A stretch of 36,462 bases of DNA. Origin: a virus. Under the pieces are notes generated by a model. It was not told the origin of the DNA, made no database searches, and saw nothing but the letters and a program-made list of their open reading frames with translations. Location: the IMG/VR virus record IMGVR_UViG_3300047172_000297, positions 1-36,462 of that record; one strand, given 5' to 3'. Below, piece after piece: positions 1 to 36,462 of this stretch (position 1 is its first letter; each line of letters begins with the position of its first letter). The translations under genes and the position numbers were made by a program.

Positions 1-326
1 CAGGCTCCGGCCGGCGCGGCTGTGACGGAAGGCAGCGAGATCAGCCCAAACGTCTCGCTGTAGAGCACGACGCCGGCCAGAACATAGCGCACATCGCAGG
101 ACAAATTACCCGCTGGCCACGCCGTGGTATTGCACGGGCCGAGCTGAAAGACGCCGGCGGCCGGCGTTACGAGATTGACAGGCAGCTCCTGCACGAGAGC
201 TGCATTCAGATCGCGCACCTCAGAGGTGATCGTCGCGCTCGTGATATCGATTGGCGTGCCATCATCCTGTTGCGCGACGCAGTTGAGCTGCAGCGTCTGC
301 CCGATCTTTACGGGGAAGAAGATCAT
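1..326 (-). CDS. Partial phage tail-accessory protein (runs off left edge)
   Basis: An open frame begins at ATG 326-324 and is still open at base 1, giving the first 108 codons. It starts MIFFPVKIGQTLQLNC and contains DDGTPIDITSATI, a later FQLGP and a VLYSETF strand. This beta-rich pattern (a polarity string, then 'dGtPiDit', then repeated strands) is common in small phage baseplate or fibre-accessory domains such as the BppU N-terminal type; that assignment is by pattern only. It lies 28 nt after the stop of the preceding gene. A 9-codon frame (ATG 353 to TGA 325) overlaps its start codon as ATGA and might couple translation, but may be chance. The C-terminus is outside the window. Confidence 0.6.
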   Translation of the reverse strand, partial: MIFFPVKIGQTLQLNCVAQQDDGTPIDITSATITSEVRDLNAALVQELPVNLVTPAAGVFQLGPCNTTAWPAGNLSCDVRYVLAGVVLYSETFGLISLPSVTAAPAGA

Positions 327-354
327 GCCGTTGCGCCTAACTGGTCGCGCATAA

Positions 355-882
355 TCACGGGATTACTGCCGCAGCTTCAGGCAGCTCGGATGCGGCGCCC
401 CAAACCACTGCGAATAGCGCTAGGCGGTAGGCTGAGAGAGCCTGATAGAACGCCACGAACGTCGACGCAGACCCAAAAACATGCAGCGCACCGCTTGCGT
501 CGGGCCAGCTCCAATTGGAAGCCGAGGCGGGGAATGCACCGCCGTTGGCGGCGATCAGGGCCGCCAGGTCCGCCGCCAAGCTCACCGTGGTAGTGTCCAA
601 AGCATAGGTGCCATTGAGCGCCGACGCTTCGCCGGTGCTAGTGACATTGAGGCCGTTCGAGAGCGCAAGCAGTGCCCGCACGGAGAGCGCCGGCGGGACG
701 AACGCGTCCGCAAAATTGCCGAGGGCGCTTCCCACGATTGTCGTGGTTTTTGGATCCGACATAATCGCCGCGAACTGTGCGTTCGTGATGGCGACAGCGC
801 CCTCGGGTATCGCGATCCCCGTCGCGCTGTCATAGAGGCCAGTTGCGCGGCCGTGCGCGTCCAGAACGGCAAATTTCGACAT
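355..882 (-). CDS. Tail fibre-associated protein, DUF4376-like C-terminus
   Basis: 175 residues, ATG at 882, 3 nt after the stop of the tail-fibre gene. The N-terminal third (MSKFAVLDAHGRATGLYDSATG, then IPEGAVAITNAQFAAI) resembles the start of many tail fibre assembly or fibre-tip accessory proteins, which open with a short beta segment followed by 'P.dAv.It..q...l'. The rest is helical with a repeated 'LNGTYALDTTTVSLAADLAALI..NGGAFPASASNWSWPDASG' pattern typical of DUF4376-like C-terminal domains on fibre-assembly proteins. Likely role: chaperone or accessory of the adjacent fibre. No catalytic residues are apparent. Family assignment is from residue pattern only. Confidence 0.6.
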   Translation of the reverse strand: MSKFAVLDAHGRATGLYDSATGIAIPEGAVAITNAQFAAIMSDPKTTTIVGSALGNFADAFVPPALSVRALLALSNGLNVTSTGEASALNGTYALDTTTVSLAADLAALIAANGGAFPASASNWSWPDASGALHVFGSASTFVAFYQALSAYRLALFAVVWGAASELPEAAAVIP

Positions 883-885
883 TGA

Positions 886-1437
886 TTAGTTCCCTACCAC
901 AATCACGTGCGCCGTTGCGCTTTCGCGCGGGCTGAAGCTGCCGCTGAAGGCCTGAACAGTCTGGCAATAGACCTCAACGTGCGAATTATCCGCGCCAACT
1001 GAAACGCCGTAGCTATAGGCGCCGGCCCCGCCATCGGTGACAAAGCCGCCGATGAAACCGTTGGGTAGCGTGGTTGGCAGCAAGGCCTGAACGTTCGCCT
1101 GACCCGCCGCAAGCGTAACCTGGCAGCCCATGACGATCAGCGGGTTTCCCCCGGCGACGGGGATCATGAAATACCACCCGCTGCTCGAAATCGTAGCAGT
1201 GGAGACGCCGGCGCCGGCAGCAGCTATCAACGCCCGAATGGCGGTGATCATCTGCGTATTATCGTTGGCGTTGGGCTCAAGTCCGGCAGCGGCAATGACC
1301 GCGATGTTCTCTTCTTGGACGCCGTTGAAAAACACCGCGTTGCCAAAAGTGCCTTCCTGGTTTGTGGCAAGATTTCTGTCCTGCCACATGCGCTTGCCGT
1401 CAACGAGCAGGAAGTTTGCGCCGCTAATTCGATCCAT
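886..1437 (-). CDS. Tail fibre protein with gp53-like C-terminal domain
   Basis: 183 residues, ATG 1437, directly following gp48. The N-terminus (MDRISGANFLLVDGKRMWQDRN) matches the common 'MDRI.ga......g' opening of Mu-type tail fibre proteins that attach to the baseplate. After a helical middle (IAAAGLEPN, MITAIRALIAAAG) the last 80 residues run SSGWYFMIP ... GFIGGFVTDGG ... ASATAHV-type strands, resembling the trimeric gp53-like C-terminal receptor-binding domain, where a Gly-Trp near the start and a terminal strand are characteristic. It is short for a fibre; the host-recognition role is inferred from position and this domain. Confidence 0.7.
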   Translation of the reverse strand: MDRISGANFLLVDGKRMWQDRNLATNQEGTFGNAVFFNGVQEENIAVIAAAGLEPNANDNTQMITAIRALIAAAGAGVSTATISSSGWYFMIPVAGGNPLIVMGCQVTLAAGQANVQALLPTTLPNGFIGGFVTDGGAGAYSYGVSVGADNSHVEVYCQTVQAFSGSFSPRESATAHVIVVGN

Positions 1438-1440
1438 TGC

Positions 1441-2115
1441 CTACGTCTCCTGCAAAATGTAGCCGCCGCCGTCTTCGAGCGCGAAGCCGCCGTTGCCGTC
1501 CTCGAGCTCGATTGTCGATCCGGAGGCGAGGTATTTAAAATAAAAGCTGATGTGCAGCGGTGCGCCGCACGTCAGCGGGCAGACCGCGAGGCTTGGCGTG
1601 AACGTGCCGAGGCTGTCATCGCAGGTAGAAGCGCCACATTCGAAATTGGTCAGCGACGTCGGCGGCAGGTCGACTTCGATCGCGAAATTCTCCGCGTATG
1701 GCACCATCTGCGCGTCACATGTCGATGCGCCGCAAATCCAATTCGGCACCTCGACAATCGTGAGAGCGACGCCGAGCGTCGCCGCGAGCGCGACAAAATA
1801 GCCGGCACAGATGTTGCCGCCCGCCGTCCAGCGCTGGTAGGCGATCGCGGCCTGCGTTGCGAAGCCAAGCGTCGATGTGTCCTGTCCGCAAGGATCTGGG
1901 CCGAGCACCCGCTGATAGTCTGGCAGCAGATCGTAGGCGAGCCGCATATCGACCTGCGGACCCATCGCATCGGAAGACACTTCCAGGTCCGATATGACGG
2001 CACCCAACCCCAGCAGACGGGCGGCGAAATACTCGTCGACGTCATTGGGAAATGCCCAGCCAGGTGGCGCGAGAGCCAGCAGCTCGGCCTGCATCTGGCT
2101 TGCCGTGCGCGCCAT
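1441..2115 (-). CDS. Mu gp48-like tail protein (DUF2313/YmfQ)
   Basis: 224 residues; ATG 2115 overlaps the stop of gp47 by one base (TAATG). The N-terminal half (MQAELLALAPPGWAFP ... LLPDYQRVLGPDP ... RRWTAGG-type segment) fits the DUF2313 family of baseplate proteins that connect the wedge to the fibre in Mu-like phages. Two copies of CGASTCD occur at about residues 129-135 and 160-166, within the segment where the family normally has a single 'G.S..Gd.l' motif, and further Cys-Pro-Leu-Thr-Cys follows. The last 25 residues hold a tandem Gly/Asp repeat (ELEDGNGGFALEDGGGYIL). It is one gene upstream of the fibre, the usual Mu order. Confidence 0.85.
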   Translation of the reverse strand: MARTASQMQAELLALAPPGWAFPNDVDEYFAARLLGLGAVISDLEVSSDAMGPQVDMRLAYDLLPDYQRVLGPDPCGQDTSTLGFATQAAIAYQRWTAGGNICAGYFVALAATLGVALTIVEVPNWICGASTCDAQMVPYAENFAIEVDLPPTSLTNFECGASTCDDSLGTFTPSLAVCPLTCGAPLHISFYFKYLASGSTIELEDGNGGFALEDGGGYILQET

Positions 2116-3248
2116 TAGCTGCCGCCGAAAGTGAGTGTGCCGAGGATCGGCAATTGGCCGGCTGAGTAGGTCTGATCAGCCGAAGGGGCAGTGCGGTCGT
2201 GATACGTCTCGCCAGATCCATTGCTGAGGGCGGCGTCCAGGTTGGACATCGGCAGGATCCATGTTCCCCCGCCGCTTGGCAGCATGTCCGGCGCACCGGC
2301 AAAGAACAGTTGGAGCGCCGCCGTTGCCGCTGCCTGTACCGGTACGGTATTCGGCGTCAGCGCGATCGCCACGTTGACCGGCACGAGAGTGAACGCGGTC
2401 ACGAAGACCGACATCCCGAGTGGCTTGCGCTTGGTCGCGTCCGTCAAATAGGCGGTTACGACCTCAATTTCGGTATCGGTCGGCAAGCGTGGTGGAAGAC
2501 CGCTTCCCTGGCTCATCGCCAGGAACACATTCACATTGCCAAGGGAGAGCTGAACCGGCTGGCAGATGGCGTTTTGAAGCACCTCGCCAACCCACTGCGT
2601 ATAGTCCTGGGCTGAGCCACCCGCTCCCCTGAAACGAATTCGCTGGAGAATACGCTGGCGCCAATCCTCGATCGGCTCCAAGTCCTGGCCGTCCGTAATG
2701 CCATCGCCAATCACCGTGGCGGTCTGCGGGTTTAGCCCCTCAACGGGCACCACGAATTCCAGCACGACGCCGGCGGCCAGGTTGCCGGCGCTTCCCGCCA
2801 GGTTGGCGGCTATAGCGAGGGTGCCGGTTCCCGTGTTGCTCAGCGTGCCGGCGGCGGTCGTGGTGTAAAGTGCGCCGGAAGAAACGCTGAGCGCCTCGCC
2901 CGCGGCCACTATAAGCGACGGCGCTCCCAGAACGGTCACACTCCCGGCGGCCGATGTGGGCTGGTCACGGGGCACATTCCAAACCGCCGCGTGCCGCGAT
3001 AGCCAGCGCCAGGCCGTGTCTGGCATTAGCTCCTTCGCGTTGCTGGCCAGGTAAAGCCAGGCATCGGTAACGCTGAGCTCGGCGATGCGCGCATGGACGG
3101 CGAGCGTGGAATTCGGCGACCTGGCGTCAACCACGGCCGCCGGCGCCGTGGGATTTCTGAGCGCGTAGATCCGTGCGAATTCGACTTCGTAAACACTCGC
3201 CGCGCGGTTGCTGATATCGCCGGGCGCCGGTATCGGCCAGCCCGTCAC
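2115..3248 (-). CDS. Baseplate J-like protein (Mu gp47)
   Basis: About 377 residues. I choose the GTG at 3248 over the upstream in-frame ATG at 3293: GTG 3248 overlaps the previous stop as GTGA and is preceded by GAAGAAGG at about 7 nt. The protein carries the baseplate J pattern: N-terminal helices (RAASVYEVEFARIYAL), a beta region rich in Gly/Thr (SVTVLGAPSLIVAAGEAL), 'PVEGLNPQTATVIGDGITDGQDLEPIEDWRQRILQRIR' marking the J-core, and the 'VGEVLQNAICQPVQLSLGNVNVFLA' segment. It is a wedge subunit of the contractile tail baseplate. Neighbours gp46 and gp48 confirm it. Confidence 0.9.
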   Translation of the reverse strand: MTGWPIPAPGDISNRAASVYEVEFARIYALRNPTAPAAVVDARSPNSTLAVHARIAELSVTDAWLYLASNAKELMPDTAWRWLSRHAAVWNVPRDQPTSAAGSVTVLGAPSLIVAAGEALSVSSGALYTTTAAGTLSNTGTGTLAIAANLAGSAGNLAAGVVLEFVVPVEGLNPQTATVIGDGITDGQDLEPIEDWRQRILQRIRFRGAGGSAQDYTQWVGEVLQNAICQPVQLSLGNVNVFLAMSQGSGLPPRLPTDTEIEVVTAYLTDATKRKPLGMSVFVTAFTLVPVNVAIALTPNTVPVQAAATAALQLFFAGAPDMLPSGGGTWILPMSNLDAALSNGSGETYHDRTAPSADQTYSAGQLPILGTLTFGGS

Positions 3249-3697
3249 GAGAGAACCTTCTTCACCGTCACGCTCGTTTTCGCGACGACGCATTGAAGTC
3301 CGAGCACCTGGCGCTGAAGATACGACGCATTGACGCCGACAGAGAGGCCGCTATTTGCAAAATGCTGGAGCGCCTCTTCAGCCGCACTTTGCCCGAGCTC
3401 CTTGGTCTGGCGCGTCGCCTTCGCGCCATCCAAAAGCCAAAGCCTGGAACCGATCAGCTGGCCGCTCAAATCGAGCGCGTCGCCGACCCAACCCTGCCGG
3501 GACATCAACGATCCAGGCGTATAGAAATCACTTTCGACGGTCGGTAAAATATCATCCGGCCGCGCACGGCGGTTGCACCCGAGTGAAATGAGCATCGGCG
3601 TTGCGACGGTGGCATCGAGTGCCAGATCGACGCCGTCGAACCCAAGGTCGCATCGCCCCGTCCGAGCGTTCAACACCAGCGCGTTATCGAGGAACAT
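3245..3697 (-). CDS. Mu gp46-like baseplate protein
   Basis: About 150 residues from ATG 3697; an upstream TTG at 3727 would add ten residues. The ATG is preferred because family members start almost at the 'lg....G.cDl...G.Dl.ld....t..lisLg.drRa..dD' segment, here NARTGRCDLGFDGVDLALD followed by ISLGCNRRARPDD. The middle (ESDFYTPGSLMSRQGWVGDAL) is the characteristic Trp-Gly-D segment of the GP46 family; this protein corresponds to the gpW-type inner wedge subunit. It ends in a GTGA overlap with gp47. The candidate late regulatory motif lies 33 nt upstream of this ATG. Confidence 0.88.
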   Translation of the reverse strand: MFLDNALVLNARTGRCDLGFDGVDLALDATVATPMLISLGCNRRARPDDILPTVESDFYTPGSLMSRQGWVGDALDLSGQLIGSRLWLLDGAKATRQTKELGQSAAEEALQHFANSGLSVGVNASYLQRQVLGLQCVVAKTSVTVKKVLS

Positions 3698-3730
3698 GGC
3701 GGCCAGTTTTCCGCGTGCGCGCGACAAACC

Positions 3731-3754
3731 GGCATGCCCACCGCGGTGGGGTAG
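3731..3754 (-). promoter_or_regulatory. 24-bp dyad motif, copy A (candidate late activator site)
   Basis: On the plus strand this reads GGCATGCCCACCGCGGTGGG followed by GTAG, containing the perfect 14-bp palindrome CCCACCGCGGTGGG. Near-identical copies lie at 16514-16537 and 28773-28796. This copy fills the 60-bp gap between gp45 and gp46 and ends 33 nt upstream of the gp46 ATG. I infer a protein-binding site for late gene control; no clear -10 hexamer is visible downstream. Confidence 0.5.
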
Positions 3755-3757
3755 AAA

Positions 3758-4324
3758 CTAGAGCGTGACGAAGCCGGCGGCGGTGACTGTGCCATTGATC
3801 GAGGCATCGCCCGAGACACTCAAGGCGCCCCCCACGTTCAAGGTGCCGGTGGTGCTGATATCGCCGGTGACTGTCATATCCCCGGTGATGGTCGTTGGTC
3901 CATTGATCGCAACGCCGTTGGGCGCTTTGATCGTGACGTTCGGTGTCTGGATTACGACCTGGCTGAAGCCGAAAATCTCGACGATCCCGCCGGCACGCAC
4001 GCGAACCCGGCTGCCGTCTTCTGCATAAATGCATCCTCCGTCACCCGCGGCCATCCCGCCGTATCGGTGCGAGGCGTTGCAAAGTGGCAGCGCGATGTAG
4101 TGGCCGGGATCGTCACCAACAGCGAGCAAATTGACGACGGCGCCGGCGATCGGCGGCATCGACGCGAAGCCGAAAATGCTCTGCACCTCGATGCCAGTTC
4201 GAGTGATCCCGTCATGCGTTTGAACCGCGATCGTCTGAGCCTGGCCGGTGTCGTCGACCGATATGACGATGCCCTGGACCACGCCACAGCGAGAGTCATA
4301 GGTCTGCTCGTGGAGCGGATCCAT
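3758..4324 (-). CDS. Mu gp45-like baseplate spike protein
   Basis: 188 residues, ATG 4324 overlapping the stop of P by one base (TGATG). The first 90 residues form the OB-fold typical of gpV/gp45 spikes (GVVQGIVISVDDTGQAQTIAVQTHDGI, EVQSIFGFASMPPIAGAVVNLLAVGD, 'HYIALPL'). The remaining half is a short-repeat beta prism: RVRVRAGGIVEIFGF, VVIQTPNVTIKAP, TITGDMTVTGDISTTGTLNVGGALSVSGDASINGT, the Thr/Gly rich triangular helix that pierces the host outer membrane. It would form a trimer at the baseplate tip. No His-x-His iron-binding apex is apparent at the C-terminus (ends AAGFVTL). Confidence 0.9.
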   Translation of the reverse strand: MDPLHEQTYDSRCGVVQGIVISVDDTGQAQTIAVQTHDGITRTGIEVQSIFGFASMPPIAGAVVNLLAVGDDPGHYIALPLCNASHRYGGMAAGDGGCIYAEDGSRVRVRAGGIVEIFGFSQVVIQTPNVTIKAPNGVAINGPTTITGDMTVTGDISTTGTLNVGGALSVSGDASINGTVTAAGFVTL

Positions 4325-5631
4325 CAGGGCGCCGTCAGGTTGGATACGGTGGCATCGAGCGGCTTGGCGCCCTGCTTTTGTTTGGGGCCTTTTTTCTTCG
4401 CGGCCTCGTTAATTCGGTCGTAGGCAGTCACACCCACTACCCGCATCTTCGTCATCATGCCCTTGGCGCTGTAGGCGAATTTCGTGCCCGCGATCAGCAT
4501 GTCTTTGTCGATCATCACGAACGGATCAAACAGCGCGGTCACCTGGTTCGGCCGCCACAGTGTGCCGCTCGGCCCCTCGGGCGCGCGCCAGTCGAGAACG
4601 GTATAGAAAAGATCATCTCCCTCGCCGCGGGCGACGCGCACCGCCCATTCCGCCTGTTCCTGGGTTGAGCTGCTTCCACTCTGCGTCCTGGTTAGTCGAA
4701 CCGTTGGCCGGTAGCGCGTGATTTCCGGGTCCGTGGCGTGTCCCGTCATGAGTATTGCGCTGGCCTCGGGCGCTACCGTGGGCGCTGGCGCAACGTTGCC
4801 GGTCAGCGGTGCGACGCTGCTGTCCAAATGCACAGGGACACCTTTACGCGCGCCAGCGCATCTTTCGGTTTGGCCTTTGACGTAGACATCGCTGAAGCGT
4901 TTTTCCCAGCTCTGAGTGCCTTCGCATTCGTGCACGTTGTCGCCGACCTGGATGGACGCCGGCGCTCGGCTATTGCCTCCCTTCGTAAGCTGCAGGCCGC
5001 CAATGCCATCGGAGACCAGCAGGGTGGATCTTTGGCGTGCTCCCTTTTCCAGTGCCGCGAGAACTGTTTCATGCGGACCGATCGCCAGCCTGACGAACGG
5101 ATCGCCGATGTCGGTTAAAAGCGTCACCTTGATGCCAAACGGCATGCACAGTGCTGTGGCGATATGCAGCAGATCGACATTCTTGAATTCAGCGGGGCCC
5201 TGCGGCACAGCCGCGCAGTCCACCAGGTCACCGGTCTTATCGCGGCCGATGATACGCTGCTGCAGCTTATTGTGGCTCCACTTCGTGCGGACCTTGTCGA
5301 TATAGCCGTCGAGAAGCAATTCGCCGTCGATGTAGATTTGCGCCGGCAAACCCTTTGTGACCGGCTGCGTCGATCCACCGTAGCCGCCATAAGAGGCGCC
5401 GAACCCGTTGGCAGAAAGCGCTTCAGCTACGCGCGCCTGGTCGAAAATCATCAGCTCGAAGGTGCCGGCAATATTCTTCAAATCGCGGTCGATATCGATC
5501 TCGAAAAATTGAGTGATGCGCATGCCGGCCGCGACCAGGACAACGCGCGAAGTCGGCTGCGACGCCGGCTGGTAGGCAGTGAAACCGCCATCGCTATTCG
5601 GCGCGGACTGGAGGGAAACCGAAGCGCTCAT
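4324..5631 (-). CDS. P: Baseplate hub protein P (Mu gp44, gpD-like)
   Basis: 435 residues, ATG 5631, 10 nt after the stop of N. Pattern matches the Mu P / gp44 hub: an N-terminal beta domain (MRITQFFEIDIDRDLKNIAGTFELMIF, LPAQIYIDGELLLDGYIDKV, 'HNKLQQRIIGRDKTGDLVDCA'), then the second hub domain with 'FVRLAIGPHETVLAALEKGARQRSTLLVSDGIGGLQLT'. These are the gp27-like domains that form the trimeric ring to which the spike attaches. The C-terminus is Lys-rich (AAKKKGPKQKQGAKP). Its position between N and the spike is the Mu order. Confidence 0.9.
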   Translation of the reverse strand: MSASVSLQSAPNSDGGFTAYQPASQPTSRVVLVAAGMRITQFFEIDIDRDLKNIAGTFELMIFDQARVAEALSANGFGASYGGYGGSTQPVTKGLPAQIYIDGELLLDGYIDKVRTKWSHNKLQQRIIGRDKTGDLVDCAAVPQGPAEFKNVDLLHIATALCMPFGIKVTLLTDIGDPFVRLAIGPHETVLAALEKGARQRSTLLVSDGIGGLQLTKGGNSRAPASIQVGDNVHECEGTQSWEKRFSDVYVKGQTERCAGARKGVPVHLDSSVAPLTGNVAPAPTVAPEASAILMTGHATDPEITRYRPTVRLTRTQSGSSSTQEQAEWAVRVARGEGDDLFYTVLDWRAPEGPSGTLWRPNQVTALFDPFVMIDKDMLIAGTKFAYSAKGMMTKMRVVGVTAYDRINEAAKKKGPKQKQGAKPLDATVSNLTAP

Positions 5632-5641
5632 TGGGCCTCTG

Positions 5642-6949
5642 TCATGGAAGCAACGGAACGGCCGCTTGGCCGCCTACTTGCAAAGCCTCGATCACCCCAG
5701 ACGCCAGCGACGGGGCATAAACATTATTTCTGGCAACCAGGTCGTAGTACATTCCGGCCACCTGGCCGGGCGTGTCGCCGGCGAGATATTGCGCGATCAG
5801 CCAAACCGGTACCGGACGCGGCAGCTTCAGGCTCACCACCGCGGGAAGCCGGCCAATGCGCGCGTTCATGTCGAGCGACAGCGCGCTTTGCGAAGCGATG
5901 CAGGCACGCCAGACATCGGCAGCGAGGGTCGGGTATTGTGAGCCCAGCAGAAGTGCCGACTGAGAAAGCACCTGAAATGCGCCGAGCAGTTCAGCCAGCC
6001 ACGCTGCCGCATCCTGCTGGCTCGTGAAGACGATATCGCTTGCGGCGGTCACCGCATCTGCCAGCACCAAGGCTTGCGCTACCAGCGCCAGCGCCGGGCC
6101 CGGCGTTGGGTCTTTCGCATGTGAGCCTATGGCCGTTACCACCGCCAGGAGGAACGTCGTGGTCTGAGCGGCATCGGCCGCCGCGGCCGCCTCGGTGGGC
6201 AATCCTGGCGCCACGGCGGCCGGGATAGGCGGCTGTGCCGCGATGACCGCCGCTGCGCTTGGGGCGGCCAGCGCAAGCCCCAGGCCGCTTGCGAACGCAA
6301 CACCAGGCGGGAGGTCTCCCGCAGCGACCAGCAGATCGATCTCTGGGACAACAAGCGCACCGATCAGCTCGGAGCTAATGCCGGCGACGTCGAGCAGCGC
6401 GAGCTGAAAAAAGCCGGCGACCGACAGCGCGAAATTACGGGCATAGGAGATGATCGACAGCACCTGCGAAACCGCCCCAAGCACACGGTCCAGCATGCTG
6501 AACGCGGCTTTCCGAAGGCTTTGCAGCTCGCTCAGCAGCGAGGTCTCGGTATCCACTGGCGGCGGCACGCGGGGGTAGAAGCGCGCAACGCTGGCCGTGA
6601 AACGCACGCAGCGGAGCTCATCCGCTTTGAAAATGATCTCCTGCTTTAGCAGAACGACCAGGAAATTCCCAAGCCACGGGTGGATCAGTGTCTGCGGTCC
6701 AGGTGTCTGAAAGGCCGTCTCCAGCGCGGCGGCCTGGGCGACAAAATCGTCGCCGTTCATGATCCCGGCGAACTTTATCTCGCCATCGTCTTGGCCGAGA
6801 TCTTGGAAGACCGCGATATCCTGGCCTGGAAACAAGAAGCGCTCGGCGCGGCGACCGGGCGGATGCCGGCTGTCGACCATGTAGAACGGCACGCCGCCAA
6901 AGGACGCCTCCATAAAGGCGCCGGGATAGTTGTCGAATAGGTCGCTCAA
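5642..6949 (-). CDS. N: DNA circularisation / baseplate protein N (Mu gp43)
   Basis: 435 residues; ATG 6949 overlaps the tape-measure stop (ATGA). The N-terminal 130 residues carry the DNA_circ_N pattern: 'ASFGGVPFYMVDSRHPPGRRAERFLFPGQD', 'DLGQDDGEIKFAGIMNGDDFVAQAAALETAFQTPGPQTLIHPWLG' and 'CVRFTASVARFYP'. The rest is Ala/Leu-rich helix. In Mu, N is needed for tail assembly and is packaged with the injected DNA end; in tailed phages with this domain it also behaves as a baseplate/tail-tube-adjacent protein. Order tape measure-N-P is conserved. Confidence 0.9.
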   Translation of the reverse strand: MSDLFDNYPGAFMEASFGGVPFYMVDSRHPPGRRAERFLFPGQDIAVFQDLGQDDGEIKFAGIMNGDDFVAQAAALETAFQTPGPQTLIHPWLGNFLVVLLKQEIIFKADELRCVRFTASVARFYPRVPPPVDTETSLLSELQSLRKAAFSMLDRVLGAVSQVLSIISYARNFALSVAGFFQLALLDVAGISSELIGALVVPEIDLLVAAGDLPPGVAFASGLGLALAAPSAAAVIAAQPPIPAAVAPGLPTEAAAAADAAQTTTFLLAVVTAIGSHAKDPTPGPALALVAQALVLADAVTAASDIVFTSQQDAAAWLAELLGAFQVLSQSALLLGSQYPTLAADVWRACIASQSALSLDMNARIGRLPAVVSLKLPRPVPVWLIAQYLAGDTPGQVAGMYYDLVARNNVYAPSLASGVIEALQVGGQAAVPLLP

Positions 6950-9414
6950 TGGCGCCCCAACACGTTGCCTGGGTTGACCACGGTCACTTTGTGATCGGGG
7001 TTGGTCGTTTGCACGCTGTGCACCGCGGTACCGGGTGCGGCCGAAACGGTGATATCCAAGCCATCACGGCGCCCGTCGCCGGCGGGCGCCGCACCCGCGC
7101 CAGGTTGCGGCTCAGCCGCGTGCGAGGCGCCCGGAACCGCGGTCAGCTGTGGCGCTTCACTGATCCCCAGATGACGGCCAATCCAGCCATCCAAGAACGG
7201 CCGCTCCATCCGTCCGACCAGACCCTCGAGGCCGTCGACGAGGCCGCTCCAGCCCGAGCTGATACCGGCCAAAATACGGCTTGCAAGGCCTCCCGACCAC
7301 CCGTCGACCCATTTGGTGAAGTCGTTGAAGACCTGCTTCACGATGTCCCACATCGCCTGCGTTTGGGTGGCGAAACCGCCGCCCATTTCGCCGAGGCCTT
7401 TCCAGACCCGGTCCATATCGAGGGTGAAAACCCCGGCGGCGAAGTCCAGGAAACCCTGGAAGCTCATCTTTACGCCCGCCCAGAGCTGCTCGAAGAAAGG
7501 CTCAAACGATCCCCAGTTCGCATAGACGTCGTAGGCGGCCAACGCGAGCAGCCCGACCGCGGCGATGATCAGGCCGATGGGCGAGACCACCGCCGCCAGC
7601 ACGGCGCCAAGCGCACCGAACACCGCGACAAGCCCGTCGAAAATTGCGGAGGCGCCCGCGAGCCAGGCCATCGGCGAAATCAGCGCGCCAATGCCTGCCG
7701 CAAAAAGACCCAGCGCGGCTGAACCAAGCGTCCACATAGCGGCGAAAACCGGAGCGACCGCTGTTAGCACAGTGACGATGGCAGCTAGCGCGATAAGTCC
7801 CGCAAGCGCTCCGAGAACCCAGTGAGTAAGCGTGGGAAAGCGGTCATTCATATAACCGAGGCCGTGCGCAAAAACGAGCAGGCCCGAGGCTACCGTCAAT
7901 ACAATAGGAAGGAAGCTTTCACCAAGCTGGCGCTCTACCTGCTTCAGGTTTTCCTGCATCTTGCGCAGCTGCGCGGACGGCGCGGCGACGGCGGTATTAA
8001 AGTCTGTATCCAGGGAGGTCTTGTCGACTTTATCTAAATTGCTGCGCAACTTCAAGTAGTCGCCTTTGTGCTCCAGAAGGCTCACGATACCCGTGCCAGC
8101 TTGCTGATTATGGAGCACGCCGCCGATGAACTCGGTCTTTTCGAGATGGGTCATTTTCGCCGTGCGCTGATCGAGTTTGCCCAGCACAGCGTCGAGCGGA
8201 TTAATGCCCATCTTCTCCGCGTTTTTGAGCATTTTAGGTAGGTCGATACCGGCCTTTGCGAAGCTCCGATTGGCGATAGGCGAGGTAATGTAGTGCAGGG
8301 CGTCGAAGAAATTAGCTGCGGCGGTATTAGGCTCGCTGCTGTTCTTCATGACAGTCTCAAGCGCGGCAAAACCGATATCGGCGCTCTTTCGCCCAGTCAT
8401 GCCAAGCAGCGCCATCTGGCCGGTGATCCCCGGCAGCTGTCGGCTGAAATCTTCCACTTTGAACCGGCCCTCTTTGGACGCTTGCGCCATTGCGGCGAGC
8501 GCTGATCCGATTTCGTCCTCGGGGATTAGCGAATTTTGTAGAAGCGCACCAACTGCAGGACCGAGTGCCTCCGGTGAAATGTTATAGGCCGTCGCAGCTC
8601 TGGAATGTGCCCTAATAACCTTGTCGATAATCTTGGAATTGATGCCTGTCTGAACGAGGTCAGAGTAGGCCTTGGCGATGCTCTCGCTGGACTGCGATGT
8701 CTCCTGTGCATCGGCGTTGAACATCTGAGTGAGGCGCTTGATTTCGGGCGCCACCTTGTCGCCGCTCAGCTTCTCCGTAATTGCGATGTGCCGCAGGATA
8801 TTCTCGAAGCCGGCATATGCTTCTACCGGCTCATACACGGCAGCGCCCTCCAGCGCCCCGGCAAACCCCTGACCAATGCCGTTCTGCACGGCCGAGCCGG
8901 CGCCATGTGCTGCGTCGAAGAAATCGCCGCCAGCGCGCCGCAAATTACCCAACCTGTCCGGCCGGAGGTTGAGCGGGATACGGCTATCGCCGCCTGGGCC
9001 CGTTAACAGCAGCGGCGCGCCCCCTGCTTCCGCACCAACGCCTTCGCCGCCCGGATTTCCGCCGCCGCCGATACCACCGCCGCCCAATACGACCAGCTGA
9101 CCCAGTGAACGGTTCAGCGTCGCCACGCCGCCGGAATTAACGCTGATGATGCTTTCGTTGGCCGCCGCGGCCATGCGCGAAATCGCGGCAGACGCACGGT
9201 CCGCCTGCTGTTCGGTGCTGCGCAGCCCCGAGACAACATCGTCGATCGGCCCGGTCAGGCGCTCGAGCGTCTCCACGCCGCGCTCGAGATCCCCGAGCCC
9301 CAATTTCTTCGCGAGATCGACCAAACGGTCCATCTGCTGTTCCAGCTTGGTCAGGCCACTCGAAAGCTTGTCTTCGAGATCGAGGCGTAAGCCTGCCCTC
9401 AGCTGCTGGGTCAC
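6946..9414 (-). CDS. Tail tape measure protein
   Basis: 822 residues from GTG 9414, which overlaps the stop of the frameshifted chaperone product as GTGA. The N-terminus is coiled coil (LRLDLEDKLSSGLTKLEQQMDRLVDLAKKLGLGDLERGVETLERL), followed by a Gly-rich linker, the conserved 'YEPVEAYAGFENILRHIAITEKLSGD ... YSDLVQTGINS ... ALLQNSLIPEDEIGSALAAMAQASKEGRFKVEDFSRQLPGITGQM' tape-measure core, and several hydrophobic segments at roughly residues 500-625 that could enter the host membrane. The C-terminus is Gly/Pro/Ala-rich. Its length sets tail length. Position directly after the chaperone pair is universal in contractile-tailed phages. Confidence 0.93.
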   Translation of the reverse strand: MTQQLRAGLRLDLEDKLSSGLTKLEQQMDRLVDLAKKLGLGDLERGVETLERLTGPIDDVVSGLRSTEQQADRASAAISRMAAAANESIISVNSGGVATLNRSLGQLVVLGGGGIGGGGNPGGEGVGAEAGGAPLLLTGPGGDSRIPLNLRPDRLGNLRRAGGDFFDAAHGAGSAVQNGIGQGFAGALEGAAVYEPVEAYAGFENILRHIAITEKLSGDKVAPEIKRLTQMFNADAQETSQSSESIAKAYSDLVQTGINSKIIDKVIRAHSRAATAYNISPEALGPAVGALLQNSLIPEDEIGSALAAMAQASKEGRFKVEDFSRQLPGITGQMALLGMTGRKSADIGFAALETVMKNSSEPNTAAANFFDALHYITSPIANRSFAKAGIDLPKMLKNAEKMGINPLDAVLGKLDQRTAKMTHLEKTEFIGGVLHNQQAGTGIVSLLEHKGDYLKLRSNLDKVDKTSLDTDFNTAVAAPSAQLRKMQENLKQVERQLGESFLPIVLTVASGLLVFAHGLGYMNDRFPTLTHWVLGALAGLIALAAIVTVLTAVAPVFAAMWTLGSAALGLFAAGIGALISPMAWLAGASAIFDGLVAVFGALGAVLAAVVSPIGLIIAAVGLLALAAYDVYANWGSFEPFFEQLWAGVKMSFQGFLDFAAGVFTLDMDRVWKGLGEMGGGFATQTQAMWDIVKQVFNDFTKWVDGWSGGLASRILAGISSGWSGLVDGLEGLVGRMERPFLDGWIGRHLGISEAPQLTAVPGASHAAEPQPGAGAAPAGDGRRDGLDITVSAAPGTAVHSVQTTNPDHKVTVVNPGNVLGRH

Positions 9415-9575
9415 TTCTTAGCCTCCTGCCGGCGCCTTTCATTGAGCTGGCTGGCGGCCCCGCCCCAAAACCGCACCCGATGGGCGGTCAGAGCCTCCAG
9501 TTCAGCCCGAGACCACCCGTAATGTTCACCGATCGCCGAGACGATCAGCGGCCAGTCTTCTGGCCATTCCCGGAC
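9411..9575 (-). CDS. Frameshift extension of tail assembly chaperone (E'-like)
   Basis: The -1 frame opened at the slippery heptamer continues for 54 codons from 9575 and stops at TGA 9413-9411. It encodes a Trp-rich start (EWPEDWPLIVSAIGEHYGW), then SRAELEALTAHRVRFW and a basic tail ending EAKK. The 'w.e.....el..l...r..fW' pattern is that of the P2 E' / Mu gp41' type extension. It has no start codon or Shine-Dalgarno of its own, so it is expected only as a fusion: 231 residues of the 0-frame protein plus these 54, about 285 in all. The stop overlaps the tape-measure GTG. The extension is thought in related phages to bind the tape measure while the short form binds tube subunits. Confidence 0.82.
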   Translation of the reverse strand, partial: VREWPEDWPLIVSAIGEHYGWSRAELEALTAHRVRFWGGAASQLNERRRQEAKK

Positions 9576-10267
9576 AAAAAACCCACGGTCCGCTGCAGCG
9601 CCATGATGTCCTCTGCGTCCATCGCGTCGAAGGTGTCGGATGCATCCTTCAACGTAATGCCGGTGGTGCGCGCCAAAGCGTTAATGGTCATCTCAGCGCC
9701 CTTGGCCCCGCCCTGGCTGATTGCGATCAGATCCGCGCCTGTCATGCGCCGCATGACGAATTTCTCCGGCAGTTCGAACTCGCCGCCGCTCTCCGGATGC
9801 AGCAGCGGCAGAATGATTTTGCCTTCGTCGGTGACCTCGGCGTGCGTCGGCAAGCCGTCCATCTCGTTGAACCCGCCGAGGATCGCCACAACGTCGCTGG
9901 CCGCCGAAATATCCTTGGCGTCCATGCGATCATAAAGCACCGCCGCGCGCGCTGCGGAGAGGCCGCAGGAACGCGTCAACGCGACGATCGTCATACGGCC
10001 CTTGGCCACCATGATCTTCCGCATGTCCGGGCCCTTGAGGCGGCGGAACACCAGCTCGGAGAAGCTTTCGTTGGTCACCGCGGCGCCGACCGAGGCGCGC
10101 GTGCGGATCGCGATCGGGAAGCTCAGCGTGTAGCGCACAGATCCGTCTGGCAGGAACGTTGCACCGGCCGGCAGGTCGGGCGTGCCGGCGGCTTCATTGA
10201 GAATAACGACGTCGGCGTCGTCCTCGACTGCCCCGCCGATGACAATGCTATTGGTGACTTCTTCCAT
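9545..10267 (-). CDS. Tail assembly chaperone with duplicated domain
   Basis: 240 residues, ATG 10267. Phage tail assembly chaperone of the Mu gp41/P2 E type, located between tail tube and tape measure as expected. The family is normally about 80-120 residues; here two copies of the domain are in tandem, about residues 71-132 (FRRLKGPDMRKIM ... YDRMDAKDISAASDVVAILGG) and 169-232 (MRRMTGADLIAIS ... FDAMDAEDIMALQRTVGFLSG). An acidic/Pro linker and a beta strand region precede each copy. Close to the end lies a T-TTT-TTG slippery site giving the longer form. The 0-frame product ends QKTGR. Confidence 0.88.
   Translation of the reverse strand: MEEVTNSIVIGGAVEDDADVVILNEAAGTPDLPAGATFLPDGSVRYTLSFPIAIRTRASVGAAVTNESFSELVFRRLKGPDMRKIMVAKGRMTIVALTRSCGLSAARAAVLYDRMDAKDISAASDVVAILGGFNEMDGLPTHAEVTDEGKIILPLLHPESGGEFELPEKFVMRRMTGADLIAISQGGAKGAEMTINALARTTGITLKDASDTFDAMDAEDIMALQRTVGFLSGNGQKTGR
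9575..9581 (-). promoter_or_regulatory. T-TTT-TTG -1 ribosomal frameshift site
   Basis: In the chaperone reading frame the codons GGT TTT TTG create the heptamer T TTT TTG on the minus strand (plus-strand CAAAAAA at 9575-9581). This is the same heptamer known from the P2 E/E' programmed frameshift. It sits at codons 229-231, ten codons before the 0-frame stop, and the -1 frame then stays open to the start of the tape measure. A downstream GC-rich CTGGCCGCTG stretch could support pausing, but I see no strong pseudoknot by eye. Confidence 0.8.
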
Positions 10268-10306
10268 AACTCTTCAGCCCTTTTTCACGCCCGGAAAGAC
10301 CGAGGT

Positions 10307-10660
10307 TTACAGCTCGATCGGCTCGCCGCCTTTGAACGTCAGCTTGAGCTTGCCACCCTCGCCGGCGGTGAATTCCAGCGTCTCCGTGAGGAATGCTTCG
10401 TCCCAAGAGAAAATCTGCCCGCTGTCGCAATGCACCTGGAGCTCGTTTTCCTCGGTCGTGAACGTATCGGACACGCGCTGGCCGGCCTCGATCGGGACTG
10501 TCACACTGATCTCGGAAGCCATCATCATCTGCGCGCGGCCGACCTTGCGACTAAAGATGACTTCCTTATTGCGGACACCGCCCAGTTTGACTGTCCCGCC
10601 AGGCTCGTTGTCGAGCTTCCTGCCGCCCCAAAAGATGTCGATGATGCCAAGCGTTTGCAT
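10307..10660 (-). CDS. M: Tail tube protein M
   Basis: 117 residues, ATG 10660, 15 nt after the sheath stop. The small all-beta protein starts MQTLGIIDIFWGGRKLDNEPGGTVKLGG and continues RNKEVIFSRKVGRAQMMMASEISVTVPI, then ENELQVHCDSGQIFSWDEAFLTETLEFTAGEGGKLKLTF. This matches the Mu M / phage tail tube family, whose members stack as hexamers inside the sheath to form the DNA conduit. Length agrees with the family (about 115-120). Order sheath-tube-chaperone is as in Mu. Confidence 0.9.
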   Translation of the reverse strand: MQTLGIIDIFWGGRKLDNEPGGTVKLGGVRNKEVIFSRKVGRAQMMMASEISVTVPIEAGQRVSDTFTTEENELQVHCDSGQIFSWDEAFLTETLEFTAGEGGKLKLTFKGGEPIEL

Positions 10661-10674
10661 GGTCTAAGCGCTCC

Positions 10675-12219
10675 CTAAACGTTGAATTGCAGGGCGCCGG
10701 CCAGCACCATCAGGTTGCCCACCCGCGTGTAAGGCTGCGTCGCGTTCATGCGGTTTTTGTTGTTCGCGTCGATCGAGAAATTCGACGACCGCACCTGGTT
10801 CTGCACGTCTTCGATCCACCCGGCTTTGCCGTAGACATTGCAACGGGCTGCCCAGCTCCCCTGCATGCGGTTTGGCGTTGCAACGGTCGGATCATACTCG
10901 GCCGCCAAAGAGCCATCATCGGCCAGCTTGTTGCTGGGATAGGTCAGATTGACATAGGCCTTCCAGTCGTAGCGGATCCGCGTGGCAACCTTGGCCGCGT
11001 TGATGTCCTGCCACGCGGTTGTCAGCGTGCCGGTATTATCCGTCAGGTTTTCGCTGACCAGGCGCTGCAGAACCACCGTGCCATCGGTCAACACGTCGAA
11101 CGTGCACAGGCCGTTCCCGAGGAGCAGCTGCTGCTCTTCCCAGGTGTATCGGTCCGAGGCGTGCGGCGCCACGACGCCTGGCAACACCAAACCGCGGCAC
11201 TGCTTGCTGGGGTCGTTGAAGGTGCTCTGCGCCGCACGAGCGCCCATCGCCGCCGTCATGATCCAAGGCGGCGTTGGCGGGTTGGTAATCGCCAGCGTCG
11301 ACCGAAAGCGGCTGTTCATAGCCGCCTTGGCGGTGAGGATTTGGCCGTAGCTCCCATAAAGTGTTGCGTAGGAATAGGCGTCCAAGCCCGCCATCGCGTT
11401 AAAGCGATTATCGAGCTCGGTGGCGAGCGCCAAAAGGTTTGCAGCGTCAGACCACGGCTGAATGATATCGGTGTACCAAATCGATCCGATGACATCGATA
11501 ATTTGGGTGATATTCGGGTTGATCGTCCCGCCGCTCATGCCGCCGCTACCGCCGGTGGCGCAGGTCATACCCGCCGGAAGCATGTCGTTCGGGCCAGCGG
11601 CAACGGCCAGGTGGATGCTATTTCCCTCAGAGCCGGCGTTAACGGCGGTCAGAAGCACCTGCGATGTCTGTCCGGCGCCGCCTTGGGCCGCCGTGACAGG
11701 CAGCGAAGGCATCGATACTTCCTGAATGAGGGCAGCAGCATTCGCCGCCACGTCCACCGCACTATCGGTCGCCGCAACGGGCACTTCGATGCGCACGCCG
11801 GCGATGTAAAGCGGCAGCACGCCGGAGGTGGACCAATTGCCACCTACGATGAACTTGCCCGTTGCCGCATTCGATCCGGCCGCATCCGCAACGCAAATGA
11901 GGTAAAACGGGATCGTGGGTTTCGTGGCCAAAACAGCGAGGCACTGGCCTTCGCCGATGCTTCCAGCGCCACACAAATTCGTCGCCTGAGCGGGGCTCAG
12001 CAGCGGGTAGATCTTCAGCGCCGTAGCGGTGCCGGCGGCCGTTTTCTGAGCGAAGATCACAATCTTCGCCGGGAATTCCAGCAAACCCGTGTTCGAATAA
12101 AGCGGGTCGGCTTCATAGTAATTGCCCGGAACAAGAATGTTCATCGGGATCTGATTGAACAGGTTTGGGTTGACCGGCGGCTGGGGAGTGCCGCCATTGC
12201 TTCCGAGGTTCCCGCTCAT
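10675..12219 (-). CDS. L: Tail sheath protein L
   Basis: 514 residues, ATG 12219, 1 nt after the gp38-like stop. The N-terminus (NLFNQIPMNILVPGNYYEADPLYS) and the domain series 'KIYPLLSPAQATNLCGAGSIG', 'IDVAANAAALIQEV', 'YSYATLYGSYGQILTAKAAMNSRFRSTLAI', 'QCRGLVLPGVVAPHASDRYTWEEQQLLLGNGLCTFDVLTDGTVVLQRLVSENLTDNTG' and C-terminal 'DWKAYVNLTYPSNKLADDG' correspond to the Mu-type contractile sheath. It forms the outer tube that contracts on infection. A Ser/Gly loop (AAGPNDMLPAG, then CATGGSGGMSGG) is within the variable outer domain. Confidence 0.93.
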   Translation of the reverse strand: MSGNLGSNGGTPQPPVNPNLFNQIPMNILVPGNYYEADPLYSNTGLLEFPAKIVIFAQKTAAGTATALKIYPLLSPAQATNLCGAGSIGEGQCLAVLATKPTIPFYLICVADAAGSNAATGKFIVGGNWSTSGVLPLYIAGVRIEVPVAATDSAVDVAANAAALIQEVSMPSLPVTAAQGGAGQTSQVLLTAVNAGSEGNSIHLAVAAGPNDMLPAGMTCATGGSGGMSGGTINPNITQIIDVIGSIWYTDIIQPWSDAANLLALATELDNRFNAMAGLDAYSYATLYGSYGQILTAKAAMNSRFRSTLAITNPPTPPWIMTAAMGARAAQSTFNDPSKQCRGLVLPGVVAPHASDRYTWEEQQLLLGNGLCTFDVLTDGTVVLQRLVSENLTDNTGTLTTAWQDINAAKVATRIRYDWKAYVNLTYPSNKLADDGSLAAEYDPTVATPNRMQGSWAARCNVYGKAGWIEDVQNQVRSSNFSIDANNKNRMNATQPYTRVGNLMVLAGALQFNV

Positions 12220-12220
12220 C

Positions 12221-12604
12221 TCAGTTTCCCTTCACCGGGCGCGCGCCCTGATCAACTTCATTCGTGGCCGCCGGTGCCACCTGGGCAGCAGCTGCCGCCG
12301 GAGGTTTTGGCGCGGGCGGAGCAGCTGGCGGCTGCGGCGTTTCGGCGGCGGCCGGCGCAGCGGCCGCAGCAGCTTGCGCCACAGGCTCGACAACGCTTGC
12401 CTTCGGCGCGGCGTCGGTGGCGGCGGCGTCAGCCTCGGGTGCTTCAGGCGTGGCGGCAGCGGAGCCGCCCACGATCACCAAGTCGCCCGCTTTGATGCGG
12501 CGGCGGATGAAGCTCGTTTCCACGACGGACACACCACCATCGGGCACCCATTTGCCGCCGGGCAATTGCACGCGGCGACCCTCGGCGGGCTTCACCTTGA
12601 TCAT
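12221..12604 (-). CDS. Mu gp38-like protein (DUF2635) with Ala/Pro-rich tail
   Basis: 127 residues. I place the start at ATG 12604, which has AGGAG five nt upstream; the GTG at 12610 overlapping the previous stop would sit inside that Shine-Dalgarno. The first 55 residues (MIKVKPAEGRRVQLPGGKWVPDGGVSVVETSFIRRRIKAGDLVI) are the DUF2635 motif: 'kVkPa.Gr.vr.P......lp..G..V......y.RRl..GDv'. The remaining half is low-complexity Ala/Pro (VAQAAAAAAPAAAETPQPPAA...), absent from short family members. It always sits just before the sheath; function is unknown. Confidence 0.85.
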   Translation of the reverse strand: MIKVKPAEGRRVQLPGGKWVPDGGVSVVETSFIRRRIKAGDLVIVGGSAAATPEAPEADAAATDAAPKASVVEPVAQAAAAAAPAAAETPQPPAAPPAPKPPAAAAAQVAPAATNEVDQGARPVKGN

Positions 12605-12606
12605 CG

Positions 12607-13206
12607 TCACTCCTGGGGTCGGATGTTGAAGAGGTCTGCGAGAACAACGGCGCCGTCTGGCGAAAACATCCAGTCGATGCCCAATTGCTTGAAAGTCCCA
12701 GGCGTCATTTCTGGGCCAACGAGTGTCGCGGCCGGCGACAACGTCAGGTTTACGGCCACGTCGATCGCGGCCATGGCGATGTTTTCTTTATTCCAGCCCT
12801 CGGCGTAGGCGTTGGAAACCTTTTTCACGAGGCACGTGCCGACGTTCTTGATCGTGAAACCGTTCAGAACCGCGATCGCCGCTTGCAGCACCTGGAACAA
12901 TCCAACGCCCTGCTGGTCGCCGTAATACCGGCCGCCAACCGAGGCCTGGTTGGTCACCACGGCGAAAACGGTCCAGTGGCTTTCGCCCTTGAAGAGCGAG
13001 CCACCATTATTGGTGGCGTCGATATCGTTCCACCCGAGCCCGATAAACGGCGTGCGCCGAACCAGGCGCTCCCACTCTTGCGCGGTGAGGCGCGGGGGCA
13101 TGAACGAAAACTCGAAATAGCTTGGCGGGAACGCCACCTGCAGCTGCGCTTGCAGCGCGGTGCCGATCAGCGAAAGCGGCCCCGGATTGATCGAAGCGAC
13201 AGTCAC
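12607..13206 (-). CDS. Mu gp37-like protein (DUF1834)
   Basis: About 199 residues from GTG 13206, which overlaps the previous stop as GTGA and has GAGGAG upstream; an in-frame upstream codon at 13224 would extend into gp36. Features: 'SLIGTALQAQLQVAFP', 'RLTAQEWERLVRRTPFIGLGWND', 'SHWTVFAVVTNQASVGGRYYGDQQGVGLFQVLQAAIAVLNG' and 'GTCLVKKVSNAYAEGWNKENIAMAAIDVAVNL'. This is the DUF1834/gp37 pattern, thought to be a tail terminator-type protein acting at the head-tail joint. Its place before gp38 and sheath fits. Confidence 0.85.
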   Translation of the reverse strand: MTVASINPGPLSLIGTALQAQLQVAFPPSYFEFSFMPPRLTAQEWERLVRRTPFIGLGWNDIDATNNGGSLFKGESHWTVFAVVTNQASVGGRYYGDQQGVGLFQVLQAAIAVLNGFTIKNVGTCLVKKVSNAYAEGWNKENIAMAAIDVAVNLTLSPAATLVGPEMTPGTFKQLGIDWMFSPDGAVVLADLFNIRPQE

Positions 13207-13733
13207 GTCAGCTCCTCGGACCAATACGGCGGCAGCGGCGTGCCATCGTCACAGCCCGCCTGGCCGCCCTGGTCGCTCTGCGGATATGTCGTGCCGATCG
13301 AGGGATAAGCATTCCCGCGCTGGCCGGGGCCATAAACCGCGCCGCGGTCGGACATTTGGGCGAAGCTGTTGTCGCCGGCCGGCACCTCATCGAGCGGGAG
13401 CAGCACCTTGCCCGTGGCAACGCCCTCCAGCCAGGCGATGGTTTCCTTGCGCGCCAGGCGCACCATTTCCGAAGGCTCGCGTCCGCCACCCGTTGAAAGG
13501 TCGTAACGCGCCAGGATGCAGCACGCGCGGTTGATCGTGGCCGGAATATTGGTGATCGGCGTCTGATACCGCTTGCTCACGTAGGTATCGATCAGGTCCG
13601 AGGCGTCGCCGAGTGCGAGCATGATCGGCGGCGGATTGATCTGATCCATCGGCTGCCCATCCGGAACGGACAGGCGGATCATCTCCGCCGGCCCGAACCG
13701 GGTGACCATATCGGTGACAGCCGCGTAGGGCAT
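13203..13733 (-). CDS. Mu gp36-like head completion protein (DUF1320)
   Basis: 176 residues; ATG 13733 overlaps the gp35 stop (TAATG). The start MPYAAVTDMVTRFG and the helical region 'LALGDASDLIDTYVSKRYQTPI..IPATINRACCILARYDL ... VRLARKETIAWLEGVATGKVLL' are the hallmark of DUF1320, a head-tail connector fold like HK97 gp6. The C-terminus (residues about 130-176) is a longer Gly/Pro/Asp-rich tail ending WSEELT, and contains a lone Cys. It would bind the portal ring after packaging. Confidence 0.88.
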   Translation of the reverse strand: MPYAAVTDMVTRFGPAEMIRLSVPDGQPMDQINPPPIMLALGDASDLIDTYVSKRYQTPITNIPATINRACCILARYDLSTGGGREPSEMVRLARKETIAWLEGVATGKVLLPLDEVPAGDNSFAQMSDRGAVYGPGQRGNAYPSIGTTYPQSDQGGQAGCDDGTPLPPYWSEELT

Positions 13734-14035
13734 TAGGCGCCCGTCTTGCCCGCGGTTTTACCCTTGCCGGCATTAGCCGCCGATACCTTACCCTCGGTAT
13801 CGGCGGCGCCCGTCCCAATGGCTTCTGCGGGGGGGTTATTCTCAGCGATGAAGGCGTCGATGCCTTCCGCATTGATCTGGTAGCCAACCACCACTTCGAT
13901 GGCCGGTTCGGCGACCAGCTCCTTGAGCTGGGCCGCATTGAAGCGGTCGAGCGGGTAAGCCGCAAAGGCGGGGTTGGCGACGCCGGCGCGGATCAATCCC
14001 GCCCGGCTGCACAGCACAATCAAGGAAGCGCGCAT
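13733..14035 (-). CDS. Mu gp35-like protein (HI1506-related)
   Basis: 100 residues, ATG 14035. It contains 'MRASLIVLCSRAGLIRAGVANPAFAAYPLDRFNAAQLKELVAEPAIEVVV' which matches the HI1506/gp35 family: 'v.s..eGfrRaG..h......yp...lt..ql..L..dp.l.V'. The last 35 residues are a low-complexity Ala/Gly/Lys tail (GKGKTAGKTG). The family sits between major head protein and gp36 in Mu-like phages; the role is unknown, probably head completion. It is separated from T by a strong hairpin. Confidence 0.82.
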   Translation of the reverse strand: MRASLIVLCSRAGLIRAGVANPAFAAYPLDRFNAAQLKELVAEPAIEVVVGYQINAEGIDAFIAENNPPAEAIGTGAADTEGKVSAANAGKGKTAGKTGA

Positions 14036-14057
14036 ACGCAGTTTGCCCTTTACATAG

Positions 14058-14077
14058 CCGGCGGCAAATGCCGCCGG
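14058..14077 (-). terminator. Perfect hairpin after the major head gene
   Basis: An 8-bp GC stem with a 4-nt loop, CCGGCGGC AAAT GCCGCCGG on the plus strand, lies in the 65-bp gap between the major head gene T and gp35. On the minus strand there is no U-run after it (CTATGTAAAGG), so it may reduce read-through or protect the 3' end of abundant T mRNA rather than act as a full intrinsic terminator. Confidence 0.55.
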
Positions 14078-14100
14078 TATTCTTGGAAAAGTCCGACTGG

Positions 14101-15018
14101 CTAATTCAGCCAGGTGTTCTCAATGACCTTGCACTCGCCCTTCCAGGGGTTGCTGGCGATCACGGCCGTGCTGTCGATATCGTACTCACCCTCGAACAGC
14201 TTCTTTGCGGTCGGGTAGAGCGCGGTCGGCCCCACCCAGATCGTCGGCTTGATGTTCAGCGGCGCGCCGTTCGGCTTGTGCTGGCTCATCATCGCCGTGC
14301 GGACCGCAGAGAAATTCGCGCCCGTCAGCGGCAGGGTGCTCATTGCGGCTAGGTTCCAGATGCCGAAGCCCATGTTCATGCGGCCATCAACGCCCCACAC
14401 GAACTGCTTGTTGAAAAACACACTCGGATCGGTGAGCGAGAATTTCGGCGTGATGACGAACGGCCGGCGGCGCTGGCAGATCATCGGTTTGATGACCTTG
14501 CGGTTGTCGAACAGATACCAGGCGGGCCCGATATTGCCGGCCGAGCCGGGGAAGTAATTCGGGACCGTGATGGCATTGCCACCGCCGTCGAACTGCGGAT
14601 GCGAGGGGTCGAAGAAGTTCTGCCCGTCGTAACACGGGATAATATTGCCCGTTTTCAGCAACGTCGACGCCAGCAGATCAGGAAGCTCGCCGGCGTTCTG
14701 TCCGAGCTGCTGCGCGGCCTGGCCGAGGAAGCCGTATTTATCGTCCTCGATATCGGTCCGCTCGACGGAGATTGTCTCCTCGAAGAGGAGGTTCTGGATT
14801 GTGAAGGTGGTCAGGCCGAGCTGCTGCACGACGCGATCGCCGATCCATTCCCGCAGGCCGGTGATCAGATCCAGGCGCGGATAGACTTCCGCGGCGCCGG
14901 TGCTGTTCGTCTCGGACGAGAAATTCTTCCACACGCTGTCAACGGCATCGATCTGCACGTTGTAAGCGGTGTTGACGGCGTCGTTGATCGACGCCAGCGC
15001 GGGGAAATTAACTAGCAT
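14101..15018 (-). CDS. T: Major head protein T (Mu gp34)
   Basis: 305 residues; ATG 15018 overlaps the previous stop (TAATG). The sequence has the gpT/HK97-fold pattern: 'SINDAVNTAYNVQIDAVDSVWKNFSSETNSTGAAEVYPRLDLITGLREWIGDRVVQQL', 'NLLFEETISVERTDIEDDKYGFLGQAAQQLGQNAGELPD', 'CYDGQNFFDPSHPQF' and 'KPNGAPLNIKPTIWVGPTALYPTAKKLFE'. It ends with 'ENTWLN'. This is the capsid shell subunit; length is typical of the family (about 300). It follows the scaffold and decoration genes as in Mu. Confidence 0.95.
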   Translation of the reverse strand: MLVNFPALASINDAVNTAYNVQIDAVDSVWKNFSSETNSTGAAEVYPRLDLITGLREWIGDRVVQQLGLTTFTIQNLLFEETISVERTDIEDDKYGFLGQAAQQLGQNAGELPDLLASTLLKTGNIIPCYDGQNFFDPSHPQFDGGGNAITVPNYFPGSAGNIGPAWYLFDNRKVIKPMICQRRRPFVITPKFSLTDPSVFFNKQFVWGVDGRMNMGFGIWNLAAMSTLPLTGANFSAVRTAMMSQHKPNGAPLNIKPTIWVGPTALYPTAKKLFEGEYDIDSTAVIASNPWKGECKVIENTWLN

Positions 15019-15452
15019 TATCGGTTGAACCTCACCCAGGTGCCATTTTCCAAGCCGGCGAGAATGCCGACGTTCAGCAACGTCAGCGTCGCGCCGCCCA
15101 CGACCGTCGTGCTGCCGAGCGTGCAGCTCGCGTCATCGAGCGCGTAGACCTTCGCGCCGATGTTCGCGCCGGTGATCGTGTTCGTGCCGACGGCGCTCAC
15201 CGGAACCTTGGCGACGATATCGCGCTGGGCCACCACAAAGCCCGTGCTGGCCGCGCCGCTGCCGCTGTTGTTCAGCTCGCGATCGGAAACGCCGGCGAAG
15301 GTCAGCGTGCCGCCGGCGGAAACCGGCTCGACGTTGCTGTTCGCGTCGATCGCCAGCATCGAGCCGGCGTAGACGTGGGCGCCGGCCGCCACGTTGTAGC
15401 CGAAATTCGGCCCCGTGCGGATCGGCAGCTTAGCATTATTGCTAAGAGGCAT
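15018..15452 (-). CDS. Capsid decoration-like protein (DUF2190 type)
   Basis: 144 residues from ATG 15452, which overlaps the stop of protease I by one base (TGATG); an in-frame start at 15545 would run into I and is rejected. The protein is Ala/Gly/Val-rich beta: 'RTGPNFGYNVAAGAHVYAGSMLAIDANSNVEPVSAGGTLTFAGVSDRELNNSG', then 'VAKVPVSAVGTNTITGANIGAKVYALDDASCTL', ending in 'ILAGLENGTWVRFNR'. The pattern 'a...vyaG.mva.d..G.v......... f.Gv.......' and 'G..vyw.dd' is that of small capsid-decorating proteins; position between scaffold and major head fits. Confidence 0.8.
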   Translation of the reverse strand: MPLSNNAKLPIRTGPNFGYNVAAGAHVYAGSMLAIDANSNVEPVSAGGTLTFAGVSDRELNNSGSGAASTGFVVAQRDIVAKVPVSAVGTNTITGANIGAKVYALDDASCTLGSTTVVGGATLTLLNVGILAGLENGTWVRFNR

Positions 15453-16030
15453 CAGGCGGCATCCTTCTTCATCTTCTTGTTTTTCATGAACGCCTCTTTC
15501 GAGATGTTCATTTTCTCGCAGGCCATCTTCTCCTCGGGCGCCCAATCGTCGCCGTCGCCCGGCTTGGTCGCATGGAGCGCGATCAGCTGATCGCCGTTGA
15601 TGCCGCCGGAATGCAGGCTGGGAAGCCCGTTGATTTCCTTCTCGACGGCGGCGGGATCAGCCGCGTGCCGCGTGATGAAATGATCCCGCAGCGGCGCGAT
15701 CGGCTTGCCGGCCTTGATTGCGCCGTCCACGAACATCACAGCGCGATCGCGCGCCCGCTCGCTGGTCAGCGTCGTCAGCTGCGTCTGCAGGGTGATCACC
15801 TGCTGCGACATGCGCTGCACCTCCGTGCCGCCGCCGGCGCGCTGCGTTTGCAGCTCAACGACCAGGCCATCCGCATCCTTCGCGGTGGCGCCGGCCGCCG
15901 CGGCAATCCGCTGCAATTGCGCGGAGTGCGCGGTCACCGCGGTGGTGGCGGCCGTGGCGGCGGCCAGCACAGCGGCGTCGTCGGCCGTCTCGGGCAAACC
16001 GAGCGCGGCGCGTATGGCTTTCGGATCCAT
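15452..16030 (-). CDS. Z: Nested scaffold protein Z (internal start in I)
   Basis: An in-frame ATG at 16030 (Met151 of I; MDPKAIRAALGLPETADDAAV) is preceded by CAGGAA about 7 nt upstream, an apt ribosome site inside the gene. The product would be 192 residues comprising only the helical scaffold half. In Mu, scaffold Z is produced from exactly such an internal start in gene I; use of this start here is inferred from that precedent, the Shine-Dalgarno and the domain boundary. Confidence 0.65.
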   Translation of the reverse strand: MDPKAIRAALGLPETADDAAVLAAATAATTAVTAHSAQLQRIAAAAGATAKDADGLVVELQTQRAGGGTEVQRMSQQVITLQTQLTTLTSERARDRAVMFVDGAIKAGKPIAPLRDHFITRHAADPAAVEKEINGLPSLHSGGINGDQLIALHATKPGDGDDWAPEEKMACEKMNISKEAFMKNKKMKKDAA

Positions 16031-16480
16031 TCCGGGTTCCTGTTCAGAGTGAAGTGTTTCAAGGTCGGGTAGGTTCGGCGTATTGGTCAGCGCAGCGCGC
16101 AGAACCCGCTCGACCGCACCGGTCTTCTTGTTGACGCCCAGCACAGGGCTGATGCCGCGATAAGCGTGCTCGCTGATCAATACGGTCCCGGACGGCGTCC
16201 ATTCGACGCGGCCCCAAATGCCGTCTGCACGAGACTGCATTTCCACGATCCAGCCACGCGCGGGGCTCGGCTGGCCGGTCGTCATCGCATAATCGGTCGC
16301 GTGATTTTCATCGACCGCGATCGGACCGTTCTTCAGGCTGGCCGCAATGACCTGCTCCGCGCTCTGCAGCACGTAAGGCCCACGGCCATCGACGCCGCCG
16401 AACGAACCGGCCGGAACAAGGTGCACCCAAGCAGTTGGCTCGGCGCCGGCCGGAAAAATGCTGTGGAGGAGGACTTTCAT
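15452..16480 (-). CDS. I: Head maturation protease I (Mu gp32)
   Basis: 342 residues, ATG 16480. The first 140 residues are the protease: 'AWVHLVPAGSFGGVDGRGPYVLQSAEQVIAASLKNGPIAVDENHATDYAMTTGQPSPARGWIVEMQSRADGIWGRVEWTPSGTVLISEHAYRGISPVL'. The conserved Asp-His and 'ARGWI..m..r.dGiwg.v.Wt..g...i....YRgiSPvf' blocks match Mu protease I. The C-terminal half is a helical scaffold (coiled coil around residues 220-245, Lys-rich end KNKKMKKDAA). In Mu, I digests the scaffold and itself during head maturation. A candidate late regulatory motif ends 33 nt before the start codon. Confidence 0.92.
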   Translation of the reverse strand: MKVLLHSIFPAGAEPTAWVHLVPAGSFGGVDGRGPYVLQSAEQVIAASLKNGPIAVDENHATDYAMTTGQPSPARGWIVEMQSRADGIWGRVEWTPSGTVLISEHAYRGISPVLGVNKKTGAVERVLRAALTNTPNLPDLETLHSEQEPGMDPKAIRAALGLPETADDAAVLAAATAATTAVTAHSAQLQRIAAAAGATAKDADGLVVELQTQRAGGGTEVQRMSQQVITLQTQLTTLTSERARDRAVMFVDGAIKAGKPIAPLRDHFITRHAADPAAVEKEINGLPSLHSGGINGDQLIALHATKPGDGDDWAPEEKMACEKMNISKEAFMKNKKMKKDAA

Positions 16481-16748
16481 CGCCGCTACGATGCGATGCG
16501 GTCGCGTAGTGACGGCATGCCCACGGCGGCGGGGTAGCAGCGCGTCGCCTCGCGCCCGAAAATGCTACGGCAGACGACCCCGGAATTCCAGCCCGTACAG
16601 CCCTGCGGCAGTTCGAAGGTCCAAGCCCCGCTCCCAGGTACGCCTCAGCCGCGCTACCCAGTTCTTACGGGCCTTATTCGCTACTCAATTTCCTGTGTGG
16701 ATCTGCAAGGTGCAAGCGCGTGGTGCTTCGTCCACGAACGAGGCGATC
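16481..16748. other. Gene-free leader between G and I
   Basis: 268 bp without a confident gene. It contains motif copy B. The minus strand holds a 52-codon open frame from 16644 to TAG 16488-16486 without a usable start codon upstream of the motif (…AWTFELPQGCTGW…REATRCYPAAVGMPS…). This frame could be a gene remnant or chance. No tRNA or other RNA gene was recognised. Confidence 0.5.
16514..16537 (-). promoter_or_regulatory. 24-bp motif, copy B, before protease I
   Basis: Plus strand GGCATGCCCACGGCGGCGGG then GTAG; it differs from copy A at two positions that weaken the dyad. It is in the 268-bp gene-free stretch 5' of I and, like copy A, ends exactly 33 nt before the start codon. Together with copy C it also shares the flank TGAC on the GGCATG side. 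The site corresponds to the location of the Mu PI late promoter. Confidence 0.5.
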
Positions 16749-17261
16749 TCAGAAGCCGCGCGCGTCCAATGCGCGGCGCAGAAACCCGTCCGCGATCGCC
16801 TCGATATCGGCCTCGTCCTCGCTGCTAATGCCGAGGTAAGGCCGCGCGGGCAGCACCACCTTTTTCACGCGCACCAAACGATCGCCAAGCATGAACACAA
16901 GCGCCTTGGCATTCTTCGGCACGATGGTCGCGCCGAACTGATGGGCCGCCGCGTAAATTCTGTTGCTGCCCCAGATCACCGTTCCGCCGGCGGTGATGAA
17001 CGTCAGGGACCGCTGTAGTTGCAGGCTTTCCCGCAGGATGCCCGGCCCCTTCTTCATCTCCGCGTAGGCGGGCTTTAACGGCGCCCAAGGCTTGCCCGTG
17101 GCATCGTTCGGGCCATCCATACGGTCCTGCGTATTCCGCACCATGGCCACGCCGATCGCCCGCATCATTGGCGTAGGGTTGCGCACGAGCGAAACCACTT
17201 CCTTCATCGCCGCGGCGACCTGGCGATCGTCGAACGTCGCCACCAGACGTGCACCCGTCAT
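16749..17261 (-). CDS. G: Virion morphogenesis protein G (Mu gp31)
   Basis: 170 residues, ATG 17261. The pattern 'RAIGVAMVRNTQDRMDGPNDATGKPWAPLKPAYAEMKKGPGILRESLQLQRSLTFITAGGTVIWGSNRIYAAAHQFGATI', then 'LPARPYLGISSEDEADIEAIADGFLRRAL' matches Mu gpG / phage virion morphogenesis (Phage_tail_S) proteins, with the characteristic 'G..W.pL.p.t......iL..sG.L..s......g..v..Gsn..YA.iHqfGg' and 'lPaRPflGis..d' motifs. In this subfamily the protein is associated with tail completion / head-tail joining. Order F-G-I matches Mu. Confidence 0.92.
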   Translation of the reverse strand: MTGARLVATFDDRQVAAAMKEVVSLVRNPTPMMRAIGVAMVRNTQDRMDGPNDATGKPWAPLKPAYAEMKKGPGILRESLQLQRSLTFITAGGTVIWGSNRIYAAAHQFGATIVPKNAKALVFMLGDRLVRVKKVVLPARPYLGISSEDEADIEAIADGFLRRALDARGF

Positions 17262-17361
17262 GCTTGGAACTCCCTTCGATCGGCCCTATGTTCCGCCCTG
17301 GCGTGCTGTGACACGGTGATATTCTCTCTGCCGTAGGACCGCTTTCGGGCGGGATCGCATT

Positions 17362-17384
17362 GTGGGGTTTCTGAGAGGCCCCAC
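17362..17384 (-). terminator. Hairpin between F and G
   Basis: GTGGGG and CCCCAC arms separated by an 11-nt loop lie in the 135-bp gap between F and G, shortly after the F stop. There is no clear U-run on the minus strand. It may be a weak terminator or an RNA-processing structure; support is structural only. Confidence 0.35.
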
Positions 17385-17396
17385 CAGCACGCCACC

Positions 17397-18590
17397 TTAC
17401 TCCGCATCGCTGCCCAGATCGTCCGCGTCGCCATATACCTGGTCGTAGCGCTCGAGCAGCTTTTGCACTTCCTTCGGACCCGTTCGCCGGAAACTCATGA
17501 CGTAGTTTTCGGTGCCTGCCTCGATCGTCTTCACCACTGCCAGCCACACCGCCCCTGATCGGCGCAGCAGGAGCACCCTTTCGTTATCACCGGAGAGGGC
17601 CACCGTGGGACGCCGCACGAGGTCGGGCAGCAGGCCGTAATGCTTATCGTCGAGATCCGGGTGGTTTTCACGCTGCTTGGCGAGCGTCTGGTCTGATAGG
17701 CGCACCGGTGCCACGCTGGAGCCGAGCGCCTTCTGCACCACCGCTGGCAAATTGCCCACGTCCACAGAGCCGCTGGGGGCGTCCAGGAACCGCTGCAGCG
17801 CGGCGGGCACAGGCGGCAGCGGCGCGCCGGCCTCGGGCGCCTTGGGCGTGCTGGGAAGGTCACCGGGCCGCATCGGATCGGTCTTCACCGGCACGTTGGC
17901 CAGGCCGGTGCGCGCGGCCAGTCCAGGATTGTAGTCAAACCCCGGATCGATCCCGATCGGTACCTGGTGGACCACACCGGTGACCTTGTCCGTCCACGGC
18001 CGATATTCCAGCGGCGGCGTGGCGTCGGGCCCCTTCTTGCCCATACGCCCCAGGTCGCCGTCGCTCACCGGTCGCACGCGGCAGCCGCAATGCCAGCCGT
18101 TCGGCGGGTAGTGTGTCTCCCAGAACGGATCGTCCGCGCGTAGCGTCAGGCCGTCCCAGGCCAGGTGCTGCAGCCGCGGGTGCTGGCTGCCACTATGCAC
18201 GTACTGCCAGTAGGGGAAGGCCGCCAGCGTGTCCGGCTCGGTCAGCTGCATGTAGCGGCCGGCGGCATAGGCGGTGGAAAGGTTCGTCTCGTAGATGATC
18301 CGGCTGCGCCAGCCCGGCGACCCGTTGTAGCTCCACCCGTGCTTCTCGACGATCGCATCGAAGTCGGCGCGGAAAGTCGCCAGCGTGGTGCCCTTCTCCA
18401 GCGCCTTTTTCAGTGCGTCTTGGAAGTCCTTAAGCAGCGCATCGGAGGTGGCGCCGGCCACCATGAAATTGTGGCTGTGCTCCTGCCGCCAGACATCGTT
18501 CCAGCGCTGCGTCGGCACCCTGGCCTTGCGTTGGAAGAATTTGATCGCCTGGGTGAATGGCAGGTCGATCGCTTCAACATCTGTGGTCAC
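17397..18590 (-). CDS. F: Head morphogenesis protein F (Mu gp30) with C-terminal PBECR-like domain
   Basis: 397 residues from GTG 18590, overlapping the previous stop as GTGA. Residues 1-180 are the Mu F-like domain: 'FFQRKARVPTQRWNDVWRQEHSHNFMVAGAT', 'SRIIYETNLSTAYAAGRYMQL', 'QYVHSGSQHPRLQHLAWDGLTLRADDPFWETHYPPNGWHCGCRVRPVS', with the diagnostic His-Pro, 'PP.gw.C.Cr' signature. A Pro/Ala linker (about 240-265) leads to residues 295-382, 'LAKQRENHPDLDDKHYGLLPDLVRRPTVALS..NERVLLLRRSGAVWLAVVKT..AGTENYVMSFRRT', which resembles the phage-Barnase-EndoU-ColicinE5/D-RelE (PBECR) nuclease-like domains often fused to F proteins. F is a minor head protein; the tail domain may be injected. Confidence 0.88.
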   Translation of the reverse strand: MTTDVEAIDLPFTQAIKFFQRKARVPTQRWNDVWRQEHSHNFMVAGATSDALLKDFQDALKKALEKGTTLATFRADFDAIVEKHGWSYNGSPGWRSRIIYETNLSTAYAAGRYMQLTEPDTLAAFPYWQYVHSGSQHPRLQHLAWDGLTLRADDPFWETHYPPNGWHCGCRVRPVSDGDLGRMGKKGPDATPPLEYRPWTDKVTGVVHQVPIGIDPGFDYNPGLAARTGLANVPVKTDPMRPGDLPSTPKAPEAGAPLPPVPAALQRFLDAPSGSVDVGNLPAVVQKALGSSVAPVRLSDQTLAKQRENHPDLDDKHYGLLPDLVRRPTVALSGDNERVLLLRRSGAVWLAVVKTIEAGTENYVMSFRRTGPKEVQKLLERYDQVYGDADDLGSDAE

Positions 18591-18811
18591 GGGCGCGGTC
18601 TGCCCTCGTTATCCGCTTCGAGACTGTCCATCATTTTCCGAATATCGGCGATAAAGCGCCTCACGGCCTCAGTTCCCACTGGACCGTCTAGTCGAAAATT
18701 CATCAGCGTCATTTCGGTATAATGGGCCGCATGGTTGGCTAGGATCGCCGTCACGCGCGCGAACTGGGCGCGGGAAACCGGGCGCCGCCGCTCGCGATTA
18801 ACGCCAGCCAT
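18587..18811 (-). CDS. Small conserved protein between portal and F
   Basis: 74 residues from ATG 18811, which overlaps the portal stop by one base (TGATG); the longer in-frame start at 18928 lies inside the portal gene. It begins MAGVNRERRRPVSRAQFARVTAILANH and has a helical basic N-terminus and a second helix (GTEAVRRFIADIRKMMDSLEADNE). Not recognised as a family. Coupled on both sides, so it is probably translated in the head operon. Confidence 0.7.
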   Translation of the reverse strand: MAGVNRERRRPVSRAQFARVTAILANHAAHYTEMTLMNFRLDGPVGTEAVRRFIADIRKMMDSLEADNEGRPRP

Positions 18812-20682
18812 CACTCGCCCCAGGCGGACGTGTCGATATCGAGCTTGCGCGCCTTTGCCCGAATGCGACGCCGCGCCTCCGCCTTTTCCTCGGCCGTAAG
18901 CCCTGCGGTTCGCCGCACCATGTCCCAAGCCAGACGCACATGCGCCGCGTCGTGGATCGGCAGAGCGCGCTTGCCCGGGACCGCGAAATCGTCGTCTGGA
19001 AGTCGATCGCGCACGCTCGAGCTCAGCGCCGCATGCCGCTCGATCGCGGTGCGTGACACCAGGTCGGAGACGACGTCCGCCTGGCCCACCAGGTTGGCCA
19101 GGGCCATGCCACGCGACATTGCCTCCGCGAACTCATCCGCCGGCAGCTTCAGCGCCGATAACCGGTGGACCAGGTCCTGCATATCGGTAGCCTGCTCGAA
19201 CTGCGCCCGCACGATTTCGATCATGCCGCCCATCGCTCCGGCCGCATCCTGCTCGAGGCGCGCGACCATGGCTTCGACCAGCTCCGGCGGGGCCTCAGAG
19301 TGCTTGGTGATCAGCTGCGAGAGCCATGGCTGCCTGCCCAGCTGCTGCTGAAGCTCTGGCGGCGTCACGGCCAGCGAGGGCACCGGCGTCTTTTCCACCG
19401 GCTCCGGCGGGCCGCCGATCACCTCGTCGCCCTCTTCGGGCTTCGATAATCCCAGGCGCTCGCGGATCTCGCTGGCCTTCACCTTTAGCCCGATCGGCGC
19501 CAGGTCGGCGACGCCGGCGATCACATCCTTCAGCGGCACTTCATCCGGCCGGCCGATCAGCAGCTTCGGATATTTCTTCTGCGGGCCATACGTGAACGCC
19601 ACCATGGCGTGCACCACCTGGCGGGTCAGCGTCGTGGAAAGCAGGCCGGCATCGAAGCGCTCAACATCCTGCTCGGCCGCGCGGTGCTCCTGGCCAACTG
19701 CATGCCCGCCATGGATTGCTTCCGTGCCGGCGGTGCCCCCGAGAACAACCTTGCTCACTTCGCGGTTTAGCCAGTCGGCGCGCTTTTCGTAGAGCGTGGA
19801 GCCCGCGGTGCGCTCGCTGTCTTTGACGAACTCCATCTCCATGCTTTTGGGGATGATGGCGGCCACGTCGCCGGCAATGGAGGAGACCGCGCGCCACAGC
19901 ACGCGCTTATCGGTTTCGCTGGCCTCTGGCCCGTAGCGGCCGATGCGGATCGGCATACCGTATGCCTGGCAGAACAACGCCCAGTCACGCAGCGTGAAGG
20001 CGCTGAACATCCAGAGAAACGCGATGATGCGCGTCAGGCCGCCGCGCATGATAGTGCCGGATTTGCTGCGGTGCCTGTGCACCACGAATTTATGCGGCTG
20101 TAGGTCGATGAAGCCCGCTTCGCCGCGCAGCCACAGCGTGCTGCCATCCTTCCAGCTCAGCTCGAAGAAACGCTGCGGCCTGTAGCAGAATTCCTTCGGC
20201 ACCACGCGGCCTGGCTCGGTCGACCAGAGAATTTCGTGGACCGAGTATCCCTTACCGATCGCGTCGAACATGTCCATCATCGCGTCGGCCAGTACGCCGT
20301 CGTCGATCCAGTTTTGCACGAGCTCGGCGTGCTTCTGGCTTTCTGGATCGTCGCCGGCCGGCTCGATCGTAACCGGCAACTGCACCACCTGGCGCTTCCG
20401 CTTTGAAAGAACCGAGTAGTAGTGCGGAAAGAGCTCCTCGATTTCCTCCGCCAGGATCATCCAATCCAGCGACGAACCGTTATCGCTGGCCCGCATGATG
20501 GTGCCTAGCCGCACGGGGTCCATGCCGTAGGCAAGGTGTCCGGAGAATGGGGGCCGGCCGACCGTCGCATCGACCGGCGAGATTTCGTCGCGCAGAGAGG
20601 CGATATAGGTGCTCGAAATCACCTTCCCGCTCTCATCGATCAGCACGCCAGTTTTGTCAGCCACGGTCGTTCCCATCTTCAT
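18811..20682 (-). CDS. Portal protein (Mu gp29, DUF935) with long C-terminal extension
   Basis: 623 residues, ATG 20682 (an in-frame ATG at 20676 has a slightly better spaced GAAGAA). DUF935 portal pattern: 'MDPVRLGTIMRASDNGSSLDWMILAEEIEELFPHYYSVLSKRKRQVVQLPVTIEPAGDD', 'AIGKGYSVHEILWSTEPGRVVPKEFCYRPQRFFEL', 'HRHRSKSGTIMRGGLTRIIAFLWMFSAFTLRDWALFCQAYGMPIRIGRYG' and 'GGHAVGQEHRAAEQDVERFDAGLL'. It forms the DNA entry ring. After residue 440 there is an extension of about 180 residues, with 'LPIHDAAHVRLAWDMVRRTAGLTAEEKAEARRRIRAKARKLDID' at 575-618, matching the small DUF6582-like helical module common on phage structural proteins. Terminase and F flank it, apart from the accessory insert upstream. 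Confidence 0.92.
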   Translation of the reverse strand: MKMGTTVADKTGVLIDESGKVISSTYIASLRDEISPVDATVGRPPFSGHLAYGMDPVRLGTIMRASDNGSSLDWMILAEEIEELFPHYYSVLSKRKRQVVQLPVTIEPAGDDPESQKHAELVQNWIDDGVLADAMMDMFDAIGKGYSVHEILWSTEPGRVVPKEFCYRPQRFFELSWKDGSTLWLRGEAGFIDLQPHKFVVHRHRSKSGTIMRGGLTRIIAFLWMFSAFTLRDWALFCQAYGMPIRIGRYGPEASETDKRVLWRAVSSIAGDVAAIIPKSMEMEFVKDSERTAGSTLYEKRADWLNREVSKVVLGGTAGTEAIHGGHAVGQEHRAAEQDVERFDAGLLSTTLTRQVVHAMVAFTYGPQKKYPKLLIGRPDEVPLKDVIAGVADLAPIGLKVKASEIRERLGLSKPEEGDEVIGGPPEPVEKTPVPSLAVTPPELQQQLGRQPWLSQLITKHSEAPPELVEAMVARLEQDAAGAMGGMIEIVRAQFEQATDMQDLVHRLSALKLPADEFAEAMSRGMALANLVGQADVVSDLVSRTAIERHAALSSSVRDRLPDDDFAVPGKRALPIHDAAHVRLAWDMVRRTAGLTAEEKAEARRRIRAKARKLDIDTSAWGE

Positions 20683-20708
20683 TCTTCAGAAAAAGAAGCA
20701 AAAAACTT

Positions 20709-20930
20709 TTATTCGCTTTGTTTGGTCGCCTTGATGAATTCCAGGGCGTGTGTCGCCACACCAATCCAGGCCCGCCAGAGAGGCATGGTGCTACTCACCA
20801 CGATTAGGTTCCCCATCGGTGTGTAGACCGTTTCCGGAGCCGGAAAGGCGTGGACCGTTTCGTGCGGGTCGTTGCCAGCCGCGGCACACATGCGAACGGC
20901 GAGCTGCTGGACATCCTCTGGCGTGCTCAT
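20709..20930 (-). CDS. Hypothetical 73-residue protein in accessory insert
   Basis: ATG 20930 overlaps the sulfotransferase stop (ATGA). The sequence begins MSTPEDVQQLAVRMCAAAG and has a beta stretch 'YTPMGNLIVVSSTMPLWRAWIGVATHALEFIK'. No known family recognised. The hydrophobic centre could be a short membrane-associated segment but is not a clear TM helix. It closes the accessory insert before the portal; 26 bp separate its stop from the portal ATG. Confidence 0.65.
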   Translation of the reverse strand: MSTPEDVQQLAVRMCAAAGNDPHETVHAFPAPETVYTPMGNLIVVSSTMPLWRAWIGVATHALEFIKATKQSE

Positions 20931-21499
20931 GTGACAACCCTCCCGAACGGAAACTTCGCCACGAAGCCCATGAATTCAGCCACACGCTCGCCGATCAGCG
21001 GATCCTCGAGCCGGACGAAGAGCATATCATCCCGATCGGCGAAGTCGCGCACTGCGCCGCCCATGTAATAGCCATAGCCGTGCACGAGCTCATCATCGGA
21101 ATACTCTCCGATCCGCGCCGCGAATTTGCCGGTTATGCGTCTGTAGAAAATGCGCTCCAGCATCGTCAGGGGCACGTCGCCCTTGTGCGAACGAACCGAC
21201 CTGACCCACGCATTCGCATCGCGCTCGATTAGGATAAATTTCGCGTCGCGTTCGCTTTCTCGGATCGAGCGCCACGTCAGCGGTGTCGGAAAATCCGAGA
21301 ATATATCTGCCGAAGCATAGTAATCGTGGAAGCCGGACCAAACGACCAGGTCGCGTGGCTCGACATAATTTGCCAGCGCGCGCGCGCCCTCCTCAGCTTC
21401 CGGCCCACACCAATGAGCGGACCGCAAGCCGTGCGCGCAGCAAAAAGCGTGAAAGCTGCGCGTGCCCGACCGGTGCGGACTGATATTGTAGACCTTCAC
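20927..21499 (-). CDS. P-loop sulfotransferase family protein
   Basis: 190 residues, ATG 21499, overlapping the glycosyltransferase stop (ATGA). The N-terminus KVYNISPHRSGTRSFHAFCCAHG carries the 5'-phosphosulfate-binding loop of PAPS-dependent sulfotransferases ('RSGTRSF', comparable to 'pRtGTtSl'); 'KFILIERDANAWVRSVRSH' matches the 3'-phosphate-binding strand-helix ('vIl..RdP..W..S'). The middle 'YYASADIFSDFPTPLTWRSIRESE' would bind the acceptor. The family transfers sulfate from PAPS to a carbohydrate, protein or small molecule; a carbohydrate acceptor is inferred from the adjacent glycosyltransferase. It is short (families usually 200-250). Not part of the standard Mu set. Confidence 0.78.
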   Translation of the reverse strand: MKVYNISPHRSGTRSFHAFCCAHGLRSAHWCGPEAEEGARALANYVEPRDLVVWSGFHDYYASADIFSDFPTPLTWRSIRESERDAKFILIERDANAWVRSVRSHKGDVPLTMLERIFYRRITGKFAARIGEYSDDELVHGYGYYMGGAVRDFADRDDMLFVRLEDPLIGERVAEFMGFVAKFPFGRVVT

Positions 21500-22476
21500 T
21501 TGCGGGCGCCTCGCGGCATATCGATGCTGTCCTCATTGCGGCCTTTGAAGTATTTCCGCAGCCCATCGCGCAGCTGGTAGTTATCGGTCGCCAGGAACGG
21601 CAGGCCCTGCGCATCCCATGAGAGGTCCACATCGGGATCAAACTTGGAGGACACGATCACGTCACGCCGGCTGAGATAGCCCCGGTTCTCTTTCGAGCCG
21701 TGCCAGCCATGGGCAATGGTGCCGTTCACCACGCCGATATCGGCCTTCACGAAGCGTTTGCAGCGCGTAGCAAATTCGGCCAGGCGGCGGATATAGCCGG
21801 AGCTCACGGCGTGATCGATCTGCACGTACATGTCCGCGAACGCGAAGGCCATGTGATAATCGGCGGCGCCCGTCACAACCCAATCCATAAGGCCGCCGAT
21901 GCCGTCATAGGCTTCTCGCCTCATGGCCCATGCGTAACCGTAATGCTGCCGCTGATCCTTCGGATAATAGCTGCCGTCGCCTGGCACATAGGCGTCGCCG
22001 GCGACATACGCCGCGCAAAAAGAGCGGTCGATATCCTTGCCCCACTCATTGGTGATCACCTGGTCTTCGGGCCCCAGGTCGATCGAGTGCGACCACGGCT
22101 GGCACACCTGAACGTGCTGCAGCTCGTGCACCGTCTCGGCGGCCCAGTCCTTACGAAGAAACTCGATATCCGCGTCCACGAACGCCATGTATTTCCAGTC
22201 CGGAAACCGGCGCGTCAGGTTCTGGCGCACGCCGAGATTGATCAGCGCCTCCTTCAGCCAGATTTCCTGCGGCCGGCCGCCACGCACCTGCACATGGTCC
22301 GGATTATCAGGGCTCGTTACTTTGAACGGCCGCTCGCCAAAAGCGTGCTCGACGAGGATCAGGTGCACACCTGATTGCACCATGTGCGCCTCGAATTTCT
22401 TGTAGAGCGCGATACGGCTTTTCCATCGCTCGGGGTTATTCACAACCGCAATCACATGCAGCATGTCGGCACGCAT
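21496..22476 (-). CDS. GT-A glycosyltransferase-like protein
   Basis: 326 residues; ATG 22476 directly follows the upstream stop and has AAGGTG about 6-8 nt upstream. The fold signals are an N-terminal nucleotide-sugar strand 'MLHVIAVVNNPERWKSRIALYKKFEAHM', then 'VHLILVEHAFGERPF', and the metal-binding D-A-D at residues 101-103 in 'WKYMAFVDADIEFLRKDW'. Further conserved-looking pieces are 'GYAWAMRREAYDGIGGLMDWVVTGAADYHMAFAFA' and 'NGTIAHGWHGSKENRGY', resembling GT2 family substrate pockets and acceptor loops. Expected to transfer a sugar from an NDP-sugar; donor and acceptor unknown. Coupled to the sulfotransferase and to the 107-residue gene. Confidence 0.78.
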   Translation of the reverse strand: MRADMLHVIAVVNNPERWKSRIALYKKFEAHMVQSGVHLILVEHAFGERPFKVTSPDNPDHVQVRGGRPQEIWLKEALINLGVRQNLTRRFPDWKYMAFVDADIEFLRKDWAAETVHELQHVQVCQPWSHSIDLGPEDQVITNEWGKDIDRSFCAAYVAGDAYVPGDGSYYPKDQRQHYGYAWAMRREAYDGIGGLMDWVVTGAADYHMAFAFADMYVQIDHAVSSGYIRRLAEFATRCKRFVKADIGVVNGTIAHGWHGSKENRGYLSRRDVIVSSKFDPDVDLSWDAQGLPFLATDNYQLRDGLRKYFKGRNEDSIDMPRGARK

Positions 22477-22800
22477 TCAGGTCACCTTTTGGTCGGTTGG
22501 TTGATCGGGGTCCGCACCGGGCCGCAGCCCCGGTGGAAGCTGGAGGCGATAGCGCCAGGCCAGGCGCATCATGTGCGCGCGCTGGGAGTCGCTAAGCCGG
22601 GATACATCCACGGTCAGCGAGCGAATGAAGGCGCGATCGCCGGGGAAATTCGTCACAACGCGGCGCAGTTGCACCACCAGGCTCACCAACAGCAGCTGCT
22701 CCGCCACGGAAACGGAGCTCTGTGCGGCCAGGCCGGGCATAACGGCCCGTTCGCTGTCCGTGAGCGCCAGTGCCCCGTCTGGGCCTTCCGCCGGCGTCAC
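22477..22800 (-). CDS. Hypothetical 107-residue protein after terminase
   Basis: GTG 22800 overlaps the terminase stop (GTGA). It starts MTPAEGPDGALALTDSERAVMPGLAAQSS and has two amphipathic helices ('VAEQLLLVSLVVQLRRVVTNFPGDRAFIRSLTVDVSRLSDSQRAHMMRLAWRYR'), ending in a Pro/Asp-rich tail. No family recognised. It is likely a packaging or head accessory by position and translational coupling, but its place at the head of the glycosyltransferase insert leaves this open. Confidence 0.65.
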   Translation of the reverse strand: MTPAEGPDGALALTDSERAVMPGLAAQSSVSVAEQLLLVSLVVQLRRVVTNFPGDRAFIRSLTVDVSRLSDSQRAHMMRLAWRYRLQLPPGLRPGADPDQPTDQKVT

Positions 22801-24374
22801 AGCGGCCTCAGCACGGGGATCATGCCGCGGCCAGGCGCGCGCGGCATATCCTCGTCCTCGGTATTCGGCGCCTCGCTCCAGCGCCGCTGCTGCGGCGCCT
22901 GGCCGCCATAGATGCCGCCTGGGCCCTTCACACCGCCGCGGTAGTCATAGTCCACGGGATCTGCACGGCTCGCCGCGTAGGCCAGCGCCAGCGCGATCGC
23001 GGCGTCGCCGTGCCGGCCCTTGCCGTCGCTTCCAAGCGTGCGCTCCGGCACGCGGATCACGCCGCGCACCCAGGCCAGCATCGCCAGATCGTCCAGCACG
23101 TCGCGATCCTTGGGCAGCTCGATGCTGCCGTCCTCGAACGCCGCTTTCATCGGCGGCATGTTTTCCCGGTACCACGGCTCGCTCATCATCACCGGCTCGA
23201 TGCGGCCGGCGCCGTAGCGCTGCATCGCCACCTCGGCCAGGAAGCCACCATTGCCCGTGGCATCCAGCTTGCCAGCACGCATGCGCGGCAGCCGATCGGC
23301 GATGTAGAACAGAATTTGCTGCTGCTGTTCGAAGGGCACGTTCCGAAGCTCGACCATGAACGGCACGCGCCTGGTCAGCGTCTTCAGCAGCTGCATCGGC
23401 ACGATCACCGAGAGATCGCCCTTGCGGCCGAAATCCTGCCCAAAAACGCAAGGGATCGATGGATCCAGCGCGGCCAGCACGGGTCCAAGTTCCCGCTCGC
23501 ACCAATCGCGGCATTCCGCCTCGCGGATATGCTTGGCCAGGTGCACAAAGGCGTCATTGCAGGTCCATCGCAGCACTTGGCCTTCCACGACCATGCGCTT
23601 TTCGATCAGCGCACGGGGAATGGCCGCCGCACCGCCGGCGCGCGGAATGCAGAAAAATTCCTCATCCGCGGCATCGCCCTGCTCAGCGATGATCTTGGTG
23701 CGCCACTCGAGCGCGGCCTCGGGCGATGGATCGAGCCCCAGCTGCTGCGCAATGCGGACATAGAGGCCCTGCTCCAGCGCATCGTCCAGCGTGCAGCGCA
23801 GAATGGCGAAAGGCTTCTTGCCCTCGCGGACTTCCTGCACGAGCGTGTTGAAGGCGTTCATTTCGCCATTATGGGTGGAGATGATCAGTACGCGTCCGCC
23901 CCACATGCGGAGCGCCATCGCCGCCTTCAAAACCTCGGGCAGATCATCGTGGAACGCCGCTTCGTCGATGATCACGAAGCCCTGCCGGCCGCGCAACGCA
24001 CGCGGAACCGAAGGCAGCGCTACTACTTCAAAGCCGCTCGCGAATTCCGCGCGGAAGGCCTTTATCTGTCTTTCTGGATGCTCCGGGTCGCTGAAGAAAG
24101 TCTCTTGCATCGCCCCCGCGGCAAGCTGCAGTTCCTTCGCCCAGCTGCCACAGTAATTGATGAACTCACGGGCAATCTCGAGATTGTAGCCCATGTAGTA
24201 AACGTTCATGCCGCCGGCCGCTTTGCCGGCCGCCGCCATCATAACGGCGATCGCCGCAGCGGCCCACGAATAGCCTGTTCGCCGGCTTTTCTCGACAACC
24301 GTCACGCCGTTCATCGACGCCGACTGCATGAGCTCCTGCTGATATCGCAGAAATACAGGCGGCATCGCGCTCAT
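22797..24374 (-). CDS. Terminase large subunit (Mu gp28)
   Basis: 525 residues, ATG 24374. Walker A-like 'EKSRRTGYS' at residues 28-36 (Arg-rich form typical of Mu/FluMu terminases), Walker B 'FVIIDEAA' at 133-140 with the catalytic Glu, coupling motif 'ISTHNGE' near 165-171, and a nuclease domain with candidate Asp residues in 'FGQDFGRKGD' (D314), 'KLDATGNGG' (D371) and 'GRHGDAAIALALAY' (D457). This is the packaging motor/nuclease for headful packaging. Upstream of the accessory insert; small terminase is several genes earlier. Confidence 0.93.
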   Translation of the reverse strand: MSAMPPVFLRYQQELMQSASMNGVTVVEKSRRTGYSWAAAAIAVMMAAAGKAAGGMNVYYMGYNLEIAREFINYCGSWAKELQLAAGAMQETFFSDPEHPERQIKAFRAEFASGFEVVALPSVPRALRGRQGFVIIDEAAFHDDLPEVLKAAMALRMWGGRVLIISTHNGEMNAFNTLVQEVREGKKPFAILRCTLDDALEQGLYVRIAQQLGLDPSPEAALEWRTKIIAEQGDAADEEFFCIPRAGGAAAIPRALIEKRMVVEGQVLRWTCNDAFVHLAKHIREAECRDWCERELGPVLAALDPSIPCVFGQDFGRKGDLSVIVPMQLLKTLTRRVPFMVELRNVPFEQQQQILFYIADRLPRMRAGKLDATGNGGFLAEVAMQRYGAGRIEPVMMSEPWYRENMPPMKAAFEDGSIELPKDRDVLDDLAMLAWVRGVIRVPERTLGSDGKGRHGDAAIALALAYAASRADPVDYDYRGGVKGPGGIYGGQAPQQRRWSEAPNTEDEDMPRAPGRGMIPVLRPL

Positions 24375-24565
24375 GCGGAGGGCACTCCCGCCGAGTGCGC
24401 ATCGAGCATGCGGACCATCTCAGACCCGAATGTCTGACACGGCAGGCAGACATCGATCGGCCCCCAGTGCACGGCACTCCAAACCGTGCGTCCGCTCCCT
24501 GTGCAGAAGAATTCATGGCCTGTGCGCATCGTGCGCGGGCGGAACGGGATAATCTCGGCGCTCAT
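24371..24565 (-). CDS. Small Cys-containing protein before terminase
   Basis: 64 residues, ATG 24565, overlapping the upstream stop (ATGA) and the terminase start (ATG 24374). Begins MSAEIIPFRPRTMRTGHEFFC; the Cys at about 21 and 'CLPC' at about 42-45 could bind a metal or form a disulfide, but only three Cys are present so a standard zinc ribbon is unlikely. A longer in-frame start at 24628 is embedded in the neighbouring gene and less plausible. Not recognised. Confidence 0.6.
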   Translation of the reverse strand: MSAEIIPFRPRTMRTGHEFFCTGSGRTVWSAVHWGPIDVCLPCQTFGSEMVRMLDAHSAGVPSA

Positions 24566-24675
24566 GGCTTGGGCAATCCGGAAAGGCCCACGGCCAGCAG
24601 CAGCTGCGCGGCGATGAAGGCGCCACAAAGCCAGACCGCGCCAGGGCCGGTGATCAGCGGGCGCCGGCTACGCAT
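24562..24675 (-). CDS. 37-residue membrane protein
   Basis: ATG 24675; it begins inside the preceding gene and overlaps it by 8 nt, and ends in an ATGA overlap with the next. Sequence MRSRRPLITGPGAVWLC, then GAFIAAQLLLAVGLSG forms a basic N-terminus followed by a single 18-20 residue transmembrane helix and a short tail. Topology and position near holin-type genes could suggest a lysis or exclusion role, but no family is recognised. Confidence 0.5.
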   Translation of the reverse strand: MRSRRPLITGPGAVWLCGAFIAAQLLLAVGLSGLPKP

Positions 24676-24835
24676 GTGTCGCGCAGAGAACGGCGGCGAA
24701 AGCCGCAACCACCAAGAATGCACTGCGGGCACTTCGGAAGGCCGTCGATTTCGAGGTTCCCTCAAAGCCATAGCTCACTGCGTATCGCTGCAGGCCGGCG
24801 ACGAAGGGCAGCATCACGGCGAGGGCGTAAAACAT
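24668..24835 (-). CDS. 55-residue two-helix membrane protein
   Basis: ATG 24835 with GGAGG a few nt upstream, a very good ribosome site; it begins MFYALAVMLPFVAGLQRYAV and has a second hydrophobic helix 'SARSAFLVVAAFAAVLCATHA' at its end. A longer in-frame start at 24913 lies in a hairpin-rich leader and is rejected. Both ends hydrophobic with a 15-residue basic loop between; a hairpin membrane topology is likely. Unknown function. Confidence 0.6.
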   Translation of the reverse strand: MFYALAVMLPFVAGLQRYAVSYGFEGTSKSTAFRSARSAFLVVAAFAAVLCATHA

Positions 24836-24934
24836 CTGGCCTCCGTTGGTTGGTGAAGCGGCCCCGCGTCTTAGCGGGGCCGCACCAAGTTCTTTTTTGA
24901 AAAAAAGAACCAAAAAGTTTTTTGCTTTTTTTCT
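24836..24934. other. Hairpin-rich intergenic stretch
   Basis: Two perfect inverted repeats: GCGGCCCCGC/GCGGGGCCGC (24858-24867 and 24874-24883, 6-nt loop) and GTTCTTTTTT/AAAAAAGAAC (24889-24898 and 24901-24910). An A/T-rich block to 24934 follows, containing AAAAGTTTTTTGCTT (24913-24927), whose exact inverse lies at 20696-20710. Read on the plus strand the first hairpin is followed 9 nt later by a T-run; on the minus strand no T-run follows either hairpin. May insulate the gene before from the small membrane genes. Confidence 0.5.
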
Positions 24935-25318
24935 TCAGCCGGTGAACGGAACCAGCGGCGGTAAGCCCACCAGGCTACCGATCACATCGTCTTCGGTAAC
25001 AGGCTCCGGCACGTTGATGATGACGCCGTCAGTGATCGTGCCACCCTGGTCGACACCGGCGACGTACTGACCCGCGGGAACATTAGACCCCACGGAAACC
25101 GAGAAGGTCGCGTTGCCCGGCGTTGTGTCCGGCTGCACGGTGCCAACGAGATCCAGCGACAACGGCGCGCCGGACCCCGTGCAGAAGATGATCGTCGGCT
25201 CGGCAGTGCCTTCGTTGAGGCGTGCGAACGGAATACCTGTCTGAGTGAAACCGCCCGGAATGGTTAACGGGCCTTTGAGGTTCGGTAGAACGAAAGAAGG
25301 GTCCAAAGTAGTCTCCAC
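24935..25318 (-). CDS. Hypothetical beta-rich protein
   Basis: About 127 residues from GTG 25318; a TTG at 25306 preceded by GGAG at 6 nt is an equally good start. The protein is Gly/Thr/Val/Pro-rich with regular strands ('GPLTIPGGFTQTGIPFARLNEG', 'TIIFCTGSGAPLSLDLVGTVQPDTTPGNATFSVSVGSNVPAGQYVAGVDQGGTITDGVIINV'), consistent with an immunoglobulin-like or decoration domain. No recognised family. Such domains often decorate heads or tails; here it lies between endolysin and terminase, outside the structural block. Confidence 0.6.
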   Translation of the reverse strand: METTLDPSFVLPNLKGPLTIPGGFTQTGIPFARLNEGTAEPTIIFCTGSGAPLSLDLVGTVQPDTTPGNATFSVSVGSNVPAGQYVAGVDQGGTITDGVIINVPEPVTEDDVIGSLVGLPPLVPFTG

Positions 25319-25362
25319 GTCTTTTGCGCGGTTCCCCCGCGCGGGATTGCCAAGCCGCGGCG

Positions 25363-25731
25363 CTACGCCGGCGGCGTGGAATTCGATGGGCCGCCGGCAT
25401 CTGCTGCAGGCGGGGCGACCTCGCTCACCAAAAGCCGCGAACGTAGCCAGTGTGTTGAATTCTTGTGATTGCTGCGCGGCTCCGTTTTTATCGTCCGGCG
25501 CCTCCAGTAGAGGTGCTTGCCTTTGCCGTGCGCATATTCACGCGCAAGGCGCAGCCATTCGGAGGCCAGCCACGCTTCGGATTTTCGGCCGCGCGTTGGG
25601 CTTGCGGCGATGCTCACGTATAGCTCGCCGGTCGCCTCGCAATGGGCCGTGAAACTCCCAATGGTGACGGTTTCGAATTCCTTTTCGAAGATTAAGACAG
25701 CCTGCTCGGCTGTCAGGCCGCCTTCTCTCAC
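25363..25731 (-). CDS. Hypothetical 122-residue protein
   Basis: Start at 25731 overlaps the upstream stop. Sequence starts MREGGLTAEQAVLIFEKEFETVTIGSFTAHCEATGELYVSIAASPTRGRKSEAWLASEWLRLAREYAHGK and ends in a Pro/Ala-rich tail. It has an alpha/beta core of about 75 residues followed by a basic stretch with 'YWRRRTIKTEPRSNHKN'. No family recognised. It is in the accessory block after the endolysin. Confidence 0.55.
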   Translation of the reverse strand: MREGGLTAEQAVLIFEKEFETVTIGSFTAHCEATGELYVSIAASPTRGRKSEAWLASEWLRLAREYAHGKGKHLYWRRRTIKTEPRSNHKNSTHWLRSRLLVSEVAPPAADAGGPSNSTPPA

Positions 25732-25937
25732 AGCCCGTTCTCCCGTTGCGCCTTCAGCGCCTTCAGCGTCGCGGCAACCGCACCCATGTCGCGCAAGCGC
25801 TGGTCAGACATTTTCTGCGTCATGCGGCCGGCCGAAACCTGTTTCGCGTAGAAATGGCGCCGTTGCGCGAGCTCGCGTTCCACCTCGCGGATCTGGGCTT
25901 CGAGCGGAACTCCGTCTTGGCCGAACAGGTCAGCCAT
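25728..25937 (-). CDS. Small coiled-coil protein after endolysin
   Basis: 69 residues; ATG 25937 overlaps the endolysin end by 8 nt. The sequence MADLFGQDGVPLEAQIREVERELAQRRHFYAKQVSAGRMTQKMSDQRLRDMGAVAATLKALKAQREN is a helical heptad-like protein of the type found in many phages next to lysis genes ('Ei.rel..R...Y...V..grm......r.l..m.av..TL..l'). Role unknown; it was previously noted only as a conserved phage orphan pattern, so I give no function. Confidence 0.7.
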   Translation of the reverse strand: MADLFGQDGVPLEAQIREVERELAQRRHFYAKQVSAGRMTQKMSDQRLRDMGAVAATLKALKAQRENGL

Positions 25938-26484
25938 TGGCGGCCTCCTCGGCGATCCAACTCAGCGCCGTCGCTTCGTCCGTATCGATCCGGCGGTCCC
26001 AGCCTTTTTCAAAAAGGCGCGCGCTGGACAGGCTGTTCACGTAGGCCTTGTGCGCGGCACTGAGTTCTTTCACGAGGAACGCCGCGTCGGTTGCTTGCGC
26101 GCGGGCGACAACATCCGGGCTCATCCGGAAATCTTCGGGCAGCGCGAGCACGCGCTTCATCAGGCGCGCTGCCCAACCTGGCCCGGAACCAAACGCGATT
26201 TCGAACGCGATCAGATCCACGCCCGTGGGCAGTTCATCACCGCAAACCGGGAGCCAATACCAGGCGTGCCGCAGATCCTGCAGCTCGGAGGCATTTGCAT
26301 TCTTGAATTCATCGACCGAGGGCGACGGCTGGCCGTGCGCCACACGCCAAGCGGCGAAGACCTCATGCGTGATGCCTTCCCGCGTCGCGCCACCACTATC
26401 TCCCGACGTGACGTGAAATTCCTGCCCGTCATTCTCGGGAAGCAGCGCTACAGCCTGCACGCGCAGAAAGCCCTGGTAGCTCAT
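25930..26484 (-). CDS. GH108-like endolysin
   Basis: 184 residues; ATG 26484 overlaps the small-terminase stop (ATGA). Residues 17-37 'ENDGQEFHVTSGDSGGATREG' followed by IT resemble the GH108 muramidase motif 'EGGYvn...DpGGaTn.GIt', with E17 in the position of the catalytic Glu but the GGY replaced and three residues inserted. 'FKNANASELQDLRHAWYW', 'GVDLIAFEIAFGSGPGWAARLMKRVL' and the C-terminal 'FEKGWDRRIDTDEA' also match family features (the latter as 'f..GW..Rv......A'). It should cut peptidoglycan in lysis. No signal peptide; release would need a holin. Confidence 0.78.
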   Translation of the reverse strand: MSYQGFLRVQAVALLPENDGQEFHVTSGDSGGATREGITHEVFAAWRVAHGQPSPSVDEFKNANASELQDLRHAWYWLPVCGDELPTGVDLIAFEIAFGSGPGWAARLMKRVLALPEDFRMSPDVVARAQATDAAFLVKELSAAHKAYVNSLSSARLFEKGWDRRIDTDEATALSWIAEEAANG

Positions 26485-27065
26485 GTCGAAACTCCAAAAA
26501 TCGCTGCTTTGATATTGTCGACCAACTCGCCGGAAAGGCCTTTCCCGGCCACCACCTTGCTCACCGCCGCTGCCGCCGCGCGCTTGGTCCGGTCCTCGGC
26601 GCGCTTCTCAACCCCGTTGATAAAATCGAGATTTCCTTTGCTGGCGGCGACCAGGCTCTGCACCGTCTTCGCCAGCATCATCACGCCTTCAGGATTGCCC
26701 TTCAGCGCGCCGACGCCGGCGGGATCCATCTCGTCCGTTTCTTCCTCGGAAGCACGGAGGAACAGGTCCATCACCACGCTGTGCAGCAGCTCGATATTCA
26801 GGCGGGCCGTCTGGCTTTCCGGCGCATCGCCCAGCTGGGTCGCCAGCGCCTCGGCCATCGCGCGGCTGCGGCGCATTTTCTCGCCAAGCGCATCGAGCCG
26901 CAGCATGTGGCGGCCAAGCCCGCTCCGGCTCGGCGTGTTCTCGGCCGGCAGCAGGCCGCGCAGCAGCGTCAGAATTTCGTCGATCGTGCAGCCGCGCATG
27001 CGGGCGCGGCCGATTTCCTCGCGGATTTCCGCGGGGAGCCTGTCGATATTCGACGGGCGCCCCAT
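26481..27065 (-). CDS. Small terminase-like protein (Mu gp27, DUF3486)
   Basis: 194 residues from ATG 27065, which overlaps the previous stop (TAATG); longer in-frame starts lie inside the wHTH gene. DUF3486 pattern: 'GRPSNIDRLPAEIREEIGRARMRGCTIDEILTLLRG...ENTPSRSGLGRHMLRLDALGEKMRRSRAMAEALATQLGDAPESQTARLNIELLHSVVMDLF'. The N-terminal helix-turn-helix-like segment is the DNA-binding part that recognises the packaging site. It is separated from large terminase by the endolysin and accessory genes. Confidence 0.9.
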   Translation of the reverse strand: MGRPSNIDRLPAEIREEIGRARMRGCTIDEILTLLRGLLPAENTPSRSGLGRHMLRLDALGEKMRRSRAMAEALATQLGDAPESQTARLNIELLHSVVMDLFLRASEEETDEMDPAGVGALKGNPEGVMMLAKTVQSLVAASKGNLDFINGVEKRAEDRTKRAAAAAVSKVVAGKGLSGELVDNIKAAIFGVST

Positions 27066-27364
27066 TAGATCGGCCGCCGCGCCACGCCGGTGTGGCGCCG
27101 ACCCAAAGCAACCTCGTCGCCATCGTTGGTTAGGTAGGCGACCCAAAAGTCGCCGCCCGCCGTCTGCATCTTCTCTAGCCGGACGAGGCGCTGGGCTTCC
27201 AGCCATTCCAGGTCACCGCGCACGACGTCACGGCCCTGATTATGGCCAAAATGATTGACCGTCATCTTCAGGATCGTCTCGTTAAGCGTCATCCCGCTCG
27301 CTTCATTGAGCGCGCGTAGGATGATCAGCCGGCGGTCTTCCGCCATCGTTTCGGCGATGCTCAT
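27065..27364 (-). CDS. Winged-helix protein (Mu gp26-position)
   Basis: 99 residues; ATG 27364 overlaps the DUF2730 stop (ATGA). Sequence 'MAEDRRLIILRALNEASGMTLNETILKMTVNHFGHNQGRDVVRGDLEWLEAQRLVRLEKMQTAGGDFWVAYLTNDGDEVALGRRHTGV' is a winged-helix fold: helix, helix, recognition helix 'RDVVRGDLEWLEAQRLV' and wing. Such ArsR-like proteins sit between DUF2730 and DUF3486 in FluMu/Mu-like phages. The Mu gp26 counterpart is of unknown function; a DNA-binding packaging or regulatory role is plausible. Confidence 0.8.
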   Translation of the reverse strand: MSIAETMAEDRRLIILRALNEASGMTLNETILKMTVNHFGHNQGRDVVRGDLEWLEAQRLVRLEKMQTAGGDFWVAYLTNDGDEVALGRRHTGVARRPI

Positions 27365-27657
27365 TGGTCTTCCTTCAGCAAATGGGTGAGCACAATCGAA
27401 ACCATGTGCTCCGTCCGGCCCACGCCGTCTTTCACGGCCTGGACCTGCTCACCCAACACGGCGACGCCGCGTTCCACTGGCCCCAGCCGGCCCTCGAGCG
27501 ATGCCAGCCGCTTATCGAGCTGCTGGTGATCAGCATGGCTGGCGAAGTTTCGAGCCAGCATCATGCGGAGCACGCCGATTAAGAACCAGAACAGGCCAGC
27601 GAGTAGGGCGAAAGCCTCCGACCAGGTCTGCCAGTCAAAATGTCCGATGGCGTTCAA
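27361..27657 (-). CDS. Membrane-anchored coiled-coil protein (DUF2730, Mu gp25)
   Basis: 98 residues; ATG 27657 overlaps the previous stop (ATGA). An N-terminal hydrophobic helix 'EAFALLAGLFWFLIGVLRMML' is followed by coiled coil 'DHQQLDKRLASLEGRLGPVERGVAVLGEQVQAVKDGVGRTEHMVSIVLTHLL'. This is the typical DUF2730 architecture found in Mu-like phages just before small-terminase genes. Role unknown. Single-pass inner-membrane location with the coiled coil outside or inside is inferred. Confidence 0.82.
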   Translation of the reverse strand: MNAIGHFDWQTWSEAFALLAGLFWFLIGVLRMMLARNFASHADHQQLDKRLASLEGRLGPVERGVAVLGEQVQAVKDGVGRTEHMVSIVLTHLLKEDQ

Positions 27658-27884
27658 GGCCGGCCCTTTTCAATGTCGGTTTGGCAGTCAACGCAAGTCC
27701 TGGCGGTCGGCATCGCCAGGCGCCGCGCCTCGGGAATTTCCTCGCCGCAGCAGCTGCAGAAATTCGACAAAGCGCGCCTTGCGGGCCGTCCCTTGGAGAT
27801 CTGGTTCGCTATGGCCGCTGCAGTAAAATCGCGGTCCCATTTCTGGGCCACATCAATCGGGTCCAAAGGCACGTCCTCAAACAA
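27654..27884 (-). CDS. DksA/TraR-like C4 zinc finger protein
   Basis: About 76 residues from TTG 27884; alternative starts are GTG 27872 or TTG 27866, the latter preceded by GAGG. Cysteines in 'FCSCCGEEIPEARRLAMPTARTCVDCQ' give the four-Cys finger (C-x2-C...C-x2-C) of DksA/TraR proteins, with the preceding 'ALSNFC' and following helix. TraR-like proteins bind RNA polymerase and mimic ppGpp/DksA effects; in Mu-like phages such a protein is usual beside gp25. The short coiled-coil N-terminus is of TraR size. Confidence 0.85.
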   Translation of the reverse strand: MFEDVPLDPIDVAQKWDRDFTAAAIANQISKGRPARRALSNFCSCCGEEIPEARRLAMPTARTCVDCQTDIEKGRP

Positions 27885-27887
27885 AGC

Positions 27888-27909
27888 GCGGCGGGAACGG
27901 TCCGCCGCC
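27888..27909 (-). terminator. GC-rich hairpin before DksA/TraR gene
   Basis: Minus-strand GCGGCGG ACCGTTC CCGCCGC forms a 7-bp stem just after the holin-like stop, followed by GCTTTGTTT. The T-rich tail is weak. It may attenuate transcription between holin and the DksA/TraR gene, or hide the uncertain start codon of that gene. Confidence 0.4.
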
Positions 27910-27919
27910 GCACGATCAA

Positions 27920-28222
27920 TCAGGCTGATAGGCTCGGAGGCGCCGGCGTTCGCACCGCGGCCAGGCGCTCACGGATCGCGGCCTGCAACAGAAGCTCCAC
28001 TCCGGTGTTGACCGAGATGTCGTTAATCAGCAGATGCGGCGCGGCGTAGAACAAAGCCGCGATCGCCGCCGTCCGCGTCATGTCGCCGGTGAGCACATGC
28101 GCTAGCAGGCCCGCCGCCACGCCCAACAGGGCGCCTATGCCGTGGATCGTGGTGGGCTGGCGCAGCCACCCCAGAAAACCCGCCCACAGGCGCCCTGGCA
28201 GGCTCACGGCGCCAATTCCCAT
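27920..28222 (-). CDS. Holin-like membrane protein
   Basis: 100 residues, ATG 28222, overlapping the lipoprotein end by 19 nt. Hydrophobic segments at about residues 26-50 'IHGIGALLGVAAGLLAHVLTGDM' and 'RTAAIAALFYAAPHLLIND', with a hydrophilic C-terminus, suit a two-TM holin-type protein. Position after a lipoprotein and before the packaging genes is the Mu lysis region. It would permeabilise the membrane to release the endolysin; no holin family was recognised with certainty. Confidence 0.65.
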   Translation of the reverse strand: MGIGAVSLPGRLWAGFLGWLRQPTTIHGIGALLGVAAGLLAHVLTGDMTRTAAIAALFYAAPHLLINDISVNTGVELLLQAAIRERLAAVRTPAPPSLSA

Positions 28223-28686
28223 GCAATCACCGGCGCCACAGGCGCCGCGACCGCCGAGAAGCCCAGGAACCCGCCGCCGACTTGAAGGGCACTCAGCGCC
28301 AGGTCGATCTCGAGTTTCCGCCCCGGCGAAATCACGCCGGCCGGAAGACCGTTGATCGCGTTCTGAATATCCGTCACGACACCGGCAAGGCTCGTCGGCG
28401 GCACGTCGCCAGTCAGGCCAGCAACTTCACCGTCAAGCGCCTTCTCGGCCGCGGCAATCGCTAGGGCATCCTTGGGGTGCACCACAACCCAGGCTGCGGC
28501 GTCGGCTTTAACGCCGGCATACAGCGCCTGAATGCGCGCCGGCCAGGCGGGTGCCGCCACCGATGCAGGCGGCACCTGCGTTGTCGGCCCGCTGGTAACG
28601 GGTGCGGTGGCTTGCGGCGCGCACGCCGAAACCGCCAAGCAAATCGCGAATGCGAGAATGACGTAGAGAGATCTCTCGAATTTCAT
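28204..28686 (-). CDS. Lipoprotein at start of late lysis block
   Basis: 160 residues, ATG 28686. A basic N-terminus and hydrophobic helix (MKFERSLYVILAFAICLAVSAC) end in a lipobox VSAC, acylated Cys at about residue 22. The mature part is Ala/Pro-rich helical ('ALAIAAAEKALDGEVAGLTGDVPPTSLAGVVTDIQNAINGLP') with no catalytic motif. Being first after the candidate late promoter, it is likely involved in lysis (an outer-membrane disruptor such as an o-spanin role is possible) or superinfection exclusion. It is longer than typical o-spanins. Confidence 0.7.
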   Translation of the reverse strand: MKFERSLYVILAFAICLAVSACAPQATAPVTSGPTTQVPPASVAAPAWPARIQALYAGVKADAAAWVVVHPKDALAIAAAEKALDGEVAGLTGDVPPTSLAGVVTDIQNAINGLPAGVISPGRKLEIDLALSALQVGGGFLGFSAVAAPVAPVIAWELAP

Positions 28687-28798
28687 CGGTTGAGGGGCTC
28701 CTGCGAAACCCAGCAGATATTTGCTGGTAAATTCGGCTTGAGCCCGACCGTATGCCGCCGTCAGATCATGACGGCATGCCCACCGCAGTGGGGTAGCG
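28687..28798 (-). promoter_or_regulatory. Candidate Plys-like region: motif copy C and two hairpins
   Basis: The 112-bp gap between the Mor/C gene and the lysis genes holds copy C of the repeated motif (28773-28796; plus strand GGCATGCCCACCGCAGTGGG then GTAG). An overlapping inverted repeat GCCGTCA/TGACGGC lies at 28757-28763 and 28769-28775, and a 6-bp stem CCAGCA/TGCTGG at 28710-28715 and 28722-28727 is near the lipoprotein start. This is where Mu has Plys, directly after C. No convincing -10 hexamer is seen. Confidence 0.55.
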
Positions 28799-29224
28799 TT
28801 AAATCAGTTCGAAATTGAGTTGCTTCGTGCCGATATCGGGCTGCACCTGGCGCATGCCCTTGTGGCTTCGCGCCATCGGTGTCCAGTCGCTGCTGGCAAG
28901 CCGCTGCACGAAACTCTCTGTCGCCCCGACCATAAGGGCGATTTCCGGGTGGCTACGGCCGCCCTCTGCCATCAAAACCCGCGCGCGCCACTCGCGGCAC
29001 AGGGGAAGTCGCATCAATGTACCGCCGAAACTGCCTGCCAGCCGCATCAAGGAAACCTCATCCAGGTGCGCCGTCAAGAAGCTGGTCCGAACATTCTCCG
29101 TCTTGGGCACGTGCAGCCGCGTGCCGCCACGCAGAGCCAGCAGGCGCATGGTGTTTTCAACACCGATGCAGCCAACCAGTTCTGCCACCTCTGGCGGCGG
29201 TTCGGGTGCGCGCGCTGGACGCAT
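28799..29224 (-). CDS. C: Mor/C-family late transcription activator
   Basis: 141 residues from ATG 29224, one nt after the previous stop (TAA A ATG); an upstream in-frame start at 29311 runs through that gene. The sequence has the Mor/C pattern: 'AELVGCIGVENTMRLLALRGGTRLHVPKTENVRTSFLTAHLDEVSLMRLAGSFGGTLMRLPLCREWRARVLMAEGGRSHPEIALMVGATESFVQRLAS'. Key features are the dimerisation 'GGtrl.vP' strand and the C-terminal HTH 'HPEIALMVGATESFVQRL'. By position (last gene before the lysis block) it corresponds to Mu C, the activator of late promoters. The motif copies are candidate binding sites. Confidence 0.85.
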   Translation of the reverse strand: MRPARAPEPPPEVAELVGCIGVENTMRLLALRGGTRLHVPKTENVRTSFLTAHLDEVSLMRLAGSFGGTLMRLPLCREWRARVLMAEGGRSHPEIALMVGATESFVQRLASSDWTPMARSHKGMRQVQPDIGTKQLNFELI

Positions 29225-29225
29225 T

Positions 29226-29543
29226 TTAGGTGGTCGTCGCCGGCGCGCGTGCCGGCGTAATCCGAAACCCACGCGGCAGCGCATCGAGCAGCGCGTCCGC
29301 CAGGGCGTCATTAACCGGCCCCGCTAGGGTGAAGCTCACCACATGCGAAATGTCGTTCTCGCGGCTGCGGAAGACCAGGCGGATATTTAGCGCACCGCTT
29401 TTCGTCAGATAGGGCCTGGTCTTCTCGGCCAGGCGCATGCCCTCGTCGATGAACATGGCGCAGGGCTTGGGAATGCTGGAAAGGAAGAGCGCGGACGGCA
29501 TCGAGGCGAGATACCGCCCGAACCGTGCGTGGCGTCGGCTCAC
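29226..29543 (-). CDS. Hypothetical 105-residue protein before Mor/C gene
   Basis: GTG 29543 overlaps the previous stop (GTGA). Begins MSRRHARFGRYLASMPSALFLSSIPKPCAMFIDEGMRLAEKTRPYLTKSGALNIRLVFRSREN and ends 'ALPRGFRITPARAPATTT'. Alpha/beta, no family recognised. It is translationally coupled to the 70-residue gene upstream and separated from the activator start by one base, so it belongs to the same middle transcript. Confidence 0.65.
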   Translation of the reverse strand: MSRRHARFGRYLASMPSALFLSSIPKPCAMFIDEGMRLAEKTRPYLTKSGALNIRLVFRSRENDISHVVSFTLAGPVNDALADALLDALPRGFRITPARAPATTT

Positions 29544-29752
29544 GCCGCCACCACCGGCGCCAGGCTGGCGCGGCCGTCCTGATAGCCTTCCTCGCGTGCC
29601 TGCTCGATCGCCGCCGTAACCGTCGGCATCACGAGCTGCTCGGCATATTCCAAAGCAGGAACGGCGGCCAAATGCGGCTTCATCGTGCTGCCGAGCCGCA
29701 CCGCCTCGCGGACGGCGCTTTTCAGCATTTTCCCAACCTCAGCCTCGTTCAA
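29540..29752 (-). CDS. Hypothetical 70-residue protein
   Basis: TTG 29752 has AGGAGG about 6 nt upstream and overlaps the GemA stop as TTGA; an alternative ATG at 29728 lacks such spacing. Sequence is helical: MNEAEVGKMLKSAVREAVRLGSTMKPHLAAVPALEYAEQLVMPTVTAAIEQAREEGYQDGRASLAPVVAA. No family recognised. TTG start is notable given the strong ribosome site. Confidence 0.65.
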   Translation of the reverse strand: MNEAEVGKMLKSAVREAVRLGSTMKPHLAAVPALEYAEQLVMPTVTAAIEQAREEGYQDGRASLAPVVAA

Positions 29753-30216
29753 CTAAGCCTCCTCTTTTGGGTGTTTTTCGGATTTGCGCGCAGCCTGGCG
29801 CGCCAACCCTTCAGGCCCTCGATCACCAGGCTGATCTGTCCCGGATCGAGAAATTCGGGCGCGTCTACGCCGTCCGGATGCATTGCGTTTTTGGTCTGCC
29901 GGCGCACGAACGCGCGCAGCTCGGCGTTGCCCGTCACACCGTCCAATAGCGGACGGATATCCTTCCAGATGGCGTAGATCATGCGCACCTGCGGGTTCGG
30001 GCTGATCGGCCTGGCGCCCTTCGGCTTCCAGCCCAGCCGCTTGAATTCTTCCAGCAGCTGCACGAGCTGCTGCTCGCTGCATTTCGCGCTGCTATTCTGG
30101 CCGGTCACCCGCAGCAGGATCGCGCGGTAATCCGCGTCGACCAGGCGCATTTCCTTCTTGGCGATATGCACCTTCGCCAGCACCGCGCGCCGCGGATCGG
30201 CCGCTGTCGCGCTCAT
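29749..30216 (-). CDS. gemA: GemA-like regulatory protein (DUF1018, Mu gp16)
   Basis: 155 residues; ATG 30216 overlaps the previous stop (ATGA), preferred over the in-frame ATG at 30228. The DUF1018 pattern is clear: 'AKVHIAKKEMRLVDADYRAILLRVTGQNSSAKCSEQQLVQLLEEFKRLGWKPKG', 'QVRMIYAIWKDIRPL' and 'RAFVRRQT...HPDGVDAPEFLDPGQISLVIEGLKGW'. In Mu, GemA (gp16) affects host gene expression and DNA relaxation. Downstream of this gene comes the middle region. Confidence 0.88.
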   Translation of the reverse strand: MSATAADPRRAVLAKVHIAKKEMRLVDADYRAILLRVTGQNSSAKCSEQQLVQLLEEFKRLGWKPKGARPISPNPQVRMIYAIWKDIRPLLDGVTGNAELRAFVRRQTKNAMHPDGVDAPEFLDPGQISLVIEGLKGWRARLRANPKNTQKRRLS

Positions 30217-30884
30217 AGCGGGTCGCATCCAGCCTGCTCGGCCAGATCAATCCAGGCCTCGATCGCCGTGCGCGACGTGAGCGCATCGACATCGCGACGC
30301 AATCGTTCAACGTCCGGACCCCAAAAACCCAGCCCCGCAATCCATTGGCGGAAATAGGCACGGAGGATCGTAATCTGTTCCGGCGTCAGCGCGTCGCCGC
30401 CAAGGTAGGCATGCACCGCCGGCGCAAGAACACCAGTGCTCTCATGCTTCCAATATCCCGGCAGGAAGCCCCAGGTCGGCGATCGCTGCGCGGCGCTCAT
30501 GGGTTCTCTGCACGCTTGTGTGCGACAAAATTCATCCTGATATCGGTAGCATTTATCGAAGTAAGCGGATGTCTCTGCAATAAGCGCATCCGTCTTTTGA
30601 TCGTCTGAAAGCCCGGCCTCGATCACGGCGACCCGCTTGCGCAGATCGTGATACATCCTAATGCATTTGCGGCGGTGCCTCCTAACCTCGGCCAGTGTGC
30701 CAAAGGAAAACACGCTACCATGCCGATACATCTCAGCATTACAAACGCGCCCGCTCCTAATTGGCTTGAGTAAAATGCCGAAATCGCCGACCCAGTCGAC
30801 CAAGCACACGTCCCAAGCATCAGGCGGCTTGCCCCACTCTGCTACGATCGCGCAGTCGTCGTCCTGCAATGGCGCATCGATCAT
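30213..30884 (-). CDS. Cys-rich early protein with phage C-terminal module
   Basis: 223 residues; ATG 30884 overlaps the previous stop (ATGA). The first 60 residues (MIDAPLQDDDCAIVAEWGKPPDAWDVCLVDWVGDFGILLKPI) and a helical middle rich in Cys, Arg and Tyr (CIRMYHDLRKRV, CYRYQDEFCRTQACREP) are unrecognised. The last 55 residues 'LGGDALTPEQITILRAYFRQWIAGLGFWGPDVERLRRDVDALTSRTAIEAWIDLAEQAGCDPL' match a short module seen at the end of many alphaproteobacterial phage proteins ('Lt.eqi..lraYlrqWi......W......LR..v..i.t...i..wi......g.dPl'). Eight or so Cys suggest metal binding. Confidence 0.65.
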   Translation of the reverse strand: MIDAPLQDDDCAIVAEWGKPPDAWDVCLVDWVGDFGILLKPIRSGRVCNAEMYRHGSVFSFGTLAEVRRHRRKCIRMYHDLRKRVAVIEAGLSDDQKTDALIAETSAYFDKCYRYQDEFCRTQACREPMSAAQRSPTWGFLPGYWKHESTGVLAPAVHAYLGGDALTPEQITILRAYFRQWIAGLGFWGPDVERLRRDVDALTSRTAIEAWIDLAEQAGCDPL

Positions 30885-31150
30885 TGTGGCTTCTCCACCG
30901 CGTATTGCGCCGCTGTATTGGTCAGATAATCTGAGCCCGAGATCAGCATCGCCGCCTCACTGCCAGGCTCCGCCCATGTTCTCAGCAAATGCGCCGTCGC
31001 TATTAGCAGGCCGCCAATCCACACCTTGGCGTCGTTGCCCTGTGCCACGGCATTCACCAGGCCCACGATGCGCACGCCGGCCTGGTATTGCTCCCGCAAT
31101 CTCTGCTGCTGTTCCTCAGCCGATAGCGTTTTGCCCTTGTGCTCACTCAT
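30881..31150 (-). CDS. Small early protein, unknown
   Basis: 89 residues from ATG 31150, which overlaps the HTH gene stop (ATGA); longer in-frame starts lie inside that gene. Sequence MSEHKGKTLSAEEQQQRLREQYQAGVRIVGLVNAVAQGNDAKVWIGGLLIATAHLLRTWAEPGSEAAMLISGSDYLTNTAAQYAVEKPQ: a charged helix and an Ala/Leu/Ile-rich middle that may be a buried helix. No family recognised. It is coupled to the Cys-rich gene after it. Confidence 0.65.
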   Translation of the reverse strand: MSEHKGKTLSAEEQQQRLREQYQAGVRIVGLVNAVAQGNDAKVWIGGLLIATAHLLRTWAEPGSEAAMLISGSDYLTNTAAQYAVEKPQ

Positions 31151-31350
31151 GACCGCACCACCTTTCCCGGCGAGCCGATCCGCCTGCCGCGCGTGCGTTT
31201 TGGGAAATGATGCACCCTGGCGATCGCGCAGACGGCGCTCTTCGTCGTGCCCATGCGAGCCGCGATTTCCTCGTAAATCAGCCCTTCTTGGGCCAACTCG
31301 CGGGCGCGCATCACGCGTTGATCGCGGTCGGGCGCGGGGCGGCGGCTCAT
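31147..31350 (-). CDS. GcrA-like small HTH protein
   Basis: 67 residues from ATG 31350, overlapping the DUF3164 stop (ATGA); longer in-frame starts are inside DUF3164. 'RVMRARELAQEGLIYEEIAARMGTTKSAVCAIARVHHFPKRTRGRR' is a helix-turn-helix with the layout of the N-terminal region of the alphaproteobacterial cell-cycle regulator GcrA ('lw.eGlsa.qIA..LGvtrnAViGK.hRLgL..R'). A basic tail (RGRRIGSPGKVVRS) follows. Likely DNA-binding; a link to host cell-cycle control is inference. Confidence 0.7.
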   Translation of the reverse strand: MSRRPAPDRDQRVMRARELAQEGLIYEEIAARMGTTKSAVCAIARVHHFPKRTRGRRIGSPGKVVRS

Positions 31351-31976
31351 ACGACCCTCGCGATATCGAGGCTGATTTGCTGCCATTTCGCGTCCGCATT
31401 CGGCCGCTGGTGGAAACGGATATACCGCTTGCTCCTGGTCACCCGCACCGCGTCGGAAATCGCCTCCATGGCGCGCTTCCACTTCGCGTCTTCGATCACC
31501 ACGCGCCGCAGCGCCAGGATGCGATCCACCCGAATACTACCCTCGGTGCCCACGTCGAAGGCGTCGTTGACCAGCGCGCGCAAATTATCGTTGCCCCCCG
31601 CGCTCCACTCGATCAGGCACTCATCGATCAGCGATTTCGCGGCCTGTAATTCGGGGCCGAGCGTCAGGAAATGCCCGGTGGAAATCTCCACCCGGAACAG
31701 CCCGTCGATGCTCTCCAGAGTGGTGTTGCTGCCCCGCCGCGGCTTGGCGCCGTACTTGTCAGTCAGCACACCGAGGAATTCGTCCACGTCGCTGAATGCG
31801 GCCTCTCGGAACGCCAGCAGCTGCTGCTGCACAGCCTGGGCGCGGTCGCACAGCAGGTGCACCACCTGGTCCTGCAACAGCACATCCGGCCGCAGCATCC
31901 TGCGGGAAATGAAAGAGCCGTCGCTTCGCATGATCAGATCGTCGGGCACGGCCGGAGCCGCGGTATCACCGTCCAT
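31347..31976 (-). CDS. DUF3164 family early protein
   Basis: 209 residues; ATG 31976 has GAGAGG 6 nt upstream and is preferred over the upstream in-frame start at 32006. The pattern 'SDGSFISRRMLRPDVLLQDQVVHLLCDRAQAVQQQLLAFREAAFSDVDEFLGVLTDKYGAKPRRGSNTTLESIDGLFRVEISTGHFLTLGPELQAAKSLIDECLIEWS' matches DUF3164, a family typical of Mu-like early regions. Its function is unknown; in Mu-like phages it lies between transposition genes and gemA. Confidence 0.85.
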   Translation of the reverse strand: MDGDTAAPAVPDDLIMRSDGSFISRRMLRPDVLLQDQVVHLLCDRAQAVQQQLLAFREAAFSDVDEFLGVLTDKYGAKPRRGSNTTLESIDGLFRVEISTGHFLTLGPELQAAKSLIDECLIEWSAGGNDNLRALVNDAFDVGTEGSIRVDRILALRRVVIEDAKWKRAMEAISDAVRVTRSKRYIRFHQRPNADAKWQQISLDIARVV

Positions 31977-32175
31977 TGGTAGCCTCTCGCTGTTGTGGCA
32001 GGGCACCGGCGCCCGTGCGGTTGATTTGCTGGCCCAGACTGCGGACTTGCCGGGCCTCCCACGCCTGGCGGGCCTTGCGGGCGCACAGCGGGCAGATATC
32101 CGGCACGAAGCCCGTCTCCGTGGTTCTGATCAGGCCGGCACCGTTGCAGGTCCGGCATTCCCCGCGCTTATGCAC
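31966..32175 (-). CDS. Small CxxC protein
   Basis: About 69 residues from GTG 32175, which has GAGGG 5 nt upstream; an in-frame GTG at 32181 is also possible. 'CRTCNGAGLIRTTETGFVPDICPLCARKARQAWEARQ' holds two C-x2-C pairs about 20 residues apart, a zinc-ribbon-like arrangement resembling 'CxxCxGxG' DnaJ-type knuckles. Probably a metal-binding protein; no family recognised. Overlaps its neighbours on both sides. Confidence 0.65.
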   Translation of the reverse strand: MHKRGECRTCNGAGLIRTTETGFVPDICPLCARKARQAWEARQVRSLGQQINRTGAGALPQQREATNGR

Positions 32176-32443
32176 GGCCACCCTCGATCACCCGAAGGCG
32201 GCGCCGCGGGAGCACTCGCTGCGGTGCCTGCAGGCGAGCCTGTTCGGCCGCGTCTTCCACCAGCTCGTTAAGCTGCCGTTCCGCCCATGCAGCGTTGAAT
32301 TTCAATTCGCGGGCGGCATCGGCACAGGCCTGCAGCTGCGCGGTGAGCCATTGCATTTCCTGCGCGGTCACAGTGCCGCCGGTCTTCGTAAAGGGCTCGA
32401 GGTTGCCAACGATCAGCAGAAGCCGATCGGAAAGATCGAACAT
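32168..32443 (-). CDS. Hypothetical 91-residue protein after transposition gene B
   Basis: ATG 32443, 12 nt after the B stop. Sequence MFDLSDRLLLIVGNLEPFTKTGGTVTAQEMQWLTAQLQACADAARELKFNAAWAERQLNELVEDAAEQARLQAPQRVLPRRRLRVIEGGRA is helical with a basic tail (LPRRRLRVIEGGRA). No family recognised. Its position suggests a role in transposition or early regulation. Confidence 0.65.
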   Translation of the reverse strand: MFDLSDRLLLIVGNLEPFTKTGGTVTAQEMQWLTAQLQACADAARELKFNAAWAERQLNELVEDAAEQARLQAPQRVLPRRRLRVIEGGRA

Positions 32444-32455
32444 GACACGTCCCTC

Positions 32456-33430
32456 CTAAGCGGCTTCGATTAAAAGCGGGGTATTGCTGATCTGCTGGTA
32501 GGCCTTGTGGATCATTTCTGGCGTCACGGTGCCTTCGCCGAGCAGGAAGGCCAGGCGCAGCGTCTTCACCATCACGCCGAGTGCACCCGGCTTTCTCGCG
32601 ATCGCCGTCAGCGGCCGGCGGAGCTCGGGGCCTTCGATATTCCAGGCATCGAGCATCTTGCTGATATCTTCGGGCGTCGGCTTGGGCACGGACATGCGCA
32701 TCCCGATACGCCGGAAGAGCTGTGCGAACTGTGGCTGCCGGCCGAACCCTTCCAGCTTCGAATAGACGCTCTCATTGCCCACCAGCGCCACACCCACGCT
32801 GGTCAGATCGTGCAGGGTGCGCAGCTGGTCCAGGCTCGCCGTTGGCAGATGCTGGACCTCGTCAATGACCAGCAGGCCCTCGCTGCCCCGCATATGCCGC
32901 TGGACCGTGCGCGAAACGGTGCCCGCGCTCCATTTTTCGGTGATACCCATGGTGGATGCGATCGCATCCATAAGCATGTGGATGCTCTTGAAGAGCGGCT
33001 CTGCAGTGACCTGCCAGACGTTTGAATGCGTGACGCGGTAGCGTTCTACCGCGCTCGTTTTGCCCACACCGGCGGCGGCGCCAATCAGCACGAATTCAGT
33101 CGCGAATTGCGCATGGTCCAGCACGCCCATAAAGCGCGCGGCGGTCGGCGTATTGACGAAGCCGGGGGATTTCATGCGCTGTGCCAGCACGCGGTCGCGT
33201 GTGGACTGAGCGACCACCCATTTATTGACCTCGGCCGCCACCTTGCCGTTGTTGCCCGCGTAGGTGCCGCCGAGCCAGCTGCTGAACGTGCCGTATTTGA
33301 TGCCGGCCTCGTCGGCCACCTTGGTTAGCGTGATTTTCCGCTTTTCGGCCAGGCGTCGGACATCGGCACGGAGCTGCTCTTGCTCCTCGAGCGCGATATC
33401 AAAATCTGTTTCGGTATTCGTGTCACTCAT
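32456..33430 (-). CDS. B: DNA transposition protein B (AAA+ ATPase, MuB-like)
   Basis: 324 residues, ATG 33430. Residues 25-70 form an XRE-type HTH ('EKRKITLTKVADEAGIKYGTFSSWLGG') followed by the AAA+ core: Walker A 'GAAAGVGKTS' at 117-126, Walker B 'LLVIDE' at 186-191, sensor-type 'ALVGNESVYSKL' and 'RRIGMRMSVPKPTPEDISKMLDAWNIEGPELRRPLTAIARKPGALGVMVKTLRLAF'. This is the MuB layout: a target-capturing ATPase that activates A and gives transposition immunity. It is separated from A by 63 bp. Confidence 0.93.
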   Translation of the reverse strand: MSDTNTETDFDIALEEQEQLRADVRRLAEKRKITLTKVADEAGIKYGTFSSWLGGTYAGNNGKVAAEVNKWVVAQSTRDRVLAQRMKSPGFVNTPTAARFMGVLDHAQFATEFVLIGAAAGVGKTSAVERYRVTHSNVWQVTAEPLFKSIHMLMDAIASTMGITEKWSAGTVSRTVQRHMRGSEGLLVIDEVQHLPTASLDQLRTLHDLTSVGVALVGNESVYSKLEGFGRQPQFAQLFRRIGMRMSVPKPTPEDISKMLDAWNIEGPELRRPLTAIARKPGALGVMVKTLRLAFLLGEGTVTPEMIHKAYQQISNTPLLIEAA

Positions 33431-33493
33431 GCTACGTGCCCTTTGTCTTTGTTTCTGCGAAGACGACTTGCAAACTCCAACCGGCGGCGACCC

Positions 33494-35437
33494 TCAGTCG
33501 TCGCCGGCCTCTTCCACCAGGTGAAGGTGGCTTCGCGCCGCGCGCTGCCCTTCGTTCACCCGCAAGAACTGATCCATGATGTCTTCCTGCTGGGCCTGCC
33601 GCTCGGCATAGGAAGGCGCGAGCGCATTCGCACCGCGGAACATGCGCACGACCTTTGTTTCGGGCCGGTCAGGAACCTCGATCGTGCGCGTCTGCGCCGC
33701 CGCTTCCGCCCCTGTCATCCGCACGAGCGCTGCCGCCTGATCCTTAGTCGCCCTTCTGAAGGCGTTCAGCGCGCGGGCATGATCTTGCGCCGCCGTGGCG
33801 TCATCGAACCGAGCCATTCCCTGCAGCTCGGCGGTGGCGATGAATTTTCCGTCGATCGTGTAGACCTGCACTTCTTCGAGAAGCGCGTCGGGATCGAAGC
33901 GAGCCACAATCGGCTGACCCCGATGCTCAAGCAGCTTTTCGCACCAATACCGATTATCCTGAAGCTTGAATGAGCCATCCTTGGGGCTCAGCTTCACGCC
34001 TTCGGCAGCGAGCAGCAGCAGCTGCATGTGCTCTTCCGTCGCCTTGGTGATGGTTGCCGTAGCGTAGGAAGCGTTGAACGCCTGCTGAAACGACAGCTTG
34101 CCGCCGCAGACCTTTGTGTTCCTGCCTTCGCGCGCGTTGTGTTCGGCAATGCAGGTCGCTGCGACCTCTAGGAAGACATCCAGATCAATCGCTGTTTCGC
34201 CATAGTTGTCGGGCTTGTTTACGGGGCTATTGCCCACTCCGGCACCCGCAAATTTCGGATGCTTGGCGTAATTACCGGCAAATTCACCAAAAGCGCGCTC
34301 GATCGGCTTGCTCTGGCCCGAGTAGGGGAGCGTCCAGTGCACTTCCACTCCAAGCAAGGGAAGGATGCCGTGCGGCTCTTCCTCTCGTATTTTGAAGCGG
34401 AACCGGTTCTGGATGCCACCGGTGAGCCACTTACTGGCAAATGCGCGACCGTTATCCAGCCAGCAATGCTTGGGAATGCCGTAGGTCTTCACCAGGTCGC
34501 CAAACGCCAGGCGCACCATTTCCTTGTTTTCGCTTTTGCAGACCCGCCAGCTTAGGATCAGGTTCGAATATAGATCCTGGAAAACGATCATCATCGGACG
34601 GCCGATTGTCCCGTCCGGCCAACGCACATTCAGATCCCATTTGTGGCCGTCCGCGTTCACCGCCTCGAGCGCATGGAACATGCTGCGATCACGCTCTTGA
34701 TACGGAAAGAGCCGCTTCATTGCGTCTTGGCCATCACGCATAAGCACCCGCACCGGCACCGGCACGTCGGATTGGATGCGCCTCTCTAGGCAGCTCTGCG
34801 AAGGTATCGTCCAGCCCTCAGCTTTCGCTTTATAGCGAAGCTCCCTGAAGCAAGCTTGAAAGGTTGGCCGATTGAGGCGCAGGTAGAGCGCGAGCAAAAA
34901 CTGCCACGCATTTTCATCGCATGAGGCCCGCACTGCCCGCCCGCGGTGCATTGGCACTAGGGCCGCAACGGCTGTTTCGGCGGGTAATCCACCAACCGAA
35001 ATGCGCCAGTTGCTGACCGTGGATGGTGAAACACCAAACTCTGCAGCAACCTGTTGCCGTGCCTTTGTGAGCCCCAAGACGGGCGCCAGTTTTTCAAAGG
35101 TCTGGAGGGCGGCGTGTCTAAATTTTGCCTTTGATTGTTTCGTATTTGAAGACCGCGTGAAGGCCTCAATACTCGGTGCGATGACCGGTGCAGGCACAGG
35201 CTGGGCTGTAATCGGCGCTGCAAATCGCCGAACAATCACCGCCATCACCTCTGATGGTAGAACCGTGTAGTGATATTCGATTGCAGCACCGCGGCGCCGC
35301 CAGTAGCGCCCCTCATGGTCTTCCTCACGCCACCCGGAACCCTCTGCACGCTTCGTAACGCCGCGCTTTGTTGTGGGCAGCCCAGGCAGACTTAGCTGAG
35401 CCAAATCAAGCGCGGAAAACCATTCCTTCGTCAGCAT
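33494..35437 (-). CDS. A: Transposase A (MuA-like DDE transposase)
   Basis: 647 residues; start at 35437 with the previous stop overlapping. N-terminal Mu DNA-binding wing 'MLTKEWFSALDLAQLSLPGLPTTKRGVTKRAEGSGW..REED..GRYWRRRG'; middle HTH 'LTKARQQVAAEFGVSPSTVSNWR' at about 123-146; catalytic core with Asp263 in 'VNADGHKWD', Asp328 in 'WLDNGRAFAS', and Glu380 in 'KPIERAFGEF'. Spacing agrees with MuA (D269, D336, E392). C-terminal helices end in a charged tail that contacts B. It cuts and joins the phage ends for integration and replicative transposition. Length is near MuA (663). Confidence 0.95.
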   Translation of the reverse strand: MLTKEWFSALDLAQLSLPGLPTTKRGVTKRAEGSGWREEDHEGRYWRRRGAAIEYHYTVLPSEVMAVIVRRFAAPITAQPVPAPVIAPSIEAFTRSSNTKQSKAKFRHAALQTFEKLAPVLGLTKARQQVAAEFGVSPSTVSNWRISVGGLPAETAVAALVPMHRGRAVRASCDENAWQFLLALYLRLNRPTFQACFRELRYKAKAEGWTIPSQSCLERRIQSDVPVPVRVLMRDGQDAMKRLFPYQERDRSMFHALEAVNADGHKWDLNVRWPDGTIGRPMMIVFQDLYSNLILSWRVCKSENKEMVRLAFGDLVKTYGIPKHCWLDNGRAFASKWLTGGIQNRFRFKIREEEPHGILPLLGVEVHWTLPYSGQSKPIERAFGEFAGNYAKHPKFAGAGVGNSPVNKPDNYGETAIDLDVFLEVAATCIAEHNAREGRNTKVCGGKLSFQQAFNASYATATITKATEEHMQLLLLAAEGVKLSPKDGSFKLQDNRYWCEKLLEHRGQPIVARFDPDALLEEVQVYTIDGKFIATAELQGMARFDDATAAQDHARALNAFRRATKDQAAALVRMTGAEAAAQTRTIEVPDRPETKVVRMFRGANALAPSYAERQAQQEDIMDQFLRVNEGQRAARSHLHLVEEAGDD

Positions 35438-35893
35438 TCAGAGGAGCCCTTCGCTCTTCGCCTGCCGCCGCGCTGCATCAGCGCGCTGCCGCAGTTCGTC
35501 ACGGTGCTCGTTCAGGGATGCCAGCTCGATCAGCTTGAGGTAGCGGCGCTCGATCACGGCCCAGCCGAACATTTCGGCGACCATTTCCAACAGCCGGCGG
35601 TCCCGCGTGGCGTGGATCAGCGCAATGAAACGCACCACGTTGATCACGTGCTCTTCGCGCGCCTGGCTCGAGTAAGCATCGAGCATATTCTTCGAAACTT
35701 CTTCGCCGAGGAATTCGCTCATGCGCTCGGCGATGAGCGACCGGTCAACCCCGCTCTCTTTAAGCGAGAGCGAAACGGCGCGGCATACGCGGCCGGCGAC
35801 ACTGCCGGCGCGCACCTTATCGTCGTCGAAGCGCTTGACCGGTGCCGGAGGCTGCCAGTTTAGAAGATCATCCTGGCGCCCGATCTGGACCAT
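35438..35893 (-). CDS. Conserved small early protein before transposase A
   Basis: 151 residues, ATG 35893, with CAGGT upstream; stop overlaps the A start. Pattern: 'RAGSVAGRVCRAVSLSLKESGVDRSLIAERMSEFLGEEVSKNMLDAYSSQAREEHVINVVRFIALIHATRDRRLLEMVAEMFGWAVIERRYLKLIELASLNEHRDELRQRADAARRQAK', a regulator-like domain seen just ahead of A in many transposable phages of Gram-negative hosts. It reads as HTH-like at residues 45-75 but lacks a classical signature. Function unknown, probably early control or transposition accessory. Confidence 0.75.
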   Translation of the reverse strand: MVQIGRQDDLLNWQPPAPVKRFDDDKVRAGSVAGRVCRAVSLSLKESGVDRSLIAERMSEFLGEEVSKNMLDAYSSQAREEHVINVVRFIALIHATRDRRLLEMVAEMFGWAVIERRYLKLIELASLNEHRDELRQRADAARRQAKSEGLL

Positions 35894-35931
35894 TCAGACC
35901 TGCCACGTCACGAGTTGGCGGCTGCACCGCG

Positions 35932-36462
35932 TCATGGGCGGTCGCCTTCATGGTTTTTTTCGCGCCCGTCCTCGTGGCGTAACAGCCAGATTGTGGCGAT
36001 ATCGGCCACGCCGAAAAGCGTAATGAGCTCAGACGGCGCATCGCCTAAATCGATTGAGCTGTCGTTCCACCATTCGTGGACGCTTGCTGCGGCCCGGACC
36101 AAGGCGCGCATGATACCGAAACCATCTGGCATGCCGAGCTGGCGAGCATGGGCGAGCGCCAAGCCGGTTTCGGGCACGATTTCATCCGGTATCGCCGGCA
36201 CAGGCTCATCAATAACCGGCTGCGGCATTGGCGAAACACCGATCGCCAGCCAGTCCAAACTGACGCCGCATAGCTGCGCCATCGCGACGAGTATCGGACG
36301 TGTAGGCTCCTGCCGCCCCACCTCGTATGCTCTTATGTTGCCGTCGCTCACGCCCAGGGCTGCGGCAAGAGCTCTCGCGGACTTGTAGCCGGCCCTTTTT
36401 CGGGCGAGCTGCAGACGCGCACCGAAGGCGATGGCATCGCCAGGGTCCACCGAGCGGGTCAT
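35932..36462 (-). CDS. XRE-family regulator (candidate repressor)
   Basis: 176 residues; ATG at the window's right edge, so an earlier start cannot be excluded. 'FGARLQLARKRAGYKSARALAAALGVSDGNIRAYEVGRQEPTRPILVAMAQLCGVSLDWLAIG' (about 13-75) is a classical HTH-XRE domain: 'lR..Rk..g.sq..lA..lGvs...i..yE.G...P....l..ia..l.v...wL'. The C-terminal 90 residues are unrecognised (LVRAAASVHEWWNDSSIDLGDAPSELITLFGVADIATIWLLR). It is probably the lysogeny repressor or an early regulator; unlike Mu c, it is on the same strand as A and B, 38 bp from the next gene. Confidence 0.75.
   Translation of the reverse strand: MTRSVDPGDAIAFGARLQLARKRAGYKSARALAAALGVSDGNIRAYEVGRQEPTRPILVAMAQLCGVSLDWLAIGVSPMPQPVIDEPVPAIPDEIVPETGLALAHARQLGMPDGFGIMRALVRAAASVHEWWNDSSIDLGDAPSELITLFGVADIATIWLLRHEDGREKNHEGDRP

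Follow-up and report, generated by a model that had tools for sequence, protein, structure and literature searches.

A dyad repeated ahead of three late operons of a Mu-like phage is probably the operator of its Mor/C-family activator

The window analyzed here, a 36,462-bp IMG/VR virus record, represents a Mu-like phage on the minus strand and encodes MuA, MuB, GemA, a Mor/C-type late activator, protease I and a gp46-like wedge protein. A 24-bp dyad is present in three copies in this window, and comparison with related phages makes it very probable (roughly 0.88) that this dyad serves as the operator for the only activator of the Mor/C family found in the phage, driving three late operons, two of which would be leaderless. 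The features on which this reading is built, together with the landmarks used for comparison, are:

28799..29311, minus strand: Mor/C-type late transcription activator gene, 170 aa (phrog_836, E 1.1e-15)
28773..28796, minus strand: candidate operator copy C (R1, Plys-like), from sequence and equivalents in relatives
28747..28752, minus strand: putative -10 hexamer TACGGT of copy C, from geometry; predicted +1 near 28740
28698..28701, minus strand: GGAG resembling a Shine-Dalgarno site, ahead of the displaced first late gene (anti-SD energy -6.6 kcal/mol)
28204..28686, minus strand: gene that opens the lysis/head operon (160 aa), without a family match
16514..16537, minus strand: candidate operator copy B (R2, PI-like)
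16488..16493, minus strand: putative -10 hexamer CATCGT of copy B; predicted +1 16481/16480
15452..16480, minus strand: Mu-like head maturation protease I, ATG at the predicted +1 (phrog_328, E 2.2e-63)
3731..3754, minus strand: candidate operator copy A (R3), gp45/gp46 junction
3705..3710, minus strand: putative -10 hexamer AAAACT of copy A; predicted +1 3698/3697
3245..3697, minus strand: gp46-like baseplate wedge gene, ATG at the predicted +1 (phrog_180, E 4.2e-19)
29749-30228: GemA
25930-26484: endolysin
35932-36462: HTH repressor

An earlier note on this DNA had described three near-identical intergenic copies of the repeat, and all three were reproduced at 3731-3754 (A), 16514-16537 (B) and 28773-28796 (C), each in a gap preceding a late operon. 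They agree at 23/24 (A and C), 22/24 (A and B) and 21/24 (B and C) positions. A fourth copy was not found on either strand of the window with up to three mismatches allowed, and 100 dinucleotide shuffles contained 0 copies, indicating that none is expected by chance. Because the genes of the window are on the minus strand, the functional orientation of the dyad is written as CTACCCCACCGCGGTGGGCATGCC; the dyad symmetry of its core, CCCACCGCGGTGGG, is perfect in copy A but imperfect in copies B and C. Copy C begins 2 nt past the Mor/C stop codon and copy A 3 nt past the stop of the gp45-like gene, while copy B is 212 nt from the end of the preceding ORF. The gap of 33 nt that the note had counted from copies A and B to their start codons (ATG 3697 and ATG 16480) is correct. 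An exact-motif scan of IMG/VR returned one other contig only, which is a relative; the dyad pattern was absent from the two prophage-bearing genomes searched, and Rfam and tRNA scans yielded nothing. The window, otherwise GC-rich, also contains two AT-rich palindromic elements (20691-20723 and 24900-24932) that are mutual reverse complements (79%).

Three comparisons of sequence identify the window protein as a member of the Mor/C family: its match to the phrog_836 late transcriptional activators, the match of 22/30 of its relatives to PF08765, and an hhalign profile match to Mu Mor and C (E 7.7e-6, probability 84). By itself, the window protein had no PF08765 match at E 0.01. A profile search for the fold found 1rr7 weakly (E 0.048), and in an AlphaFold model the C-terminal HTH block is helical; Foldseek with this model gave no useful match and did not retrieve Mor 1RR7. 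The gene lies where the early/middle region ends, immediately ahead of the lysis operon, and no second Mor/C was found among the other early ORFs of the window that were scanned. In a tblastn search with Mor/C against named phages, only Microcystis phage Mwe-Yong1 was recovered.

The earlier note had proposed absence of the motif from close relatives as a refutation test. In G001, an IMG/VR relative of 38,948 bp whose Mor/C is 82% identical, the motif is not absent: all three copies are present in the same gaps, with the same layout. A protease-based search of IMG/VR for relatives found none. Mor/C loci at 29-51% identity were without the motif, and several had another dyad directly past the Mor/C stop codon (for example, GGGTGCAGCTGCACCC); we therefore tested whether each phage possesses its own dyad at the same three places. 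Mor/C loci from one order were reached via a Gluconobacter genome, about 33 kb downstream was taken where the contig allowed, and the protease, gp45, gp46, capsid and terminase genes were located by profile searches, yielding roughly 20 Mu-like phages, some from hosts of the Acetobacterales and others from metagenomes. The comparison covered three gaps: R1, past the Mor/C stop; R2, before the protease; and R3, the gp45/gp46 junction.

In nearly every phage, one 20-mer dyad was common to its own R1, R2 and R3, as illustrated by the window (CTACCCCACNNNNGTGGGCA), G002 (CAGGTATCGNNCGATACCTG), G004 (CACCTACNGCNGTAGGTATT), G111 (ACCCTGTTATCTGACAGTCT) and G099 (GTGCTGAAATCCTTCAGC). When gene-anchored regions were compared with 200 random draws per phage, which sets a floor of P 0.005, this sharing was significant (P < 0.05) in 19/20 phages, with 13 at the floor. 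A triple test with regions centered on already-found dyads was circular and was replaced by this gene-anchored test. Mean operator identity was 0.84 within a phage versus 0.40 between phages; operators were weak or not found in G056, G053 and G142. The same fixed rules were applied to a held-out set of 10 further Mor/C loci, 6 of which had a protease at about the expected distance. Three identical 20-mers were present in G009, G166a and G166b were significant, and G049 was borderline (P 0.075) with a matching ATG spacing. G142 and G145 failed under these rules, although in G145 a shared element lies just beyond the R1 limit, and in the remaining 4/10 loci the module was lacking or nothing was given. 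As a separate observation, in other Alphaproteobacteria perfect or near-perfect dyads occur past Mor/C and again 5-9 kb downstream (L106, L108, L113, L104, L100, L123 and L125; for example, GACCCTGACAATTGTCAGGG and ATGCGGAACTGGTTCCGCAT). The unanchored search for recurrent 20-mers was noisy in non-Alphaproteobacteria, and from these we cite only phages with clear R1/R2 pairs.

The spacing between the dyad and the start codon is also conserved. In 48/57 promoters an ATG occurs 43-48.5 nt from the dyad center (R2, 19/19 phages; R3, 17/19; R1, 12/19), where ATGs at 43-49 nt were picked among candidates near the dyad and the R2 and R3 candidates were required to be in frame with HMM-found ORFs. 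In the window, this distance is 46.5 nt for copies A and B and 99.5 nt for copy C. No -10 hexamer had been evident to the earlier reader; AAAACT, CATCGT and TACGGT are nonetheless found at a position that is strongly conserved across relatives. In the pooled promoters, the sigma70-type -10 score had its sole peak at hexamers starting 13 and 12 nt before the ATG, and 62% of promoters scored above 2 at these positions compared to 3.7% of random positions (P 1e-24). The distance from dyad center to hexamer start was 32.5 nt in 32/48 promoters and within 1.5 nt of this value in 46/48. Given the position of the hexamer relative to the dyad, the start codon is therefore placed at the predicted transcription start, assuming the standard spacing from -10 to +1. 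The note's remark that little room is left for a promoter plus leader thus holds for the leader but not for the -10 element, which fits, the start codon apparently being at +1.

Shine-Dalgarno pairing is depleted at these ATGs, with an energy of -2.6, whereas MCP/TerL starts reach -5.6 (P 2e-7) and random positions -3.5; most displaced starts have a strong Shine-Dalgarno site, as does the gene following copy C. The placement of the -10 hexamer, together with an ATG near +1 that is without a Shine-Dalgarno site, therefore leads us to predict that the late mRNAs of the protease and gp46 in the window are leaderless. The spacers between the R3 operator and its -10 hexamer (e.g., window 3711-3730) have an additional feature, in that alternating CG tracts of at least 6 nt are present in 11/17, compared to 5% of random 24-mers; such tracts might make it easier for the activator to untwist the DNA.

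Operator sequence diverges together with Mor/C. The Mantel correlation between operator distance and Mor/C distance was 0.72, and 0.67 given TerL, whereas TerL retained only 0.17 given the Mor/C HTH block; these tests are inflated by linkage and shared ancestry, part of which remains. With R2 and R3 only, which are 8-25 kb from the activator, Mor/C kept a partial correlation of 0.42 given five late proteins (P 0.0003). Among early proteins, compared in the 14-17 phages having early regions, the MuA correlation was lost once Mor/C was controlled, while partial correlations were also kept by GemA (0.30), h846 (0.36) and MuB (0.16), those of GemA and h846 being expected from linkage because both are near Mor/C. 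The protease, which adjoins R2, also keeps some partial correlation. Two pairs of phages are mosaics. G113 and G147 have TerL proteins that are 94% identical and the same R2 and R3, but differ sharply in the C-terminal (HTH) part of Mor/C and in R1, where local identity is 42-50% compared to about 70-80% around; the R1 of G113 does not resemble its R2 and R3. G166a and G166b (L305-L308), two prophages in one genome, have 0 mismatches over the last 23 kb compared, while Mor/C with R1 and neighbors, about 1.3 kb, is about 85% identical. Judged by these identities, both pairs are natural swaps of the activator together with its adjacent site, and R1 evidently travels with the activator while R2 and R3 lag. 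The earlier note had proposed that the motif is an operator or activator site for Mor/C in a late regulon of the Mu type, and both the relatives and this co-variation support that proposal.

Elements shared between R1 and R2 were also found in cultivated phages, including Ochrobactrum POA1180 (CCTGACANTGTCAGG), Chromohalobacter YPCBV-1 (20/20 identical), Shewanella MuM16-2 and the Pseudomonas phages MP29, D3112 and DMS3 (CGTTGAACCCCTTC); the same search showed nothing in B3. As in the window, the element of these Casadabanvirus phages (D3112, DMS3, MP29) lies past the late activator and before the protease, but MP29 differs in having only two copies, which are weakly palindromic. An ATG is located 43.5-44.5 nt from the MP29 element (distances counted by hand), and the one at R2, 44.5 nt from the center, shares the reading frame of the protease and precedes its annotated start by 126 nt. 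Translation from this ATG regains an N-terminal AWIQVTPAGEF that is matched by AWVHLVPAGSF in the window, so the MP29 (L172) protease (I) start, 18702-18828, appears to be misannotated by 42 codons; the layout is the same in L176 (DMS3) and L177 (D3112). Downstream of its protease-side element, YPCBV-1 has a -10 hexamer, GATACT, at the Mor distance, and the annotated start is about 20 nt past the predicted +1; this phage probably keeps a leader. A search of the literature found no paper describing the Casadabanvirus elements. A 14-base Casadabanvirus pattern was also searched in IMG/VR, but it was too short, giving mostly scattered single matches, and nothing was drawn from it. We also observed that Casadabanvirus anti-CRISPR genes are directly upstream of the newly recognized protease promoter (L172 17996-18663, L176 18401-19000, L177 18927-19760).

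Based on the data presented above, a Mor/C dimer produced from the early operon would bind the dyad, centered about 44-45 bp upstream of the transcription start in place of a -35 element, and would recruit host sigma70-type RNA polymerase to the -10 hexamer about 32.5 bp downstream of the dyad center. Three late operons would thereby be switched on, namely the lysis/head operon that follows Mor/C, the protease/capsid/tail operon and the baseplate operon that begins with gp46. For the protease and gp46 operons, transcription is predicted to begin at the AUG or a few nt before it, yielding leaderless messages. The lysis operon of the window would have a conventional leader that includes a Shine-Dalgarno site. 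The geometry is fixed across related phages, while the operator sequence changes along with Mor/C at R1, R2 and R3 alike.

A dyad near a promoter would also suit a repressor, and since the phage encodes a repressor of the HTH type (35932-36462) as well as a phrog_2345 regulator, the late operons could instead be repressed or timed by another regulator (repressor c, Ner-like or phrog_2345) bound at the dyad. We consider this very unlikely, given that repressor divergence is not significantly correlated with that of the operator (r 0.09, P 0.18) and the phrog_2345 link is lost given Mor/C (0.12, P 0.12), whereas Mor/C keeps r 0.67-0.80 given either one. In addition, the early region, where repressor operators belong, has no close operator match (best 13-16/20, at scattered places), and in nearly every phage one copy lies past Mor/C. 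A position directly past stop codons, seen for copies A and C, would also be consistent with an RNA hairpin (CCCAC-N4-GTGGG) acting as a terminator or RNA processing site between operons, and the stem is kept in these two copies, with a G-U pair in B. We find this scarcely credible, however, as no U-run follows the stem, the distance is fixed to the -10 hexamer and the ATG rather than to the upstream stop (212 nt from the ORF end for copy B), and a terminator does not need an identical sequence three times per phage that is different in the next.

An alternative of a different kind accepts the dyad as the operator but not the leaderless mRNAs, with transcription originating further upstream or translation starting elsewhere. 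As -10 elements the hexamers match weakly, and they lie in GC-rich DNA; in Mu, Plys and PI have annotated ribosome-binding sites and a short leader. We regard this as unlikely in view of the sharp -10 peak at 13 and 12 nt before the ATG, Shine-Dalgarno pairing that is below random and well below that of other late genes, and the ATG found at the same distance past the protease-side operator in MP29, DMS3 and D3112; in MP29 this ATG is in frame, and translation from it recovers the conserved N-terminal part of the protease. Operators of the Mor/C activator with leaderless protease and gp46 messages thus remain our preferred reading.

More tentatively, and with somewhat less than even confidence, we propose that Mu-like phages rewrite their late regulatory code as a unit, the activator HTH and R1 first with R2 and R3 following, and that in these lineages, DMS3 and D3112 of Pseudomonas among them, the late structural operons are translated from leaderless mRNAs. 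If true, such rewriting would insulate co-resident Mu-like prophages from each other. To our knowledge, the Mu activator code is known for one phage; the roughly 20 natural pairs of activator and operator, alike in geometry but different in sequence, could make Mor/C recognition decodable from genomes, and the shared geometry offers a simple means of locating late promoters in transposable phages. Leaderless late operons, if true, would explain missed gene starts such as that of the MP29 protease, and raise the question of why structural proteins are made without Shine-Dalgarno initiation. In the literature searched, neither these operators nor leaderless late genes of Mu-like phages are described. 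DMS3 and D3112 make the regulon testable in a laboratory strain.

The proposed system can be compared with that of Mu, where the Mor dyad, two 5-bp arms, is centered at -43.5 and replaces the -35 element alongside a -10 hexamer (PMC4390567, PMC4287176), and where C likewise binds a dyad element (PMC4287176). The geometry of Mor at Pm predicts 31.5 nt from center to hexamer, close to the 32.5 nt found here, although the arms are 6 bp apart at Pm and 4 bp apart in the window. Only one Mor/C was found in the window, with an apparently direct late step and no visible Mor-to-C relay. The layout resembles that of Plys, PI, PP and Pmom, with the activator gene directly before the lysis operon, a promoter before protease I and another in the tail region, but the third site is at gp45/gp46 rather than inside gp43 as in Mu (PP). 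The operator sequence is unrelated to that of the Mu C promoters, as the earlier note had recognized: Mu promoter oligonucleotides share CATAACCCC-like elements, which the window motif lacks. The same R1/R2 search on Mu did not detect Plys and PI, the Mu sites sharing too little. Mu late mRNAs have short leaders with ribosome-binding sites, whereas in the window the ATG is at the predicted +1 for two of three sites. Leaderless mRNAs of bacteria and phages, such as that of lambda cI, have the AUG at the 5' end and no Shine-Dalgarno sequence. Compared to these, the leaderless messages proposed here are those of activator-controlled late structural operons and would characterize a phage lineage.
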